NCBI RefSeq assembly: GCF_031348265.1
Contig: NZ_CP133771.1
Coordinates: 1,798,001-1,862,000 of the forward strand
From: Streptomyces collinus
Lineage (GTDB): Bacteria; Actinomycetota; Actinomycetes; Streptomycetales; Streptomycetaceae
Reading direction: 5' to 3'
DNA length: 64,000 nucleotides
In this document: positions 1 through 64,000 of the stretch, piece by piece
How the letters are laid out: each line of letters opens with the position of its first letter
Position numbering within the stretch: the stretch's first letter is position 1
Made by a program: the position numbers and the translations under genes
Notes under the pieces: generated by a model
The model's input: only the letters and a program-made list of their open reading frames with translations
Database searches by the model: none
Told to the model about the DNA's origin: nothing

Positions 1-1
1 C

Positions 2-250
2 TACGACAACGGCTCCGGCCGGAGCTGGTGGTCGGCGGTCCACGAGGTGCGCTGCGAGCTGCCCGTGCGGCCGCAGGCCGAGGAGGTGGCCTGGTACGAC
101 TTCCTGCCCGAGGCCGAGGTCGAGCGGCGCCTGGGCGACTGGGAGTGGGTGCCGGACGGGCTGGCGGCATACGAGCGGCTCAAGGCGTTCCGCTCGGACG
201 GCTCGGGCGGCTCGGGCGGCTCGGGCGGAGCCGGTCAGGACGCCGGGTAG
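2..250 (+). CDS. 3' end of a probable NUDIX hydrolase (5' end outside window)
   Basis: Open from the window edge to TAG at 248. The visible 82 residues include a stretch ending in EVAWYDFLPEAEVERRL and a WVPDGLAAYERL tail. This looks like the C-terminal part of Streptomyces NUDIX hydrolases, but the NUDIX box itself would lie upstream of the window, so the family call is by tail resemblance only. The last residues are a Gly/Ser-rich tail encoded by a 9-bp tandem repeat and are probably disordered. The DUF202 gene follows after 10 bp, so co-transcription is likely. Confidence 0.45.
   Translation, partial: YDNGSGRSWWSAVHEVRCELPVRPQAEEVAWYDFLPEAEVERRLGDWEWVPDGLAAYERLKAFRSDGSGGSGGSGGAGQDAG
192..227 (+). 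repeat. 9-bp tandem repeat inside the NUDIX-like C-terminus
   Basis: Four consecutive copies of the unit gctcgggcg (the first with one change) encode the Gly-Ser-Gly tail. The length is in frame and probably varies between strains. Confidence 0.8.
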
Positions 251-260
251 GGTCGCGCAC

Positions 261-653
261 GTGATCGAGTTCGTACGGAACGTCCGGTTGTGGTTCGTAC
301 CGGCGGAGGTCCGGGAGGACGGCGAGACGCCCGACTACCGGTTCTCGCTGGCCAACGAACGCACCTTCCTGGCCTGGCTGCGCACCGCGCTCGCGCTGAT
401 CGGCGGCGGCTTCGCCGTGGACCAGTTCCTGCCGGACCTGCGCTGGGCCTGGCGGGTCGGGCTGGCGCTCGCGCTGCTGGGCGCGGGCGTGCTGTGCTCG
501 CTGCGGGCCGTCAACCACTGGGTGCGCTGCGAGCGGGCCATGCGCCGGGGCGAGGACCTGCCGGTGTCCCGCTTCCCGGTGCTGCTGAGCCTCGTCGTCG
601 CGGTCGTGGCCGTCGCCATGGTCCTGGTGGTGCTCGTGGGGTGGGAGGGGTGA
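261..653 (+). CDS. YidH/DUF202 family inner-membrane protein
   Basis: 130 residues with a GTG start at 261. The family signature LANERTFLAWLRTALALIGGG lies at about residues 29-49 and begins the first membrane helix. Two further hydrophobic helices follow at about 58-80 and 105-127. DUF202 proteins are small three-helix membrane proteins of unknown biochemical function. The stop codon overlaps a GTG (position 650) that starts a broken DUF202 copy, and an intact DUF202 paralogue starts at 775. The YidH/YidG-type pairing is common, so the two probably work together. Confidence 0.85.
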   Translation: MIEFVRNVRLWFVPAEVREDGETPDYRFSLANERTFLAWLRTALALIGGGFAVDQFLPDLRWAWRVGLALALLGAGVLCSLRAVNHWVRCERAMRRGEDLPVSRFPVLLSLVVAVVAVAMVLVVLVGWEG

Positions 654-778
654 CCGCGCCGGCTGCCGTCCGGCGGCGGGACTCCGACCGCGACTCCGGA
701 CCGCAGCAGCCCATGGGGCCCCGGCGTACGACGCCGTCGGGCACCGTAGTCGCCGTACGCGCGGGAAGCGCGCTGTGA
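650..778 (+). pseudogene. Truncated duplicate of the DUF202 gene start
   Basis: A GTG overlapping the upstream stop opens a 42-codon frame ending at TGA 776. Its translation contains RRRDSDRDSGPQ and RRTTPSGTVVAV. These match RPRDPDRDPGLQ and RRTTLSGTVVAV at the start of the intact gene at 775. The DUF202 core motif (ERTRLAW) is replaced by PMGP, and the frame ends before any membrane helix. It reads as a decayed tandem duplication of roughly 110 bp, though a translated leader peptide cannot be excluded. Confidence 0.55.
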
Positions 779-1110
779 GCAGCCCGGCACCCCGGCCGCG
801 GGACCCCGACCGCGATCCCGGGTTGCAGCCCGAGCGGACCCGGCTCGCGTGGCGGCGTACGACGCTGTCGGGCACCGTCGTCGCCGTGCTCGCGGTGAAG
901 ACCGTGCTGCACGGCGGGGCGTCGGCGGCCGGGGTCACAGCGGGCGCGCTGTGCTGTGTGCTCTGGCTGGGCTTCCTGAGCGTCGCCCACCGGCGCATCC
1001 GCACCCTCGCGGCCACCCCGAGCCCCGTGGCCTTCGCACCCCGGCACGCGGCGGCCGCGGTGCTGTGCACGGTGGCGATGGCGGTGTGCGGGGCCGCCCT
1101 CGTCCTCTAG
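775..1110 (+). CDS. DUF202 domain membrane protein
   Basis: 111 residues with a GTG start at 775, preceded by a ggaag ribosome-site-like stretch. The family core LQPERTRLAWRRTTLSGTVV spans about residues 22-41. Helices run at about 36-50, 58-76 and 90-110. It is shorter than YidH but keeps the three-helix plan. It is the second DUF202 gene of a probable operon that starts with the NUDIX-like gene. Function is unknown for the family. Confidence 0.8.
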   Translation: MSSPAPRPRDPDRDPGLQPERTRLAWRRTTLSGTVVAVLAVKTVLHGGASAAGVTAGALCCVLWLGFLSVAHRRIRTLAATPSPVAFAPRHAAAAVLCTVAMAVCGAALVL

Positions 1111-1192
1111 AACCTGGGCCCGCCGTTCGGTTCACGCCGCGGACGCGGGGCCCGGCGCGCGCGACCGGCAACTCGGTGCCGCCGGGGTGTGA

Positions 1193-1290
1193 TCAGCGCA
1201 TCCAGGCGTTGTGCAGGATGACGGCGCCCTTGTCGACGCCGTACTCGGGATCCGGCCGGCCGTTCCGGTGAAGCCCAACGGCCGCCCTGC
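1193..1290 (-). pseudogene. Possible C-terminal fragment of an unidentified protein
   Basis: On the minus strand a frame ends at TGA (1193-1195) with the residues GRPDPEYGVDKGAVILHNAW followed by MR. It has a balanced, protein-like composition, unlike the Arg/Pro/Ala-rich text of the other frames here. The frame is open only back to a stop near 1328 and has no start or ribosome site. It may be the tail of a deleted gene. The family is not recognised. The rest of the 1111-1401 gap shows nothing clear. Confidence 0.25.
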
Positions 1291-1401
1291 CGCGGCACCC
1301 GCCCTGCGCGCACGCACCGGGCCCCGCTCACCGGCGCTGAACAGCACCGTCGATGTCCTGCGGCCTGATCCACACGACCAGCCCCGGGGCGGCTCCCCCG
1401 C

Positions 1402-2352
1402 TCAGGCGCCCTCACCCTCGCTCTCCCAGTCCACCGTCACGACGATCTTGCCTCGGGTGCGGCCCTCCTGGTTCAGCCGGTGCGCGTCCGCGGCCCGCTC
1501 CAGGGGGAACGCCGCGTCGACGTGCACGCTCACCACGCCCTGCTCCGCCAGGTCGGCCAGGCGCTGGAGGTCCTGCGCGTCGGGGCGGACGAAGTAGTAG
1601 CGGCCGCCGTAGGTGACGACGCCGTTGTCGGCGATCGACACCAGGCGGCCCTCGGGGGCCAGCAGGTTCGCCGACACCTTCAGCGCGTCCCCGCCGACGG
1701 TGTCGAACACGGCGTCCACGCCCTCCGGGGCCAGTCCGCGCACCCGCTCGCCCAGGCCCTCGCCGTACACCACCGGCTCCCCGCCGAGGCCCCGCACGAA
1801 GTCGTGATTGGGCTCGCTCGCCGTACCGATCACCCGGGCGCCGAGATGAACGCCGAGCTGCACGGCGATCGAGCCGACGCCCCCGGCCGCGGCGTGCACC
1901 AGGACGGTCTCGCCCTGCTTCACCTGGAGCACGTTGATCAGCACCTGGTAGGCGGTGAGCCCGACCAGCGGCAGCCCGGCCGCCTCCTCGAAGGAGAGGT
2001 TGCGCGGCTTGCGCGCGAGGGTGCGCAGGGGTGCGGCCACGTACTCGGCGAAGGTGCCGCGGGAGAGGAAGTCCTCACGCACGTACCCGATGACCTCGTC
2101 CCCGACGTCGAACTCCGAGACGGCCACGCCGGGCCGCACGACGACGCCCGAGACGTCCCAGCCGGGCACCACGGGGAAGACAGGGGCGAGGATCCCGTCG
2201 AGGTATCCCTCCCGGGCCTTCCAGTCGACGGGGTTCACGGCCGCCGCCCGCACCTTCACCAGCACCGCGTCCGGGCCGACCTTCGGATCGCGGACCTCCC
2301 CGAACGCCAGCACCTCGGGTCCGCCGTACCGTGAGTAGCTGATGGCCTTCAT
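1402..2352 (-). CDS. NADP-dependent MDR oxidoreductase (quinone oxidoreductase-like)
   Basis: 316 residues from the ATG at 2352, chosen over an upstream ATG because ggaagg lies 8 bp before it and the family N-terminus (MKAISYSRYGGPEVL) begins there. A GroES-like domain covers residues 1-120. The nucleotide-binding domain has the motif HAAAGGVGSIAVQLG typical of zinc-free NADPH quinone oxidoreductases. No zinc-binding cysteine cluster is present. It should transfer hydride from NADPH to quinones or enones in the cytoplasm; the substrate is unknown. It points away from the phosphotransferase gene, so the 200-bp gap serves both. Confidence 0.88.
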   Translation of the reverse strand: MKAISYSRYGGPEVLAFGEVRDPKVGPDAVLVKVRAAAVNPVDWKAREGYLDGILAPVFPVVPGWDVSGVVVRPGVAVSEFDVGDEVIGYVREDFLSRGTFAEYVAAPLRTLARKPRNLSFEEAAGLPLVGLTAYQVLINVLQVKQGETVLVHAAAGGVGSIAVQLGVHLGARVIGTASEPNHDFVRGLGGEPVVYGEGLGERVRGLAPEGVDAVFDTVGGDALKVSANLLAPEGRLVSIADNGVVTYGGRYYFVRPDAQDLQRLADLAEQGVVSVHVDAAFPLERAADAHRLNQEGRTRGKIVVTVDWESEGEGA

Positions 2353-2493
2353 GGGTCCGACCTTCCGGGCTCGCCGCACGGCCCGCAAGCCGGATGGCCT
2401 GAACGAACCGGCCGAAACCTCCCCGGCGCCTCGCGGGGGGACGCCGTCGGCCTATCGTGGCTCCGATCACGTTTCGGCCCCGCTCTGGACGAC

Positions 2494-2511
2494 ATACCGA
2501 CCGGTCGGCAT
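2494..2511. promoter_or_regulatory. Palindromic operator, ATACCGACCGGT type
   Basis: An 18-bp palindrome with a perfect core CCGACCGGTCGG (2497-2508) and one mismatched pair outside it. It sits 42 bp upstream of the phosphotransferase ATG. The same 12-mer ATACCGACCGGT, or its complement, recurs near 11304, 26712 (one change) and 36415, so one TetR-type repressor may read all four. Confidence 0.55.
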
Positions 2512-2552
2512 CATGAGTCGGGAACCGTCCACCCCGCCCGTAGGAGCGACAC

Positions 2553-3587
2553 ATGAGCCCCGACCACCCGCCCGGACTCGATCTCGACCGGTTGCGCGGC
2601 CTGCTCGACCGCGAGCGGCCCGGCCTGGTGAACGGCCCGCTGTCCGGCCGACTGATCGAGGGCGGACGGTCGAACCTCACCTACGCGGTCTCCGACGGCG
2701 CCTCCCGGTGGGTCGTGCGCCGGCCTCCGCTCGGCCATGTCCTGGCCACCGCGCACGACATGAAGCGCGAGCACCGGGTCATCAGCGCGCTGCACCCGAC
2801 CGCCGTGCCGGTCCCGGAGCCGGTGCTGCTGTGCGAGGACGAGGAGGTGCTCGGGTCGCCGTTCTACGTCATGGAGTTCGTCGACGGCACCCCCTACCGC
2901 ACCGCCGACCAGCTCGTCCCGCTCGGTCCGGAGCGGACCCGGGGCGCGGTGCTGAACCTCGTCGACACGCTGGTGGAGCTGCACGCGGTCGACCCGGGCG
3001 AGGTGGGGCTCGCCGACTTCGGGCGGCCCGAGGGCTTCCTGGACCGGCAGCTGCGGCGCTGGGGCAAGCAGCTGGACGCCTCGCGCAACCGCGACCTGGA
3101 CGGCATCGACGAGCTGCACGCGGCCCTCGGGCGCGAGCTGCCCGGCTCCCCCGCCCCGGCCGTCGTGCACGGCGACTACCGGCTGGACAACGTACTGATC
3201 GGCGAGGACGACTCGATCCGGGCGATCCTCGACTGGGAGATGTCGACGCTGGGCGACCCGCTCACCGACCTCGGCCTGCTGGTCATGTACAGCATGCCGC
3301 TCGGCATGCCCGAGTCCCCCGTCTCCACGACCGCCGAGGCCCCAGGGCATCCGGCGCCGTCGGAACTCATCGAGCGGTACGCCGCGCGCTCCGGGCGGGA
3401 CGTCTCCGCGGTCTCCTGGTACACGGCGTTCGCCTGGTTCAAGCTCGCCGTGATCCTCGAGGGCATCCACTACCGCTACACGCTGGGCCAGACGGTCGGG
3501 CGCGGCTTCGACCGCATCGGCGACCTCGTGCCCGTCTTCGTCCGGCACGGACTGACCACGCTCCACGAAGGCCTCCAGGAGGGCTGA
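2553..3587 (+). CDS. APH-fold phosphotransferase family protein (ACAD10/11-like)
   Basis: 344 residues. It has the aminoglycoside-phosphotransferase/choline-kinase fold, with a glycine-rich loop near LIEGGRSNLTY, catalytic loop VVHGDYRLDNVLI (about 205-217) and metal-binding motif ILDWEMSTLGDP (about 225-236). These motifs match the kinase half of ACAD10/ACAD11, which phosphorylates 4-hydroxyacyl-CoA before dehydrogenase-domain processing. An acyl-CoA dehydrogenase gene starts 5 bp after its stop, so here the two halves are separate genes in one operon. The role in hydroxy-acid catabolism is inferred; antibiotic resistance is unlikely in this context. A palindromic operator precedes it. Confidence 0.85.
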   Translation: MSPDHPPGLDLDRLRGLLDRERPGLVNGPLSGRLIEGGRSNLTYAVSDGASRWVVRRPPLGHVLATAHDMKREHRVISALHPTAVPVPEPVLLCEDEEVLGSPFYVMEFVDGTPYRTADQLVPLGPERTRGAVLNLVDTLVELHAVDPGEVGLADFGRPEGFLDRQLRRWGKQLDASRNRDLDGIDELHAALGRELPGSPAPAVVHGDYRLDNVLIGEDDSIRAILDWEMSTLGDPLTDLGLLVMYSMPLGMPESPVSTTAEAPGHPAPSELIERYAARSGRDVSAVSWYTAFAWFKLAVILEGIHYRYTLGQTVGRGFDRIGDLVPVFVRHGLTTLHEGLQEG

Positions 3588-3592
3588 TCCAC

Positions 3593-4807
3593 ATGGACTT
3601 CGCTTATGACGCGCGCACCGAAGAGCTGCGCGCCAAGCTCCTCGCCTTCATGGACGAGTACGTCTACCCGGCCGAGGAGGTCGCGCACCAACAGCGCGAG
3701 CGGCTGGCCTCCCCGTGGGAGACCGTGCCCGTGGTGGAGGAGCTGAAGGCCGAGGCCCGCCGGCAGGGCCTGTGGAACCTGTTCCTGCCGGACTCCGAGT
3801 ACGGGGCCGGGCTGACGAACCTCCAGTACGCGCCGCTCGCCGAGATCATGGGCCGCTCCCCGCAGCTGGCGCCGACGGTGACGAACTGCGCGGCGCCCGA
3901 CACCGGGAACATGGAGGTACTCACCCAGTTCGGCGACGAGCAGCAGCAGAAGCAGTGGCTGGAGCCGCTGCTGGCCGGGGAGATCCGCTCGGCGTTCGCG
4001 ATGACCGAGCCGGACGTGGCCTCCTCGGACGCCACCAACATCACCACGCACATCGAGCGGGACGGCGACGAGTACGTCATCACCGGCCGCAAGTGGTACA
4101 TCTCCGGGGCGATGCACCCCGACTGCAAGATCCACATCGTGATGGGCAAGACCGACCCGGACGGGGAGGACATCCGCCGCCAGCAGTCGATGGTGCTGGT
4201 CCCGCGTGACACCCCGGGCGTCACCATCAAGCGGGCCATGCAGGTGTTCGGGTACGAGGACCACTACCACGGCGGTCACGCCGAGGTGATCTTCGACCAC
4301 GCGCGCGTGCCCGTCTCGAACCTGGTCGGCGAGGAGGGCGGCGGTTTCGCCATCGCGCAGGCGCGGCTCGGCCCCGGGCGGATCCACCACTGCATGCGGC
4401 TGATCGGCATGGCGGAGCGTGCGATCGAGCTGATGTGCCGGCGGGCCGTGTCCCGGAACGCGTTCGGGAAGTCGCTGGCGCAGCAGGGCGTCGTCCACAA
4501 CTGGATCGCGGACGCGCGGGTGACCGTGGAGCAGCTGCGGCTGCTGGTGCTGAAGACCGCGTGGCTGATGGACACGGTGGGGAACCGGGGCGCGCACACC
4601 GAGATCCAGTCGATCAAGATCGCCACGCCCCGGGCGGTGGTGGACATCCTCGACCGGGCGATCCAGCTGCACGGCGCCGGCGGGGTGAGCCAGGACTTCC
4701 CGCTGGCGGAGCTGTACGCCGGCGCGCGGACGCTGATGATCGCGGACGGGCCGGACGAGGTGCACCAGCGGTCGCTGGCGCGGCGGGAGCTGAAGCGGTA
4801 CCTGTGA
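3593..4807 (+). CDS. Acyl-CoA dehydrogenase family protein (ACAD10/11-like)
   Basis: 404 residues with an ATG start 5 bp after the phosphotransferase stop and a ggaggg ribosome site inside that gene's end. An N-terminal helical domain (about 1-130), a beta domain with AFAMTEPDVASSDATNI (about 135-152) and a C-terminal FAD-binding helical domain with QLHGAGGVSQDFPLAELY are visible. The length and the TEPDVASSDATN motif fit the long ACAD10/11-type subgroup. It probably oxidises a (phospho)hydroxyacyl-CoA using FAD, with electrons passing to ETF. It is the last gene of the two-gene operon. Confidence 0.9.
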   Translation: MDFAYDARTEELRAKLLAFMDEYVYPAEEVAHQQRERLASPWETVPVVEELKAEARRQGLWNLFLPDSEYGAGLTNLQYAPLAEIMGRSPQLAPTVTNCAAPDTGNMEVLTQFGDEQQQKQWLEPLLAGEIRSAFAMTEPDVASSDATNITTHIERDGDEYVITGRKWYISGAMHPDCKIHIVMGKTDPDGEDIRRQQSMVLVPRDTPGVTIKRAMQVFGYEDHYHGGHAEVIFDHARVPVSNLVGEEGGGFAIAQARLGPGRIHHCMRLIGMAERAIELMCRRAVSRNAFGKSLAQQGVVHNWIADARVTVEQLRLLVLKTAWLMDTVGNRGAHTEIQSIKIATPRAVVDILDRAIQLHGAGGVSQDFPLAELYAGARTLMIADGPDEVHQRSLARRELKRYL

Positions 4808-4870
4808 CGTGTGCGGGCGGTGGGGTGTTCGCCCCCTCACCGCCTCCGCCGCCCGCGCGTCCCGACGGGT

Positions 4871-4885
4871 GGGCGGCGGCCGCCC
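4871..4885 (+). terminator. Weak hairpin after the acyl-CoA dehydrogenase gene
   Basis: GGGCGGC and GCCGCCC arms surround one base, 64 bp after the stop. There is no T-run, so this is at best a GC-hairpin terminator. The remaining sequence of the 4808-5101 gap shows no gene. Confidence 0.3.
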
Positions 4886-5101
4886 GGGGTTGTGGACGGG
4901 GTGTGAAACTTCGCACGGTCTCGTGACCGGCCATCGGGGTAGGGAGCCTTTTCCGGGGGGTGGCCGGCCCGGGAACCGTCCTTCGCCGTACCCCGGGCGA
5001 GGCCACGTGGTTGCACCGCACACCCGGTCTGCGGGACTGTGCATCGAGAACAGTCCCGTCTTCGCAAAGTGAGGTGTGGGTCACGCGCAGGGGCCCCGTA
5101 C

Positions 5102-6718
5102 ATGACTTCATCCCCGGCCAGGCCCCGCACCGGTGCGGTGAGCACGGTGAGCGTCGCCTCCGCCCCCTGCCCGGTGGTGGTCCTGGACGCGGACGGGCTC
5201 ATCGCGGAGCTCAACGACGCGGCCGGTGCCCTGCTGCCCGCCGCCCGCCTCGGGCAGCCGCTGTCCTCCCCCGCCTGGCTCGCCGCCGCGGACCGGACCC
5301 GGCCGGTCCCGGTCAGCGGGGAGGTGGGCGACCGGTCGTTCTCGGCGCAGCCGTCCGTCCTGGCGGACGGCCGCACGGTCTGGTGGCTGCTGGACGAGAC
5401 CGCCTACCGCTCCACGGCGGCGGAGCTGGCGGCCGAACGCGGGCGCACCCGGTTCCTCACGGAGGCCTCCACCGCGCTGCTGGCCTCGCTGAACCTCGAA
5501 CGGTGCATGGAGGTGACGGCGCGCCTGGCCACGGAGCATCTGGCGGATGCCGCGCTGGTCATCTCGCCCGCCGCCGCGCGGACGCTGCCGGTGGTCGTCT
5601 GCGACCACCGGCGTGAGCTCAGCCGCAGCACGGTGTCCGAGGCGCCGGATTCCGTGCCGGGACTCGCCGAGGCGCTGCGGGGTTTCCCGCCGGTGCCCTC
5701 GCGGTGGATAGATCCCGCGACGGCCCCGGACTGGCTCGTCCCGGCCGGATTCGGCGAGGTCGGCTCGCTGGTCATCACACCGCTTCCGGGTCTCGGCGTA
5801 CCGGCAGGGGCGCTGGTCCTGCTGCGCCGTGCGCAGCAGGACGCGTTCAGCGAGGCGGAGGAGTCGCTGGCCGGGCTGTTCGCCGCCCGGGCCGGCGCGG
5901 CGATGTCGGCCGCCCGCCTCTACGCGGAACAGAACTCGATCTCCGACACCCTCATGCGGGAACTCCTGCCGCCCACCCTGCGGCAGACGGAGGGCGTGGA
6001 GTTCGCGGGCGGCTACCGGGCCAGCAGGGACACGGAGCGCGTCGGCGGCGACTTCTACGACGTCCATCCGCCCGGCGAGGACTCCCCCGAGACCCTCGTC
6101 GTGCTCGGGGACGTGGCCGGCAAGGGGCTCGAGGCCGCGGTCCTCACGGGCAAGATCCGCAACACGCTGCACGCCCTGCTGCCGATGGCCGACGACCACG
6201 CCAGGATGCTGCGTCTCGTGAACAACGCCATGCGCACCAGCCACCACACCCGTTTCGCCACGCTCGTGATGGCCTCGGTCCGCAGGGAGGAGCGCGAGGT
6301 GGCGCTGCGGCTCACGTCCGCCGGGCATCCCGCGCCCCTGATCATCCGGCGGGACGGGACGGTGGAGGAGGCCGACACCGGCGGCACCCTGATCGGCGTG
6401 CTGCCGACCATCACCTCCCGGACCGCACGGGTCCGGCTGGCGCCGGGGGAAACCTGCCTGCTGTTCACCGACGGCGTCACCGAGGCCAGGGGCGGTCCGC
6501 TGGGCGACACGATGTTCGGTGACCAGCGCCTCAAGCGCGCGGCGGCCGAGTGCGCCGGCATGCCGGCGGAGGCGGTCGTGGAGCGCGTCCAGATGGTCAC
6601 CTCGCAGTGGATCGGCGGCGGACGCCACGACGACATCGCCGTGCTGGCCATCACCGCACCCCGCGGTGCCCACCTCAGTGCGGTGGACGGGGCGACCCGG
6701 GGCAGGTACACGGCATGA
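5102..6718 (+). CDS. PAS/GAF-containing SpoIIE-type PP2C phosphatase
   Basis: 538 residues from ATG 5102; a longer frame upstream lacks family similarity. The N-terminal 110 residues look like a PAS-type sensor (PCPVVVLDADGLIAELNDAA). Residues about 130-280 form a GAF domain. From about 300 the SpoIIE/PP2C domain has GGDFYDV, GDVAGKGLEAA, FTDGVTEAR and DDIAVLAI, which carry the metal-binding aspartates. Such enzymes dephosphorylate STAS proteins in partner-switching control of sigma factors. Its stop overlaps the next gene's start (ATGA), and a STAS gene ends the operon, so its substrate is probably encoded two genes downstream. Confidence 0.9.
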   Translation: MTSSPARPRTGAVSTVSVASAPCPVVVLDADGLIAELNDAAGALLPAARLGQPLSSPAWLAAADRTRPVPVSGEVGDRSFSAQPSVLADGRTVWWLLDETAYRSTAAELAAERGRTRFLTEASTALLASLNLERCMEVTARLATEHLADAALVISPAAARTLPVVVCDHRRELSRSTVSEAPDSVPGLAEALRGFPPVPSRWIDPATAPDWLVPAGFGEVGSLVITPLPGLGVPAGALVLLRRAQQDAFSEAEESLAGLFAARAGAAMSAARLYAEQNSISDTLMRELLPPTLRQTEGVEFAGGYRASRDTERVGGDFYDVHPPGEDSPETLVVLGDVAGKGLEAAVLTGKIRNTLHALLPMADDHARMLRLVNNAMRTSHHTRFATLVMASVRREEREVALRLTSAGHPAPLIIRRDGTVEEADTGGTLIGVLPTITSRTARVRLAPGETCLLFTDGVTEARGGPLGDTMFGDQRLKRAAAECAGMPAEAVVERVQMVTSQWIGGGRHDDIAVLAITAPRGAHLSAVDGATRGRYTA

Positions 6719-7821
6719 CCGGACGCATCACCGACCTCGACGAAGCACCGGGCCGCCACAGAGTCGGTGCCCGTCTCTCCGTGCCGCACGACGACGGCGC
6801 GTCCGCCCCCTGGACGGACAGGCTGTGGACCGCCGTGCGGGCCGGGGACGAATACGCGGCCCTCGACGTCGTCACCGACGCCCTGGCCGCGGGTCTCGAT
6901 CCCGAGTCGGTGCTGCTGGACGTGATCGGCGCGGTGCAGCACAAGGTGGGCATCGAGTGGGCGGCCAACCGCATGAGCGTGGCCGACGAGCACGCCGCCA
7001 CCGCCATCAACGACCGCGTCATCGCCGTCCTGCCGGCCCGGCGTCCGACGGCCCGCCGGGGCCGGATCACGGTCGCCTGCGTGGACCAGGAATGGCACGC
7101 CCTGCCCGCGCGCCTGGTGTCCGAGACGCTGCGGCTGCGCGGCTGGCAGGTGGACTACCTCGGCGCGCAGGTCCCCACCGCCCATCTGATCGGCCACGTC
7201 CACCGCACCGGGCCGGACGCGGTGTGCCTGTCCAGCTCGCTGCCCACCCGGCTGCCTCTCGCGCACAGCGCGATCACCGCCGTCCAGGCGGCCGGCACCC
7301 CGGTCATGGCCGGTGGCCTCGCCTTCGGTACCGACGGCCGCTACGCCCGCCTGCTGGGGGCCGACGCCTGGGCGCCCGACGCCCGCGCGGCCGGGGACCG
7401 CCTCGCGGCCGGTCCGCTGACCCGGCCGGTCCCCGCCCACCAGGCGATCGACGATCTGCCGCACCTGGGCGACCAGGAGTACACCCTGGTCGCCAGGTCC
7501 TCCACCCGGCTGGTACGTGACACCTTCCAGCGCCTGGAGCGGCACATCCCCGCAATGCGGGACTACAGCGACGAGCAGCGCGAGCGCACCGCCGAGGACA
7601 TCGCCCACATCGTCGGCTTCCTGACGGCCGCCCTGTACGTCGACGCCGACGACGTCTTCACCGGCTTCCTCTTGTGGACCGCCGAGGTGCTCACCGCCCG
7701 CCGGGTGCCGGCGCGCTCGCTGCTGCCGTGCCTGGACCTGCTGGAGGAGCAGCTGCACGACTTCCCGCGCGCCCGCCGGATCCTCGACGCCGGGCGTACC
7801 GCGCTCGCTCCCTGCCCCTGA
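6715..7821 (+). CDS. Cobalamin-binding protein with CarH-type light-sensor signature
   Basis: 368 residues starting with the ATG that overlaps the phosphatase stop. Residues about 33-110 form a helical B12 cap domain containing W82-x9-E92-H93, exactly the Wx9EH motif of CarH/LitR adenosylcobalamin photoreceptors. A Rossmann-type B12 domain follows (about 117-230), with E126-W-H128 as the variant DxHxxG motif and H128 as probable lower cobalt ligand. The residue after W82 is Ala, so the bis-His photoproduct of Thermus CarH may not form in the same way. There is no MerR DNA-binding domain. Residues 265-360 are an extra helical region I cannot assign. Placed between a phosphatase and a STAS protein, it probably feeds light or B12 status into partner switching. 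Confidence 0.8.
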   Translation: MTGRITDLDEAPGRHRVGARLSVPHDDGASAPWTDRLWTAVRAGDEYAALDVVTDALAAGLDPESVLLDVIGAVQHKVGIEWAANRMSVADEHAATAINDRVIAVLPARRPTARRGRITVACVDQEWHALPARLVSETLRLRGWQVDYLGAQVPTAHLIGHVHRTGPDAVCLSSSLPTRLPLAHSAITAVQAAGTPVMAGGLAFGTDGRYARLLGADAWAPDARAAGDRLAAGPLTRPVPAHQAIDDLPHLGDQEYTLVARSSTRLVRDTFQRLERHIPAMRDYSDEQRERTAEDIAHIVGFLTAALYVDADDVFTGFLLWTAEVLTARRVPARSLLPCLDLLEEQLHDFPRARRILDAGRTALAPCP

Positions 7822-7843
7822 CCCCGAGACGCTGGACGAATCC

Positions 7844-8269
7844 GTGACGCCCTCCTTCGGCACCGGCCCGCACGCCGTGCGCCTGGCCCTCACCGGCGAT
7901 CTGGACTACGACACCTGCGGGGAACTGCTCCAGCGGGTACGGGCGGCTCTCGACGACGGCGGGGGTGTCGAGGAACTGCACCTGGACTGCGGAGGGCTGG
8001 GGACGGTCGACTCCATGGGTCTTTCGACCCTGCACCAGATCCACCGCTCCGCCGGCCGGGACGGCATCGCCTTCCACCTGGACGGCATCGGCCCGGCCCT
8101 GCGGCGCCTGCTCGAACTCACCGGCACCTACGAGCACCTGACGGCTCCGCGGCAAGCCGGGCTGCCCGGAAGCTCCGAGCCGCCCGGTACCGAGGAGGGG
8201 ACGGCCGCTACGGGCGCAGGGCGCGCAGCAGCAGATCGGCCAGGTGGTCCGCGACCTGCTGGGGCGTGA
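7844..8269 (+). CDS. STAS-domain anti-sigma factor antagonist
   Basis: 141 residues with a GTG start 22 bp after the cobalamin protein. The STAS fold occupies about residues 10-108, with VDSMGLSTLHQIHRSA around residues 50-65; the serine after Asp is at the usual phosphorylation site of anti-anti-sigma factors. The last 30 residues are a Gly/Ala/Pro-rich tail whose codons run 62 bp into the convergent TetR gene. It is the likely substrate of the SpoIIE phosphatase two genes upstream. No RsbW-type kinase is encoded in the window, so that partner must lie elsewhere. Confidence 0.85.
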   Translation: MTPSFGTGPHAVRLALTGDLDYDTCGELLQRVRAALDDGGGVEELHLDCGGLGTVDSMGLSTLHQIHRSAGRDGIAFHLDGIGPALRRLLELTGTYEHLTAPRQAGLPGSSEPPGTEEGTAATGAGRAAADRPGGPRPAGA

Positions 8270-8801
8270 GGGGGCCGTCGGGGCGGTACCACGTCGACAG
8301 GTGGTGGACCGAGCCGAAGTGGTAGTCGACCACGAGGTCCGCCGGGGTCGCCCGGGAGAAGACGCCCGACTCCTGGCCCTCCTCCACGAGCGCGCGGAAA
8401 CGCTCGTGGTAGCGGCGGCGTTCGGCGCGGACCTGCTTGTCCTTCTCGGGGCTGAGGTGGTGCATGGACCGCCAGAAGATCATGGCGTCGTCGAGGTTCT
8501 CGATGGTCGTCACCACGACGTCCGCGGCGGCGTGCCGCAGCCGCTTCTCGACCGGCTCGTCGGCACCGGCCACGGCGTCCAGCCGCTCCTGCTGGATGCG
8601 CAGCACGCGCGCGTACACCTCGTGCAGCAGGTCGTCCTTGGATCCGAAGTAGTGGTACAGCGCTCCCTTGGTGACGCCGGCCGCCTCGACGATCTCCTGC
8701 ACCGAGGTGCGGTCGTAGCCCTGCTCGGCGAAGAGCCGGGTGGCGGCGGCGAGGAGCCGCTGAGGCACGGGCGTGCCGTCCGAGTCCGTGGTCCTGGGCA
8801 C
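8208..8801 (-). CDS. TetR/AcrR family regulator of the fadD/SDR operon
   Basis: 197 residues from GTG 8801, with GTG 8810 as an alternative. The helix-turn-helix is RTSVQEIVEAAGVTKGALYHYFGSKDDLL (about 30-58). A helical ligand domain with a Tyr- and His-rich region (DYHFGSVHHLSTWY) follows. It is the last gene of a minus-strand SDR-ligase-TetR operon, 28 bp after the ligase stop, so it probably controls that operon in response to an acyl-CoA. The operator at 11304-11315 in front of the operon is its best candidate target. Its 3' end overlaps the STAS gene. Confidence 0.88.
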   Translation of the reverse strand: MPRTTDSDGTPVPQRLLAAATRLFAEQGYDRTSVQEIVEAAGVTKGALYHYFGSKDDLLHEVYARVLRIQQERLDAVAGADEPVEKRLRHAAADVVVTTIENLDDAMIFWRSMHHLSPEKDKQVRAERRRYHERFRALVEEGQESGVFSRATPADLVVDYHFGSVHHLSTWYRPDGPLTPQQVADHLADLLLRALRP

Positions 8802-8829
8802 TGCCGCCACCTGCCTTTCCGTTCTGTTG

Positions 8830-10494
8830 TCAGTCGCCTTGCGTACGGGAACGCAGTTCCCGACGGAGGATCTTCCCACTGGCCGTCTTCGGCAAGTCCG
8901 GCAGGATCTCCACCTGACGCGGATATTTGTAGGCGGCCAGTCTCTCCTTGCAGTAGGCGGCGAGTGCATCCGGGTCCGTGTCGGCGTCCGGCCGCAGGCT
9001 GATGTAGGCCTTGACCGTCTCTCCGCGGTACCCGTCGGGCACCCCCACGACGGCGGCCTCGCGCACCGCCGGGTGCGTGTAGAGGACGTCCTCGACCTCG
9101 CGGGGCCACACCTTGAAGCCGGACGCGTTGATCATGTCCTTCTTGCGGTCGACGACGTAGAGCCAGCCCTGCTCGTCGATGAAGCCGATGTCGCCGGTGC
9201 GCAGTTCGGCGCCGGGGAACGTGGCGGCGGTGGCGTCGGGGCGGCGCCAGTAGCCGGGCACGACCTGCGGGCCCGCGACGACGATCTCGCCCTGCTCGCC
9301 GAAGGGCACCTCCGCGCCGGCGTCGTCGACGATCCGGACGACCGTGTCGGGGCCGGGCAGTCCCACGGCGAGGGTCCCGGACGCGGGGTCGACCGGCGCC
9401 TCCAGGTGGGGCGGCACCGAGGCGCAGGGCGCGGTGCACTCGGTCAGCCCGTAGCCGTTGCGAATGTACGGCCCGAAGCCGGCCCGGAACTTCTCCACCA
9501 GGGCGGGCGGCAGCGGGGCGCCGCCCGAGGAGATCACCCGGAAGGAGGAGAAGTGGTCACGGGTGACGGAGGGGTGAGCCGCCAGCGCCATGAAGGCCGT
9601 GGACGGTCCGACGGTGTAGTGCGGGCGGTGCTCGGCGAACGCGTCCAGCACGACGCCCGACTCGAAGCGGTAGGCCAGCACCAGCGTGCCCGCGCTGTTC
9701 AGGCAGGCTCCGAGCTGGCAGACCATGCCGGTGATGTGGAACAGCGGCGCCAGCGCGAAGTACACCGGCCGCTCGGGCAGTCCGAGCCCGGTCCGCTGGC
9801 GCTCGGCGTTGTACATGATGTTGCCGTGCGTGTTGGTGGCGCCCTTGGGCGTGCCGCTCGTGCCGGAGGTGTAGCTGATCAGCGCGATGTCGGAGGGTCC
9901 GGGATCACGGCCCTCGGGCGTCTTGTGCCCGGCCCGTGCCACGCTCACCAGGTCGTCGGCGTCGGGGGCCTGCGGCAGGCGCTCGAAGGTGAGCACGCGC
10001 GCGTCGTCGCGGCTCTGGAAGTCCAGCTCGCACCCGGTGAGCACGATCCGCACCGGCGAGTCCGCCGCCGTCTCGCGCAGGTACGAATCCCAGGCCCGGT
10101 CCGAGCAGATGAGCGCGGTGACCTCGCCGTCCTTCAGGACGTGGGCCACCTCGCCCGACTTGTACATCGGGTTGACGGGCACGACGACCGCGCCCGCCTT
10201 CCACGCGCCCAGCAGGGCGAGCACGAAGTGCGGGGAGTTCTGCAGCAGCACCGCGACCCGGTCGCCGCGCCGGAGACCGCGGGCGGCGAGGTGCCCGGCG
10301 ACGGAGTCGCTGAGCTCGTCGACCTCGCGGTAGGTGAGCCGGCCGTCGAAGTAGGCCAGGAAGTCGCTGCCGGGGGTCTCGGCCACGGCGGTGCGCAGGG
10401 CGTGCACGAGGGAGTCGGCCGGGCTGATCGCGCCCTTCTGGGCGTCGCTGAGCAGGCCGAGCCAGGGCTTGGCCGCGTAACGGGACTCGGTCAC
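8830..10494 (-). CDS. Acyl-CoA synthetase (FadD-type, AMP-forming)
   Basis: 554 residues from the GTG that overlaps the upstream SDR stop (GTGA), preferred over longer starts. Adenylation motifs are clear: P-loop SYTSGTSGTPKG (208-218), YGLTECTAP near 350, GDIGFIDEQGWLYVVDRKKD in the hinge region, and SGKILRREL with catalytic Lys541. It activates a carboxylic acid as acyl-AMP and transfers it to CoA. The chain-length preference cannot be read from sequence. It is the middle gene of an operon with an SDR and a TetR regulator, pointing to uptake and breakdown of a fatty or aromatic acid. Confidence 0.92.
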   Translation of the reverse strand: MTESRYAAKPWLGLLSDAQKGAISPADSLVHALRTAVAETPGSDFLAYFDGRLTYREVDELSDSVAGHLAARGLRRGDRVAVLLQNSPHFVLALLGAWKAGAVVVPVNPMYKSGEVAHVLKDGEVTALICSDRAWDSYLRETAADSPVRIVLTGCELDFQSRDDARVLTFERLPQAPDADDLVSVARAGHKTPEGRDPGPSDIALISYTSGTSGTPKGATNTHGNIMYNAERQRTGLGLPERPVYFALAPLFHITGMVCQLGACLNSAGTLVLAYRFESGVVLDAFAEHRPHYTVGPSTAFMALAAHPSVTRDHFSSFRVISSGGAPLPPALVEKFRAGFGPYIRNGYGLTECTAPCASVPPHLEAPVDPASGTLAVGLPGPDTVVRIVDDAGAEVPFGEQGEIVVAGPQVVPGYWRRPDATAATFPGAELRTGDIGFIDEQGWLYVVDRKKDMINASGFKVWPREVEDVLYTHPAVREAAVVGVPDGYRGETVKAYISLRPDADTDPDALAAYCKERLAAYKYPRQVEILPDLPKTASGKILRRELRSRTQGD

Positions 10495-11264
10495 CGGGCC
10501 TCCTCCCACTGCTGCTGGATGCGGTTCATGCCGGACAGCCACCGGTCGGGGTCACCGGCCCGGGCCTGGTGGTAGGCGGCGACCTCGGGGTGCGGCAGGA
10601 TCAGGAACCGGTCCTCCTCGATGCCCTGGAGCAGCGCGTCAGCCACGGCCTCCGGCTCGATCGCGGTCGGCTGGAGCACGAGGTCGCCCGCGCTGCCGGT
10701 GGCGGCGAGCATGTCGGTGCGGACGCCCTGCGGGCAGATCGCGTGGACCTTCACGCCGCGGTGCCGGTAGGTCAGGGACAGCCACTCGGCGAAGGCGAGC
10801 GCGCCGTGCTTGGTGACGGCGTAGGGCGCCGCCCCGATCATGGTGAGCAGCCCGGCGGCGGACACGGTGGAGACGAACCGGCCGCTGCCGCGCTCCAGCC
10901 AGGCGGGCAGCAGGTCCTGCGCGGCCCGCACATGGGCCATGACGTTGACGTCCCAGGACAGGGCCCACGCCTTCTCGTCCAAGGGCTGCCCGGGCTCGAT
11001 GCCGTCGGCGGCGACACCGGCGTTGGCGCAGTAGACGTCGACCGTGCCGCCGAGTGCGTCGCGGGCGTCGCCGACGATCGCCGAGGCGTCGCCGGGCACG
11101 GCGATGCCGCCGATGTCGCCTGCGACCTGCTTGGCCCGCTCGGCGTCGAGGTCGTTGACGACGACCCGGGCCCCTTCGGCGGCGAACCGCCGGGCGAGCG
11201 CGGCCCCGATCCCGCCGCCGGCCCCCGTGACAACGACTCCGGCCTCTTGAAAGGCTCCCACCAT
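10491..11264 (-). CDS. Short-chain dehydrogenase/reductase
   Basis: 257 residues with an ATG preceded by taaggag. The Rossmann motif TGAGGGIGAAL is at residues 13-23, NDLD (about 37-40) suggests NAD(H) use, and the catalytic pair is YAVTKHG with a Ser in TVSAAGLL. It is the first gene of the SDR-ligase-TetR operon. It probably oxidises or reduces a hydroxy group on the acid or CoA thioester handled by the ligase. The substrate is not predictable. Confidence 0.9.
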   Translation of the reverse strand: MVGAFQEAGVVVTGAGGGIGAALARRFAAEGARVVVNDLDAERAKQVAGDIGGIAVPGDASAIVGDARDALGGTVDVYCANAGVAADGIEPGQPLDEKAWALSWDVNVMAHVRAAQDLLPAWLERGSGRFVSTVSAAGLLTMIGAAPYAVTKHGALAFAEWLSLTYRHRGVKVHAICPQGVRTDMLAATGSAGDLVLQPTAIEPEAVADALLQGIEEDRFLILPHPEVAAYHQARAGDPDRWLSGMNRIQQQWEEAR

Positions 11265-11303
11265 CGGTCTCCTTAGACGCGGCTCAGCAATGACGCCAGA
11301 CTA

Positions 11304-11315
11304 ACCGGTCGGTAT
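11304..11315. promoter_or_regulatory. ACCGGTCGGTAT operator half-palindrome
   Basis: An exact complement of ATACCGACCGGT, 40 bp upstream of the SDR start. The left arm of the palindrome is degenerate (3 of 6 positions). It is in the position expected for a repressor site in the SDR-fadD-tetR promoter. Confidence 0.5.
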
Positions 11316-11341
11316 GTTTCAAGGAAGGGGGTGGAGCAGCA

Positions 11342-11411
11342 CCCTAGGGGCGCGGGGCTGTACCGATATGCGGCTCCGCCGCGTGGGCGCGACCAGCCAC
11401 AACGAAGCGGC
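11342..11411 (+). repeat. Streptomyces intergenic repeat (GGGGCGCGGGG...GCGACCAGCCAC type)
   Basis: The 70-bp stretch runs from ccctaggggcgcggggctg through a small hairpin (gcggctccgccgc) to gcgaccagccacaacg. I recognise it from memory as a dispersed element found between many Streptomyces genes. It ends about 27 bp before the DUF1343 start, so it forms most of that gene's leader. Confidence 0.6.
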
Positions 11412-11437
11412 ACAAAACGGACTACGGAGGCCACCGC

Positions 11438-12673
11438 ATGCGCCCTTCCAGACGAGCCGTCATCACCACCGCCACGGCGGCAGCCGTATCGGCCACGTCC
11501 ACCGCGTCCGCCGCCCAGCGCCGCAGGCACCTGCGCACCGGCTTCGAACGACTCGCCCACGACGGCTACTCCCTGCTCGACGGCCAGAAGGTCGGCATCG
11601 TCACCAACCCCACCGGCATCACCCGCGACGCCCGCCACATCGTCGACGTCATGCACGCCGACACCCGCGTCGGCCTCACCGCCGTCTTCGGCCCCGAGCA
11701 CGGCTTCCGCGGCACCGCCCAGGCCGGCGGCTCCGAGGGCCGTTACGACGACCCGGCGACCGGCCTGCCGGTCTACGACACGTACCTCAAGAGCGGCCGG
11801 CCGCTCGCCGACGTCTTCACCGCGTCCGGCGTCGACACGGTCGTCTTCGACATCCAGGACGTCGGCGCCCGCTTCTACACCTACATCTGGACGCTGTACG
11901 ACTGCATGGAGGCAGCCCTGCTCGCCGGCAAGCGGTTCGTGGTCCTGGACCGGCCCAACCCGGTGACCGGGCGGGCGGCCCTCGGCCCGGTCCTGCACAA
12001 GGAGTTCGCCACGTTCGTCGGGCGGCAGCCCATCGCCCAGGCCCACGGGATGACCGTCGCCGAGCTGGCACGGCTGTTCAACGGGGAGTTCCTGACCGAG
12101 CCCGTGCCGCTGGAGACCGTGACGATGTCGGGCTGGAAACGGTCGGACTTCTACGACGCCTCCGGGCTGCCCTGGGTGCCGCCGAGCCCCAACATGCCGA
12201 CGCCGGAGACGGCCCTGGTGTACTCGGGGACGTGCCTGTTCGAGGGCACGAACCTGTCGGAGGGGCGCGGCACGACCCGGCCGTTCGAGCTGCTGGGCGC
12301 GGAGGGCGTCGACCGGCGCTGGGCGGCCGCGGCGAACGAACTCGCCCTGCCCGGGGTCCGGTTCAGGGAGGCGTACTTCGCGCCCACGTTCTCGAAGTAC
12401 CAGGGAAAGACGATCGGCGGTGTGCAGGTGCACGTGCACGACCGGGCCGCGTTCGATCCCGTGCGGACGGGGATCGCGCTGCTCGTCACCGCCAAGCGGG
12501 TCTGGAGCGGTTTCGCCTGGCGCCCTGACAACTGGATCGACAAGCTCACCGGCTCCGCCCGCGTGCGCACGATGATCGACGCGGGTGCGGACACCGACGA
12601 GGTCGTGGCCGGGTGGCAGGAGGACCTGGCGGCGTTCCGGAGGATGCGGCGGACGTACCTCCACTACCGCTGA
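11438..12673 (+). CDS. Secreted DUF1343 protein (NamZ-like exo-N-acetylmuramidase)
   Basis: 411 residues. The N-terminus SRRAVITTATAAAVSATSTA fits a Tat-type signal, with cleavage near the AASA/AAQ region. The DUF1343 core shows VGIVTNPTGI, VFGPEHGFRG, FDIQDVGARFYTY and VLDRPNP, which line the active cleft in characterised NamZ enzymes. These remove terminal MurNAc from peptidoglycan fragments. The protein probably works outside the membrane in cell-wall turnover or recycling. It stands alone, with a repeat upstream and an unrelated hydrolase downstream. Confidence 0.88.
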   Translation: MRPSRRAVITTATAAAVSATSTASAAQRRRHLRTGFERLAHDGYSLLDGQKVGIVTNPTGITRDARHIVDVMHADTRVGLTAVFGPEHGFRGTAQAGGSEGRYDDPATGLPVYDTYLKSGRPLADVFTASGVDTVVFDIQDVGARFYTYIWTLYDCMEAALLAGKRFVVLDRPNPVTGRAALGPVLHKEFATFVGRQPIAQAHGMTVAELARLFNGEFLTEPVPLETVTMSGWKRSDFYDASGLPWVPPSPNMPTPETALVYSGTCLFEGTNLSEGRGTTRPFELLGAEGVDRRWAAAANELALPGVRFREAYFAPTFSKYQGKTIGGVQVHVHDRAAFDPVRTGIALLVTAKRVWSGFAWRPDNWIDKLTGSARVRTMIDAGADTDEVVAGWQEDLAAFRRMRRTYLHYR

Positions 12674-12765
12674 GCCGAATGCGCCCGTGACGTATGGCCA
12701 AGCTGCCCCGTTGGCAGGACGATGCGCCCACATCGTGGCGTCACCCGGGGACCAGGGGGCCTGTC

Positions 12766-14082
12766 ATGACGGATCCGGCGATGAGCGTGACTCCCTACTG
12801 GGAGGTGGCCTTCGACGCGGACGGGGACCCGGAGGGCCGCCGGCGCGACCGGCTGCTGGCGGGGGTGCGCGAGCGGGGCGTGCGCGACCTGATCGTCTTC
12901 GCGCACGGCTGGAACACCGACCGCTCGGGCGCGACCCGCCTCTACGACCGCTTCTTCGCGCCCGTGCCGCGGCTGGCCCCGGCGGCCCGGATCGGCTACG
13001 TCGGCGTGCTGTGGCCGGCGATGCGGTTCTCCGACGAGCCGATCCCGGACTTCCCCCGGGCCGTGGCGGCCGAGCCGGCGAGGCGCCCGGTGCTGGACAA
13101 GGACACCCGGCACGCCCTGCTGGACACCTTCCCGGGCCGGGCGATCCTGGTCGACCAGATCGCCCGGCTGCTGGAGCAGCAGCCGCCGGAGGAGGCCGAA
13201 CTGGAGGAGTTCGGACGGCTGGTGCGGACCCTGGTGGAGGTGGTGGCGCCCGGGCCGCAGGCGCTGTTCGCCGCGGACACGGTGGCGGAGGGCGTGCCGC
13301 AGAGCGAGCCGGAGATGTTCGCCGGGTCGTCGGCGGCGGCCTGCGAGGAGTTCGCGCGGGCGCTGGCGGAGCTGGAGGCGTCCGGGACGCCGCAGGGGTT
13401 CCGGATCCCCAACCCTTGGGACGGTGCGCACGAACTGCTGCGGCAGGCCACGTACTACGCGATGAAGCGGCGCGCGGGGACCGTCGGGGAGCGGGGGCTC
13501 GGCCGGGTCGTCGGGCAGCTCGCGAAGGCGGCCCCAGGGGTGCGGGTGCACCTGGTCGGGCACAGCTTCGGAGCGCGGCTGGTGTCGTTCGCGCTGCGGG
13601 GCCTGCCCGAGGGCGTGCGCACGGTGAAGTCGGTGACGCTGCTCCAAGGGGCCTTCTCGCACTACGCGTTCGCCGCCCGGCTGCCGCACGACGCCCGGGC
13701 GGGCGGGGTGCTCCAGGGACAGCAGAACCGTGTCGATGGGCCCCTGGTGTGCTGCCACTCCCGGCACGACGCGGCCCTGGGGACGATGTATCCGCTGGCC
13801 TCACGGATGGCGGGCGACAGCCGGTCGGCAGCGGAGCCGGTCCTGGGGCGGGTCCTGGGCGCCAAGTGGGGCGCGATGGGGTACGACGGAGTGCAGGCCG
13901 TGCCGGGCACGCGCGCTCACACCCTCGCCCAGGCCCTGGAGGCGGAGCTGCCCGCCTCGGGGTGCGTGAACGTCGACGCGGCGGCGGTGGTCAGACGCGG
14001 CGGGCCGCCGGCCGGCGCGCACAGCGACATCCTGCACGCGGAACTGGCCCGGCTGGTCCTGGCGGCGGGCCGGGTTCGCTGA
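12766..14082 (+). CDS. Alpha/beta-hydrolase fold protein, unknown substrate
   Basis: 438 residues from ATG 12766, which follows an agggggcc stretch. The upstream 24 codons of the same frame look non-coding. An early oxyanion-type motif is IVFAHGWNTDRSG (about 43-55). The nucleophile elbow is GHSFG (265-269, Ser267), and a possible His lies in PLVCCHSRHDAALG. The protein lacks a signal peptide. Between the core strands lies a long helical insert (about 90-230). It resembles serine-hydrolase proteins of actinobacteria annotated only by fold; no specific esterase or peptidase family is recognised. Confidence 0.75.
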   Translation: MTDPAMSVTPYWEVAFDADGDPEGRRRDRLLAGVRERGVRDLIVFAHGWNTDRSGATRLYDRFFAPVPRLAPAARIGYVGVLWPAMRFSDEPIPDFPRAVAAEPARRPVLDKDTRHALLDTFPGRAILVDQIARLLEQQPPEEAELEEFGRLVRTLVEVVAPGPQALFAADTVAEGVPQSEPEMFAGSSAAACEEFARALAELEASGTPQGFRIPNPWDGAHELLRQATYYAMKRRAGTVGERGLGRVVGQLAKAAPGVRVHLVGHSFGARLVSFALRGLPEGVRTVKSVTLLQGAFSHYAFAARLPHDARAGGVLQGQQNRVDGPLVCCHSRHDAALGTMYPLASRMAGDSRSAAEPVLGRVLGAKWGAMGYDGVQAVPGTRAHTLAQALEAELPASGCVNVDAAAVVRRGGPPAGAHSDILHAELARLVLAAGRVR

Positions 14083-14101
14083 CCCGCCGCCAGGCAGGGC
14101 G

Positions 14102-16900
14102 TTACCGGTGTGAGGTGAACTCCACGACCTGCTGGTAGGTCGGCCGGTTCTGCCAGCTGATCTTGCCGTGCTTGATGCCGCCGAGGGTGCGGTGGTTGAT
14201 CGAGTCGGCGCACCACTGGTCGCCCGCCGCGCACACGTCGTCGCCGGGGTAGACCTGGGCCGCGGTCTTGCCGGCCGCCGTCTTCAGGGTGCTGACGAGG
14301 GTGTCCCGGCAGGCGGCGAGGCTGCCGTCGCCGCAGTACGTGCGGGCCAGCGGTCCCTTGACCTGCTCACCGAGGACCGAGCGGATGTCCTTGTCGACGT
14401 AGCTCCACCAGCCGTACTGGAAGGAGCTTCCCGCGTGCGAGCCGGTCGGACCGTGCGCCGCTGACGGGGACTCGTCGACGGGGAGGTTGGCGGTCACGGC
14501 CTCGTAGAGCCCGCTGCCGAGGCCGGGTTCGAACTCGGCCTTGACCAACAGGGGCCACCAGGCGTCGAGGATGCGGATCGCATCGGCGTCGGCGTACTTC
14601 TTCGAGCCGGCGGCGGTCTCCGTGCGCTTGCCCCCCGCGGCGGTCCAGGCCTGGAGTCTGCTCACGGCGGCCGCGACGGCGGGGTCGGTGACGGGCGAGC
14701 TGGTGACGACCTTCAGGAGCTTGGGCAGGACGTCCTCGGCCCGGAGGTCCGCCAGCCCGGCGTCGGCCATGGCCTTCACGAGGGCGGCCCGGGTCACCCC
14801 GCCCTGCTGGACGAGCTTCTTCACCCGGTCCTCCAGGAGGTTGCCGCGGTGCACGGAGCCGTTGCCCCAGGGGGCGGTCGTGTAGTCCCTGGCCTGCTTG
14901 TTGTTCCAGGAGACGTAGTAGTCCTGGTCGACGGAGTTCGGGTGGGCGGAGGGCGGGGTGTAGTCGGCCGTGTTGGTCGCCGGGTCCCAGCCGCGCCACT
15001 CGTAGGCCGGCCGGGCCCACGCCGGGAACTCGGAGTCGACGCCGGCCGCACGCACCGGGTTGTCGCCGCTGTTGTAGTACGCGGTGTGCTCGGAGTCGGC
15101 GTAGAACCAGTTGAAGGTGTAGTTGATGTGCTGGACGGCCTTCTGGAAGGTGTCCGGGCCCTTGACGTAGTCCGGGTCGTTCAGCATCTGGAAGCCGATG
15201 ATGGAGTCGGCCTCGTGCAGGAAGGACGAGCGCAGGGTGGTGTAGGCGACCTTCTTGCCGCCGACCGTCGCGCGGTACTCGACGGGGCCGTACTTCGTGC
15301 GCCAGACGCGCATGGTGTACGAGCCCGCCGCGGTGCCGTCGGCGACCGTGGGCTTCCAGGTGTTCTTCTGCTCGATCTTCTCCATCGGCGTGCAGGTGCC
15401 GCGGTACAGGTAGTGGTAGTCGTCCTGGCACAGTTCGACGGCGTAGGAGTCGATGATGTCCTGGCCGGAGGTCGTGGCGCTCCACGCGTAGTCCTGGCCG
15501 CGGCCGAGTTCGACGTACATGCTCAAGCCCGCGAAGGAGGCGCCGCGGGCGCTGATGCCCGGGCCCTGGATCTCCTGAAGCAGCAGCAGTTGGGGGGCGA
15601 AGTAGCCGGTCTGCGGGCCGAACACGGCGACGGGGTGGCCGCTGGCGGTGTGCTTGCCGCTGACGACGAGGGCGTTGGACATGCCGCGCTTGGCGGACGA
15701 CGTGGCGGTCTTGGCGGCTTCGCCGGAGGCGCCGGTCGCACCGGCCGTGGTGGCGCTGCCGGTGCGGTCGTACACGAGCGGCTCCGGCTTCACCGAGCCC
15801 GCGTCGGGCAGGGCCGTGCCCTGCGGGGCGGCGGGCTTGGTCCCGTACGGGAAGCTGCCGGCGTGCTGGGTGAGGACGGCCTCCGGGTCGTTGCGCATCC
15901 GGAAGGATTCCCAGACCTTGGTGCCCTCGGTGACGCCGTACTTCTCCTGGGCGGCCATGAGCGAGAGGGCGTTGTTGACCTCGCCGCCTCCGCCCGAGCC
16001 GAACAGCGCGCCGATGACGGAGGCCAGCGCGACCAGGTCGGTGATCTTGAAGTGCTCGATGGTCCCGGCGTTGGTGACTGAGTCCTTGTGCCCGGTGAGT
16101 ACGTACTCACCGGGGAAGGTGCGCCCGCTGTCGGAGGCGTCGATGTAGGAGTTGATGCCGTCGAGGTAGGCCTTGACGTCGGCGAGGGCCTGGCGTCCGC
16201 GCTCGCCGTTGGTGGCGACGGCGTTGTCGATCTGCGCCTGCAGATCGGCCTCGGTGTACGGGGCGTGCCGCCAGAACTGTTGCTCCAGGCCCTGGTTGGA
16301 GGGCGCACCGCCCGCGAAGGAGGTCAGCTGTCCACGCCCGACGTGCCGGAAGACGTCCATCAGCCACAGCCGGTCCTGGGCTGCCGCGTAGCCGGCGCCG
16401 AACTCCGTGCCGTACCGGGTGGTACCGGTGATGTGCGGCACACCGGTCTTCTTGTCCCGGACGATCGTCACGTCACTGCGTCCGGCGGGCTTGAGGCTGG
16501 AGGCGACCTGGTCGGCGGGGACCCCGAAGGAGGCGTCGTTGAAGAAGGTGTTGATCTTGTCGTTGGTGAGGCCGGGGTAGCCCTTGGCCAGGTTGGCGTA
16601 GGGCCCGAGCTGGTCCTCGGCGTGCTCGGGCTGGGTGCCGAAGGCCTGGTTGAGGAGGATCTGGGCGAGGGTGGCGTTGCCGTTCTGGCCGGGCGGGAGG
16701 ATGTCCGAACACTGGTTTCCGCAGTGGTCGTTCGCCGCGGCCACGGCCTGCGCGGTCGCTGTTTCCGAGGCGGCAGCCGGGGCAAGCGGCGACAAGAGAC
16801 CTGCGATCAGGGCGCATACCGAAGCTGTCTTCAGGAACCCGGGGATTCCGCTGGGAGTTCTCATTCTGTCGAGAACGGTGCGTGGGGCACGCCGTGGCAT
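14102..16900 (-). CDS. Secreted penicillin acylase family protein (Ntn hydrolase)
   Basis: 932 residues with a strong gggaggag site before ATG 16900. The signal region is KTASVCALIAGLLSPLAPAA (24-43). The proenzyme plan is alpha chain, spacer and beta chain. The N-terminal nucleophile is probably Ser408 in KRGMSNALVVSG, exposed by autocleavage after Met407. HxxG-type pocket residues follow in the beta chain (FGPQTGYFAPQLLL). Family members hydrolyse amides such as penicillins, acyl-homoserine lactones or lipopeptides; the substrate here is open. It converges with the alpha/beta hydrolase gene, leaving only 19 bp between the stops and no obvious terminator. Confidence 0.9.
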   Translation of the reverse strand: MPRRAPRTVLDRMRTPSGIPGFLKTASVCALIAGLLSPLAPAAASETATAQAVAAANDHCGNQCSDILPPGQNGNATLAQILLNQAFGTQPEHAEDQLGPYANLAKGYPGLTNDKINTFFNDASFGVPADQVASSLKPAGRSDVTIVRDKKTGVPHITGTTRYGTEFGAGYAAAQDRLWLMDVFRHVGRGQLTSFAGGAPSNQGLEQQFWRHAPYTEADLQAQIDNAVATNGERGRQALADVKAYLDGINSYIDASDSGRTFPGEYVLTGHKDSVTNAGTIEHFKITDLVALASVIGALFGSGGGGEVNNALSLMAAQEKYGVTEGTKVWESFRMRNDPEAVLTQHAGSFPYGTKPAAPQGTALPDAGSVKPEPLVYDRTGSATTAGATGASGEAAKTATSSAKRGMSNALVVSGKHTASGHPVAVFGPQTGYFAPQLLLLQEIQGPGISARGASFAGLSMYVELGRGQDYAWSATTSGQDIIDSYAVELCQDDYHYLYRGTCTPMEKIEQKNTWKPTVADGTAAGSYTMRVWRTKYGPVEYRATVGGKKVAYTTLRSSFLHEADSIIGFQMLNDPDYVKGPDTFQKAVQHINYTFNWFYADSEHTAYYNSGDNPVRAAGVDSEFPAWARPAYEWRGWDPATNTADYTPPSAHPNSVDQDYYVSWNNKQARDYTTAPWGNGSVHRGNLLEDRVKKLVQQGGVTRAALVKAMADAGLADLRAEDVLPKLLKVVTSSPVTDPAVAAAVSRLQAWTAAGGKRTETAAGSKKYADADAIRILDAWWPLLVKAEFEPGLGSGLYEAVTANLPVDESPSAAHGPTGSHAGSSFQYGWWSYVDKDIRSVLGEQVKGPLARTYCGDGSLAACRDTLVSTLKTAAGKTAAQVYPGDDVCAAGDQWCADSINHRTLGGIKHGKISWQNRPTYQQVVEFTSHR

Positions 16901-17164
16901 GGGGGGCTCCTCCCGACGGGGGTGGGCGGGATGTTACCGCCGGTATCCCCCGGCTTGAAGATGAACAAGCGTCACTTTTTGAAGTCGGCACAACAGACAC
17001 AGAGACCACGGCAGTCGACTCGCGAGCCTCTCGGGGCCGCTTATGGAGGCCATTTGAAATCGGATGGAGCCGATTCGCTTGTCGATACGTCTATTCGGCG
17101 ACGTCCGTTCGACGACGCCGAAGTGACCGGATTACAGGTGCAGGTGTGACGGAGGTGCAGGACG

Positions 17165-17767
17165 ATGGCCGGTTTCCGGAGTCTGGCGAGACAGGTCCGC
17201 GATCCGCGGTGCGATCTGGCCTTGCGGCGCTATTCGCTGCGTAAGTGCCTTGAGAGGTTCGCCCCTTACGGACACAGGGCGACCTGGGACCATCTGTGCT
17301 CCCGGGCAGGGTTCGGTCCCGAGGACCGCTCCCCCGATCCGGTGCGGTTCGTGGCCGCACTGGACGAACTGGAGGAGGCGCGGGCGGTCTGGCTGGCCTA
17401 CGAGGTCGAGTTCGCCGAGCGCCGCAAGAAGGAGAAGCACGACGGGCTGCGCAGGCCGGGCAGCGTGGACGACTGGCACCGGCTGACCTGGGGCGGTTTC
17501 GGTGTGGCGTGGTGCGACGATCCGGCGGTCCATCCCCGTGAACCGCTGGCCGAGGTGCTGCGCCGGCTGATCGCCGCGCTGGAGCGCGAACCGGGCTCGG
17601 CCTGCCCGGTGTGCGGCGGGGAGCAGCTCATGTGGAGGTACGACCTGGACCACGAACCCTCGTCCGGTCCGGTCTGCACGGACTGCGGGATCCTGGTGCC
17701 GCGTCCCGTGCTCACGCCCGAGTCCCTGGCGTACGCCCGGCGGGCGAGGCTGTTGGTGTCGGCTTGA
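17165..17767 (+). CDS. Hypothetical protein with C-terminal zinc ribbon
   Basis: 200 residues with an ATG start after ggaggtgcaggacg. I do not recognise the family. The N-terminal 145 residues are helical and rich in Arg/Glu/Leu, with no signal or membrane segment. The C-terminus holds a CX2C-X20-CX2C zinc ribbon (Cys147, Cys150, Cys171, Cys174) within CPVCGGEQL and CTDCGIL. The ribbon resembles those that bind nucleic acid or proteins. Codon use matches neighbouring genes, so it is probably real. It stands alone between the divergent acylase gene and the BKACE gene. Confidence 0.7.
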   Translation: MAGFRSLARQVRDPRCDLALRRYSLRKCLERFAPYGHRATWDHLCSRAGFGPEDRSPDPVRFVAALDELEEARAVWLAYEVEFAERRKKEKHDGLRRPGSVDDWHRLTWGGFGVAWCDDPAVHPREPLAEVLRRLIAALEREPGSACPVCGGEQLMWRYDLDHEPSSGPVCTDCGILVPRPVLTPESLAYARRARLLVSA

Positions 17768-17843
17768 CGAATGCGGGTGCGCGGGGGGGTGCGCCGGGGA
17801 TGCCGCACCCCCACTGTCGGTGGTGACTGGCACCATCGAAGCC

Positions 17844-18608
17844 ATGATGCAGGTGTGCCTGAACGGTTCGCGGACGGCCGCTGACGGTGCGGCCGTGCCG
17901 CTGACACCCGAGTCGATGGCCGGCTCGGCCGCCGGGGCCGTGGCCGCCGGAGCGCGGGACATCCACGTCCATCCCAAAACACCGTGCGGGCGGGACACGT
18001 TGTCGCCGCGGGTGCTCGCGGTGACGCTGTCGGCGATCCGGGCGCGGGTGCAGGTGCCGGTCGGTGTGACCACGGGCGCATGGGCGGAGCCGGACCCCGC
18101 CGCCCGGCTGGAGCGGATCCGCGCGTGGACGGTGCTGCCCGACCACGCCTCGGTCAACTGGCACGAGCCGGGGGCGGAGGAGACGGCCGCGCTGCTCCTG
18201 GAGCGCGGAGTGGGTGTGGAGGCCGGCATCTGGTCCGGGACGGACGGCGCCGAGCGGTTCACCGCCTCGCCGCTCGGGCCGAAGGTGCTGCGGGTCCTGG
18301 CGGAGGTGACGGACACGGATCCGCTGGGCGCGGTTGCCTCGGCACGGGGGCTGTTGTCCGACCTGGGGTCCGCGCACGGCCGTCCTGTGCTGCTGCACGG
18401 GGAGGACGGAGGTGCGTGGCCGGTGCTGCGGCTCGCGGGGCGCCTGGGTCTTGCCACGCGGATCGGGCTGGAGGACGCCCTGTTCCTGCCGGGCGGGGAA
18501 CCGGCAGGGTCCAACGGGGAGCTGGTCGCGGCGGGGTCGGCGGAGTACGGGGCGGCCCGGTCGGGCGCTACCGGCCACCTCGGTCGACCAGCAGGCGCGA
18601 GCCCGTGA
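17844..18608 (+). CDS. BKACE family enzyme (DUF849, beta-keto acid cleavage)
   Basis: 254 residues from ATG 17844; ATG 17847 or an upstream GTG are alternatives. The family start MQVCLNGSR is followed by the zinc motif DIHVHPK, and [11 protein letters not shown] supplies the third ligand. BKACE enzymes condense a beta-keto acid with acetyl-CoA to give acetoacetate and a new CoA ester. The best-known member acts on 3-keto-5-aminohexanoate from lysine fermentation; the substrate here is unknown. The 3' end overlaps soxR by 41 bp in convergent orientation. Confidence 0.82.
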
Positions 18609-19032
18609 GGCGTTCACCGAAGACGTCGTCCGGGTTGGACAGGACGCAGTTGTCCAGGGAGAGGCAGCCGCAGCTGATGCAGTCGGTGAGGTGATCCCTG
18701 AGACGGTTCAGCTGCTTGATGCGTTCTTCCAGTTCGGTGCGCCAGACCTCGGAGAGGTGCGCCCAGTCCTCCCGGGTGGGGGTGCGCTCCTCGGGTAGTT
18801 CGGCGAGTGCGTCGCGGATCGTCGCCAGGGGGATGCCGACCCGTTGCGCGGCCCGGATGAAGGCGACCCGGCGGAGCGTGTCGCGGGAGTAGCGGCGCTG
18901 GTTGCCCGCCGTGCGGCGACTGCTGATCAGGCCCTTGGACTCGTAGAAGTGCAGGGCCGAAACGGCGGCGCCGCTGCGCGCCGCGAGCTGGCCGACCGTG
19001 AGCTCATGGATCTTCTCTGGGATCTGGGGCAC
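18568..19032 (-). CDS. soxR: Redox-sensing MerR-family regulator SoxR
   Basis: 154 residues from GTG 19032, with aggg 8 bp upstream. The MerR winged helix starts at [22 protein letters not shown] dimerisation helix follows, then a [2Fe-2S] cluster motif CX2CXCX5C (Cys118, Cys121, Cys123, Cys129) that defines SoxR. In Streptomyces SoxR responds to redox-active secondary metabolites rather than superoxide and activates a few export and oxidoreductase genes. No clear SoxR-box palindrome was noticed near it. It is divergent from the MaoC gene. Confidence 0.95.
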
Positions 19033-19054
19033 CCCTCGAACCCTACCGAGTCCG

Positions 19055-19097
19055 TTGACACAGCCCGCACGGCCGACCATGCTAAGCAGTCGCTTAG
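19055..19097 (+). promoter_or_regulatory. maoC promoter with overlapping CTAAGC palindrome
   Basis: TTGACA (19055-19060) and CATGCT (19078-19083) are 17 bp apart. The inverted repeat CTAAGC-AGTC-GCTTAG (19082-19097) overlaps the -10 box. A related repeat stands before the TetR gene at 20257, so that regulator may repress both genes. Confidence 0.55.
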
Positions 19098-19141
19098 ACA
19101 GTGAGCGCGCAGACCCCCTGCACACGAGAGGCCTGGAAGAC

Positions 19142-19603
19142 ATGGCAGAGCCGAGGATCTTCACGTCCGTCGACGACCTGAAGTCGGCGGTGGGCGAGCA
19201 ACTGGGGTACACCGACTGGCTCGACATCGACCAGAAGCGGATCGACCTCTTCGCGGAGGCCACCGGTGACCACCAGTGGATCCACGTCGACCCGGAGAAG
19301 GCCGCCGCGGGCCCCTTCGGCACCACCATCGCGCACGGCTATCTGACCCTGTCGCTGCTGCCCCTCTTCGGACCGCAGCTGATCGCCGTCGAGGGCGTGA
19401 AGATGGGCGTCAACTACGGCACGAACAAGGTGCGTTTCCCCGCCCCGGTCCCCGTCGGCTCCCGCCTGCGCGCCACCGCGGCGATCAGCGCCGTCGAGGA
19501 GGTGCCGGGCGGCGTCCAGGTGGCCGTCGCCTTCAGCGTCGAGCGCGAGGGCGGCGACAAGCCGGTCTGCGTCGCCGAGTCCGTGGCGCGCTACTACCTC
19601 TGA
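19142..19603 (+). CDS. MaoC-family (R)-specific enoyl-CoA hydratase
   Basis: 153 residues with ATG 19142 after a gaggcctggaag leader. The hot-dog fold carries the hydratase motif [15 protein letters not shown] with the catalytic pair Asp43/His48, followed by [18 protein letters not shown]. It hydrates trans-2-enoyl-CoA to (R)-3-hydroxyacyl-CoA, in fatty-acid oxidation or supply of hydroxyacyl precursors. It is a single gene between divergent soxR and the convergent TetR gene. The palindrome in its promoter links it to that TetR. Confidence 0.9.
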
Positions 19604-19621
19604 GGCGGAGCCAGCCGGAGC

Positions 19622-20257
19622 TCAGGCGGCCGGGCCCTGGGCCCCGACCATGCGCAGCACGAGGTCGGCGTACAGCTCGCCGACCTGCTCCGGCGTCCGG
19701 GGACCGTCGACGTTGAACCACCGCGCCACGTCGATGCAGAGCGACAGCACGGCCAGCGTGGTGCCGTGCACGTCGATGACCTCGAACTCGCCCGACCGCG
19801 CGCCCTCCTCGATGATCCCGCGCACCTCGCCGTCGACCTGGCGGCGCAGTGCGAGGATCTCGGCGCGGGCGTCGGGTCCGAGCGATTCGAGCTCGTACTG
19901 CACGACCCGCGCGGTGGTCCGCCCGCCCGCATGCCAGCGGACGAAGGAACTCACCGCGCCGGCGAGCCGCTCGGTGGCACTGCCCTCGCGGCGGGACGCC
20001 GTCCGCAGGATCTCCAGGGCCTTCTCGTGCCCGATCCTGCTGATGCGGTGCAGCAGCTCTTCCTTGGTCTTGTAGTGGATGTAGAGCGCGGCCGGGCTCA
20101 TTCCGGCGCGGCCCGCGATGTCGCGGGTCGTCGTGGCGTGGTAGCCGCGCTCGGCGAAGGCCTCCACCGCGGCGATCAGCAGCCGCCGCGCCGCGTCGGG
20201 CGTGACCTCGCCCCACGCCTGCGCCTCGCCGCCGGCCGTCTCCTCCGCCGTACTCAT
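19622..20257 (-). CDS. TetR/AcrR family regulator
   Basis: 211 residues. The DNA-binding domain is AFAERGYHATTTRDIAGRAGMSPAALYIHYKTKEELL (about 34-70). A ligand domain of about 130 residues follows, with no recognised signature. It converges with maoC (18 bp between stops). Its own promoter carries TGAGCG-AG-CGCTTA at 20304-20317, similar to the site in the maoC promoter, so it probably represses itself and maoC. The ligand is likely an acyl-CoA by context. Confidence 0.88.
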   Translation of the reverse strand: MSTAEETAGGEAQAWGEVTPDAARRLLIAAVEAFAERGYHATTTRDIAGRAGMSPAALYIHYKTKEELLHRISRIGHEKALEILRTASRREGSATERLAGAVSSFVRWHAGGRTTARVVQYELESLGPDARAEILALRRQVDGEVRGIIEEGARSGEFEVIDVHGTTLAVLSLCIDVARWFNVDGPRTPEQVGELYADLVLRMVGAQGPAA

Positions 20258-20303
20258 CGCTCGCCCCTCTCCACTGGCAGGAGGAACACCATACCGCCGA
20301 AGG

Positions 20304-20317
20304 TGAGCGAGCGCTTA
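20304..20317. promoter_or_regulatory. TGAGCGAGCGCTTA operator before the TetR gene
   Basis: An inverted repeat with 6-bp arms around AG and one mismatched pair, 47 bp upstream of the TetR ATG. It matches the TAAGC/GCTTA repeat at 19083-19096, each differing from TAAGCG-nn-CGCTTA at one base. Confidence 0.5.
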
Positions 20318-20351
20318 GTGTGGCCGCTCGGCGTATTCCGAAGAGGGTGGG

Positions 20352-20597
20352 TCAGCGCTTCTCGAAGGGGGCGTACGAGGGGGCCGCACCGTCCTGCCGG
20401 TCCCGGATCACCTTGGCCAGGGTGAAGGAGGACGTGACCAGGTACAGGACGGCGATGGCGAGGAAGGCCCGCACCCAGGCGTCGGCGCTCAGCTGGTAGA
20501 TGCCGATCGCGGTGGCCGCCATGGCGACGGCGAAGGAGGCGACGGCCTGGCCGTAGAAGGCGGCCGTGTTCTGCGGCTTGCCCGGTGTGTCACTCAT
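20352..20597 (-). CDS. YiaA/YiaB-type small inner-membrane protein
   Basis: 81 residues starting at ATG 20597. Two membrane helices (about 17-35 and 43-62) are joined by a short polar turn, the YiaAB two-helix plan, with AFYGQAVASFAVAM leading into the first. The tail is charged and cytoplasmic. No function is known for the family. It is a separate unit upstream of the TetR gene on the same strand, with the TetR promoter between them. Confidence 0.75.
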   Translation of the reverse strand: MSDTPGKPQNTAAFYGQAVASFAVAMAATAIGIYQLSADAWVRAFLAIAVLYLVTSSFTLAKVIRDRQDGAAPSYAPFEKR

Positions 20598-20817
20598 GGG
20601 GAAAGCATCGGCGGACGTGGCCCGCGCCACATCCGCCGTGATACTCAGACGGGTACTCAGTTTGCCCTTCACGGTCCGCGCCGGTCGCGGTCGGCGATGA
20701 TCCCGGAGCGCCTGGCCGTCATACCCGCGTCGGCCGCGGTGTTCAGGTCGGACACGACTCGGTTGCGGCCTGGTGAACCGCGGTGCAGCGCACGGCTCGA
20801 CCTTCGAACCTGTGACC

Positions 20818-21267
20818 ATGAACGTCGAGCCGAGACCGCACTCACCGACGCCCCGGTGCCACCCCGGCGGCCCTTCGGTTTCGCGAGGCGACGGGTTCGC
20901 GGGGGGTTGCATCAGTCTGATCGTGCTGCTCGTCGAAATCCCGGTCGCCATCCTGCTGGTGCTGGTGTCGAGCGTCCGTGGACGGGGCCGCGCCGACGAG
21001 CAATCCGGGGCACCCGCGATGGACTGGGTACCTGTCCTCTGGCTCGGCGGTTTCACACTGGGTGTCCTCGTGGTCGCCGTGGTGTTCCTGTGCTCGGCAC
21101 ACCCCTACGCGGGAGCGGTACAACTGCTCATCGCGGCGATGGCGCTGCTCTTCGCTTTCACGGCCTGGCACAAGGAGTACCAGCGCGCCCACCCGGCCCC
21201 ACTCCCGACCTGCCCGACGAGGACCGGGACGCCCTGCGCCCCACCGACCCCCGTAACCGACCGGTAG
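20818..21267 (+). CDS. Hypothetical three-helix membrane protein
   Basis: 149 residues from ATG 20818. Predicted helices lie at about 31-51, 70-92 and 99-117, with a proline-rich, low-complexity C-terminus. No family recognised. The hydrophobic segments are real in this frame, but upstream and downstream codon bias is weaker than in neighbouring genes. It may be a fast-evolving Streptomyces-specific protein. It converges with the acyl-CoA dehydrogenase gene. Confidence 0.6.
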   Translation: MNVEPRPHSPTPRCHPGGPSVSRGDGFAGGCISLIVLLVEIPVAILLVLVSSVRGRGRADEQSGAPAMDWVPVLWLGGFTLGVLVVAVVFLCSAHPYAGAVQLLIAAMALLFAFTAWHKEYQRAHPAPLPTCPTRTGTPCAPPTPVTDR

Positions 21268-21314
21268 GGCCGGCGGCTGGGGCATCGCAGCACGAGGCGG
21301 ACAGCCACGGCGGC

Positions 21315-22469
21315 TCAGAACGCCGACACCCCCGTCAGCGCCCGCCCGATGACCAGCTTCTGGATCTGGCTCGTGCCCTCGTAGAGGGTCATGACGCGGG
21401 CGTCCCGCAGCAGCTTGCCCGCCGGGTACTCGTCGATGTAGCCGTAGCCGCCGAAGACCTGGAGCGCGTTGTTGGCGGCGCGGACGGCGGCCTCCGAGGC
21501 GAACAGCTTGGCCTTGGACGACTCGACGGCGAACGGCTGCCCCCGGTCGATCAGGTCGGCGACCCGCCAGGTGAGCAGGCGCGCGGCGTCCACGTCGAGG
21601 GCGATGTCGCTGAGCAGCTCCTGGACCAGCTGGTGGTGGGCGATGGTCCTGCCGAACTGCTCGCGCTCCCCCGCGTAGCGCACGGCCGCGTCCAGGGCGG
21701 CCTGGGCGATGCCGACGCAGCCCGCGGCGACCGACATCCGGCCCTTGGCGAGAGCCGACATGGCGATGGAGAAGCCCTTGCCCTCCTCCCCCAGCAGGGC
21801 GGAGGCCGGCACGCGCACGTCTTCCAGGGAGAGTTCGGCGGTGGCCTGGCCGCGCAGCCCGAGCTTGCCGTGGATGGTGCGGCGGGTCAGGCCGGGCGTG
21901 TCGGTGGGGACGAGGAAGGCGGAGACGCCCTTGTGACCCGGGGCGTCCGTGGAGCGGGCGAAGAGCAGGACGACGTCGGCCCAGGTGCCGTTGGTGATGA
22001 ACGTCTTGGTGCCGTTGAGGACGTAGTCGCCGCCGTCCCGTACGGCCCGGGTCGCGAGACTGCCCGCGTCCGAGCCCGTGCCCGGCTCGGTCAGGCCGAA
22101 GCAGCCGACCGACGCGCCGGAGGTCAGCCCGGGCAGCCAGCGGCGCTTCTGCTCCTCGCTCCCGTACGCGGCGACGGTCTTGGCGACCAGCCCGAGGGAG
22201 ACCGAGACGATGCCGCGCACCGACGAGTCGCCGCGGCCCAGCTCCTCCGTGACCAGGCAGTACGCGAGGTGGTCGCCGCCGGAGCCGCCGTACTCCTCGT
22301 CGATCGTCAGGCCCAGGAAGCCGACCTCGCCGAGCTTCTTCACGATCGCCCGGTCGACCTCCTCGGCGCGGTCCCAGGCGACGACGTGCGGGGTGATCTC
22401 GCGCTCCGTGAAGTCCCGCGCGAGCCGCCGGACCGCGCTCTGCTCTTCGCTGAGCTCCAGATTCACCAC
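21315..22469 (-). CDS. Acyl-CoA dehydrogenase
   Basis: 384 residues, GTG start at 22469 (the next codon is also GTG). It shows the standard short-chain ACAD length and motifs: CFGLTEPGTGSDAGSL (FAD/substrate), FITNGTWAD, and the C-terminal QVFGGYGYIDEYPAGKLLRDARVMTLYEGTSQIQ. The catalytic base is probably the Glu in YEGTSQ. It oxidises acyl-CoA to enoyl-CoA. It is divergent from a TetR gene, and the 73-bp gap holds a 19-bp palindrome, so TetR control is likely. Confidence 0.93.
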   Translation of the reverse strand: MVNLELSEEQSAVRRLARDFTEREITPHVVAWDRAEEVDRAIVKKLGEVGFLGLTIDEEYGGSGGDHLAYCLVTEELGRGDSSVRGIVSVSLGLVAKTVAAYGSEEQKRRWLPGLTSGASVGCFGLTEPGTGSDAGSLATRAVRDGGDYVLNGTKTFITNGTWADVVLLFARSTDAPGHKGVSAFLVPTDTPGLTRRTIHGKLGLRGQATAELSLEDVRVPASALLGEEGKGFSIAMSALAKGRMSVAAGCVGIAQAALDAAVRYAGEREQFGRTIAHHQLVQELLSDIALDVDAARLLTWRVADLIDRGQPFAVESSKAKLFASEAAVRAANNALQVFGGYGYIDEYPAGKLLRDARVMTLYEGTSQIQKLVIGRALTGVSAF

Positions 22470-22497
22470 AGGTCACCCCATTGAAAGCCGTACATTT

Positions 22498-22516
22498 AAA
22501 TTAGCACTGCTAGTTT
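22498..22516. promoter_or_regulatory. 19-bp TetR operator in the ACAD/TetR divergent promoter
   Basis: AAAtTAGCAcTGCTAgTTT, a palindrome with one mismatched pair and a single central base. A second 19-bp site of the same form (AAAcTAGC...TAGTTT) precedes the aldehyde dehydrogenase operon at 29371-29389. Confidence 0.7.
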
Positions 22517-22542
22517 TGCCGTGCAGCCCTACTATGTGCGCC

Positions 22543-23184
22543 ATGGCCCGACCGCGCAAGCCCTTGCTCAGCACCGACCGGATCGTCGAGACGGCCCGCG
22601 CGCTCGTGGACGCGGAGGGTCTGGCAGCCGTCTCCACGCGGCGGCTCGCCGCCGAACTGGGCGTCAGCGGGCCCTCGCTGTACAACCACTTCCGCACCAA
22701 GGACGAGATCCTGGAGGCCGTCGCCGACTCGGTGAGCGGCCAGGTGGACCTGTCGATGTTCCAGGACGGCCGGGACTGGCGGACCGCGCTGCACGACTGG
22801 GCCGTCTCCTACCGGGCCGCCCTGCGCGACCACCCGAACATCGTGCCGGTGCTGGCCCGCGGCCCCGGCCGCCGCCCGGCCGGGCTGCGCCTCGCGGACG
22901 CCGTCTACGGCGCCATGGTCGCCGCCGGCTGGCCGCCCGCGCAGGCCACGTCCATCGGCGCGCTGATGCGCTACTTCGTGATGGGCTCCGCCCTCGGCTC
23001 CTTCGCCGGGGGGTTCGTGGACGACGCGAGCGCCTACGACCCCGCCGACTACCCCCATCTCCAGCAGGCCCACCGCCTCGCCGAGCAGCAGGAGAAGATC
23101 GACGAGCGCGCCTTCGAGACCGGCCTGACGGCCCTGCTGGACGGGCTGGCGCGGCAGTACGAGCAGGTGCGGCGCACGGCGTAG
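22543..23184 (+). CDS. TetR family regulator, divergent from acyl-CoA dehydrogenase
   Basis: 213 residues from ATG 22543 (MARPRKPLL). The HTH reads VSTRRLAAELGVSGPSLYNHFRTKDEIL (about 28-55), and a TetR_C-like ligand domain follows. It is transcribed away from the ACAD gene. The shared gap holds the 19-bp palindrome, so autorepression plus ACAD control is the simplest model. A near copy of that operator in front of the alcohol/aldehyde dehydrogenase genes suggests a wider regulon. Confidence 0.9.
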   Translation: MARPRKPLLSTDRIVETARALVDAEGLAAVSTRRLAAELGVSGPSLYNHFRTKDEILEAVADSVSGQVDLSMFQDGRDWRTALHDWAVSYRAALRDHPNIVPVLARGPGRRPAGLRLADAVYGAMVAAGWPPAQATSIGALMRYFVMGSALGSFAGGFVDDASAYDPADYPHLQQAHRLAEQQEKIDERAFETGLTALLDGLARQYEQVRRTA

Positions 23185-23230
23185 CGACGCTTCGGCGACC
23201 GCCGAACCGTCCGTGTCCCATGCTGGGGAC

Positions 23231-23941
23231 ATGACGACGAGGGACCCACGGGCCACGGCCCTGGCCCGGTTCGCCGCGCTGTTCGCGGACGAGACCCGGG
23301 CCGCGTGCCTGCTGGCGCTGCTCGACGGCCGGGCCTGGACCGCCGGCGAGCTGGCACGGCACGCGGGGGTGGCCGCCTCGACGCTGAGCGAGCACCTGGG
23401 CCGGCTCGTCGCGGGCGGGCTGCTCACCGAGGAGCGGCAGGGCCGGCACCGCTACGTCCGGCTGGCCGACGCCCGGATCGCCCAGCTGGTGGAGGATCTC
23501 GCCTCCCAGGTCCCGTCGGGCACCGCCGTACGGCCGCGGAACCTGCGGGAGTCGAGCGCCGGCTCGGCGATGACCCGGGGCCGTACGTGTTACGACCATC
23601 TCGCCGGGCGGCTCGGCATCGCGGTCACCGACGCGCTGACGGCCCGCGGGCTGCTGGAGCAGGAGACGGGGTTCGCGCTCACCGGCGCCGGGCTGGCGTG
23701 GTTCGCGTCGGCCGGGATCGGCCTGGAGCGGCGGGGCCGTCGTCCCCTGGCCCGGGCCTGTCTCGACTGGACCGAACGCCGCCCTCACCTGGCGGGCGTC
23801 GCGGGCGCGGCCCTGTGCCGGCACGCCCTGGACACGGGCTGGTGCGTGCGCATCGGCTCGGAGCGGGCCGTGAAGGTGACGGCGGCCGGTGAGCGGGCCC
23901 TGTGGGACCTGCTGGGGGTGGAGGCGGTGGCGTTGCGATAG
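23231..23941 (+). CDS. ArsR-family winged-helix regulator
   Basis: 236 residues from ATG 23231. The winged helix reads FADETRAACLLALLDGRAWTAGELARHAGVAASTLSEHLGRLVAGGLL (about 18-65). The long C-terminal region is unlike the short metal-sensing ArsR proteins and has LAGRLGIAVTDALTARGLL. No metal-binding CXC motif at helix 3 is visible. The signal is unknown. The gene follows the TetR gene by 46 bp in the same direction and could be co-transcribed. Confidence 0.85.
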   Translation: MTTRDPRATALARFAALFADETRAACLLALLDGRAWTAGELARHAGVAASTLSEHLGRLVAGGLLTEERQGRHRYVRLADARIAQLVEDLASQVPSGTAVRPRNLRESSAGSAMTRGRTCYDHLAGRLGIAVTDALTARGLLEQETGFALTGAGLAWFASAGIGLERRGRRPLARACLDWTERRPHLAGVAGAALCRHALDTGWCVRIGSERAVKVTAAGERALWDLLGVEAVALR

Positions 23942-24129
23942 CCGCGCACGGCTCCCGGTCCGGCACGACACGACGCCACTTCCGGCCCGGCACGACGCCC
24001 CTTCCGGTCCGGCACCCCCCTCTGGCCCGGCACCACGCCTGCCTCCCCTGGGGCAACGGCTCCGTTTCGACCACGCACGGCGCGCCGGCGAACCCCGGCA
24101 CCGCTCCCCGCCGCGCACAGCCCCCTGCA

Positions 24130-24238
24130 ACCCCCGGCACCACGCCCCTCCGACCACACACAGCACCCGACCGGCCCGGCACGGCAACCCCTCCGACCAC
24201 ACGCAGCGACCGGCCCGGCACGGCAACCCCTCCGACCG
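24130..24238 (+). repeat. Three imperfect ~40-bp tandem repeats in a 381-bp gap
   Basis: The unit is roughly cggcccggcacggcaacc followed by cctccgaccacacgcag. Copies begin near 24130 (degenerate), 24168 and 24207, with spacings of 42 and 39 bp between equivalent cccggcac points. The whole gap 23942-24322 is C-rich and Pro/Thr-like in translation, with no convincing gene on either strand. Confidence 0.6.
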
Positions 24239-24322
24239 CCCCCGGCGCCCTCCCCGCCGCTCCCGGCGCCCCGTCCGAAATCCGCGAGCTTCCGGGGCCC
24301 GACCCCACCTAGCCTCTGGAGC

Positions 24323-25294
24323 ATGATGCCGAACACCTCCCCGTCCCCTTCCGGCCGCCGGGCGGAACTGCTCGCCGCGGGCGCGGCGGCGGTCACCGTC
24401 GTGCTGTGGGCGTCCGCCTTCGTCTCGATCCGCAGTGCCGGTGACGCGTACTCACCGGGCGCGCTGGCGCTCGGGCGGCTGCTGGCCGGGGCGCTGACGC
24501 TGGGGGTGATCTGCCTGCTGCGGCGGGAAGGGGTGCCGCCGCGCTCGGCCTGGCGCGGGATCGCGCTATCGGGGCTGCTGTGGTTCGGCTTCTACATGGT
24601 CGCCCTCAACTGGGGAGAACAGCAGGTCGACGCGGGTACGGCCGCCCTGGTCGTGAACACCGGGCCGATCCTGATCGCGCTGCTCGGTGCCCGGCTGCTC
24701 GGCGACCCGATGCCGCCGCGGCTGCTGGCGGGGATGGCCGTGTCGTTCGCCGGTGCCGTGACGGTGGGCCTGTCGATGTCGGGCGAGGGCGGGTCCTCGG
24801 TGCTGGGGGTGGTGCTGTGCCTGCTGGCGGCGGTCGCGTACGCCGGTGGCGTCGTGGCGCAGAAGCCGGCGCTGGGCTCGGCGAGCCCCTTGCAGGTGAC
24901 GACGTTCGGGTGCCTGGTCGGCGCGGTGCTGTGCCTGCCGTTCGCGGGACAGCTCGTCCAGGAGGCCGGTGACGCCCCGGCCTCCGCGACGCTCAACATG
25001 CTCTACCTGGGCGTCTTCCCGACCGCCCTCGCCTTCACGACGTGGGCGTACGCGCTGTCCCGGACGACCGCGAGCCGGATGGGCGCGACGACGTACGCGG
25101 CGCCCGCGCTGGTCGTGCTGATGTCGTGGCTGTTCCTCGGCGAGGTGCCGGGACTGCTCACGCTGGTGGGCGGCGTGCTGTGCCTGGCCGGGGTGGCGGT
25201 GTCCCGGTCGCGGTCGAGGGCCGCGGCCCGGGGCACGGCTCCGGGAGCGGTTCCGGAGCCGCGGCCCGAGCAGGCCGGGGACTCAGTCCGCTGA
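24323..25294 (+). CDS. DMT superfamily transporter (EamA)
   Basis: 323 residues with about ten hydrophobic helices forming two EamA repeats. The first repeat includes WASAFVSIRSAGDAYSPGALALGR and WGEQQVDAGTAALVVNTGPIL; the second includes VLGVVLCLLAAVAYAGGVV and WAYALSRTTASRMGATTYAAP. EamA members export amino acids, nucleosides or drugs; the substrate is unknown. Its stop overlaps the convergent MHS transporter gene by 12 bp. Confidence 0.9.
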   Translation: MMPNTSPSPSGRRAELLAAGAAAVTVVLWASAFVSIRSAGDAYSPGALALGRLLAGALTLGVICLLRREGVPPRSAWRGIALSGLLWFGFYMVALNWGEQQVDAGTAALVVNTGPILIALLGARLLGDPMPPRLLAGMAVSFAGAVTVGLSMSGEGGSSVLGVVLCLLAAVAYAGGVVAQKPALGSASPLQVTTFGCLVGAVLCLPFAGQLVQEAGDAPASATLNMLYLGVFPTALAFTTWAYALSRTTASRMGATTYAAPALVVLMSWLFLGEVPGLLTLVGGVLCLAGVAVSRSRSRAAARGTAPGAVPEPRPEQAGDSVR

Positions 25295-26644
25295 TCCGGC
25301 CTTCGTCTCGGGCCCGGCCTGTGCCTCTGCCGCACGCGCCCGGTCCGCGAGGATCTTGATCGACACCAGTGCGATCACCGAGAGCACGATGATGTACCCG
25401 GACACGGCCATCGACGTGCCCGTCGCCTCCAGGAGCAGCACCATCATGAAGGGCGCCAGCCCACCGCCCGCGACGGCCGCGATCTGGTAGCCGAGGGAGG
25501 CGCCGGTGTAGCGCATCTCGGGCGTGAACAGCTCGGCGAACAGCGCGGCCTGGGGACCGTACATGATGCTCAGGAAGCAGCTGGCGACGAACGTGCCGAC
25601 CGCGAGCCAGAGCAGCGAGCCGGTGTCGATCAGCAGGAAGAGCGGTACGGCCCACAGCGCGATGCCCACGGCGCCGAGGGCGTAGATCCGGATGCGGCCG
25701 ACGCGGTCGGAGAGCGCGGCGGAGGCCGGGATCAGCACCAGCTGGGTGAGGCTGACGCAGAGCGAGACGGTGAGCACCGCGCTCTTCTTCATGTCCAGCT
25801 CGCGGGTCGTGTAGTCGAGGACGCCGGTGATGAGGATGTAGAAGGTGGCGGTGTTCACGGCGAAGGAGCCGCCGGCCAGGAGCACCGTGCCCAGGTGGCC
25901 GCGCAGGATCGTGCGCAGCGGCGAGTTCTTCTCGGACTTCTCCTTCTCGGCGAGCGCCCGTTCGGCCTCCCGGAACGCCGGGGTCTCCTCGACCCGCGTG
26001 TGGATGTACCAGGCGAGGGCCAGGACCAGCAGGCCGACCAGGAACGGCACGCGCCAGCCCCAGGACGCGAACGCCGAGTCGGTGGTGAGGGCGCCGGCCA
26101 GCAGGAAGACGGTGTTGGCGGTGACCACGCCGATGGGGACGCCGAGCTGGACGACGCTGCCGTAGACGCCGCGCTTGCCCTCCGGGGCGTACTCGGTGGC
26201 CAGGAGCATCGCGCCGCCCCACTGGGCGCCGACGGCGACGCCCTGGGCGACGCGCAGCAGCACGAGGAGGATCGGGGCGGCGACGCCGATGGTGTCGTAC
26301 GTGGGCAGCAGGCCGATGCCGGTGGTGGCCACGCCCATCAGGGTGAGCGCGAGGACCAGCATCGGCTTGCGTCCGCGCTGGTCGCCGAGGTGCCCGGCGA
26401 CGATGCCGCCGATGGGCCGGGCGAGGAAGCCGACGGCGAAGGTGGCGAACGAGGCGAGGACGCCTGCCGTGGTGCTCCCGGCGGGGAAGTAGAGATCGCC
26501 GAGTACGAGGGCGGCGGCGATGCCGAAGACGAAGTAGTCGTACCACTCGACGGCCGAGGCGAGCGCCGCCGCGGTGGCCACGCGACGGCGGTTGCCGACG
26601 GCGGGCGTGGTCGTGGCGGGCTGAGCGGAAGGTGCCGTGTCCAT
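25283..26644 (-). CDS. MFS transporter, metabolite:H+ symporter (MHS) type
   Basis: 453 residues from ATG 26644 (ggag 10 bp upstream). Twelve helices are visible. MHS signatures are SAVEWYDYFVFGIAAALV near the start, GHLGDQRGRKPML in loop 2-3, and AVGAQWGGAMLLATEYAPEGKRG. Relatives import shikimate, alpha-ketoglutarate, proline/betaine or dicarboxylates. An operator-like site (26712-26723) of the ATACCGACCGGT set lies in its promoter, suggesting joint control with the acyl-CoA genes upstream. Confidence 0.92.
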   Translation of the reverse strand: MDTAPSAQPATTTPAVGNRRRVATAAALASAVEWYDYFVFGIAAALVLGDLYFPAGSTTAGVLASFATFAVGFLARPIGGIVAGHLGDQRGRKPMLVLALTLMGVATTGIGLLPTYDTIGVAAPILLVLLRVAQGVAVGAQWGGAMLLATEYAPEGKRGVYGSVVQLGVPIGVVTANTVFLLAGALTTDSAFASWGWRVPFLVGLLVLALAWYIHTRVEETPAFREAERALAEKEKSEKNSPLRTILRGHLGTVLLAGGSFAVNTATFYILITGVLDYTTRELDMKKSAVLTVSLCVSLTQLVLIPASAALSDRVGRIRIYALGAVGIALWAVPLFLLIDTGSLLWLAVGTFVASCFLSIMYGPQAALFAELFTPEMRYTGASLGYQIAAVAGGGLAPFMMVLLLEATGTSMAVSGYIIVLSVIALVSIKILADRARAAEAQAGPETKAGSAD

Positions 26645-26711
26645 GCGGTGCACGCTCCGGGGGGTGCGGGGGACGGAACGGGGGGTGGCTTGAGTTCCGG
26701 GGAACGTACTG

Positions 26712-26723
26712 ACCGGACGGTAT
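26712..26723. promoter_or_regulatory. ACCGGACGGTAT operator in the MHS promoter
   Basis: One base different from ACCGGTCGGTAT and embedded in an inverted repeat of GTAC-nn-ACCG arms (26706-26727). It sits about 70 bp upstream of the MHS ATG. Confidence 0.45.
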
Positions 26724-26796
26724 GTACGTCAACGGGTCGCGCACTGGGACTTTTACCTGTACTTGGCATCGACCGCGGGCCCGGGCATGCCGAAGA

Positions 26797-26820
26797 CCCC
26801 GGCCTCGCGGGAGGCCGGGG
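26797..26820 (-). terminator. Terminator of the aldehyde/alcohol dehydrogenase operon
   Basis: Perfect 9-bp arms ccccggcct and aggccgggg around a 6-base loop, 20 bp past the alcohol dehydrogenase stop. On the minus strand it is followed by tcttcgg, so a T-poor terminator typical of high-GC genomes. Confidence 0.75.
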
Positions 26821-26840
26821 TTGTACCGGACGGATCCGGC

Positions 26841-27923
26841 CTAGAAGACGACCAGGGCCCGGCCGCCCTTGCCCGCCAGCATGTTCTCGAAGGCGGCCGG
26901 GATGCCGTCCAGGGAGATGTGTTCCGTCACCAGCGCGCTCAGGTCGAGGCGGCCCGCCCGGATGTGTCCGGCCAGGACGGGGAGGTCACGGGCCGGGTCG
27001 GAGTTGCCGTAGACGCAGCCGGAGAGGGTGCGGCCCCAGTGGAAGATCTCCAGGGCGTTGAAGGTGACCTGCTGGTCCTTGCCGCCGATGCCGACGACCG
27101 TGGTGCGGCCGCCGCGGCGGGTGGAGTCCCAGGCCGTGCGGATGGTGACCGCGCGGCCTGCGCACTCCACGGCGACGTCGACGCCCTGCTTGCCGGTGAG
27201 GCCGCGGATCTCGCGGGCAGTGGTGTCGGAGGCGACGACGTAGTCGGTGGCGCCGGCCGCCCTGGCCAGTTCCTCCTTCTCGGCGGACACGTCCACCGCG
27301 ACGATCTTCGAGGCGCCCGCGATCCGGGCGGCCTGGAGGGCGGCGAGGCCCACTCCCCCGACGCCGAACACCGCGACGGTCTCGCCCTGCCGGACCCGGG
27401 CCGAGTGGTGGACGGCGCCGTAGCCGGTGAGGACGGCGCAGCCGAGCAGGGCCGCGTCGGTGAGCGGGACGCCGTCCGGGACCGGCAGGACGCAGGAGGC
27501 GGAGACGACCGTCTCCTCGGCGAACGCGGCGACGTTCAGGCCGGGGTGGAGGTCGGTGCCCTCGGTGGTGCGGGCGTAGACGGCGGCGGCGCCGGTGAGG
27601 GCGTTGGCGCACAGCCACACCTCGCCGAGCGAGCAGGCGTGGCAGGCGCCGCAGGAGGGGGCCCAGTTGAGGACGACGCCGTCGCCGGGTGAGACGTGAT
27701 CGACGCCCTCCCCGACGGAGACGACCGTACCGGCGCCCTCGTGCCCGAGGACGGCCGGAACGGGCACGCGCATCGTGCCGTCGGACAGGGACAGGTCGGA
27801 GTGGCAGACCCCGGCCGCGGCGAGCCGGACGCGGACCTGGCCGGGTCCGGGGTCGGGCAGCTCGATGCCGGTGATCTCCAGCGGGGAGCCGATGGCGGGC
27901 AGGACGGCGGCGCGGACAGCCAT
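26841..27923 (-). CDS. Zinc-dependent alcohol dehydrogenase (MDR)
   Basis: 360 residues from ATG 27923. Catalytic zinc ligands include Cys40 (GVCHSD) and His61/Glu62 (GHEGAG). A structural zinc site is built by Cys91, Cys94, Cys97 and Cys105. The NAD motif is VFGVGGVGLAALQAARIAG with an acidic VAVDVS, indicating NAD. This class includes mycothiol-dependent formaldehyde and long-chain alcohol dehydrogenases. It lies 19 bp after an aldehyde dehydrogenase gene, so the pair should run alcohol to aldehyde to acid. Confidence 0.93.
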   Translation of the reverse strand: MAVRAAVLPAIGSPLEITGIELPDPGPGQVRVRLAAAGVCHSDLSLSDGTMRVPVPAVLGHEGAGTVVSVGEGVDHVSPGDGVVLNWAPSCGACHACSLGEVWLCANALTGAAAVYARTTEGTDLHPGLNVAAFAEETVVSASCVLPVPDGVPLTDAALLGCAVLTGYGAVHHSARVRQGETVAVFGVGGVGLAALQAARIAGASKIVAVDVSAEKEELARAAGATDYVVASDTTAREIRGLTGKQGVDVAVECAGRAVTIRTAWDSTRRGGRTTVVGIGGKDQQVTFNALEIFHWGRTLSGCVYGNSDPARDLPVLAGHIRAGRLDLSALVTEHISLDGIPAAFENMLAGKGGRALVVF

Positions 27924-27942
27924 GACGGAAGGGACTCCCTGA

Positions 27943-29331
27943 CTAGAACTGGAGGGACTTGGTCTGGAGGTACTCGGCCAGGCCGTGCACGCCGAGTTCT
28001 CGGCCCACGCCGGACTGCTTGTAGCCGCCGAAGGGCGCGAGCGGGTTGAAGCGGCCGCCGTTGATGTCGACCTGGCCGGTCTCCATGCGGCGCGCGAACG
28101 CCACCGCCTCGGCCTCGTCACCGGCCCAGACGGCGCCGGCCAGGCCGTAGACCGTGCCGTTGGCGATGCGCAGGGCGTCCTCCTCGTCCTCGTACGTCAG
28201 GATCGACAGGACCGGGCCGAAGATCTCCTCCTGGGCGATGGTCATGTCCGGCGTGACGTCCGCGAAGACGGTCGGGGCGACGAAGTAACCCTGCTCGCGC
28301 GGGGCTTCGGGCCCGCCGGCGACCAGGCGGGCGCCTTCCGCCACGCCCTTCTCGATGTAGCCGCGCACCCGGTCCTGCTGCTTGGCGTTGACGACCGGAC
28401 CGATGCGGTCGCCGTACTTGGCGGCGGCGGCAGCGGCGAGCTCGACCGCCTCGTCGTACCGGTCGCGGTGGACCAGCATCCGCGTCCAGGCGCTGCACGT
28501 CTGCCCGGAGTTGGACATGACGTTGGCGACACCGACGTTGACCGCCTTGGCCAGGTCGGCGCTCGGGAGGATGACGTTGGCGGACTTGCCGCCCAGTTCG
28601 AGGGCGACCTTCTTGACCTGCCCGGCGGCGATCGCGGCGATCTGCCGGCCGACGGCGGTGGAGCCGGTGAAGGAGACCAGGTCGACGCCTGGGTGCTCGG
28701 CAAGGGCCTGCCCCGCGACCGGGCCGAGGCCGGTGACCAGGTTGAAGACGCCCGCCGGGATCCCGGCCTCGTGCACGGCGTCGGCGAACAGCCGGGCGAC
28801 CAGGGGGGTGTCCTCGGCGGGCTTCACCACGACCGTGCAGCCGGCCGCGAGGGCCGGGGCGACCTTGGCGACGATCTGGTGCAGCGGGTAGTTCCAGGGG
28901 GTGATCGCGGCCACGACACCGACCGGCTCGTGGTGCACGACCGAGTTGCCGGTCTTCTCCTCGAAGGCGTACGTCGCCGCCAGCTCGGCGTAGGAGCCCG
29001 CCACCGCGATCGGCACGCCGGCGTGGACGGCCTGCGAGAACTTCAGCGGGGAGCCGAGTTCGGCCGTGACGGTCTCGGCGATCTCGTCGGCACGGGTCAC
29101 GAGCACGTCCCGCAGGGCGCTCAGGCGCGCCGCGCGCTCGGCGGGCGGGGTCGCGGCCCAGTCCGGCAGGGCGGCGCGGGCGGCCCGTACGGCGGCGTCG
29201 ACGTCCTCTGCGGTGCCCGCCGGGACCGTGCCGATGACCTGCTCGTCGACCGGGTTCACGACCTCGATCACGTCCTGGCCGGCGGCGGGGCGCCAGGCGC
29301 CGTCGATGTACATGCCGTCGTGTGCCTTCAT
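27943..29331 (-). CDS. NAD(P)-dependent aldehyde dehydrogenase
   Basis: 462 residues from ATG 29331, with ggaagcgcg just before it; the upstream 13 codons lack support. Catalytic Cys279 is in SNSGQTCSA, general base Glu245 is in LELGGKS, and Asn147 is in TPWNY. It oxidises an aldehyde to the acid and is the first gene of an operon with the alcohol dehydrogenase. A 19-bp palindrome similar to the TetR site at 22498 stands 40 bp upstream. Confidence 0.94.
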   Translation of the reverse strand: MKAHDGMYIDGAWRPAAGQDVIEVVNPVDEQVIGTVPAGTAEDVDAAVRAARAALPDWAATPPAERAARLSALRDVLVTRADEIAETVTAELGSPLKFSQAVHAGVPIAVAGSYAELAATYAFEEKTGNSVVHHEPVGVVAAITPWNYPLHQIVAKVAPALAAGCTVVVKPAEDTPLVARLFADAVHEAGIPAGVFNLVTGLGPVAGQALAEHPGVDLVSFTGSTAVGRQIAAIAAGQVKKVALELGGKSANVILPSADLAKAVNVGVANVMSNSGQTCSAWTRMLVHRDRYDEAVELAAAAAAKYGDRIGPVVNAKQQDRVRGYIEKGVAEGARLVAGGPEAPREQGYFVAPTVFADVTPDMTIAQEEIFGPVLSILTYEDEEDALRIANGTVYGLAGAVWAGDEAEAVAFARRMETGQVDINGGRFNPLAPFGGYKQSGVGRELGVHGLAEYLQTKSLQF

Positions 29332-29370
29332 CGCGCTTCCTCCGGGGCGGGGCGTCGTCGTCCGACACAT

Positions 29371-29389
29371 AAACTAGCGACGATAGTTT
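29371..29389. promoter_or_regulatory. 19-bp TetR operator before the aldehyde dehydrogenase operon
   Basis: AAACTAgCGaCGaTAGTTT has perfect AAACTA/TAGTTT arms and one mismatched inner pair. Its length and outer bases equal the site at 22498-22516. It lies where a repressor would block the promoter. Confidence 0.65.
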
Positions 29390-29452
29390 TCTGGCGCCAG
29401 ACACCACCGGTCATCAGAGCACGCGGACGGCCACGTCCGGCTGTGCCGCTCC

Positions 29453-30790
29453 TCACTCCCCCAGGTCGGGCAGGCGGTCCGGGTGCGGACAGATCCGGTC
29501 GCCGTGCTGGTCGAAGACGAAGAGGTGGGCGAGGTCCACGAGGAGCGGTACCTGCATGCCGTGCCGGAGGGCCAGGTCCGGGGTGGTGCGGACGATGAGG
29601 TCGCCCGGTAGGCGCGCTTCGGCGGTCGCGGGGACGGCCGCGGCCTCCGGGTGGTCCAGGGCGATCACGGGTCCCGCCCGCCCCACCCCGGACCGCTCCC
29701 GGAACCTCGTGAGGACCGAGCCGTCGCGGCGGCGCCGCCGGGCGGGGCGGCCGGGCCGGGGGCGCGGGGCTTCCAGGTCGGGGACGACGGCGGGGCTGGA
29801 GCCGGTGTTGAAGTGGACCAGGATCTCGTGCCCCTGGAACTCCACATGCTCGACCAGGCCCGTGATCGGCACCTCGCCCGGACGGGCGGCGCTGTGCTTC
29901 GCGATCCTGACGGCCTCCGAGCGCAGGCCCACGATGACCTCACGACCCTGCTGGACCCGCAGCAACTGGTGGTCCAGGGAGAGCGGTTCGGGCAGGCGGA
30001 GGAACTGCTTGCCCAGGCTGATGGTCATGGCCCCGTCGAGCGGAGCCCGCACCAGGCCGCGCAGCAGGTTGATGCGCGGGGTGCCGATGAAGGCGGCGAC
30101 GAAGACGTTGCGGGGCAGCGCGTAGACCGCGCGGGGGCTGTCGACCTGCTGGAGGACGCCGCCGCGCAGTACCGCGACCCGGTCGCCGAGCGACATGGCC
30201 TCGGCCTGGTCGTGGGTGACGTAGATCGTGGTGACGCCCAGTTCCTGGGTGAGCCGGGATATCTCGGCCCGCAGATGGGTGCGGAGCTTGGCGTCGAGGT
30301 TGGACAGCGGCTCGTCCATCAGGAAGGCGGAGGGATGGCGGGCGATGGCCCGGCCCATGGCCACGCGCTGGCGTTCGCCGCCGGAGAGCTGGCCGGGCAG
30401 GCGGTCCAGGAGGTCCTCGATGCCGAGCATGCGGGCGGTGGCGTCGACGCGGGGGCGGGGGTCCGTGCCCGGGGCCTCGATGCGCAGCGGGAAGCCGATG
30501 TTGGCGCGGCTGGTCATGTTCGGGTAGAGGGCGAAGTTCTGGAAGACCATCGCCATGTCCCGGCCGGACGGCGGCAGGTCGTTGGCGTACTCGCCGTCGA
30601 GCAGCAGTCGGCCCTCGTCGATCTCCTCCAGCCCGGCGATCATTCTGAGCACGGTCGACTTGCCGCAGCCGGACGGCCCGAGCAGCACGAGGAACTCGCC
30701 GGGCGAGATGTCCAGCGCCAGCCGGTCCACCACGCGGGGGCCGCGCGGATAGGCCTTGCTCACGTCGTGCAGGGAGATGGCGCGTGTCAT
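29453..30790 (-). CDS. Orphan sugar-type ABC transporter ATP-binding protein (MsiK/UgpC-like)
   Basis: 445 residues from ATG 30790. Walker A GPSGCGKST (38-46), Q-loop MVFQNFALYPNMTS, signature LSGGERQRV, Walker B SAFLMDEPLSNLD and H-loop YVTHDQAEAM are intact. A C-terminal TOBE-like region carries an unusual Arg-rich insertion (RPARRRRRDGSVLTRFRERS) not seen in MsiK. At about 445 residues it is longer than the roughly 380 usual. No permease or binding-protein genes are adjacent, so it may serve several distant carbohydrate importers, as MsiK does, or have drifted to another job. Confidence 0.85.
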   Translation of the reverse strand: MTRAISLHDVSKAYPRGPRVVDRLALDISPGEFLVLLGPSGCGKSTVLRMIAGLEEIDEGRLLLDGEYANDLPPSGRDMAMVFQNFALYPNMTSRANIGFPLRIEAPGTDPRPRVDATARMLGIEDLLDRLPGQLSGGERQRVAMGRAIARHPSAFLMDEPLSNLDAKLRTHLRAEISRLTQELGVTTIYVTHDQAEAMSLGDRVAVLRGGVLQQVDSPRAVYALPRNVFVAAFIGTPRINLLRGLVRAPLDGAMTISLGKQFLRLPEPLSLDHQLLRVQQGREVIVGLRSEAVRIAKHSAARPGEVPITGLVEHVEFQGHEILVHFNTGSSPAVVPDLEAPRPRPGRPARRRRRDGSVLTRFRERSGVGRAGPVIALDHPEAAAVPATAEARLPGDLIVRTTPDLALRHGMQVPLLVDLAHLFVFDQHGDRICPHPDRLPDLGE

Positions 30791-30965
30791 GAGGTGCCCC
30801 CGAGGGGTCTTCAGGGCGCTGGTGCTCCGCGGTCGGAAGCCCCGTGCGGGTCGTACGGGGCTGTGGGTCACGGAAGTTAACGGAATGTGTGCGGCCGGGG
30901 GAAGACACCGGACAAGATCGGGGGCTTCGGTCCATCTGGTGAGAAGGCGGACGGCCCGGTTCAGC

Positions 30966-31148
30966 GGATGCCGCGCCGGTGAGGTGGGCGAAGACGACCA
31001 CGTTGCCGGAGTAGCCCTTCCCGCGGTCGTAGCCGCCGCACGTGATCAGACGCAGCGCGAGGACGGCGGGTCCGCTGTCCGTGTCCGGATGCCCCACGGC
31101 CACAGCGGTGCCCTGCTCGCCGGGTGAGGCTCCGTGCCGGTGCCGGCC
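30966..31148 (-). pseudogene. Internally deleted class F sortase remnant
   Basis: One minus-strand frame reads PGEQGTAVAVGHPDTDSGPA and then directly LRLITCGGYDRGKGYSGN followed by VVVFAHL. These match the two ends of actinobacterial class F sortases: the GH-D segment with catalytic His and the T-C segment with catalytic Cys. Roughly 60-70 residues that normally separate them are missing, and the Arg normally before NVVV is Gly. No start or ribosome site precedes it, and the frame runs past the expected end. It is the only recognisable item in the 30791-31212 gap. Confidence 0.6.
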
Positions 31149-31212
31149 GTCGAGTTCGGGGTCGGCGTCCGGCGGCCCGGTGGGGCGGCGGGCGGCACCG
31201 CCCTGTGACGCG

Positions 31213-32505
31213 TCAGGTATCGCTCTTCCGGCGCAGCGGCTCCCCACACCGGAAGCCCCTCCGCGCACCGCGGACCTCACCATCAGCCTCCGGCTCCGGC
31301 TCCGGCTCCGGCTCCCCCGGCTCCCCCGGCTCCCCCGGCTCCCGCCGCGACCGTACGGCGACCCCCGACGACAGCAGCAACAGCACCCCCAGCATCACGA
31401 ACGGCGCCGCCACGCCCGCGACTCCGGCGATCAGCCCGGCCGCGGCGGGCGCGGCGACCTGGCCGAGCCGGTTGCCGGTCAGGCGCAGGGCCAGGGCCGT
31501 GGAGCGGGCGTCGTCCGGGGCGGCCTGGACGACCGTCGTCATGGACAGCGGCTGGCCGACCCCGAGGCAGAAGCCCAGCGCGACCAGCAGCAGTCCGAGC
31601 GCCCACACCGGCACCGGCAGGGCGATGCCCGCGCAGAGCAGGGCCGCCAGCAGACAGGTGACCGTCAGCAGCAGGGTCCGCCCGAGCAGCCGCAGCAGGG
31701 GCGTGAGCACCAGGCGGCAGGCGATCGTGGCCGCCGCGCGCAGACTGAGCAGGATGCCGATCACGGACGGCGCGATGCCCCGGTGCTCGCCGACCACCGG
31801 GAGGTAGGCGGTCAGGATGTCGGTCGCGGACAGCACGGCGAGGCTGATGAAGATGCCCGCCGGCACCCCGCGGGTGCGCAGGATGCCCCGGACCGGGACC
31901 CGGTCGCCCTTGTCCGCGCGGGACGTGGACGCCGTACGGCGATCCTCGATGCGCCACAGCGAGGTGAACGCCACCGCCGCCGTGGCGCCCGCCGCGATCA
32001 GGGCGAGCGCGCTGCTGCCGGCCATGTCCTCGCCGCCGATCAGCGCGCCCGCGGCGATGGGGCCGACGAGCTGCCCGAGGGCGGCACCGATGGTGAAGTG
32101 GCCGAAGTTGCGGTCCTGTTCGTGCGGTGCGGACTGGCGGGCGACGAGGGACTGGGCGCCGATGACGAAGCACAGGTGCCCGAGGCCCATCACCCCGCTC
32201 CACAGGGCCATCGTCCACAGGGAACCGGCGACTCCGCTGAGGGCGCAGCCGCCGGATATGAGGACCACGCCGACCGGCAGCAGGGGCGCGCAGCGGCCGT
32301 GGTCGGTGCGGCGGCCGAGGGGGACGGCTGCGAAGAGGGGCAGCAGGGCGTACACACCGGCGATCACGCCGATCGCGCGCTCGTCCGCACCCAGCGCGAG
32401 GGCCCGGTAGGAGACGGCGGGCCGGGCCATCGACACCGCCCCCTGCGCGAAGCCGAAGGCGATGACGAGGCGGAGCAGCCAGCCGCGGTTCCCACCGGGC
32501 CTCAC
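31213..32505 (-). CDS. MFS transporter
   Basis: 430 residues from GTG 32505, with a strong aaggagg 8 bp upstream. Twelve helices are visible, with the MFS loop motif GRRTDHGR (loop 2-3) and a second-half counterpart. The C-terminal tail contains Glu-Pro-Gly repeats encoded by a ctccgg/ctcccc microsatellite (31288-31343). The substrate is unknown; the layout suggests an efflux or metabolite carrier. It starts 23 bp after the CitMHS stop and is likely in the same transcript. Confidence 0.87.
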   Translation of the reverse strand: MRPGGNRGWLLRLVIAFGFAQGAVSMARPAVSYRALALGADERAIGVIAGVYALLPLFAAVPLGRRTDHGRCAPLLPVGVVLISGGCALSGVAGSLWTMALWSGVMGLGHLCFVIGAQSLVARQSAPHEQDRNFGHFTIGAALGQLVGPIAAGALIGGEDMAGSSALALIAAGATAAVAFTSLWRIEDRRTASTSRADKGDRVPVRGILRTRGVPAGIFISLAVLSATDILTAYLPVVGEHRGIAPSVIGILLSLRAAATIACRLVLTPLLRLLGRTLLLTVTCLLAALLCAGIALPVPVWALGLLLVALGFCLGVGQPLSMTTVVQAAPDDARSTALALRLTGNRLGQVAAPAAAGLIAGVAGVAAPFVMLGVLLLLSSGVAVRSRREPGEPGEPGEPEPEPEPEADGEVRGARRGFRCGEPLRRKSDT

Positions 32506-32528
32506 GATGACGTCCTCCTTGAAGTGGC

Positions 32529-33962
32529 TCAGATGATCCCGAACAGCATGCCCGCGCCGAGGATGACCAGGCAGGTGAGGGCGGCCCACTTCACGACGAA
32601 CCTGGTGTGGTCGCCGAACTCCACCTTGGCCATGCCGACCAGGACGTAGACGGCCGGGACGAGCGGGCTGGACATGTGCAGCGGCTGGCCGACCAGGGAG
32701 GCGCGGGCCATCTCCAGCGGGGTGACCCCGTGGGCGGCTCCCGCCTCGGCGAGGACGGGCAGGACACCGAAGTAGAAGCCGTCGTTCGACATGAAGTAGG
32801 TGAGCGGCAGGCTCAGGATGCCGGTGACGAGCGCCATGTGCGGGCCCATGCTGCCCGGGATGACGTCCACCATCCACTTGGCCATGTGGTCGACCATGCC
32901 GGTGCCCTGGAGGACGCCGGTGAAGACGGCGGCGGCGAAGACCATGCCGGAGACGTTCAGGACGTTGTCGGCGTGGGCGGCCAGACGGGCCTTCTGGTCC
33001 GGGATGTGCGGGAAGTTCACGGAGAGGACGAGCGCGGCACCGATCAGGAACAGCACCGGGATCGGCAGCCACTCCATGATCATGGCGGTGAGCAGGCCGA
33101 CCGTGAGCAGCGCGTTGAACCAGTAGAGCTTGGGACGCAGGGTGGGCCGGTTCGGGTCGAGGCCCTGGAAGCCGTCGTCGTCACCGGAGGCGGCGGTGCC
33201 CGTGGCACCCGTGGGGGCGTCCGTGCCGGAGCCCGCGGCGGCCGTGCCGCCCTTGCGCATCGAGACCTTGCCGTCGCCGGAGCCGCCGGAGCCGACGAGG
33301 ACCGTCTCGCTCTCCTGCTCCTCCTCCAGCACCTCGTCCAGGGTCAGCACGCCCAGCCGCCGGCGCTCGCGCACACCGAGCACGTAGGAGAGGACGAAGA
33401 CGAAGGCGAGGCCGACCAGGAGCGCCGGGATCATCGGGACGAAGATGTCGCTCGCGTCGAGCTTCAGCGCGGTCGCGGCGCGGGCGGTCGGGCCGCCCCA
33501 CGGCAGGGTGTTCATCACGCCGTTGGCCATGGCGGCGACACCGGTCATCACGACCAGGCTCATCTTCAGGCGCTTGTACAGCGGGTACATCGCCGAGACG
33601 GTGATCATGAAGGTCGTCGAACCGTCGCCGTCCAGCGACACGATCGCGGCGAGCAGGGCGGTGCCCACGACGATCCGCATCGGGTCGGCTTTACAGAATT
33701 TGAGAATGCCGCGGACGATCGGGTCGAAGAGACCGACATCGATCATCACGCCGAAGTAGACGATCGCGAACATGAGCATCGCCGCGGTGGGGGCGAGGTC
33801 GGTCACGCCGTCGAGGACGTAGTCGCCGAGCTTGGCGCCCTTACCGACGAACACGCAGAACAGCGCGGGAATCAGCACGAGCGCCGCGATCGGCGACATC
33901 TTCTTCATCATGATCAGGACCAGGAAGGTCGCGATCATGGCGAAGCCGAGGATGGTCAGCAT
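32529..33962 (-). CDS. CitMHS family citrate-metal transporter
   Basis: 477 residues from ATG 33962; the upstream 12 codons of the frame lie in a regulatory gap. About 12 helices are visible. Family blocks are LDGDGSTTFMITVSAMYPLY, NTLPWGGPTARAA and SNDGFYFGVLPVLAEAGAAHG. CitMHS carriers import citrate complexed with Mg2+, Ca2+ or Fe3+. A cytosolic linker of about 80 residues (LDEVLEEEQESE and Gly/Ser-rich) splits the two halves. It heads a two-gene unit with the MFS gene. Confidence 0.92.
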   Translation of the reverse strand: MLTILGFAMIATFLVLIMMKKMSPIAALVLIPALFCVFVGKGAKLGDYVLDGVTDLAPTAAMLMFAIVYFGVMIDVGLFDPIVRGILKFCKADPMRIVVGTALLAAIVSLDGDGSTTFMITVSAMYPLYKRLKMSLVVMTGVAAMANGVMNTLPWGGPTARAATALKLDASDIFVPMIPALLVGLAFVFVLSYVLGVRERRRLGVLTLDEVLEEEQESETVLVGSGGSGDGKVSMRKGGTAAAGSGTDAPTGATGTAASGDDDGFQGLDPNRPTLRPKLYWFNALLTVGLLTAMIMEWLPIPVLFLIGAALVLSVNFPHIPDQKARLAAHADNVLNVSGMVFAAAVFTGVLQGTGMVDHMAKWMVDVIPGSMGPHMALVTGILSLPLTYFMSNDGFYFGVLPVLAEAGAAHGVTPLEMARASLVGQPLHMSSPLVPAVYVLVGMAKVEFGDHTRFVVKWAALTCLVILGAGMLFGII

Positions 33963-33970
33963 GAGTTGAT

Positions 33971-34036
33971 ACCTAACGTTCGCCCTTGAACATCCCACCA
34001 GGGCCGGCGGTGTCCGAGACGTTAGGTGCGTTCAAG
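33971..34036. promoter_or_regulatory. Inverted-repeat array in the CitMHS promoter
   Basis: ACCTAACGT (33971-33979) and ACGTTAGGT (34019-34027) are perfect inverted arms. A second pair, CTTGAAC and GTTCAAG, lies inside and beside them (33985-33991, 34030-34036). The arrangement suggests a paired-site operator for a citrate-responsive regulator. Confidence 0.45.
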
Positions 34037-34097
34037 CGGCGTTAACAAGACGTTGACGTGCGAGCAATAAGCGCAAAACTGCTGGTCACAGCTTTGC

Positions 34098-36365
34098 TCA
34101 GGTCAGAGCGGTGAGCTTTTCGGTCACGGCGGACGCTTCCGGACCCGTCTCGGGTGTCACCTCGACCGGGACTCCGTTGAGGACCGCGTTGCCCGACAGC
34201 GGGTCGAGCAGACGGCCGTCGAGCAGCTGGTTGACGTTGACGCCGGGGTCCGTGGAGGCGTGGCTGAGGCGGGTGCCGGGGCGGTTGTGGCCCCATCCGT
34301 GCGGCAGGCTCACCACGCCCCGGCGGATCGCGTCGGTGACCTCGGCGGGTGCGGTGACCTCTCCCCCGGCGCCCTTGACGCGCACGGCGGCCCCGTCCTC
34401 GACGCCCAGCCGTTCGGCGTCCTCGGGGTGGATGTGCAGGGTGCAGCGGTTGGAGCCGCCGGTGAGGGCGGGCACGTTGTGCATCCAGCTGTTGTTCGAG
34501 CGCAGATGGCGGCGACCGACCAGGACGAGCCCCTCGGGGCGTTCGGCCAGGGCCGCGCGCAGGCGGGGCAGGTCGTCGGCGATCGGGCCGGGCAGCAGCT
34601 CCACCCGGCCGCTGCGGGTCTTCAGGGGCTGCGGCAGGCGGGGCTCCAGCGGCCCGAGGTCGATGCCGTGGGGGTGTGCGAGCAGCTTGTCCAGGCTGAG
34701 GCCATCGGGTCGTACGCCGAAGCCGTCGCCGTAGGGGCCGAGGCGCAGCATCATGTCGAGCCGTCGCTCGGGGCCGGTGTCGCCGCCGAGCCGGGCGGCG
34801 AGCTCGCGCGGATCACCGCCGTGGACCGGCGAGTGCGGCTCGGTGACCGCCTTGCCGAGGGTCTGGTCGATGACCATCTGGTCCACGGCTGCCGGGTCCG
34901 CCCCGTGCATGCCCGTGACCGCCAGGATCAGCCGCGCCAGGATCTCCGTCTCCGCCATGCGGCCCGGCTCCAGCGGAACGGCCGGGCGGGTGTAGCGGAC
35001 CTGGTTGCGGACGGCGAGGGTGTTGAAGGCGAAGTCGTGGTGCGGGCTCTGGGAGGGCGGGGGCGGGGGCAGGACCACGTCGGCGTGGCGCGAGGTCTCG
35101 TTGAGGTACGGGTCGACGCTGACCATGAAGTCGAGCGAGTCGAGCGCCTTGTCGAGCCGGTCGCCGTCGGGCGCGGACAGCACGGGGTTGGCGGCGACGG
35201 CGATCAGCGCGCGCACCGGCTCGCCCTCCTCGGTGGCGGTGTCGATCTCCTCGGCGAGGGCGGAGAGGGGCAGTTCGCCCTTCGCCTCGGGGTGCCGGCT
35301 CACACGGGACTGCCAGCGCCCGAGGGCGAAGCCCCGGCCCGGTCCGGCGGGTCGCGGGGTCTTGTCGGTGGCGGCCTGCGGGAAGAGCGCGCCGCCGGGC
35401 CGGTCGAGGTTGCCGGTGAGGATGTTGAGGACGTCGACGAGCCAGCTGGCCAGGGTGCCGTGCGGGACGGTGCAGCTGCCGATACGGCCGTAGACGGCGG
35501 CGGCCGGGGCGGCGGCCAGGTCGCGGGCGAGGGCCCGGATCGCGTCCGCCTCGACGTCACAGGCCTCCGCGACGGCTTCGGGGGTGAACTCCCGGATGGC
35601 GTCGGCCAGTTCCTCGACGCCCTGGACGTGCGGGGCCGGCTCGACGAGCCCCTCCTCGAAGAGCACCTGCGCCATCGCGGCCAGCAGCAGCGCGTCGGTG
35701 CCGGGCCGGACGGCGATGTGCCGGTCGGCGAGCTTCGCGGTGCGGGTGCGCCGCGGGTCGATCACGACGAGGGTGCCGCCCCGGGCCTTGAGCGCCTTCA
35801 GCTTGCCCGGGAAGTCGGGGGCGGTGCACAGACTGCCGTTGGACTCCAGCGGGTTGGCGCCGATCAGGAGGAGATGACCGGTGCGGTCGAGGTCGGGCAC
35901 GGGGATGGCGTTGGCGTCGCCGAAGAGCAGGCCGCTGGAGACGTGCTTGGGCATCTGGTCGACCGTGGACGCGGTGAAGACGCTGCGGGTGCCGAGCCCG
36001 GCGAGCAGGACGGGCGGGTAGAGGGCACCGGCCATGGTGTGCACGTTGGGGTTGCCGAGGACGACTCCGACGGAGTTGGGGCCGTGGCGCTCCACGACGG
36101 GCCGGATGCCGGCGGCGACCGCGTCGAAGGCCTCCTCCCAGGTGGCCTCGCGCAGCTCGCCGTCCCGCCGTACGAGCGGCGTGCGCAGCCGGTCGGGGTC
36201 GGAGTCGACCGCTCCGAAGGAGGCGCCCTTGGGGCAGATGAATCCCTGGCTGAAGACGTCGTCCCGGTCGCCTCGGGCGTGGGTGACGCGCGTCCCCTCG
36301 ATGGTGAGGGTCAGGCCACAGGTGGCCTCGCACAGGGGACAGATACGCAGGGCGGTGCGGGACAC
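34098..36365 (-). CDS. Molybdopterin oxidoreductase (DMSO reductase family)
   Basis: 755 residues. An N-terminal 4Fe-4S motif uses Cys9, Cys12, Cys16 and Cys44 (CPLCEATCG, CPKG). Molybdopterin-binding blocks include GANPLESN, DPRRTRTAKLAD, and the C-terminal HPEDAERLGVEDGAAVRVKG barrel. No Tat signal, so it is cytoplasmic. It lacks separate electron-transfer subunits nearby, like the assimilatory-type single-subunit enzymes. The substrate is unclear (formate, nitrate or an S/N-oxide). It is downstream of a lipoprotein-TetR pair, with an 18-bp palindrome before its start. Confidence 0.88.
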   Translation of the reverse strand: MSRTALRICPLCEATCGLTLTIEGTRVTHARGDRDDVFSQGFICPKGASFGAVDSDPDRLRTPLVRRDGELREATWEEAFDAVAAGIRPVVERHGPNSVGVVLGNPNVHTMAGALYPPVLLAGLGTRSVFTASTVDQMPKHVSSGLLFGDANAIPVPDLDRTGHLLLIGANPLESNGSLCTAPDFPGKLKALKARGGTLVVIDPRRTRTAKLADRHIAVRPGTDALLLAAMAQVLFEEGLVEPAPHVQGVEELADAIREFTPEAVAEACDVEADAIRALARDLAAAPAAAVYGRIGSCTVPHGTLASWLVDVLNILTGNLDRPGGALFPQAATDKTPRPAGPGRGFALGRWQSRVSRHPEAKGELPLSALAEEIDTATEEGEPVRALIAVAANPVLSAPDGDRLDKALDSLDFMVSVDPYLNETSRHADVVLPPPPPSQSPHHDFAFNTLAVRNQVRYTRPAVPLEPGRMAETEILARLILAVTGMHGADPAAVDQMVIDQTLGKAVTEPHSPVHGGDPRELAARLGGDTGPERRLDMMLRLGPYGDGFGVRPDGLSLDKLLAHPHGIDLGPLEPRLPQPLKTRSGRVELLPGPIADDLPRLRAALAERPEGLVLVGRRHLRSNNSWMHNVPALTGGSNRCTLHIHPEDAERLGVEDGAAVRVKGAGGEVTAPAEVTDAIRRGVVSLPHGWGHNRPGTRLSHASTDPGVNVNQLLDGRLLDPLSGNAVLNGVPVEVTPETGPEASAVTEKLTALT

Positions 36366-36412
36366 GGGTCCTCCCGGGGGCGGCGGCTACGGTGACGCGC
36401 TGACGCGCCCGA

Positions 36413-36430
36413 GCATACCGACCGGTATGC
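36413..36430. promoter_or_regulatory. Perfect palindrome GCATACCG-AC-CGGTATGC
   Basis: An 18-bp site with 8-bp perfect arms, between the TetR stop (36460) and the oxidoreductase start (36365), 48 bp upstream of that start. It contains ATACCGACCGGT. The flanking TetR is an obvious candidate binder, but the same word also lies at 2494 and 11304. Confidence 0.65.
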
Positions 36431-36459
36431 ATCTCGGGGAGGGCCTGGCGGGACGGAGG

Positions 36460-37080
36460 TCAGTCGAGGGCGCGGGCCAGATAGGCGCGCAGCATCTCCC
36501 TGGCCTCCTCGATGATCCGCTCGTCCCCCTCCGGTGCGACCCGGAACGCCAGGTGCACGAGGGTGTCGGCGGTCTCGACGGCGACGAGGAAGACCCGGCG
36601 CAGATCCTCGTCCGGTTCTCGGTCGAGGTAGCCGGAGAGGAGTTCGGTGAGCCGGTCGGCGACGCGGTGGTTGGGTTCGCCGTGGCGGGCACCGACCGGG
36701 ATCTGGTTGCCGAAGTCGACGAGCGAGAAGCCGGGCGCGGTGCGCTTCATCTCCAGGTACTCGTCGAGCACGGCGTCCATGGCCGTGCGCCAGCCCCCGT
36801 CCTCGCCGGCCTGCCGCAGGCGCCGGGTGACGCGCTCGGAGTACCGTTCCAGGTTGCGCTGCGCCAGCGCGTCGGCCATCTGGCGCTTGTTGCCGAAGAA
36901 GCGGTAGACGGAGCCGATCGGGACCGAGGCCCGTTGGGCGACGGCACGGGTGCTCAGGGCGTCGTAACCGACCTCGTCGAGGAGGTCGGCGCAGGCGTCG
37001 AGGATCCTGGTCAGGCGTTCGGCACTGCGCCGCTGCACGGGCGCACGACGGAGCGATGTCGCGTGGGGCACGGGCTTCAT
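36460..37080 (-). CDS. TetR family regulator
   Basis: 206 residues from ATG 37080, which overlaps the upstream lipoprotein stop (ATGA). The HTH is LSTRAVAQRASVPIGSVYRFFGNKRQMADAL (about 41-71). The C-terminal domain resembles TetR_C types near Rossmann-free regulators and has no recognised ligand motif. By gene order (near hmgA) it may correspond to the S. coelicolor regulator SCO1712, reported to affect antibiotic production; this is from memory. It precedes the molybdopterin oxidoreductase gene and the palindrome between them. Confidence 0.87.
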   Translation of the reverse strand: MKPVPHATSLRRAPVQRRSAERLTRILDACADLLDEVGYDALSTRAVAQRASVPIGSVYRFFGNKRQMADALAQRNLERYSERVTRRLRQAGEDGGWRTAMDAVLDEYLEMKRTAPGFSLVDFGNQIPVGARHGEPNHRVADRLTELLSGYLDREPDEDLRRVFLVAVETADTLVHLAFRVAPEGDERIIEEAREMLRAYLARALD

Positions 37081-37673
37081 GATGCCCCTTGGGCGCGGCC
37101 TGGTGAACCTCGCCCCCCGACGTCCGCGCCCTGTGTGCGGGCCTTGCGCCGGGAGGACGCGTCCGGTGTCATCCCCGGCCCCGGCTCCGACGCGGTGATG
37201 TCGGCCGTGCTCTCCACGGGCTTGCCGTCCACGGCCCACACGGTGCCGTCGTCGGCGTAGAGACGGGCCGTGACACGGTGCGTGCCGCGCGGGACGAGGC
37301 GGGCGTCGAGCCGGTGGGCGGGGGCGCGGAGACGGGCGACGGGACGGCCGTCGACGTAGAGGCGCGCGAGTCCCCGCCCGGCCACCGCGCGGGCTGCCGC
37401 GCCGGCCGGCGAGAAGCGGAAGTTGCGCACGGTCAGGCGTACGCCCCAGCCGCCGGCCGTGTCGGGCTGCACCTCGATGCCGACGCCGGGGGCACCCTCC
37501 TGTCCGACCTCACGCAAGGGCCGCCCCTCCTGGTCCCGGTCCTCCAGGATCTTGCCCACCGGGGTGGGCGACGCACTGCCCTCCCGGGCGTCATCGGTGC
37601 CACAACCCGCGGATCCGGCCAGAAGGAGGACACAGACCGCGAGCGCGGCCAGAGGTTTCCGTGTCCACGACAT
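37077..37673 (-). CDS. Putative lipoprotein, translationally coupled to TetR
   Basis: 198 residues from ATG 37673. The signal is KPLAALAVCVLLLAGSAGC, with a probable lipid-modified Cys at about residue 24 (Ser at -3 is unusual but tolerated). The mature part has a possible beta-rich Ig-like region (VRLTVRNFRFSP, RLYVDGRPVARL, GTHRVTARLYADDG) followed by a disordered basic tail. Function unknown. Its TGA overlaps the TetR ATG, so the two are one operon, an odd pairing of an envelope protein with a repressor. Confidence 0.78.
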   Translation of the reverse strand: MSWTRKPLAALAVCVLLLAGSAGCGTDDAREGSASPTPVGKILEDRDQEGRPLREVGQEGAPGVGIEVQPDTAGGWGVRLTVRNFRFSPAGAAARAVAGRGLARLYVDGRPVARLRAPAHRLDARLVPRGTHRVTARLYADDGTVWAVDGKPVESTADITASEPGPGMTPDASSRRKARTQGADVGGRGSPGRAQGAS

Positions 37674-37782
37674 GTCCGTGAGCGTAGAACACACGTCCGG
37701 TCCGGCGGATCATTCTCAAGTCGGGTTCAGGTCATCCGTCGAGAGGAGGGGCGTGCCCCTCTTGCGTTGGGGAAATCGCAAT

Positions 37783-37800
37783 CCTACGGTACTCCATAGG
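37783..37800. promoter_or_regulatory. CCTACGG-TACT-CCATAGG palindrome in the hmgA promoter
   Basis: Two 7-bp arms with one mismatch around four bases, 25 bp upstream of the hmgA ATG. The left part (CCTACGGTAC) resembles cctaccggtacgg in front of the GntR gene at 39309, so one regulator may read both. Confidence 0.45.
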
Positions 37801-37825
37801 AATCGAATGCAAGGGAGCACCGATC

Positions 37826-39172
37826 ATGGGCGATGGGGGTACCTCTCGCGCGAGCGGGAGCGAGCGCGAGGGAGCGCGGAAGACCGCCGAAGGGCTGGCC
37901 TACCTCTCCGGCTTCGGCAACGAGCACAGCTCGGAAGCCGTCCCGGGCGCACTGCCGGAGGGCCGCAACTCGCCCCAGCGTGCCCCGCTCGGGCTGTACG
38001 CGGAGCAGCTGAGCGGTTCGGCGTTCACCGAGCCGCGGGCGCACAACCGCCGTTCGTGGCTGTACCGGATCCGCCCGTCGGCCGCGCACCCGGCGTTCAC
38101 CCGGGCCCAGAACGGATCGGTCCGCACCGCCCCCTTCAACCAGACGGTGCCCGACCCCAACCGCCTGCGCTGGAATCCGCTGCCCGACCCGGCGCCCGAG
38201 ACGGACTTCCTGGCAGGCCTGTGGACCCTGGGCGGCAACGGCGACGCCACCCAGCGCACCGGTATCGCCGTCCACCTCTACGCGGCCAACGCCTCGATGG
38301 ACCGGGTGTTCAGCGACGCCGACGGCGAGCTGCTGATCGTCCCGGAGCGCGGCGGGCTGCTGCTGCGCACGGAGTTCGGTCTGCTGCATGTGGAGCCGGG
38401 ACATGTGGCGCTGATTCCGCGTGGAGTCCGCTTCCGTGTGGAGCTGCTGGATGATTCCGCCCGCGGCTATGTGTGCGAGAACTACGGCGCGCCCTTCCGC
38501 CTGCCCGACCTGGGCCCGATCGGCGCCAACGGGCTCGCCAACGCGCGGGATTTCCGCGCCCCGGTCGCCGCGTACGAGGACGTCGAGGGACCGGTGGAGG
38601 TGGTGAACAAGTTCTGCGGCAACCTGTGGACGGCCACCTACGACCACTCCCCCCTCGACGTGGTGGCCTGGCACGGCAACCATGTGCCGTACGTCTACGA
38701 CCTGCGCCGCTTCAATGTGCTCGGCACCATCACCTACGACCACCCGGACCCGTCGATCTTCACGGTGCTGACCTCCCCGTCGGACACCCCGGGCCTGGCG
38801 GGTGTCGACTTCGTGGTGTTCGCGCCGCGCTGGCTGGTCGGCGAGGACACGTTCCGGCCGCCGTACTTCCACCGGAACGTGATGAGCGAGTACATGGGCC
38901 TGATCGAGGGCGCGTACGACGCGAAGGCCGAGGGCTTCGTGCCGGGTGGCGGCTCGCTGCACAACATGATGTCGGCGCACGGCCCGGACCGGGAGACGTT
39001 CGACCGGGCGAGCGCCGCCGAGCTGAAGCCGCAGAAGATCGATGACGGCCTGGCCTTCATGTTCGAGACGCGCTGGCCGCTCACCCTGACCCCGCACGCG
39101 GCCCGCGCGGAACACCTCCAGCAGCGCTACGACGACGTCTGGCAGGGCCTGGAGCGGCACTTCCGCCCCTAG
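37826..39172 (+). CDS. hmgA: Homogentisate 1,2-dioxygenase
   Basis: 448 residues. It opens the aromatic ring of homogentisate to maleylacetoacetate, the key step of tyrosine and phenylalanine breakdown, using Fe(II). Family blocks are [66 protein letters not shown] and [21 protein letters not shown] with iron ligands Glu/His. Residues 4-18 are an Arg/Ser/Glu-rich insert encoded by a palindromic repeat, absent from usual enzymes. No fumarylacetoacetase or 4-HPPD gene is adjacent. Confidence 0.97.
37835..37875 (+). repeat. REP-like palindromic element inside the hmgA 5' coding region
   Basis: The run gggggtacctctcgcgcgag and the following cgggagcgagcgcgagggag contain several inverted Ser/Arg/Glu codon blocks. 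It resembles, from memory, the Streptomyces GGGGGTACCTCCC-type intergenic element. Here it lies within codons 4-17 of hmgA and keeps the reading frame. Confidence 0.5.
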
Positions 39173-39273
39173 GGGGCTTTCTGACGGAACTCCGCGGCGT
39201 CGCGACGCCCGGCACGCACTCTCGCCGCACCGAACGCCGCTTCTTCTTCCACGGAGATCCGTCAGAAGCCCCC
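39172..39273 (+). repeat. Long imperfect inverted repeat after hmgA
   Basis: GGGGGCTTTCTGACGG (39172-39187) and CCGTCAGAAGCCCCC (39259-39273) are complementary except for one unpaired base. An inner ctccg/cggag pair extends the arms. The first G is the last base of the hmgA TAG. The structure can terminate transcription. The 102-bp span with near-perfect ends could also be a non-autonomous mobile element. Confidence 0.6.
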
Positions 39274-39308
39274 TTGCACTGATCATTTCCTACCGGTACG
39301 GATGGCCC

Positions 39309-40058
39309 GTGACCTCCTTCGCCCCGGACTCCATCGTCCTGAACCGCAAGCTGCCGCTCTGGTACCAGGTGTCGCAGTCGCTGCGCGCCTCGATCCTCGG
39401 CCGCTCGCCCCAGGACCCGCTGCGGCTGCCCACCGAGGAGCAGCTGGCCGGGCACTACGGCGTGAGCGTGCTGACGATGCGGCAGGCGCTGAAGGAGCTG
39501 GAGGACGAGGGTCTGATCTCGCGCCACCGCCGGCGCGGCACGTTCATCGAGCCGCACGCGCGCCGGGGTTCCCCGGTGCGCCTGCTCGGCTCGGTGGACG
39601 CGATCGTGGCCCAGCAGTCCGGCATGACGACCGAACTGCTGGATCACGGCAGCGCGCCCGTGCCGGGCGAACTCGCCGAGTTCTTCCCGGACGTGCGGGA
39701 GGTCTCGACGTACCACCGGCTGCGGAGCGACGAGAAGACCGGTGAGCCGACGAACCACGCCCGCAACTACGTGCGGCCCGAACTGGCCGCGCGGATCGAC
39801 CTGGACGACCTCGTCCGGTGGCCCATGACCAAGGTGCTGCGGGACGCGGTGGGGGCGGACATCAGCCGCATCACGGACACGGTGGAGGCGCGGCTGGCCG
39901 ACCCGGAGACCTCGAAGCTGCTCCAAGTGCCCTTGCTGAGCCCGATCCTGCACTACACGGGCGTGACGTACGACGCCGAGGGACAGCCTCTGGATGTGGC
40001 CGTCATTCACTACCGCGGGGACCGGTTCTCCTTCACGGTGACCCTGGACGCCACCTGA
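39309..40058 (+). CDS. GntR family regulator, HutC/UTRA type
   Basis: 249 residues, GTG start. The winged helix is LPTEEQLAGHYGVSVLTMRQALKELEDEGLISRHRRRGTFIE (about 39-80). A C-terminal UTRA ligand domain starts at about 95 and ends VAVIHYRGDRFSFTVTLDAT. UTRA domains bind small acids or sugars such as urocanate. It lies just downstream of hmgA and could sense an aromatic-acid intermediate, but the intervening inverted repeat makes a separate transcript likely. Confidence 0.9.
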   Translation: MTSFAPDSIVLNRKLPLWYQVSQSLRASILGRSPQDPLRLPTEEQLAGHYGVSVLTMRQALKELEDEGLISRHRRRGTFIEPHARRGSPVRLLGSVDAIVAQQSGMTTELLDHGSAPVPGELAEFFPDVREVSTYHRLRSDEKTGEPTNHARNYVRPELAARIDLDDLVRWPMTKVLRDAVGADISRITDTVEARLADPETSKLLQVPLLSPILHYTGVTYDAEGQPLDVAVIHYRGDRFSFTVTLDAT

Positions 40059-40084
40059 CCCGCGTGTCGGCGGCAGGTCGTACG

Positions 40085-41242
40085 ATGCCCAGCGTGACGC
40101 ACGACGACGCTCCGCCGCTGGCGGACCTCATGCCGTGGTCCGTCGCACCGCCGCGGCTCGGCCGGGGCTGGCCGGCGGCGCCCGACGCGGCGTCCCTGAA
40201 GGCCCGCTGGGACGCTCTGGTGAAGGCCGAGGGTCCCGACCGCGAGACCCTGTTCGAGCCGACCCGCTCGCGCACGCTGCGCTCGGCGGTCGGCCGGCTG
40301 CCCGGCCGGACCGGCAGCGGCGGCACGGAGAAGCTGGTGCGCGCCTCGGGGCCCTGCCCGGAGCCGGTGCGCGTCCTGCTCGCGCCCTACGACGAGCAGT
40401 GGCTGATCCCCGACCAGCGGCTGATCGACGCGGCCCGCCCGGAGCTGTGGCGGGTGGCGGACGAACGGCAGGTCTTCGTGGTGGAGACGCCCGAGGCCAC
40501 CCCTCCCCTGCTCGTCACCTCGCTGCTCCCGCTGCACCGCCCCGGCCGGATCCGCCCTCTGTTCCGCCGCCCGGGGGGCCGCGAGCCGAACCTGGCTCCG
40601 GGCCTGCTGGAGCATCTCGGCACCCGCCTGGGCAGCGCCCCGCCGCCGCTGGACGTCCTGGCCTGGATCACGGCCACGGCCCGACCGGACCTCACCGTCC
40701 CGCTCACCGGGGACGCCGACGAGTGGGAACGCGGCCTTGAGCTGGGCCACCGGTTGCTGTGGCTGATGCGCCGCGACGGCGAACGCCCGAAGCTTCCCGG
40801 CGGCCGCCGCCCCTACGTCCGCGCCCCGCTGCCCTCCCGGCCCGTGACGCTGCGCTACGACCGGGACGAGGAAGCCCTGTTCCTGGACGAGGGCCGCATC
40901 TCGCCCGTGCCGCCGGAGGCCTGGGACTTCGAGGTGGGCGGAGTCCGTGTCCTCCAGCAGTGGTTCGAGACCCGTGTCGCCGTCCCCGAGCCGGGCACGC
41001 TGGCCGCGATCCGTCCCGCCACCTGGCCCCAGACCTGGACGTCGGAGCTGCTGGAGCTGATCACCGTCCTCGCGCTCCTGGCCGAGCTGCGCCCCCTGGA
41101 GGAGCCGGAACTCCCCGACCCGGTCACGGCGACGGACCTGCGTGAGGCCGGCGTCCTCCCGGTGCCGAACGCGGCCCGCCGGCCGGCCACCGTGCTGGAG
41201 GGGCCCGAGGAGGGCCCGGAGGGGCAACTGGCGCTGCTCTAA
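40085..41242 (+). CDS. Orphan type ISP restriction-enzyme specificity domain protein
   Basis: 385 residues from ATG 40085 (GTG 40094 is an alternative). The sequence VRVLLAPYDEQWLIPDQRLIDAARPELWRV, then ALFLDEGRISPVPPEAWDFEVGGVRVLQQWFETR and WTSELLELITVLALLAEL, matches the C-terminal target-recognition domain of type ISP (LlaBIII-like) restriction-modification enzymes. The helicase, nuclease and methyltransferase parts are absent, and no such gene is nearby. It may be a decayed remnant or a domesticated DNA-binding module. Its stop overlaps the convergent TetR gene. Confidence 0.65.
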   Translation: MPSVTHDDAPPLADLMPWSVAPPRLGRGWPAAPDAASLKARWDALVKAEGPDRETLFEPTRSRTLRSAVGRLPGRTGSGGTEKLVRASGPCPEPVRVLLAPYDEQWLIPDQRLIDAARPELWRVADERQVFVVETPEATPPLLVTSLLPLHRPGRIRPLFRRPGGREPNLAPGLLEHLGTRLGSAPPPLDVLAWITATARPDLTVPLTGDADEWERGLELGHRLLWLMRRDGERPKLPGGRRPYVRAPLPSRPVTLRYDRDEEALFLDEGRISPVPPEAWDFEVGGVRVLQQWFETRVAVPEPGTLAAIRPATWPQTWTSELLELITVLALLAELRPLEEPELPDPVTATDLREAGVLPVPNAARRPATVLEGPEEGPEGQLALL

Positions 41243-41955
41243 CGCAGCTCGGGGTCGAAGGCGTCCAGGACGCGTTCGAGTGCCCGTCTGAACACCGCCT
41301 CCAGATCGACCGGCCCGCTCTGCTCCGTGAAGGCCGCGGTCAGCCGCGGATACGCGCCGGTGGCGATCTGGCTGCCCAGGTAGGCCATGCGGACCGCGTT
41401 CTCCTCGTCCGCGGACCACGGCATGGAGCGGGTGCGTTCGGCGGTCGCGATGTCGTTCCCGGTGTACGTCGTCACGACGCCGTTGAGCAGCGCGACCAGC
41501 TCCGTCTTCGTGCCGGCCGGCACGTCGAGCGGTTCGAGGCAGGCCAGGCAGTGTTCCAGGTAGCGCAGGGTGTTGGGGCTGAAGCCGAACACCCCCGGCA
41601 TCAGGCGCGGCACCCAGGTGTGGCGGTGCATGATGGCGCGCGTCTCCTCCGCGTTGCGGAGCATGTCGGCGCGCCAGTCGCCCGTGGGCTCGAACATCTC
41701 GTGCTCGGCACCGATGGCGTCGATCATCAGCTCGTACAGGTCCTCCTTGCGGGGGACGTAGTTGTACAGCGACATCGTCCCGCAGCCCAGCTCCGCGGCG
41801 ACATTCCGCATGGTGACCCCGTCGAGCCCCTGCGCATCGGCGATCCGCACCGCCGCCGCCGCGATGTCGGCGCGCGTGAACGCCGGTTTCGGCCCACGTC
41901 CGGTGCGCTCGGGGCGCGCCCAGATCACTTCGGGTACGGCCGCTCGGCCCGCCAT
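41239..41955 (-). CDS. TetR family repressor of the adjacent ABC exporter
   Basis: 238 residues. The HTH is VTMRNVAAELGCGTMSLYNYVPRKEDLYELM (about 47-77), with a TetR_C C-domain of about 150 residues including GFSPNTLRYLEHCLACLEPL. It is divergent from an ABC-2 exporter. Two near-identical palindromes (TACGTAC-nnn-GTACGTA) lie in the gap and the first codons of the ATPase gene. It most likely represses the exporter until a drug binds. Confidence 0.92.
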   Translation of the reverse strand: MAGRAAVPEVIWARPERTGRGPKPAFTRADIAAAAVRIADAQGLDGVTMRNVAAELGCGTMSLYNYVPRKEDLYELMIDAIGAEHEMFEPTGDWRADMLRNAEETRAIMHRHTWVPRLMPGVFGFSPNTLRYLEHCLACLEPLDVPAGTKTELVALLNGVVTTYTGNDIATAERTRSMPWSADEENAVRMAYLGSQIATGAYPRLTAAFTEQSGPVDLEAVFRRALERVLDAFDPELR

Positions 41956-41983
41956 CGGTCATCACCTCGGCCACCATCCTAGT

Positions 41984-42000
41984 TACGTACAGCGTACGTA
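41984..42000. promoter_or_regulatory. TetR operator 1: TACGTAC-AGC-GTACGTA
   Basis: A perfect 17-bp palindrome, 28 bp upstream of the TetR ATG and 19 bp before the ABC ATG. Confidence 0.8.
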
Positions 42001-42018
42001 GTGCGCTATGGTCATGCC

Positions 42019-42984
42019 ATGACTTCTACGTACGCTGTACTTAGTGAAGGTCTGGAGAAGCGGTTCGGGGAGGTCCGTGCCCTGCGGGGGCTGGACCTGG
42101 CGGTCGCCGAGGGGACGGTCTGCGGGGTCCTCGGGCCGAACGGGGCGGGGAAGACGACGGCCGTACGGCTGTTGACCACGCTGCTGCGGCCGGACGCGGG
42201 CTCCGCCCGCGTCGCGGGGCACGACCTCGTCCGCGAGGCCGCCGCCGTACGCCGCCGGATCGCCGTCACCGGGCAGGACACCTCGATCGACGGTGACCTC
42301 ACCGGACGCCAGAACCTCCAGCTGTTCGGCCGGCTGCACCGGGTGCGCGGTCCGGCCGGCCGGACCGCGGAACTCCTCGACCGCTTCGGCCTGACCGAGG
42401 CCGCCGACCGCCCCGCGTCCACCTACTCCGGCGGCATGCGCCGCCGCCTGGACCTCGCGGCGAGCCTGGTCCGCCGCCCCGACGTGCTGTTCCTGGACGA
42501 GCCGACGACCGGCCTCGACCCGGTCAGCCGCACCCTCATCCGGGACGTGGTGCGCGGCCTGACCACCGAGGGCACGACCGTGCTGCTCACCACGCAGTAC
42601 CTGGAGGAGGCCGACCAACTGGCCGACGACATCGCCCTGGTGGACCGGGGCCGGGTCACGCACACCGGGTCTCCGGAGCAGCTCAAGTCGCTGGTCGGGG
42701 CGCACGCCGAGGTCGTCGTGCCGGACGCGGACGTCCTCGCGAAGGCCGCGGGCGTGCTCGACCGGCTGACAGGCGCACAGCCCTCGTTCGACCACGAGCG
42801 CAACGCCGTGGGCGCGGTCAGCAAGGACCCGACCCTGACGATCCCGCTGCTGGTGCGCGCCCTGGACACGGCGGGGGTGCCGCTGCTCGACGTGAGCCTG
42901 CGCCCGCCGACCCTCGACGACGTGTTCCTGCGCCTGACGGAGACCACGACCGGGACCACCGACGAGAAGGAGCGTGTCGCATGA
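42019..42984 (+). CDS. ABC exporter ATP-binding protein (DrrA-like)
   Basis: 321 residues from ATG 42019. Walker A GPNGAGKTT, Q-loop GQDTSID, signature YSGGMRRRLDLAASL, Walker B VLFLDEPTTGLDP and the C-terminal DrrA-type tail RPPTLDDVFLRLT are present. The tail pairs with ABC-2 permeases for drug export. The stop overlaps the permease start (ATGA). Promoter and first codons are covered by two TetR operators. Confidence 0.95.
   Translation: MTSTYAVLSEGLEKRFGEVRALRGLDLAVAEGTVCGVLGPNGAGKTTAVRLLTTLLRPDAGSARVAGHDLVREAAAVRRRIAVTGQDTSIDGDLTGRQNLQLFGRLHRVRGPAGRTAELLDRFGLTEAADRPASTYSGGMRRRLDLAASLVRRPDVLFLDEPTTGLDPVSRTLIRDVVRGLTTEGTTVLLTTQYLEEADQLADDIALVDRGRVTHTGSPEQLKSLVGAHAEVVVPDADVLAKAAGVLDRLTGAQPSFDHERNAVGAVSKDPTLTIPLLVRALDTAGVPLLDVSLRPPTLDDVFLRLTETTTGTTDEKERVA
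42027..42043. promoter_or_regulatory. TetR operator 2 inside the ATPase gene: TACGTAC-GCT-GTACTTA
   Basis: The same palindrome with one mismatch and the complementary centre. It lies in codons 3-9 of the ABC ATPase gene, so it encodes the TYAVL stretch. Its centre is 43 bp from operator 1, about four helical turns. Confidence 0.75.
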
Positions 42985-43763
42985 GCGTGCTGGCGTACGA
43001 CGGGAGCGCGATGCTGGGCCGCCAGCTGCTGCGGATGCGGAACAACCCGGGGCTGCTGATCCTCACCCAGACGATGCCGATCAGCATGCTGCTGTTCTTC
43101 GGCTATGTCTTCGGCAGCGCGCTGGCGGTGCCGGGCGAGGCGTACCGGTCCTTCCTCGTACCGGGCCTGCTGGTGGCGACCGCCTCGGGCGGGATCATGA
43201 CCGGCATGTTCCAGGCGGCCCATGACACCCACCGGGGCGTGACGGACCGCTTCCGTACGCTGCCGATGAGCCGGGCGGCCGTGCCCCTGGGGCAGGCGGC
43301 GGCGGATGTGGTGGCCGCGGCCGCCGGGGCCGTGCCGTTCCTGCTGGTGGGCCTCGCCGTGGGCTGGCGAGTCGAGGGAAGCCCGCTCGAAGCGGTGGGG
43401 GCGTTCGCGCTGCTGATGCTGTTCCGCTTCGCGTGCACGTGGGCCGGGATCTACCTCGGCCTGCTCACCCGCAACGAGGAGGCGTCCGGCCAGTTGGGCG
43501 GTGCGACGTTCCTGCTGCCACTGCTGTCCAGCGCCTACATCCCGACGCGGGGACTGCCGGACTGGCTGCGGACGATCGCCGAGTGGAATCCGATCAGCGC
43601 GGTGGCGACGGCCCTGCGGGACCTGTTCGGCAACGCGCCGGTGCCCGACGGGGCGGCCTGGCCGGTGGCCCACCCCGTCGCGGGGTCGCTCCTGTGGTGC
43701 GCCGTACTGCTCGGGGTGTTCGTGCCGCTCGCCGTGCGTCAGTACGCGCACGGGGAGCGGTGA
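42981..43763 (+). CDS. ABC-2 type exporter permease (DrrB-like)
   Basis: 260 residues with six helices: an N-terminal one near residues 30-46, then about 56-75, 108-128, 137-160, 168-188 and 228-250. It shows the loop FRTLPMSRAAVPLGQAAADV typical of ABC-2 permeases. Together with the ATPase it forms a drug or lipid exporter. It is the last gene of the operon. Confidence 0.93.
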   Translation: MSVLAYDGSAMLGRQLLRMRNNPGLLILTQTMPISMLLFFGYVFGSALAVPGEAYRSFLVPGLLVATASGGIMTGMFQAAHDTHRGVTDRFRTLPMSRAAVPLGQAAADVVAAAAGAVPFLLVGLAVGWRVEGSPLEAVGAFALLMLFRFACTWAGIYLGLLTRNEEASGQLGGATFLLPLLSSAYIPTRGLPDWLRTIAEWNPISAVATALRDLFGNAPVPDGAAWPVAHPVAGSLLWCAVLLGVFVPLAVRQYAHGER

Positions 43764-43941
43764 ACGGGCGGCCGGAACCGCGGACGTCGCCCCCGGTCAC
43801 TGCCGGGCGGGGATGTGGCACCGACAGGGGGCGTGCCGCGCTCGGGAACACACCTGGCGCCGCTGCGTGCCGCGGGGATGACGGACGACGGGTGTCGCAG
43901 CGCCGGCGCCGGGGGCGGTGTGACCGCCCGAGCGCGGTCCC

Positions 43942-44208
43942 CTACCTGCTGCCGAACAGCGTGCGGCGCAGCCGGCGCAGCGGCGCGAAGAGCGAGACGC
44001 GACGCACGCGCGCACCCCTGCCACTGCGGTCGTGCGGCTGACGCGCGGTCAGTTCCCGCATCAACGAGGTCGCCTCGACCGTCTCCCGCTGGGGGACGGC
44101 AGGGCCGCCCAGCACCGAGAGGTGGCGGTCGAGGCGCGAACTGGTCGCGCTGCTCCCGCAGGTGATCGCAGGGACCCTGGCCCTGCTGCGCACTGTTATC
44201 TGATCCAT
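43942..44208 (-). CDS. Small hypothetical basic protein
   Basis: 88 residues from ATG 44208, with ggggag 5 bp upstream. It is rich in Arg and Ser, with no membrane segment or known motif; the end is RRVSLFAPLRRLRRTLFGSR. I do not recognise it. The good ribosome site supports a real gene. The 178-bp gap after the ABC permease holds nothing else. Confidence 0.5.
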   Translation of the reverse strand: MDQITVRSRARVPAITCGSSATSSRLDRHLSVLGGPAVPQRETVEATSLMRELTARQPHDRSGRGARVRRVSLFAPLRRLRRTLFGSR

Positions 44209-44334
44209 GTCACTCCCCACCCGTACGAGTCCACCCGGCCCGGGCAGGTTAACCCTATCGCCCCGTCCGGGCACGCGTGTATCTCGGTCACAGGATTCAC
44301 CTTCCCCATAAGGGGGTTGACGATGTATCTCCGA

Positions 44335-45153
44335 TTACTCTCCGAATCCAACAGATTTCAGGGCGAGTTGGACGATCGGCTGGGTAGTGGGCTGCGGCGA
44401 TCCCCCGTCGGGCTCGACGGTCACGGCCAGTGACGTCGCGGAGGTGCCCAGACCCGTCGCGACCAGGGGCGTGTCGCGCTCGAAGAGCCCGAGGGAGCGC
44501 GGTTGCGCGCCCGGGCGCATGAGCCACAACTGGTGCACGCGGCCGCCCGACGGGGCTCCGTATCCGCCGAGGGTGACCACCGCACTCCCCTCCGTGGCGG
44601 AAGCGATCACTCCGATGGTGCGCCCCCGCCCGTCCCGGCCACTGCTCGCACGGGCGTCCGGAGCCGCCAGAACGTGGGCGATCTCACGTGACCGATCTTG
44701 CTCGGCGGTCAGCCGGTCCTGGGTCCGGTTCGCCTGCACGGCGAACAGCGAGGCGACGACGAGGGCCGCGGCGGCGGTGGCCGTCGCGAAGGGCACGAAC
44801 AGCGGGATCCGGCGCCGTTGCCGCTGCCGCGGCGGCGGCTGGGCGCCCCACACGTGCGGCGGCAGCTGCGTCGCACGCGCCCGTGCCGGCTCGCGCCCCG
44901 CACCCTGCGGTGCCGGGTCCTGCGGAGTCGTCCGTACGGCGAGCATGACCCGGTCGCGCATCGCGGCCGGGGGCGGTGCGGTCGTGGACCAGGCCAGCCG
45001 GACGGCGTCCTCGGTCAGGGCGCGCACCTCGGCGGCGCAGCGGTCGCAGTCCCTCAGGTGCTTCTCGAAGCGGACCCGCTCCGGGGGCTCCAGGGCGTCC
45101 AGCGCGTAGGGCGCGGCGAGCGAGTGCAGGTCCTCGCGGCGGAAGAGGCTCAT
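44335..45153 (-). CDS. RskA-type membrane anti-sigma factor
   Basis: 272 residues from ATG 45153, overlapping the sigma gene stop (ATGA). The N-terminal zinc-binding anti-sigma domain has H-x3-C-x2-C (His32, Cys36, Cys39). A single membrane helix lies at about 117-139, followed by an extracytoplasmic RskA domain (GRVHQLWLMRPGAQPRSLGLF and SLAVTVEPDGGSPQP). It binds and holds the ECF sigma factor encoded just before it; release would need proteolysis. Oxidation of the zinc site is one possible signal. Confidence 0.92.
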   Translation of the reverse strand: MSLFRREDLHSLAAPYALDALEPPERVRFEKHLRDCDRCAAEVRALTEDAVRLAWSTTAPPPAAMRDRVMLAVRTTPQDPAPQGAGREPARARATQLPPHVWGAQPPPRQRQRRRIPLFVPFATATAAAALVVASLFAVQANRTQDRLTAEQDRSREIAHVLAAPDARASSGRDGRGRTIGVIASATEGSAVVTLGGYGAPSGGRVHQLWLMRPGAQPRSLGLFERDTPLVATGLGTSATSLAVTVEPDGGSPQPTTQPIVQLALKSVGFGE

Positions 45154-45692
45154 GCCACACCTCCCAGGCACTCGCGCATACGGGTCAGTCCGTCCCGCAT
45201 CCGGGTCTTGACGGTGCCCAGCGGCAGGGAGAGCTGCTCGGCCACCTCACGGTACGTGTAGCCCTCGTAGTAGGCGAGGGTGACCGACTGGCGCTGCAGG
45301 ACGGTGAGCCGGTCGAGGCAGCGGCGTACCCACTCGCGTTCGAGGCCGGCCTCGACCTCCTCGGTGACCTGGTCGAAGGCGGGCTGGTTCGCGCGGAGCG
45401 CCTCGCGCTGCTCGCGTTCCCCGGCCGCCCGGGCACTGCGGACCCGGTCGACGGCGCGACGGTGTGCGAGGGTGAGGATCCAGGACATCGCGCTGCCCCG
45501 GCCCGGGTCGAACTTCGCCGCGGACCGCCACAGTTCGAGCAGCACCTCCTGAGCCACCTCCTCCGACTGGGCGGGGTCGCGCACCACACGCCGTACGAGA
45601 CCGAACACGGGACCGGACACCAGTCCGTACAGCTCCTCGAAGGCCTTCTGGTCCCCACCTGCCACGAGCAGCAGCAGCTCGTCCGCCTCCAC
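45150..45692 (-). CDS. SigK-like ECF sigma factor
   Basis: 180 residues from GTG 45692, chosen because ggagaggggg lies 6 bp upstream; ATG 45743 or 45758 would add an Arg-rich leader. Region 2 has FGLVRRVVRDPAQSEEVAQEVLLELWR and region 4 has LTVLQRQSVTLAYYEGYTYREVAEQLSLPLGTVKTRMRDGL. Pairing with an RskA-type anti-sigma is the SigK arrangement. It is divergent from the DUF4331-TPR-NicO genes, which carry a SigK-like promoter. Confidence 0.92.
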   Translation of the reverse strand: MEADELLLLVAGGDQKAFEELYGLVSGPVFGLVRRVVRDPAQSEEVAQEVLLELWRSAAKFDPGRGSAMSWILTLAHRRAVDRVRSARAAGEREQREALRANQPAFDQVTEEVEAGLEREWVRRCLDRLTVLQRQSVTLAYYEGYTYREVAEQLSLPLGTVKTRMRDGLTRMRECLGGVA

Positions 45693-45853
45693 TCGGTCCC
45701 CCTCTCCGAGGCCGCACCGGGCCTGTCCCCTCACACGAGGCATTCGCAACGCACACACCTCCGGACGGTGTTACGGATCAGCGCGCCGAAAACGCGGGTC
45801 GCCCGGCGATGAAACAACTTCCCCGACTCGCCGTAAGAACGTTTGAGATTCGA

Positions 45854-45881
45854 CCAATCCGCTTCGCCGACCACTCCGAAT
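45854..45881 (+). promoter_or_regulatory. SigK-like promoter before the DUF4331 operon
   Basis: CCAATCC (45854-45860), 15 bp, then CCGAAT (45876-45881), which stands 38 bp before the DUF4331 ATG. From memory, mycobacterial SigK promoters read CCATCC and CCGAAT about 16 bp apart, so the adjacent ECF sigma could use this one. Confidence 0.5.
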
Positions 45882-45919
45882 GGCGTGTGTCAGGCAAGTT
45901 GGCACCGAGGACGGACGGC

Positions 45920-47452
45920 ATGACACCTACCTTCAGGACCGGCGCGGGGCGCCGGAGCATCGCGACTGTGATCTGTGGTGCGCTGGCCACCGGCGGGCTC
46001 GCCGCCGCCGGTGTGACCGCGCTGGCACCTGAGGAGGCCTCCGCCTCCAGCCACCGCGAGGCCCCGCTGATCTCGGGAACCCCCCAGTACGACAACACCG
46101 ACGTGTACGCGTTCGTCAGCCCGGACAAGCCGGACACGACGACCATCGTCGCGAACTGGATCCCCTTCGAGGAACCGGCCGGAGGGCCCAACTTCTTCAC
46201 GTTCGCCGAGGACGCCCAGTACGACCTGCGCATCGACAGCAACGGCGACGCGAAGGAAGACCTGGTCTTCCGGTACACGTTCAAGACTCATACGAAGAAC
46301 GACAAGACGTTCCTGTACAACACGGGCCCGGTCGAGAGCCTCGACGACCCCGACCTGAACATCACGCAGACGTACGACCTCGAACTGATCAAGCTGCGGA
46401 ACCTGAAGGCCGTGTCGAAGACCAAGGTCGCCGACGACGTGCCGGTGGCGCCGTCGAACGTCGGCAAGGCGTCGATGCCGGACTACAACGCCCTGCGCAA
46501 GCAGGCGGTCCACAAGCTCGCCGGGGGCGCCCAGACGTTCGCCGGGCAGGCCGACGACCCGTTCTTCCTGGATCTGCGCGTCTTCGACCTGCTCTACGGC
46601 GGGAACCTCTCCGAGGTCGGCAACGACACTCTCAAGGGCTACAACGTCAACTCGATCGCCCTGCAGGTCCCCAACAGCTTCATCGCCGAGTCGCACGAGC
46701 AGCCGGTCGTCGGCATCTGGTCGACGACCCAGCGCAAGAACGCCAAGGGCTACTTCACGCAGGTCTCGCGCCTCGGCAACCCGCTGGTCAACGAGGTCGT
46801 CAACCCGCTGAAGGACAAGGACAAGTTCAACGCGTCCACGCCGCGGGACGACGGCGCGTTCCTGGAGAACGTCACCAACCCGGAGCTGCCCAAGCTCATC
46901 GAGGCGATCTACAAGATCCCGGCGCCGGACGAGCCGCGCAACGACCTGGTCGACGTCTTCCTCAAGGGCGTCAAGGACCTCAACCAGCCCCCGCACGTGA
47001 CGCCTTCGGAGCAGCTGCGGCTCAACACCTCGATCAAGCCGGCCGCGAAGCCCAAGCGGCTGGGTGTCCTCGACGGTGACAACGCCGGCTTCCCCAACGG
47101 CCGTCGCCTCACCGACGACGTGATCGACGCCTCGCTCCAGGTCGTCGAGGGCGAGCTGGTGGGTGCGAAGAACGACCTCGGTGACGCGGTCGACAAGAAC
47201 GACAAGAAGTTCGAGAAGTCCTTCCCGTACGTCGCCCTGCCGACGGAAGGGTCGCGCGGCCCGCTCGCCAAGGGCGTCGACGGCGGCAACGACGTGCGCA
47301 GCCAGCTGGGCGACGCGCTCCAGCCGGCCGGCGCCGAGGGTTCGGACGACACGCGCCTGATCGCCGCGTCCGCGGGGGCCGGGGCGGGCGGCATCGTCCT
47401 GATCGGCGCGGCCCTGATGTGGTGGCGCCGCATGCGGAACCGGGCGTACTGA
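45920..47452 (+). CDS. DUF4331 family exported protein
   Basis: 510 residues from ATG 45920 (MTPTFRTGAGRRS). The signal region is IATVICGALATGGLAAAGV, with cleavage near SASSHR. The family start SSHREAPLISGTPQYDNTDVYAFVSPDKP is clear, and a C-terminal helix with GGIVLIGAALMWWRRMRNRAY anchors it. DUF4331 proteins have no assigned function. Its TPR and NicO partners and the divergent sigma/anti-sigma pair form one module. Confidence 0.9.
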   Translation: MTPTFRTGAGRRSIATVICGALATGGLAAAGVTALAPEEASASSHREAPLISGTPQYDNTDVYAFVSPDKPDTTTIVANWIPFEEPAGGPNFFTFAEDAQYDLRIDSNGDAKEDLVFRYTFKTHTKNDKTFLYNTGPVESLDDPDLNITQTYDLELIKLRNLKAVSKTKVADDVPVAPSNVGKASMPDYNALRKQAVHKLAGGAQTFAGQADDPFFLDLRVFDLLYGGNLSEVGNDTLKGYNVNSIALQVPNSFIAESHEQPVVGIWSTTQRKNAKGYFTQVSRLGNPLVNEVVNPLKDKDKFNASTPRDDGAFLENVTNPELPKLIEAIYKIPAPDEPRNDLVDVFLKGVKDLNQPPHVTPSEQLRLNTSIKPAAKPKRLGVLDGDNAGFPNGRRLTDDVIDASLQVVEGELVGAKNDLGDAVDKNDKKFEKSFPYVALPTEGSRGPLAKGVDGGNDVRSQLGDALQPAGAEGSDDTRLIAASAGAGAGGIVLIGAALMWWRRMRNRAY

Positions 47453-47553
47453 CCCGCTCCGCTCCCACCGACCGGCGCGGCCCGTTCCCCGTCCCCCACG
47501 GCGCGGGCCGCGTCGCCGATTCCCGCACCAGCACATCCGACCGAGGAGAGGTC

Positions 47554-49185
47554 ATGCCTCCGCGTACGACCGACAGCACACCGGAGAGGCGCGACGACGA
47601 CCGAGCGCCGTCGACGGGCCCGGAGCCCGAGACCGCCGGGGAGCGGGAGGGCGGTGCGGCTGCCGGGGCGGGGGCCGGTTCCGGCAAGGGCGGCGACGGC
47701 ACATCCGGCGCCCGCCCTGCCGAGCCCGGCGCCGGAGACACCGCGCCCACCCCCTCCCCGGCCGGCGGGGACGGCGACGAAGCCGGCGAAGGCGGCGACG
47801 ACACGGACCAGCGGGTCGCCGCGATGCGACGGGCCGCCGACGGAGGGCGGCGGTGGCGGGCCCTGCATCTGGCCGGGTGTGCCGTGCTGCTGGCGGTCGC
47901 GGTGACGGGCGGGGCCGTCGCGGTCGGCGGCGGGCAGGACGGCGGGACCGGCGTCGACGCCGTGTCGGCGGCCGGGGCGTTGTCGCCCGGCGATCTCGCC
48001 CGGGGAGACCTCGACGCGGGGATCGCCTCCCTGCAGAAGCATCTCCGCGCCCAGCCGAGGGACTTCGGCGGCTGGTCCACCCTCGGGGTGGCCTACGTCG
48101 AGCAGGCCCGCACGAAGGGCGACCCGTCCCGGTATCCGCAGGCCGAGCGCGCCCTGCGGCGCTCCCTCGACCTGGAACCCGGCAACGACCAGGCCCTGGC
48201 CGGGCAGGCCGCCCTCGCCGCGGCCCGGCACGACTTCCCCGGCGCCCTGAACCACGCCGACCGGGCCCTGAAGCAGAACCCGTACAACGAACGCGCCCTG
48301 TGCACCCGTATCGACGCGCTCGTGGAACTCGGCCGGTACGACGACGCCGCGAAGGCCGCCGACACCGCCGACGACAGGCGCCCCGGCGTCCCCGTCTTCA
48401 CGCGGTACGCGTACGTGCACGAGCTGCGCGGCGACGTCCGTACGGCGCGGTCCGTGCTGGAGCGCGCCCTGGGCTCCGCGAGCGCCCCGGCCGACGTCGC
48501 GTACGTCGCCACCTCGCTGGGGCAACTCGCCTGGAACCAGGGCGAGTACAAGACGGCCCTCGGCCACTACGCCCGTGCCCTGGCCGCCGACGACGCGTAC
48601 CTGCCCGCGCTGGAGGGCCGCGCCCGCACCCAGGCCGCGAGCGGTGACCGGGCCGCTGCCGTGGCCGGTCTCGAACAGGTCGTCGCCCAGTTCCCGCTGC
48701 CCGGCCCGCTCGTCGCCCTCGGCGAGCTGTACGAGGACCGGGGCGCCGACGGCGACCGGGCCAAAGCCGGCGACCAGTACGCCCTCGTCGACGCCTGGAC
48801 GGCCCTCGCCCGCGCCGGTGGCGCCAACACCGACCTGGAGACGGCTCTGGCCGCCGCCGACCACGGCGACAAGAAGGAAGCCCTGCGCTCCGCCCGCGCC
48901 GAGTGGGACCGCCGCCACAGCGTGCACACCGCCGACGCCCTCGCCTGGGCCCTGCACGTCAACGGCCGCGACGAGGAGGCCCTGCCGTACGCCCGCCGGG
49001 CGACGGCGACCGGCTACCGCAACGCCGTCTTCCTCTATCACCGCGGTGTCATCGAGCGCGCCACCGGCGACGAGCGCGGGGCCCGCACGCACCTGAAGGC
49101 CGCACTGGACCTGAACCCCGGCTTCTCGCCCCTCGGCGCGCGCGAGGCCCGTACCGCACTCAAGGACCTGGAGGGGAACCGGTGA
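47554..49185 (+). CDS. Membrane-anchored TPR protein
   Basis: 543 residues from ATG 47554, with gaggagagg upstream. The first 100 residues are Gly/Ala/Pro/Asp-rich and disordered. A single helix lies at about 104-124. From about 145 on, tetratricopeptide repeats follow (RALRRSLDLEPGNDQALAG, ALGHYARALAADDAYLPAL, HLKAALDLNPGFSPLGA). It is likely an extracytoplasmic scaffold. Its stop overlaps the NicO gene start (GTGA), so their products should be made in step. Confidence 0.85.
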   Translation: MPPRTTDSTPERRDDDRAPSTGPEPETAGEREGGAAAGAGAGSGKGGDGTSGARPAEPGAGDTAPTPSPAGGDGDEAGEGGDDTDQRVAAMRRAADGGRRWRALHLAGCAVLLAVAVTGGAVAVGGGQDGGTGVDAVSAAGALSPGDLARGDLDAGIASLQKHLRAQPRDFGGWSTLGVAYVEQARTKGDPSRYPQAERALRRSLDLEPGNDQALAGQAALAAARHDFPGALNHADRALKQNPYNERALCTRIDALVELGRYDDAAKAADTADDRRPGVPVFTRYAYVHELRGDVRTARSVLERALGSASAPADVAYVATSLGQLAWNQGEYKTALGHYARALAADDAYLPALEGRARTQAASGDRAAAVAGLEQVVAQFPLPGPLVALGELYEDRGADGDRAKAGDQYALVDAWTALARAGGANTDLETALAAADHGDKKEALRSARAEWDRRHSVHTADALAWALHVNGRDEEALPYARRATATGYRNAVFLYHRGVIERATGDERGARTHLKAALDLNPGFSPLGAREARTALKDLEGNR

Positions 49186-50768
49186 CCCTGCGCCGGCTGT
49201 TCGCGTCCGGCGCCGCCGTCCTGACGGCCGCCTGCGCGCTCACCCTGCTGCCCGCCGCCACGGCGAGCGCCCACCCGCTGGGCAACTTCACCGTCAACCG
49301 CTACGACGGCCTGGTCGCCGCCCCCGGCGAGCTGCGGGTCCATCACGTCGAGGACCTCGCCGAGATTCCCGCGACCCAGGCGGCGCCGGACATCAAGCGG
49401 CTGGGCATCGCCATGTGGGCTCGCGAGCGGTGCGCCACGGCCGCCGAGGACAGCCGCGCGACCGTCGACGGGCGCGAGGTCGCCCTCTCCGCCGAGCGCA
49501 GCAAGGCGCGTGTGCGGCCCGGGCAGGCGGGGCTCGACACCCTGCGGGTGGAGTGCGAGCTGACCGCTGCTCTGCCGGCGGGCGAGAAGACCGTGTCCCT
49601 CGGCTTCCGTGGTGCGGGGGCTTCCGGCGGCCCGGGCTGGCGGGAGATCACGGCACGGGGCGACCGTATGACGCTCGCCGCCTCGGACGTGCCGGAGAAG
49701 TCGATATCGGCCGAGCTGACCCGCTACCCGGAGGAGTTGCTGTCCTCCCCGGCCGACACCGCGTCGGCCGCCCTCCGGGTGCGCCCCGGCGGCTCGGCCC
49801 TGGCCGAGGAGGAGTCGGACGCCCCCGCGGCCTCGGTGCTCCCGCGCGGCGCGGACCGCTGGACGCGTGCCCTGGACGACCTGGTGGCCCGGCAGGACCT
49901 CAGCGCCGGCTTCGCCGCGCTGGCCCTCCTCATCGCCGTCGTCCTGGGTGCGATGCACGCGCTCGCGCCGGGCCACGGCAAGACCATCATGGCCGCCACG
50001 GCGGCGGCCCGGGGCGGGCAGGCCCGGATGAAGGACGTCCTGCCCATGGCCGCCTCGGTGACCGTCACCCACACCCTGGGTGTGGTCGCCCTGGGCCTCC
50101 TGGTCACGGCCGGCTCGGCGGCGGCGCCGTCGGTGATCGCCTGGCTCGGTGTCGCCAGCGGCATCCTGGTGACCCTGGCGGGCGCGAGCCTGCTCCGCCG
50201 CGCCCTGCGCAACCGGGCGCACACCCACCAGCCGCACGGTCATCATCACGGCCACCAACACGGCCACGGAAGCCACACCCACGACCACGACGGCCACACG
50301 CACGACCACGACCACAAGCACGACCACGACCACGACCACCCGCACGATCACAGCCACCCCCACTCCCACCCCCACACGATCGAGCACACCCACGGCGGTT
50401 TCACCCACAGCCACCCCGTCGCGCCCACCCTGCGCGGCACGATCCTCATGGGCTTCGCGGGCGGGCTCGTGCCCAGCCCGTCCGCCGTGGTGGTGCTGGT
50501 CGGCGCCGCGGCCCTCGGGCAGGCCTGGTTCGGGCTGCTGCTCGTCGTCGCCTACGGCGTCGGACTGGCGCTCACCCTCACGGCCGCCGGATACGCCGTC
50601 GTGAAGGCGGGCAGCGGCATGACCCGGCTCCTGGACCGGCGCCCCCGCTGGACGGTGGGCCCGATGGCGGCCCTGGTGCGCCGGACCGCTCCGCTCGGCT
50701 CGGCCTTCGCCGTGGTGGTTCTCGGTGCCGGACTGGTGTTCAAGGGGGCGGCATCCGCACTCGGCTGA
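49182..50768 (+). CDS. NicO/RcnA-type nickel/cobalt transporter with His-rich loop
   Basis: 528 residues from the GTG overlapping the TPR stop. A signal peptide ends ATASAHP, and an extracytoplasmic domain covers about residues 30-235. Helices then begin with the family motif AMHALAPGHGKT, and a second half has MGFAGGLVPSPSAVVVLVGA. Between them is a loop of about 60 residues with over thirty His, Asp and Gly (50220-50405) that should bind Ni, Co or Zn. The module probably exports metal. It follows the SigK-type promoter. Confidence 0.9.
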   Translation: MTLRRLFASGAAVLTAACALTLLPAATASAHPLGNFTVNRYDGLVAAPGELRVHHVEDLAEIPATQAAPDIKRLGIAMWARERCATAAEDSRATVDGREVALSAERSKARVRPGQAGLDTLRVECELTAALPAGEKTVSLGFRGAGASGGPGWREITARGDRMTLAASDVPEKSISAELTRYPEELLSSPADTASAALRVRPGGSALAEEESDAPAASVLPRGADRWTRALDDLVARQDLSAGFAALALLIAVVLGAMHALAPGHGKTIMAATAAARGGQARMKDVLPMAASVTVTHTLGVVALGLLVTAGSAAAPSVIAWLGVASGILVTLAGASLLRRALRNRAHTHQPHGHHHGHQHGHGSHTHDHDGHTHDHDHKHDHDHDHPHDHSHPHSHPHTIEHTHGGFTHSHPVAPTLRGTILMGFAGGLVPSPSAVVVLVGAAALGQAWFGLLLVVAYGVGLALTLTAAGYAVVKAGSGMTRLLDRRPRWTVGPMAALVRRTAPLGSAFAVVVLGAGLVFKGAASALG

Positions 50769-50882
50769 GTTACGTTCGTGAGGCGTCGGACGTCAGGAGA
50801 AATGCGGACGTCGTGAGGAAATCCGACCTCGTGGGGAAAACACACCCCATGGAGATTTCGCCCGGCTGCGAATGGGGGCGCC

Positions 50883-52532
50883 GTGTTCGAAGAACCGGGC
50901 CATGAGCGTGTGATCGCCGGCCGCTACCGGCTGCTGGCGCCGCTCGGCGAGGGCGGCATGGGAACGGTGTGGCGCGCCCGCGACGAGGTGCTGCACCGCG
51001 AGGTGGCCGTCAAGGAGGTGCGCGCCCCGTCCGGGCTGGCGGGGGACGACGTGCAGCGGATGTACGCCCGGCTGGAGCGTGAGGCGTGGGCCGCGGCCCG
51101 GGTCGCCAACCACAACGTGGTGACGGTGTACGACGTGGCGACGGACGACAACCGGCCGTGGATCGTCATGGAACTGGTGCGCGGACTCTCCCTGGCGGAG
51201 GTCCTGGACGCCGAGGGCCCGATGACACCGCAGCGTGCCGCGCACGTCGGCGCCGAGGTGCTGTCCGCGCTGCGAGCGGCGCACGAGGCCGGGGTACTGC
51301 ACCGCGACGTGAAGCCGGCCAACGTGCTGATCTCGAACGACGGCCGGATCGTGCTCACCGACTTCGGCATCGCCATGGTCGAGGGCAGCTCGGCGCTGAC
51401 CATGACCGGGGAGGTCATCGGCTCTCCTGAGTTCCTCGCCCCGGAGCGGGCGCTCGGCCGTACGCCGGGCCCGGAGTCGGACCTGTGGTCGCTCGGGGTG
51501 CTGCTGTACGCGGCAGTCGAGGGCATCTCCCCCTTCCGTCACGACACCCCGCTGAGCACCCTGCGGGCGATCGTCGACGAGGAGCTGCCGCCGCCGTACC
51601 GGGCGGGTCCGCTCGCCCCGGTGATCGAGGGGCTGCTGCGCAAGGACCCCGAGCAGCGGCTGCCGCCCGAGCGGGCCGAGCAGGATCTGCGGGCCGTCGC
51701 GGCGGGCGGCTCGCCGGGCCCGGACCTGACGCGGGCGGTGGCGTTCCCACCGACCGTCGCGGGCCACCCCGAGCCCGCTCCCACACCCCCGATGCCGTTC
51801 CCCGGCTCGTCTGCGGCCTCCGGGCCGACCGCCGCCACGGCGGCCACCGGCCCGGACCGGGACCGCAGGACCGGGCGGGTGCTGGTCGCCGGCGTGATCG
51901 CGCTGGCGCTCGCGGTGGGCGGTCTGACGTACGCGCTGCTCAACAACGGGGACGGTTCCGACGGCAAGGACCAGGGCGCCGGGGACACCACGCCCACGGC
52001 TGCCGAGAGTCCGCCGGAGAACACCGCGACCGAGAAGTCCAGCCCGTCGCCGACCCCGAGCGAGAGCAAGGAGAGCAGTCCGCCGCCGCAGTCGGTGCGG
52101 GTCGCCCTGGAGGGCCGGCGCACGGACTACGCGGGCACCTGTCCGCCGCCGAACGCGCAGGCGCCGGAGTTCACGGCGACGCTCACGGTGGGGCGGCTGC
52201 CGGCCGAGGTGAGCTACCGCTGGGTGACGCGGGACGGCCAGGTGCTGGACGGGGGCTGGAAGACGCTGTCGTTCGCGGAGGGCGGCGGCCGTTCGCAGCG
52301 GGACACGGTGCGGGTGACGACCGAGGCGGAGACCGGGACGTTCGAGAACGAGATCAGCGTCGAGGTGCGGGAGCCGGTGCGGACGACGTCCGAGTCGGTG
52401 CCGTTCTCCGTGTCCTGCGAGGCGGAGACCCCGACGGGCGGGGCCTCCCCTTCTCCTTCCGACTCGGACTCGGACTCGGGCCCGGACGCGGAATCGGACT
52501 CGGACTCCGGCTCCGGCTCCGGCTCCGGCTGA
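50883..52532 (+). CDS. Transmembrane Ser/Thr protein kinase
   Basis: 549 residues, GTG start. The Hanks kinase domain (about 14-275) has LGEGGMGTV (21-29), Lys44, HRDVKPANVL (from 140), DFGIAMVEG and APERALG. One helix lies at about 336-358. The outside part is a Ser/Thr/Pro linker, a compact domain (VALEGRRTDYAGTCPP onward) and a Ser/Asp-rich tail. The domain is not PASTA. It likely senses an envelope cue. It converges with the SGNH lipase gene, with only 4 bp between the stops. Confidence 0.94.
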   Translation: MFEEPGHERVIAGRYRLLAPLGEGGMGTVWRARDEVLHREVAVKEVRAPSGLAGDDVQRMYARLEREAWAAARVANHNVVTVYDVATDDNRPWIVMELVRGLSLAEVLDAEGPMTPQRAAHVGAEVLSALRAAHEAGVLHRDVKPANVLISNDGRIVLTDFGIAMVEGSSALTMTGEVIGSPEFLAPERALGRTPGPESDLWSLGVLLYAAVEGISPFRHDTPLSTLRAIVDEELPPPYRAGPLAPVIEGLLRKDPEQRLPPERAEQDLRAVAAGGSPGPDLTRAVAFPPTVAGHPEPAPTPPMPFPGSSAASGPTAATAATGPDRDRRTGRVLVAGVIALALAVGGLTYALLNNGDGSDGKDQGAGDTTPTAAESPPENTATEKSSPSPTPSESKESSPPPQSVRVALEGRRTDYAGTCPPPNAQAPEFTATLTVGRLPAEVSYRWVTRDGQVLDGGWKTLSFAEGGGRSQRDTVRVTTEAETGTFENEISVEVREPVRTTSESVPFSVSCEAETPTGGASPSPSDSDSDSGPDAESDSDSGSGSGSG

Positions 52533-52536
52533 GCGG

Positions 52537-53343
52537 TCAGTCGTTGCTGTTGAGCACCGGCAGGTAGCCGCCCGACTGGCCCGGTGCCTTCGGGTGGTAC
52601 GACTCGCCGATGTTGAGCCAGCTGACGCTGTGCAGCCAGGAGTCGCCGGAGCAGATCTCGTGGCCGGTGAAGGTGGAGCGGACGTCGCCGAAGGCGAAGC
52701 CGTGGTTCGCGGCGCGCTTGGCGATGGCGGTGTTGAGGTGGTCGGAGGCGTCGTTGATGGCCTTGCGCTTGGTCTCGGACAGACCGAGGCAGGTGGCGCC
52801 GAGCTTGTAGAAGCGGGGGTAGCCGAGGACCACGACCCGGGCGGCGGGGGCCTTGGTGCGGATGGCCGAGTACACGCCGTCGAGCTTGCCGGGGAGCGTG
52901 GAGTCGACGTACGCCCGCGCGGTGTTGATGCGGGAGACGCAGGCGCTGTCGGACTGGGTGACACAGGTCGTCATGACGTCGGCGAATCCGGCGTCGTTGC
53001 CGCCGACGCTGATCGAGACGAGGGCGGTGGAGGCGCTGAGCGGAGTGAGCTGATTCGCGAGAACATCACCCGTTCGGGCGCCCGAGCAGGCGGTGAAGGC
53101 GAAGGTCGAGGGTGAGTTGGCGGCGGCCCAGAGGTAGGGATAGGCCTTGGTGCTGCGCTTGCAGTCGCCGCTGGAGCTGATGTAGCTGCCCGCTCCGACT
53201 CCGGAGGAGTAGGAGTCACCGAGCGCCACGTAGCCGCCAGTTGCGGCGAGTGAGGACGCCTGCGCCGTCGCCGCCCCGGTGAGGGCGGTGCCGACGGCGA
53301 GGAGGAGCGAGCTCACGAGGACGACAAGTCGGGAACGTCTCAT
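52537..53343 (-). CDS. Secreted SGNH/GDSL lipase-esterase
   Basis: 268 residues, ATG 53343 with gggagg upstream. The signal is LVVLVSSLLLAVGTALTGAATAQA. Block I GDSYSSG (nucleophile Ser44), block III VGGND, and block V SYHP with the catalytic His are present, and six cysteines fit three disulphides. It resembles the extracellular lipase SCO1725 of S. coelicolor (from memory). It hydrolyses short- to medium-chain esters outside the cell. Confidence 0.93.
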   Translation of the reverse strand: MRRSRLVVLVSSLLLAVGTALTGAATAQASSLAATGGYVALGDSYSSGVGAGSYISSSGDCKRSTKAYPYLWAAANSPSTFAFTACSGARTGDVLANQLTPLSASTALVSISVGGNDAGFADVMTTCVTQSDSACVSRINTARAYVDSTLPGKLDGVYSAIRTKAPAARVVVLGYPRFYKLGATCLGLSETKRKAINDASDHLNTAIAKRAANHGFAFGDVRSTFTGHEICSGDSWLHSVSWLNIGESYHPKAPGQSGGYLPVLNSND

Positions 53344-53679
53344 GGAACCTCCCTTTAGCAGGATCTCTGCCATAACCGTGGTAGCAGCTACGCGTGTTGA
53401 CAGGAAGTGTCCATGCCAAGTCTTTTCGGTCCATCCCCGGACGCTTGGCACGTTCCCCACACCTTGTGTTACGCGTCAGGGCTCTCTTGTTACGTGCCCA
53501 TGACAGATTTGTTGACGGATGCTCAACTCTCTTGTTCTACGCCAGTAGTTGGTCGACGCTTTACTCCGGCCGGGAGCGGAACGCGACGCTCCCGGGCCGT
53601 GTGCGCGAGCACGCGCACATCCCCCACATGACGCGCGCCCCACCCAGGCGCGCGCCGCCTAGAGGAGGACTCCCTCGTA
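53344..53679 (+). promoter_or_regulatory. Divergent promoter region with direct repeats and leader hairpins
   Basis: The 336-bp gap between the lipase and subtilase genes holds a palindrome GTAGCAGCTAC (53381-53391) and two TGTTACG repeats 21 bp apart (53467-53473, 53488-53494). It also contains a near-perfect hairpin ggccgggagcg/cgctcccgggcc (53568-53598) and a perfect GTGCGCG-agca-CGCGCAC hairpin (53601-53618). The hairpins would lie in the subtilase leader RNA. No gene is seen here. Confidence 0.5.
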
Positions 53680-54885
53680 ATGGCACAACTGCGTAGCAAG
53701 AGAATCGGGTTCGCCGCACTCACCTCGCTGGCGACCGCCGCCCTCGTCGGCGGGCTCACCGCCCTTCCCGCCCAGGCCGCGCCCGCCGAGGGCCGGGTGC
53801 TCGCCGCGGACTCCCCGACCGCGATCAAGGACAGCTACCTGGTCACGCTCAAGAAGAGCGCCGGCCTGAAGGCCGCCTCGGCCGCGGGCCAGGGGCTGGT
53901 GAAGGAGTACGGCGGCTCGGTCGACAAGACGTTCGGCAAGGCGCTGAACGGCTACTCCGCCACCCTCTCCGCCACCGAGGCCCGGCGCCTGGCCGCCGAC
54001 CCGGCGGTGGCCTCCGTCGAGCAGAACCAGCGGGTCGGACTCGCCGCCACCCAGACCAACGCCCCCTGGGGCCTGGACCGCATCGACCAGGCCTCGCTCC
54101 CGCTGTCCGGCACCTACACCTACCCGGACAGCGCGGGCAGCGGCGTGACGGTCTACGTCATCGACACCGGTGTGCGCATCACCCACCAGCAGATCAGCGG
54201 CCGTGCCGCACACGGCTACGACGCGGTCGACGGCGACAGCAACGCCTCCGACGGCAACGGCCACGGCACCCACGTGGCCACCACCATCGCGGGCTCGACC
54301 TACGGCGTCGCCAAGAAGGCGAAGATCGTGGGCGTGCGGGTGCTGAACAACAGCGGCTCCGGCACCACGGCCGGTGTGATCGCCGGCATCGACTGGGTGA
54401 CGAAGAACCACTCCGGCCCCTCGGTGGCCAACATGTCGCTCGGCGGCGGCGCCTCCGCCACCCTGGACACGGCCGTCCGCAACTCCATAGCCAGCGGCGT
54501 CACGTATGCCGTCGCCGCGGGCAACAGCAGCACCACCGCCTCCTCGTCCTCCCCGGCCCGGGTCGCCGAGGCGATCACGGTCGGTGCCACCACCAGCACG
54601 GACGCCAAGGCGAGCTACTCCAACTACGGCTCCGCGCTGGACATCTTCGCGCCCGGCTCCTCCATCACGGCCGGTTGGCACACCGGCGACACCGCGACCA
54701 ACACCATCTCCGGCACCTCGATGGCGACCCCGCACGTCGCTGGCGCGGCGGCGGTCTACCTGGCGGGCCACACCTCGTCCACCCCGGCCCAGGTCGCCAC
54801 GGCCCTGGTGAACGGCGCCGTCACCGGCAAGGTCACCAGCGCGGGTTCGGGCTCGCCGAACCGGCTGCTGCAGCTCGTGCAGTGA
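53680..54885 (+). CDS. Secreted subtilisin-like serine protease (S8) with I9 propeptide
   Basis: 401 residues with agaggagg before ATG 53680. The signal peptide ends near PAQAAPA. The I9 propeptide inhibitor spans about residues 45-125 (SYLVTLKKSAGLKAA). Catalytic triad Asp162 (VIDTGV), His195 (GHGTHV) and Ser347 (GTSMATPHVAG) is complete. The mature enzyme would start near AATQTNAPWGLDRID. It is a secreted scavenging protease, single gene, followed by a strong terminator. Confidence 0.97.
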   Translation: MAQLRSKRIGFAALTSLATAALVGGLTALPAQAAPAEGRVLAADSPTAIKDSYLVTLKKSAGLKAASAAGQGLVKEYGGSVDKTFGKALNGYSATLSATEARRLAADPAVASVEQNQRVGLAATQTNAPWGLDRIDQASLPLSGTYTYPDSAGSGVTVYVIDTGVRITHQQISGRAAHGYDAVDGDSNASDGNGHGTHVATTIAGSTYGVAKKAKIVGVRVLNNSGSGTTAGVIAGIDWVTKNHSGPSVANMSLGGGASATLDTAVRNSIASGVTYAVAAGNSSTTASSSSPARVAEAITVGATTSTDAKASYSNYGSALDIFAPGSSITAGWHTGDTATNTISGTSMATPHVAGAAAVYLAGHTSSTPAQVATALVNGAVTGKVTSAGSGSPNRLLQLVQ

Positions 54886-54910
54886 CCGCGGACCGCACCG
54901 GCACCTGAAC

Positions 54911-54951
54911 ATGCGTTCCCCGGAGGCCCTGATCGCCTCCGGGGAACGCAT
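54911..54951 (+). terminator. Strong terminator after the subtilase gene
   Basis: A perfect 17-bp stem, ATGCGTTCCCCGGAGGC with its complement, surrounds a 7-base loop. It begins 26 bp after the stop and is followed by gttt. Confidence 0.9.
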
Positions 54952-55364
54952 GTTTATGCGAAGGGAACGTGCAACTTGCGTCGCACAAGGCGCCTGCCGC
55001 AACGGCCAAACCAACAAAAACGTGAGGGGCCGTTCCAGGTCTTGCCATACGGGTTCAATCGTCAATACCGTCATACATCTCACCCGCATCGGTCCGTCAG
55101 TACGCGGCTCTAGGGGAGGGCTCAAGGACCGCGACGAACCGGCGCGGGGCGCGGTAGGGGGGTGCCGTGCTCGGTGACCGCACGTGGTGACCGGGCCGTG
55201 CCGCGCGGTCGGCTGCCGTTTTCGCGGCCGGCCAGCTTTGCCAGCTCACCCGGCGTGCCCGAAGTTCCATGTCGGCGTGCCTCGAGTGAGAACCCCCCTT
55301 TCGAACCGGATTGGATCCGGACTGCCCTGGGGGGGCGGTCCACCGGACGAGAGGGACCAGACTC
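54952..55364. other. Gap of 413 bp without a gene
   Basis: This stretch is more AT-rich than its surroundings near 54960-55090 (for example caaaccaacaaaaacgtgag), which suggests a promoter area for the glycosyltransferase operon. No frame has coding character. A ggagggctcaagg stretch near 55115 is not followed by a convincing start. Confidence 0.6.
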
Positions 55365-56186
55365 ATGAGCTCAGTTCTGCAGCCGGCCGCCGCGGAGCAG
55401 CATCCGCCGCTCGCCGGGAAGTACCGGCCCGTCTCCTCGCACCTGGCCATCGCGCCGCCGGTGAGCGTGGTCATCCCGGCCATGAACGAGGCGGAGAACC
55501 TTCCGTACGTCTTCAAGTCCCTGCCCGACTGGATACACGAAGTGGTCCTGGTCGACGGCAACTCCACCGACAACACCGTCCAGGTGGCCCGCGAGCTGTG
55601 GCCCGAGGTGAAGGTCGTCGAGCAGCGCGGCAAGGGCAAGGGCGACGCCCTGATCACCGGGTTCCAGGCCTGCACCGGCGACATCATCGTGATGGTCGAC
55701 GCGGACGGCTCGGCGGACGGCGGGGAGATCCTCTCCTACGTCTCCGCCCTGGTCTCCGGCGCGGACTTCGCCAAGGGCTCCCGCTTCGCCAACGGCGGCG
55801 GCACCGACGACATGACCTTCATCCGCAAGATGGGCAACTGGGCACTGTGCACGGTCGTCAACCGCAAGTTCGGCGCCCGCTACACCGACCTCTGCTACGG
55901 CTACAACGCGTTCTGGCGGCACTGCCTCGACAAGATCGACCTCGACTGCACCGGCTTCGAGGTCGAGACCCTGATGAACATCCGCGTCGTCAAGGCCGGG
56001 CTGAAGGTGCAGGAGATCCCGAGCCACGAATACCTCCGCATCCACGGCGTCAGCAATCTGCGGGCCGTGCGGGACGGACTGCGCGTGCTCCGGGTGATCC
56101 TTCAGGAGCGCTCCAACCGCCGTGCCCTGCGCCGCCGTTCGCCCCAGTCTCCGATGCTGGACGCGATGCGGGGAGAGGTGTCTTGA
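55365..56186 (+). CDS. GT2 glycosyltransferase (polyprenyl-phosphate sugar type)
   Basis: 273 residues from ATG 55365 (gaccagactc upstream). The GT-A fold has VSVVIPAMNEAENLPYVFKSL, acidic motif IVMVDADGSADGG and CYGYNAFW. It resembles dolichyl-phosphate-mannose synthase-like enzymes, without the C-terminal membrane helices of full polyprenol transferases. It is the first of three overlapping genes with another GT2 and a polysaccharide deacetylase. Confidence 0.9.
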   Translation: MSSVLQPAAAEQHPPLAGKYRPVSSHLAIAPPVSVVIPAMNEAENLPYVFKSLPDWIHEVVLVDGNSTDNTVQVARELWPEVKVVEQRGKGKGDALITGFQACTGDIIVMVDADGSADGGEILSYVSALVSGADFAKGSRFANGGGTDDMTFIRKMGNWALCTVVNRKFGARYTDLCYGYNAFWRHCLDKIDLDCTGFEVETLMNIRVVKAGLKVQEIPSHEYLRIHGVSNLRAVRDGLRVLRVILQERSNRRALRRRSPQSPMLDAMRGEVS

Positions 56187-57181
56187 GCGGTCCCGGCATC
56201 TCCGTCGTGATCTGCGCGTACACCGAGGACCGCTGGGAGGACATCCTCGCCGCGGTCTCCTCGGTCCACGCGCAGTCACAGCCGGCCCTGGAGACGCTGC
56301 TGGTCGTCGATCACAACGAGACGCTCCGGGAGCGGCTGGCCAAGGAGTACAAGGACTCCTCCGAGGGGTCCGTGGTGCGGGTGCTCGCCAACGCGGGCCC
56401 CCGCGGGCTGTCCGCCGGCCGCAACACCGGCATCGCCGCGGCCCGCGGCGAGATCGTGGCCTTCCTCGACGACGACGCCGTGGCCGAGCGCGACTGGCTG
56501 CGGCACTTCGCCGAGGCGTACGCCGACGAGCGGGTGATGGCGGTGGGCGGGCGCACGGTGCCGGTCTGGGCGTCGGGGCGGCGGCCGGACTGGTTCCCGG
56601 AGGAGTTCGACTGGGTGGTGGGCTGCACGTACCGGGGCCTGCCGCGCGGCCGGGTCCGGGTGCGCAACGTGCTCGGCGGCAACGCCTCGTTCCGCCGCAG
56701 CGCCTTCGACGCGGCGGGCGGCTTCGCCACCGGCATCGGCCGGGACGGCGACAAGCGCCCGCTGGGCTGCGAGGAGACGGAACTGTGCATCCGCCTCAGC
56801 CGCGCCCGGCCCGAGGCGGTGCTGCTGATCGACGACCGGGCGGTGATCCACCACCGGGTGCCCGAGATCCGCGAGCACTTCCGCTACTTCCGCACCCGCA
56901 CCTACGCCGAGGGCCTGTCCAAGGCCCTGGTGGCGCGCAGCGTCGGCGCCGGGAAGGGCTTGGAGTCGGAGCGCCGGTACGCCACGCGGGTCCTGCCGGC
57001 CGGGGTGGCGCGGGGGCTGCGGGACGCCCTGCTGGCCCGGCCGGGCGGTGCGGGCCGGGCGGGTGCGATCGTGGCCGGGGTGCTGACGGCGGCGGGCGGT
57101 TACGTCGTGGGCAGCGTCCGGGCGCGCCGGGGCGGGACCACGTTCCGGGTGCCCGCGGTGGGGGTGGCGGCCCGTGAGTGA
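56183..57181 (+). CDS. GT2 glycosyltransferase with TTG start
   Basis: 332 residues. The only start that fits the GT2 N-terminus (SGPGISVVICAYTEDRWEDIL) is TTG 56183, which overlaps the previous stop (TTGA) and follows ggggagagg. DDDAVAERDWLRHF holds the metal-binding Asp run, and LGGNASFRRSAFDAAGGF plus CEETELCIRL are acceptor-side motifs. It likely adds sugars to a wall polysaccharide. The C-terminus has a hydrophobic helix (AGAIVAGVLTAAGGYVVGS). Confidence 0.88.
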   Translation: MSGPGISVVICAYTEDRWEDILAAVSSVHAQSQPALETLLVVDHNETLRERLAKEYKDSSEGSVVRVLANAGPRGLSAGRNTGIAAARGEIVAFLDDDAVAERDWLRHFAEAYADERVMAVGGRTVPVWASGRRPDWFPEEFDWVVGCTYRGLPRGRVRVRNVLGGNASFRRSAFDAAGGFATGIGRDGDKRPLGCEETELCIRLSRARPEAVLLIDDRAVIHHRVPEIREHFRYFRTRTYAEGLSKALVARSVGAGKGLESERRYATRVLPAGVARGLRDALLARPGGAGRAGAIVAGVLTAAGGYVVGSVRARRGGTTFRVPAVGVAARE

Positions 57182-57974
57182 CGTCCGTGTACCGATCCTC
57201 ATGTACCACGCGGTGGCGACCGAGCCGAACGAGGCGACCCGCGCCCTGTCGGTGACCCCGGAGGCGTTCGCCGAGCAGATGGCGGTGCTCGCCGACCGGG
57301 GCCTCACGCCGGTCACCACGGCCGAACTGGCGGCGTGCTGGCGTTCCGGCCGCGCGCTGCCCGAGCGGCCCGTCCTCATCACCTTCGACGACGGCTACGA
57401 GGGCGTGCACCGGCACGCCCTCCCCGCCCTGGCCAAGCACGGTTTCCCGGCCACCCTGTTCGTCTCGACCGGGTGGCTCAGGGGGCCGTACGACACCGGG
57501 GGCGGCCTGGACACCATGCTGGACTGGGACCAGGTGCGCGAACTCGCGGCGGCGGGCGTCGAGATCGGCGGGCACAGCCACAGCCACCCGCAGCTCGACC
57601 AGGTCTCCGACGCCACCCTGCGGTTCGAGCTGATCCACTGCAAGGAGATCGTCTCGGACCAGCTGGGCACCGTCCCGGCCTCGTTCGCCTACCCCTACGG
57701 CTACTCCAGCCGCCGGGTCCGGCAGGCGGTGCGCGAGACGGGCTACGCCCAGGCCCTCGCCGTCGGCAACGGGCTCGCGCGGCGCGCGCAGGGGCCCTAC
57801 GCACTGCGGCGGGTGACGGTGCGCCGCAGCACGGGCATCGAGGAGTTCGAGCGGGTCGTCGAGGGCCGCGCGATCGCCCGTACGTTCGCCGGGGACCGTG
57901 CCCTGACCAAGGGGTACGCCGTCGTCCGCAGGGTCCGGCAGGCGCGCCGGCTGGTCTCCCGCTCACTGGGCTGA
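57174..57974 (+). CDS. NodB-type polysaccharide deacetylase
   Basis: 266 residues from GTG 57174, overlapping the GT2 gene by 8 bp. NodB motifs are ITFDDGYEG (metal Asp), GGHSHSHPQL (the H-x3-H zinc motif) and FAYPYGYSSR. It removes N-acetyl groups from a glycan, which fits a surface polysaccharide made by the two upstream GT2 enzymes. There is no signal peptide. A strong hairpin follows. Confidence 0.92.
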   Translation: MSDVRVPILMYHAVATEPNEATRALSVTPEAFAEQMAVLADRGLTPVTTAELAACWRSGRALPERPVLITFDDGYEGVHRHALPALAKHGFPATLFVSTGWLRGPYDTGGGLDTMLDWDQVRELAAAGVEIGGHSHSHPQLDQVSDATLRFELIHCKEIVSDQLGTVPASFAYPYGYSSRRVRQAVRETGYAQALAVGNGLARRAQGPYALRRVTVRRSTGIEEFERVVEGRAIARTFAGDRALTKGYAVVRRVRQARRLVSRSLG

Positions 57975-57992
57975 CCTGCACAAGGGCGACAT

Positions 57993-58025
57993 GCCGCGTG
58001 CACCGGGAAACCGGGTGCACGCGGC
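57993..58025 (+). terminator. Terminator of the GT2-GT2-deacetylase operon
   Basis: A perfect 12-bp stem, GCCGCGTGCACC (57993-58004) and GGTGCACGCGGC (58014-58025), with a 9-base loop, 19 bp after the stop. It lies 24 bp before the AAA gene start, so it also defines that leader. Confidence 0.85.
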
Positions 58026-58049
58026 CTCCCCGTGCCGGATCATGGCGGC

Positions 58050-59144
58050 ATGTCTGGAAACCCGCACGAGGCGCTGCCGATCCGGCTCAACGTCGACGAC
58101 TCCGACTCCCCGTCCGACGTCGTCGACGCGCTGTTCCTCGGCCGCTTCGCGACGGGCGAGCAGCCGTTCTCCCACGCGGTGAACATCGACCGCGTGCGGT
58201 CCGGTGCGACGCTGATGCCGCCCGGCGCCCGGGTGCTGCGCGTCGCCCGGGACGACGACCGCAGCGCGACGCTCGCCGAGGGCGACGGCTGGACGCTGCT
58301 GGTCTCCCGCTGGAACCGGGGCGCCGACGTCACGGTGACGGCGACCGGCGAGGAACTCGCGAAGAAGATCCTCGACCAGGCCACGGACGGCGCGGCCGAC
58401 GAGCCCGAACCGCAGCCGGAGAACGTCACGATGGGCTTCTGGTACGTCTCCCCGCGCCGCGGCCCGCACCGCACCACCCGGCAGATCGCGGCGGGCACCT
58501 GGGACGAGGTCCGTCCCAACTACACCGCGCCGGTGGCGGACGCCATGGACCGCCTGATGAAGACGACCCCGGAGGACATCGCGGGCCGTCTCCTGCTGCT
58601 GCACGGCCCGCCGGGCACCGGCAAGACCTCGGCGCTGCGGACGCTGGCCCGGTCCTGGCGCGACTGGTGCCAGGTGGACTGCGTCCTGGACCCCGAGCGG
58701 CTCTTCTCCGACGTCGGCTACCTCATGGACATCGCCATCGGCGAGGAGGACGCGACGGGCAAGGGCCGCTGGCGGCTGCTGCTCCTGGAGGACTGCGACG
58801 AACTGATCCGCGGCGAGGCCAAGCACACGGCGGGCCAGGCGCTTTCGAGGCTGCTGAACCTGACGGACGGCCTGCTCGGCCAGGGGCGCAACGTCCTGGT
58901 CGGGGTCACGACCAACGAGGACCTGGAGCGCCTGCACCCGGCCGTGGTCCGCCCGGGCCGCTGCCTCGCCCGGATCGAGGTCGGTCCGCTGACCCGCCGC
59001 GAGGCGGTGACCTGGCTGGGCCATGAGGAGGGCGTCGGCCGCGAGGGCGCGACGCTGGCGGAGCTGTACGCGCTGCGCCGGGGCACGTCCCCGACGTCCC
59101 TGCCGGAGCCGCGCGGGGGCGTCGACGCGGGGCTGTATCTGTAG
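58050..59144 (+). CDS. AAA ATPase with N-terminal DUF5925-like domain
   Basis: 364 residues from ATG 58050; GTG 58032 is an alternative. The N-terminal 160 residues (LPIRLNVDDSDSPSDVVDALFLGRFATGEQPFSHAVNIDRV) fit DUF5925. The AAA module has Walker A LLHGPPGTGKTSALR (about residue 190), Walker B WRLLLLEDCDEL, sensor-1 NVLVGVTTNEDL and arginine VRPGRCLARIE. The final Gly-rich tail is short. Role unknown; it probably remodels a protein partner. Confidence 0.85.
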   Translation: MSGNPHEALPIRLNVDDSDSPSDVVDALFLGRFATGEQPFSHAVNIDRVRSGATLMPPGARVLRVARDDDRSATLAEGDGWTLLVSRWNRGADVTVTATGEELAKKILDQATDGAADEPEPQPENVTMGFWYVSPRRGPHRTTRQIAAGTWDEVRPNYTAPVADAMDRLMKTTPEDIAGRLLLLHGPPGTGKTSALRTLARSWRDWCQVDCVLDPERLFSDVGYLMDIAIGEEDATGKGRWRLLLLEDCDELIRGEAKHTAGQALSRLLNLTDGLLGQGRNVLVGVTTNEDLERLHPAVVRPGRCLARIEVGPLTRREAVTWLGHEEGVGREGATLAELYALRRGTSPTSLPEPRGGVDAGLYL

Positions 59145-59280
59145 CGGGGGCACACCACCGGGCTCTGTGCGCGACCTTGCCGGGTTCGCTCACAACCGCT
59201 TCTCACCTCCCTGTTACCCGGGCGTGCCAAGGTGTGCCGCGGAGCGACGTCGCGCTCCGTAGGGACCAGGGAGGCCTCTG

Positions 59281-59676
59281 ATGGCGCACACGGCGCCCAC
59301 CGTGTTCAGCGAACCCGCCCACCGCGTCGCACGGTGGGTCCTGCCCGTCGTGCTCGGTGTCGTCTACGGCAACTGGGTCGCGGTGAACCGGCGTCACGGT
59401 GGCCCGATCACCGGAGCGTATGTGGCGTCGGGCGTCTGGAGTGCGCTCGCCTTCACGGCGCTCTGCATCGCCGTGGTCCAGGTCCTCCGGCGTCTCCGGC
59501 GCGATCTGCACGCTCTGCACGCCCTGCTGCGGGCCGTCTTCGCCGGTGTCGCACTGGGTTTCCTCTACAGTCAGACCGGCGACGACATCCGGCCCGTGGT
59601 CATCACTGCGCTGCTGGTCACGGTGGCCCTCTTCCTGCTGCTGTTCTACCGCTTCCACACGCGCGCCGACGCGTAG
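59281..59676 (+). CDS. Four-helix membrane protein, unknown function
   Basis: 131 residues. Helices lie at about 18-34, 46-69, 83-97 and 105-123. The pattern (RRHGGPITGAYVASG, LGFLYSQTGDD) is typical of small Streptomyces membrane proteins. Start ATG 59281 follows agggaggcctctg. No partner gene is obvious. Confidence 0.75.
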   Translation: MAHTAPTVFSEPAHRVARWVLPVVLGVVYGNWVAVNRRHGGPITGAYVASGVWSALAFTALCIAVVQVLRRLRRDLHALHALLRAVFAGVALGFLYSQTGDDIRPVVITALLVTVALFLLLFYRFHTRADA

Positions 59677-59720
59677 CCGCCCCGGCCGCCCTCCGGAGCC
59701 TGCGGTGCTTTGATAGGGAT

Positions 59721-60497
59721 ATGACCCTGTTCGTCGGCACGTCCGGGTGGCAGTACAAGGACTGGCGGGACGTCCTGTATCCGTCCGGGCTGCCGATGCG
59801 GCTCTGGCTGGAGGAGTACGCGGGGCACTTCGCCACCGTCGAGATCAACAACGCCTTCTACCGGCTGCCGGCCCGGGAGACCTTCGAGGACTGGCGGGGG
59901 CGGGTGCCCGGGGACTTCGTCGTCGCGGTCAAGGCGAGCCGCTACCTGACCCACATCAAGCGGCTCAAGGACCCCGAGGAGCCGGTGCACCGCCTGATGA
60001 GCCACGCGGCGGGCCTCGGCGACCGTCTCGGCCCGGTCCTGCTCCAGCTCCCGCCCACGCTGCGCGCCGACCCGGGCCTGCTGGACGCGTGCCTGGCCTG
60101 CTTCCCGGCCCCGACCCGGGTGGCGGTCGAGCCGCGCCACGACTCCTGGTGGACCCCGCAGGTCCGCCGCGTCCTGGAGTCCCGGCGTGCCGCCCTGTGC
60201 TGGGCCGACGTCCTGGCCCGCCCGGCCACGCCGCTGTGGCGCACCACCGACTGGGGCTACGTCCGCTTCCACCAGGGCCGCGCCCGGCCCTGGCCCCGCT
60301 ACGGCCGTCGCTCGCTGGCCACCTGGCTCGACCGCATCGCCACGACGTGGTCGGGCGGCGAGGACGTCTTCGCGTACTTCAACAACGACCCGGGCGGCGC
60401 GGCGGTGGAGGACGCGATGGCGTTCGCACGGACGGGGAGGTCGGCGGGGCTGGACATCACGCGGACACCGGAGCGCCTGGCACAGCGGTCCGGTTAG
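59721..60497 (+). CDS. DUF72 (YecE) family protein
   Basis: 258 residues, ATG 59721. The TIM-barrel family start is MTLFVGTSGWQYKDWRDVLYP, followed by FATVEINNAFYRLP, FVVAVKASRYLTHIKRL and VFAYFNNDPGGAAVEDA. DUF72 is widespread and has no agreed biochemical role. It stands 44 bp after the membrane protein gene and just before a convergent GntR gene. Confidence 0.93.
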   Translation: MTLFVGTSGWQYKDWRDVLYPSGLPMRLWLEEYAGHFATVEINNAFYRLPARETFEDWRGRVPGDFVVAVKASRYLTHIKRLKDPEEPVHRLMSHAAGLGDRLGPVLLQLPPTLRADPGLLDACLACFPAPTRVAVEPRHDSWWTPQVRRVLESRRAALCWADVLARPATPLWRTTDWGYVRFHQGRARPWPRYGRRSLATWLDRIATTWSGGEDVFAYFNNDPGGAAVEDAMAFARTGRSAGLDITRTPERLAQRSG

Positions 60498-60504
60498 GAC
60501 TCCC

Positions 60505-60873
60505 CTAGTCCCCGTGCACCGCCCGCAGGGCGTCCCGTACCGCGGCGAGCGCGACGTCCTCGCCCAGCCCGAGCCTTCTGGCCCGCTCCGCGTAGGCCTG
60601 TGCGGCCGATGCCAGTTCGCGGTCCGCCGCCGAGCCGGCGGCGGCCACGAACGTGCCGTTGCGGCCCCGCGTCTCGATCACCCCGTCCGCCTCCAGCGCC
60701 CGGTACGCCTTGGCGACCGTGTTCGCGGCGAGTCCCAGCGACTCGGCCAGTCCCCGCACGGTCGGCAGCCGGTACCCCACCGGCAGCGCACCCGACCGGG
60801 CCTGCTCGGAGATCCGCGCCCGCACCTGCTCGTACGGCGGGGCGCTGTCGTCGATGTCGATCTTCAAGGTCAC
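60505..60873 (-). CDS. Short GntR regulator, YtrA subfamily
   Basis: 122 residues, GTG start at 60873. The winged helix is LPTVRGLAESLGLAANTVAKAYRALEADGVIETRGRNGTFV (about 39-80). Only a short helical tail (RELASAAQAYAERARRLGLGEDVALAAVRDALRAV) follows, the YtrA layout without a large ligand domain. It converges with DUF72 and is divergent from the GNAT gene, so it may repress that gene. Confidence 0.9.
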   Translation of the reverse strand: MTLKIDIDDSAPPYEQVRARISEQARSGALPVGYRLPTVRGLAESLGLAANTVAKAYRALEADGVIETRGRNGTFVAAAGSAADRELASAAQAYAERARRLGLGEDVALAAVRDALRAVHGD

Positions 60874-60944
60874 AGCCCGATTGTCGCGCACCCGACGGAA
60901 AATGAGAGGCACCGAGGACGGGCCCACGCGTAGCGTGCGTCTCC

Positions 60945-61874
60945 ATGACCATGATCGTGCGCGACCTGCGTCCCGACGTCCGAGCCGACGCCGAGGGGTT
61001 CTCCGAGACCCGTCGCCTCGCCCTTCCGTACATGCTCTCCACACCGGAGTCCGTGGTGCACACCCTGACGCACGCGCACCCGGACGCCCACTTCGGGCAG
61101 CTCATCGCCGAGGAGGACGGCGAGATCATCGGCACGGCGCAGATCAGCGTCGCCCACGAAAGCCCGGAGCCCGGCCAGGGCTCCGCCAACATCTACGTGC
61201 GCCCCGGCCACACGGGCCGCGGCGCCGGCTCGCTCCTGCTGCGCACCGCGGAGGAGTGCCTGGGACGGCTGGGCGTCACGAAGCTGTTCACCTGGGTGCT
61301 GGACGAGCCGGACAACCGCGCGTTCGCCGAGCGGCACGGCTTCCGGGCCAGCCGTTCCGCCTGGTTCCTGCGCCTCGACCTGGCGGCCGGGTCCCTGCCG
61401 CCCCGCCAGGACCCGCCGGCGGGCGTCGAGCTGCGCACCGCCGCCGACTTCGCGGACGACCCGCGCCCCGTGTTCGAGCTGGACGCGGAGGCCTCGTCGG
61501 ACGAACCGAGCGACATCGACGTGGACCTGACGGACTACGAGGCCTGGATCGAGGAGACCTGGAAGCAACCGCTCCTGGACCGCGACCTGACCACGATCGC
61601 GGTCGTCGACGGACGCCTCGCCGCCTTCAGCGCGGCGTACACCGACGGCGGCTCCCGTTACGCCACCGCCATGACCGGCACCGCCCGCGCGTTCCGGGGC
61701 CGGGGCCTGGCGAAGCTCGCCAAGAACGACTCCCTGCACCGCGCCCGCGCCGCGGGGTACACGGAGGCGTTCACCGGCAACGACACCGGCAACGAGCCGA
61801 TGATCGCCATCAACAAGTGGTTCGGCTACGAGACCTGCGCGAAGGAAATACGGTATGTCCGCGAACTCGGCTGA
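60945..61874 (+). CDS. Double-domain GNAT N-acetyltransferase
   Basis: 309 residues. The first GNAT domain carries ANIYVRPGHTGRGAGSLLLRTAEE (about 84-107), matching the Q/R-x-x-G-x-G/A acetyl-CoA loop; the second has RAFRGRGLAKLAKNDSLHRARAAG. Tandem GNATs of this size include mycothiol synthase-like enzymes, but the mycothiol synthase family signature is not evident. The substrate is unknown. It overlaps the DUF402 gene by 20 bp. Confidence 0.88.
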   Translation: MTMIVRDLRPDVRADAEGFSETRRLALPYMLSTPESVVHTLTHAHPDAHFGQLIAEEDGEIIGTAQISVAHESPEPGQGSANIYVRPGHTGRGAGSLLLRTAEECLGRLGVTKLFTWVLDEPDNRAFAERHGFRASRSAWFLRLDLAAGSLPPRQDPPAGVELRTAADFADDPRPVFELDAEASSDEPSDIDVDLTDYEAWIEETWKQPLLDRDLTTIAVVDGRLAAFSAAYTDGGSRYATAMTGTARAFRGRGLAKLAKNDSLHRARAAGYTEAFTGNDTGNEPMIAINKWFGYETCAKEIRYVRELG

Positions 61875-62355
61875 CCGGCTCCCGCTCCTGGACGTCGTGC
61901 TCGTCAAGGCGGGCCGTACGAAGATCCGTTACACCGGCGAGCTGCTGACGGACGACGGCACGCGCCTGGCGGTCCGCGCCGCCTGGGCGGGCTCCGGCGT
62001 CCGCGACTTCGGCTTCGTCCGCTTCGAGCCCGGGGACGTCTTCACGGAGTACTACTGGCGCGACCGCTGGTACGCGATCAAGGAGGTCCGCTCCGCCACG
62101 GGCGCGCTGAAGGGCTGGTACTGCGACATCACCCGCCCCGCCGTGCGTTCCGGGCCGGAGCTGGTCGTGGAGGATCTCGACCTGGACCTGTGGCGCTCGG
62201 CGGACGGCCTGGACGTACGGCGCCTGGACGAGGACGAGTTCGCCGAGAGCGGCCTCGCCGAGACGGATCCGGAGGCGGCACGGGCCGCCCTGGCCGCGCT
62301 CGACGAGCTGGAGTCACTCGCCCGCGGCGGCGACTTCACCGCACTCCTGGCCTGA
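61855..62355 (+). CDS. DUF402 domain protein (nucleoside diphosphatase-like)
   Basis: 166 residues. DUF402 core: FTEYYWRDRWYAIKEVRSATGALKGWYCDITRPA, with acidic DLDLDLWRSADG forming a metal site. Related proteins bind Mg2+ and hydrolyse nucleoside di/triphosphates or bind RNA. Start ATG 61855 lies inside the GNAT gene. The 3' end overlaps the convergent methyltransferase gene by 42 bp. Confidence 0.9.
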   Translation: MSANSADRLPLLDVVLVKAGRTKIRYTGELLTDDGTRLAVRAAWAGSGVRDFGFVRFEPGDVFTEYYWRDRWYAIKEVRSATGALKGWYCDITRPAVRSGPELVVEDLDLDLWRSADGLDVRRLDEDEFAESGLAETDPEAARAALAALDELESLARGGDFTALLA

Positions 62356-62946
62356 CGTCCGGACCTGCGCGATCACCGCGTACCGCTCGTCCGTCACCTC
62401 CCTGCCCCACAGCGACGGATCGCCCGACAGCCGCTCCAGGCGCACCGGCGCGGCGACCGGGGCGAGGAGACCGGTGAGCCGCTCCGCCGGTATGCCGACG
62501 GGGGCGGCGCTTCCCCATACGCCCTCGATCAGAACGAGCCGCCCACCCGGCCGCAGCAGGCCGCACCAGTGCCTGAGGGCGCGGCCGGGGTCGGGCAGGG
62601 CCCACAGGACGTGCCGGACGAGCACGGCGTCGAAGCGCTGCTCCCCGACCGGCGGTGCCGCGGCGTCACCGACCAGGAACACCGCGTCACGCCCGGCGAG
62701 TTTCTCCCTGGCGAGCGTCACCATCGCCGCCGAGAGGTCCACGCCCGTCACCCGGTGTCCCTGCTCGGACGCGAGGAGCGACAGGCTTCCGGTGCCGCAG
62801 CCGAGGTCGAGGACGTCTCCCGCCCGGGCGGGCAGCCAGTCGCGCAGCCGCCCGGCCCAGGCACGGCGCACCTCGGGGTCGCGCAGGCCGTGGTCCGGCT
62901 CCTCGTCGAAGGAGGCGGCCTCGGCGTCCCAGTCCACGTTCGTCAT
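62314..62946 (-). CDS. Class I SAM-dependent methyltransferase
   Basis: 210 residues from ATG 62946. Motif I VLDLGCGTGSLSLLASEQG, motif II VTGVDLSAAMV, and a post-I FLVGDAAAPPVGEQRFDAVLVRHVLWALPD are visible. The substrate is unknown. Upstream are two tandem TGTCAGTG motifs, each followed 8 bp later by CAnnnT. The nearer -10-like box ends only 8 bp before the ATG, so a leaderless transcript is possible. Confidence 0.88.
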   Translation of the reverse strand: MTNVDWDAEAASFDEEPDHGLRDPEVRRAWAGRLRDWLPARAGDVLDLGCGTGSLSLLASEQGHRVTGVDLSAAMVTLAREKLAGRDAVFLVGDAAAPPVGEQRFDAVLVRHVLWALPDPGRALRHWCGLLRPGGRLVLIEGVWGSAAPVGIPAERLTGLLAPVAAPVRLERLSGDPSLWGREVTDERYAVIAQVRTSGQECGEVAAAGE

Positions 62947-62953
62947 GGGCCCA

Positions 62954-63002
62954 AGAGTGACACCCGCCACTGACACTCGAATCGTGACTGCCGCCACTGA
63001 CA
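62954..63002 (-). promoter_or_regulatory. Two tandem TGTCAGTG promoter motifs before the methyltransferase gene
   Basis: On the minus strand TGTCAGTG occurs at 63002-62995 and 62975-62968, 27 bp apart. Each has CACGAT or CACTCT exactly 8 bp later. The form matches, apart from one base in the -10, the RecA-independent damage promoter TGTCRGTG-N8-TAnnnT that PafBC uses in mycobacteria (from memory). Confidence 0.55.
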
Positions 63003-63085
63003 GACCAGGAGCGATGAGTAACCCTCCCCCGAAAGGTCTACCTCCGTGAGAACGCGGAACCCGGTAGACCCTTAAGGAGGCAGCC

Positions 63086-63220
63086 ATGCGCCGTGTGACC
63101 GTGCAGAAGCCCCTGAAGAAGACGGACGTCCGCCGGGTCCGCGACGAGGCCGACGAGCGCCCCGCCGGGCGCCCCGAGGTCCGCAAGGACATCGCCCGCA
63201 CGTGGTGGCCGGACGCCTGA
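63086..63220 (+). CDS. 44-residue small protein
   Basis: ATG 63086 with a strong aaggagg 6 bp upstream, ending at TGA 63220. The sequence starts MRRVTVQKPLKKTDVRRVRD and ends RKDIARTWWPDA, with no membrane segment. Dense charge and a Trp-Trp near the end are unusual. It could be a short regulator or a peptide precursor. No modification genes are obvious, apart from the divergent methyltransferase. Confidence 0.6.
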   Translation: MRRVTVQKPLKKTDVRRVRDEADERPAGRPEVRKDIARTWWPDA

Positions 63221-63250
63221 GCGGCCGGTGCCGGTCATGAGACGCACGCC

Positions 63251-63700
63251 TCAGAGCAGCCGCTTGCGGTAGTGGACGCGGTCGTATGGCCCGTCCACGC
63301 GGCGCTCCACCAGTTCGTAGCCGTATCTCGGATAGATCCGCTGGTTCTCCCACATCAGCGCGTTCGTGTACAGCCTGACCTCGGGCAGGCCCAGCGCACG
63401 CGCGTGTGCGTCCACGAAGCGGAGCAGCCGCCGCCCCACTCCCCCGCCGTGCGCGGTGGGGTGGACGGCGATGGTGTCGAGGAAGAGATGGTCCGCGAAC
63501 GCCTCGGCCACGACGAGCCCGGTCACGGGATCGCCCGTCACGAACACCTTGCCCGCGGCCACGTTCGCCGCGTGGTCCTCCTCCATGGGCTGCGGCACGC
63601 GCCCGATGCGCTCGATGTAGGGGCGGAAGGCCGCGTCGATCACCTCCGCGACGACCGGTACGTCGGCGGCCCCGGCCGGCCGGATCTCCTCGTCTGCCAT
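63251..63700 (-). CDS. GNAT family N-acetyltransferase
   Basis: 149 residues from ATG 63700 (MADEEIRPAG). Single GNAT domain: VFVTGDPVTGLVVAEAF, DTIAVHPTAHGGGVGRRLLRFVD (acetyl-CoA loop) and LYTNALMWENQRIYPRYGYE. The last motif is frequent in ribosomal-protein or small-amine acetyltransferases, but the substrate is unknown. It is convergent with the small protein gene. Confidence 0.9.
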   Translation of the reverse strand: MADEEIRPAGAADVPVVAEVIDAAFRPYIERIGRVPQPMEEDHAANVAAGKVFVTGDPVTGLVVAEAFADHLFLDTIAVHPTAHGGGVGRRLLRFVDAHARALGLPEVRLYTNALMWENQRIYPRYGYELVERRVDGPYDRVHYRKRLL

Positions 63701-63880
63701 TCCGTGACGGTACCTACCTGATGCCAGTCCGAACACTCCCTTAAGCGGGCCATAAGGATCTCCTCCACCCGCCCTCAGCAGGCGATTTCACGGTTTTCAG
63801 GGGCTAGCTTCGGATCACCCCACGGGATCCGGCCCACCCGGGCACGGACCTGTCCCATGAACCGTTCGAGGAGTTCCCGC

Positions 63881-64000
63881 ATGACCGCACGTCGCCAGGT
63901 GGCCACCGTCGCAGCCCTCGGCAGCCTCCCGCTCGCCCTGACCGCGCTGACCGCCGCCCCGGCCGCCGCGCACGGTTCGATGGGCGACCCGGTCAGCCGG
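63881..64000 (+). CDS. Start of an AA10 lytic polysaccharide monooxygenase (cut by window end)
   Basis: The first 40 codons are visible, ATG 63881 after gaggag. The signal peptide VATVAALGSLPLALTALTAA ends at PAAA, so the mature protein would start at HGSMGDPVSR. An N-terminal His is required for the copper-binding histidine brace, and HGSMGDPVSR is typical of AA10 (chitin- or cellulose-active) enzymes. The catalytic domain lies beyond the window. Confidence 0.8.
   Translation, partial: MTARRQVATVAALGSLPLALTALTAAPAAAHGSMGDPVSR

Follow-up and report, generated by a model that had tools for sequence, protein, structure and literature searches.

In Streptomyces collinus, the sequence TGTCAGTG occurs twice, a short distance upstream of a gene for a putative methyltransferase and in the same orientation as the gene. 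The original prediction was that these are tandem PafBC-like promoters of the DNA damage response, and that the inner one may give rise to a leaderless methyltransferase mRNA. The question raised by this locus is whether the two sites belong to a genuine promoter class and, if so, which regulator reads them and what kind of transcript they would produce. Positions below refer to the window, that is, the whole stretch of 64,000 nucleotides that was analyzed, unless the genome is named. The features at the locus are as follows.

62314..62946, minus strand: class I SAM-dependent methyltransferase of 210 aa (PF08241, E = 1.6e-23)
62944..62946, minus strand: start codon ATG, and predicted transcription start of a leaderless mRNA
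62954..62975, minus strand: putative proximal RecA-NDp/PafBC-type promoter, TGTCAGTGGCGGGTGTCACTCT, an exact motif match kept in orthologues; it consists of TGTCAGTG (62975-62968), an N8 spacer including a TGT extension (62962-62960) and the -10 box CACTCT (62959-62954)
62981..63002, minus strand: putative distal promoter copy, TGTCAGTGGCGGCAGTCACGAT, an exact motif match; it includes TGTCAGTG (63002-62995) and the -10 box CACGAT (62986-62981)

A pattern scan of the window found both copies to match TGTCRGTG-N8-YANNNT with 0 mismatches, which bears out the description from which we started, namely twin motifs 27 bp apart, each followed after 8 bp by a CAnnnT hexamer. Each copy thus has its own 8-bp spacer and its own -10 box, and both boxes start with C, where the published consensus has T. 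The proximal -10 carries a TGn extension that is absent from the distal -10 in this strain (AGT instead). The gap between the proximal -10 and the ATG is 7 nt, and no Shine-Dalgarno-like word was found in the 20 nt upstream of this ATG. When one mismatch was allowed, the window contained six matches (mean over 100 shuffles 1.46, with one shuffle also reaching 6), a result that by itself tells only moderately against chance. No Rfam match was obtained between 62900 and 63300 up to E = 1.

Far stronger figures were obtained from the genome (8.87 Mb, single contig), which was scanned with the same pattern and, as a control, with the pattern read backwards. TGTCRGTG-N8-YANNNT had 116 exact matches against 3 for the reversed pattern, and the TGTCAGTG form with the 8-bp spacer had 74 sites against 0. 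The spacing was rigid, with one match of the TGTCAGTG form for a 7-bp spacer and none for a 9-bp spacer, and the TGTCTGTG-N8 form had no match in the genome. The motif sites are therefore not due to chance. A fixed spacing between a box and the -10 is a signature of promoters.

Ninety of the 116 sites were examined with 3 kb around each, comprising all 74 TGTCAGTG sites and 16 of the 42 TGTCGGTG sites (six of the 16 chosen for a TA-type -10). Among 73 TGTCAGTG loci (the 74 sites minus the distal methyltransferase copy), the -10 was CA-type in 30 and TA-type in 43. The CA-type sites include those of dinB, polA, dnaN, holB and an Lhr-like helicase, and C looks tolerated as the first base of the -10. 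The TGn extension was found in 12 of the 30 CA-type boxes and in only one of the 43 TA-type boxes (P-value = 4.4e-5, Fisher test). This association would fit real -10 elements, as if the extension offset the weaker first base. Eleven of the 12 TGn-CA sites show the leaderless layout described below. Besides that of the methyltransferase there are 11 such sites, one of them before polA; eight of the other ten were scanned for protein families, which gave five genes outside classical repair (mycothiol-S-transferase, Rv2175c-like, DUF6924, NADAR and ferrochelatase) and three without a family match. The TGn-CA subclass may be regulated or tuned separately from the main class. One more class site with this extension lies in the window, in the TGTCGGTG form.

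17815..17836, plus strand: second class site in the window, TGTCGGTG-N8-CACCAT with TGn extension

Seven nt beyond this site, an ATG (17844) opens a 254-aa protein with a partial BKACE match. Elsewhere in the genome, a divergent motif pair (5441496 and 5441569) lies between two genes, one of which encodes an AAA_5 ATPase.

Downstream of the class sites, 68 ORF candidates were collected and 40 of them were scanned against NCBIfam. Replication or repair names were given to 22 of the 40, a share that is biased upward by selection, as 20 ORFs were taken nearly in genome order (4 skipped; 9 of 20 named) and 20 were partly picked as repair-like (13 of 20 named). The named proteins are ung, dinB, RarA-like, ruvC, Hel308-like, uvrC, uvrA, uvrB, polA, dnaE, dnaX, dnaN (two), holB, radA, pcrA, UvrD-like, Lhr-like, recA, YoaA/DinG, nth and recQ, with the TGTCGGTG form preceding RarA-like, ruvC, uvrC, nth and recQ. 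Fourteen of the 22 pass the curated cut-off of at least one model; among the eight below it, uvrA, polA and pcrA are genes cut off by the 3-kb loci, and RarA-like, Hel308-like, UvrD-like, Lhr-like and YoaA/DinG are assigned at family level. A scan for the motif near known damage genes had been suggested as a check on the original prediction, and such sites were indeed found before recA, uvrA/B/C, polA, dinB, ung, radA and recQ. Pfam added O6-methylguanine-DNA methyltransferase, an ECF sigma factor, a NADAR protein, mycothiol-S-transferase, ribosomal protein S6 and others. The ECF sigma factor, which has an NTF2 domain and lies behind a class motif near 5550472 of the genome, may extend the damage response.

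The short distance between the proximal -10 and the ATG is shared by much of the class. An ATG or GTG occurs 6-9 nt past the -10 at 44 of the 73 TGTCAGTG loci (mean 8.2 and maximum 16 in other 4-nt bins), with 26 loci at exactly 7 nt, and a Shine-Dalgarno-like word is present at just 4 of the 44. In the TGTCGGTG form, the same layout was found at 10 of 16 sites, a share biased by the TA-type picks. The published share of leaderless genes is about 20-21% in S. lividans and in S. coelicolor (PMC6742748). At 44/73, the class reaches nearly three times this figure (binomial P-value = 4e-13 against 0.21), although the published share was measured and ours is predicted from the layout. Chance would account for about 8 of the 44, and after their subtraction about half of the sites remain leaderless in layout. 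The conserved RecA protein probably does not begin at the GTG 7 nt past the -10, and an ATG 43 nt past it is the likelier start; recA, which is counted among the 44, may thus be leadered, and a few of the 44 genes, recA included, may really start at codons further along. Three other genomes of this genus, with 54, 61 and 99 motif sites, contained 25, 42 and 59 matches, respectively, to the motif with a start codon 6-9 nt behind it (these are counts of matches, in which one site may appear twice, and they have no distance control). We found no description of a class-wide leaderless layout in the open literature searched.

Conservation was analyzed in 90 orthologous sequences of the genus, our own gene included, of which 30 came from a search of 150 genomes (partial and weaker matches left out) and 60 were others. 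TGTC[AG]GTG was present within 200 nt upstream in 79 of the 90. Where identity was 70% or more (59 orthologues, counting our own gene), the proximal element was present in all 59, and 58 of them had an in-frame ATG at a distance of 6 or 7 nt from the -10, with no start found at any other distance. Together with the genome-wide layout, this supports the earlier suggestion of a leaderless mRNA. In a collection of named Streptomyces loci (the best 80 of 509 relatives, whose species overlap with the 90 and which are not independent of them), the motif was found in 78, all 78 with the ATG at 6 or 7 nt, and was absent within 200 nt of the match in 2. The first residues of the protein vary far more than the spacing between -10 and ATG, as judged by eye.

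These data also bear on the simplest alternative, that both sites are extended -10 promoters of the housekeeping sigma, from which the gene is transcribed constitutively, with little contribution from TGTCAGTG. Extended -10 promoters can work without an activator, the TGn extension is present in 59 of the 59 close orthologues, and the five TGn-CA sites before genes outside repair could be read in the same way. However, among the 31 orthologues below 70% identity the exact element is kept in 20, with the ATG at 6 or 7 nt in 18 (in one of the 20 the element is 160 nt away, without a fitting ATG), and the other 11 have a version with 1-2 mismatches in its place, as seen by eye. A decorative element would not persist in this way. 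The rigid 8-bp spacing across the genome and the TGn-CA form shared by polA likewise speak against a constitutive promoter, which we regard as unlikely.

If TGTCAGTG is read by an activator, PafBC is the obvious candidate. Adjacent pafB- and pafC-like genes are present in the same genome. The best PDB match of the PafB-like protein is 7p5x_AY (E = 2.8e-55, filed as transcriptional regulator-like protein) and that of the PafC-like protein is 7p5x_AX (E = 8e-50, filed as PafC), and each protein matches the half of 6sj9 that corresponds to it. Mycobacterial PafBC works through a TGTCRGTG-type motif (PMC6789036, PMC8223512, PMC11804915), and the sigma-adaptation mechanism of those promoters is presumed to be alike here (PMC11804915, PMC6789036). 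Together with the genome-wide class and its repair genes, the rigid spacing and the conservation in orthologues, the gene pair supports the PafBC-like identity first proposed for the motif.

Another factor, either a damage-response ECF sigma or a second WYL regulator, might read TGTCAGTG instead; the ECF sigma gene noted above itself lies behind the motif, and the genome has 11 WYL-domain matches. With the A of the ATG taken as +1, TGTCAGTG would span about -29 to -22, too near for sigma region 4 at -35 but rightly placed for the contact of PafB at -26 (PMC11804915). The centring at -26 holds if the ATG is +1, as the peak of start codons at 7 nt across the genome suggests. The repair genes downstream of the class sites also fit the PafBC regulon (PMC8223512). 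An ECF sigma is thus disfavoured by geometry as the reader of the motif, and a factor other than PafBC appears improbable overall.

The duplication itself is rare in this genome: among the 74 sites, the methyltransferase pair is the only same-strand TGTCAGTG pair less than 100 bp apart, and the tandem pattern has one match. Across 101 genomes of the genus, the tandem pattern gave 27 matches in 23 genomes, 19 of them at the methyltransferase gene by position and 8 elsewhere (2 of these overlapping). Of the 59 close orthologues, 46 have another TGTCNGTG no more than 70 bp away, as does one of the 31 distant ones, so the weight originally placed on the duplication is only partly justified. The conserved core consists of the proximal promoter, fused to the start codon, and the distal copy, largely confined to close relatives, would most simply be a later addition. 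It could be argued that the tandem is a cooperative direct-repeat operator of an unrelated regulator rather than two promoters, as the copies are 27 or 28 bp apart in 39 of the 46 two-copy orthologues. This we consider very improbable, because spacings of 38, 40, 50, 51, 61 and 63 bp also occur, 13 of the 59 close orthologues lack another copy within 70 bp, a separate -10 follows each copy, and single copies prevail in the genome. Control by LexA is the least credible of the alternatives, as there is no convincing SOS box in the methyltransferase promoter region: between 62801 and 63200, the best two matches to CGAACNNNNGTTCG, which we take to be the LexA consensus, still have three mismatches, even though 175 LexA binding sites are tied to damage-responsive genes in S. 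venezuelae (PMC9380542).

We therefore favour the reading, with a probability of roughly 0.8, that both sites are RecA-NDp/PafBC-type promoters driving a leaderless, damage-inducible methyltransferase gene. The methyltransferase would then probably belong to the DNA damage response, as a predicted member of the LexA/RecA-independent regulon. In the mechanism taken from PMC11804915, DNA damage would produce single-stranded DNA that is bound by PafBC, and the PafB-PafC pair would dock the housekeeping RNA polymerase on TGTCAGTG near -26, replacing the -35 contact. The polymerase would melt the C-type -10, assisted at the proximal copy by the TGn extension, and transcription from the A of the methyltransferase ATG would give a leaderless mRNA. 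The distal copy would act as a second promoter with its start about 27 nt upstream, yielding a leader that has no Shine-Dalgarno sequence; this copy would probably strengthen expression without being essential. Joint occupancy of the two promoters would not be expected, because one polymerase would presumably cover both.

The promoter class is already known in Streptomyces, and the methyltransferase gene is a new predicted member of it. The motif was reported earlier in S. coelicolor and S. avermitilis, with related motifs upstream of 67 S. coelicolor genes (PMC2375139). The RecA-NDp promoter of S. rimosus recA, TTGTCAGTGGC-N6-TAGggT, has the same -26 element including the following GGC, and the same spacing, in the same genus (PMC2375139), and this promoter (TTGTCAGTGGCN6TAGggT) is UV-inducible (PMC2375139). 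Its -10 starts with T, whereas those of the methyltransferase start with C, and the passage on the recA promoter mentions no tandem arrangement (PMC2375139). The macrodomain gene SCO6735 of S. coelicolor, a damage gene outside the classical set, also has a conserved RecA-NDp promoter upstream (PMC5087735), and it shows a 5-fold rise after UV (PMC5087735). It encodes a different enzyme; the passages on its promoter mention no tandem copies, and the word leaderless does not occur in the text (PMC5087735). The methyltransferase as a class member, and its tandem promoter, were unreported in the literature searched, the 67-gene S. coelicolor list (2008) lying outside that search; a literature search for a methyltransferase named in Streptomyces damage transcriptomes yielded no useful result.

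In S. venezuelae, an initial search suggested that the PafBC motif of M. smegmatis is not conserved (PMC9380542, 2022), and because of this suggestion the paper did not settle whether a PafBC-type damage response exists in Streptomyces. The motif, though doubted for that species, is clearly present in the genus. In a sample of 149 genomes of the phylum (a sample that need not include mycobacteria), a count confined to TGTCAGTG-N8-YANNNT among the motif forms gave 54, 61, 74 and 99 sites in four genomes of the genus (controls 0-3) and 0-6 sites in each of the other 145. With 54-99 sites in each of four genomes, one of which was examined for spacing and repair genes, the PafBC question becomes directly testable, and the class yields a list of unexpected candidate members such as the methyltransferase. 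The presence of the motif in the genus and the class-wide leaderless bias are the most interesting by-products of the analysis.

This bias leads us to a further and only tentative idea, that the RecA-independent damage regulon is largely leaderless and preferentially translated by the leaderless route, with the methyltransferase, its promoter doubled, as a strongly driven member that carries out a new protective or signalling methylation. If this were true, the start codon would be fused 6-9 nt from the promoter at half to 60% of the regulon promoters, compared with 20-21% of genes, and initiation factors or the state of the ribosome could adjust the damage response as a unit.

As for the enzyme itself, PF08241 is matched with 83.5 bits (cut-off 21.2), and among the 25 best of 51 matched NCBIfam models none reached its cut-off. 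The AlphaFold2 model (mean pLDDT 80.4, from a 12-sequence alignment) has the Rossmann-type, standard class I methyltransferase fold, and its nearest solved folds are UbiG, TleD, RebM and similar proteins (TM about 0.6, about 20% identity). The fold and the SAM-binding domain are in common with UbiG (4kdr), UbiE-like proteins, TleD, MitM and RebM, but identity to the UbiG/UbiE-like and natural-product enzymes is only about 20% in the fold matches. Pfam, NCBIfam, PDB sequence and fold searches gave generic class I matches only. Because the enzyme resembles UbiE/UbiG-like and natural-product methyltransferases, our weak guess would be a small molecule or another non-DNA target as substrate. With a threshold of E <= 1e-30, 46 of 65 genomes of the genus contain the protein, compared with none of 15 genomes from other genera of the order, and the best 80 of its 509 relatives in the named collection are all Streptomyces records.

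Upstream of the tandem sites there is a divergent 44-aa ORF (63086-63220, plus strand), preceded by aaggag and without a Pfam match. In the motif scan of the named loci, it adjoins the methyltransferase in 34 of 80, in two of them as a shorter piece. An inverted repeat, GGTCTACC / GGTAGACC, was seen by eye at 63035-63070, upstream of this ORF, and the block around it looks conserved in many orthologues.
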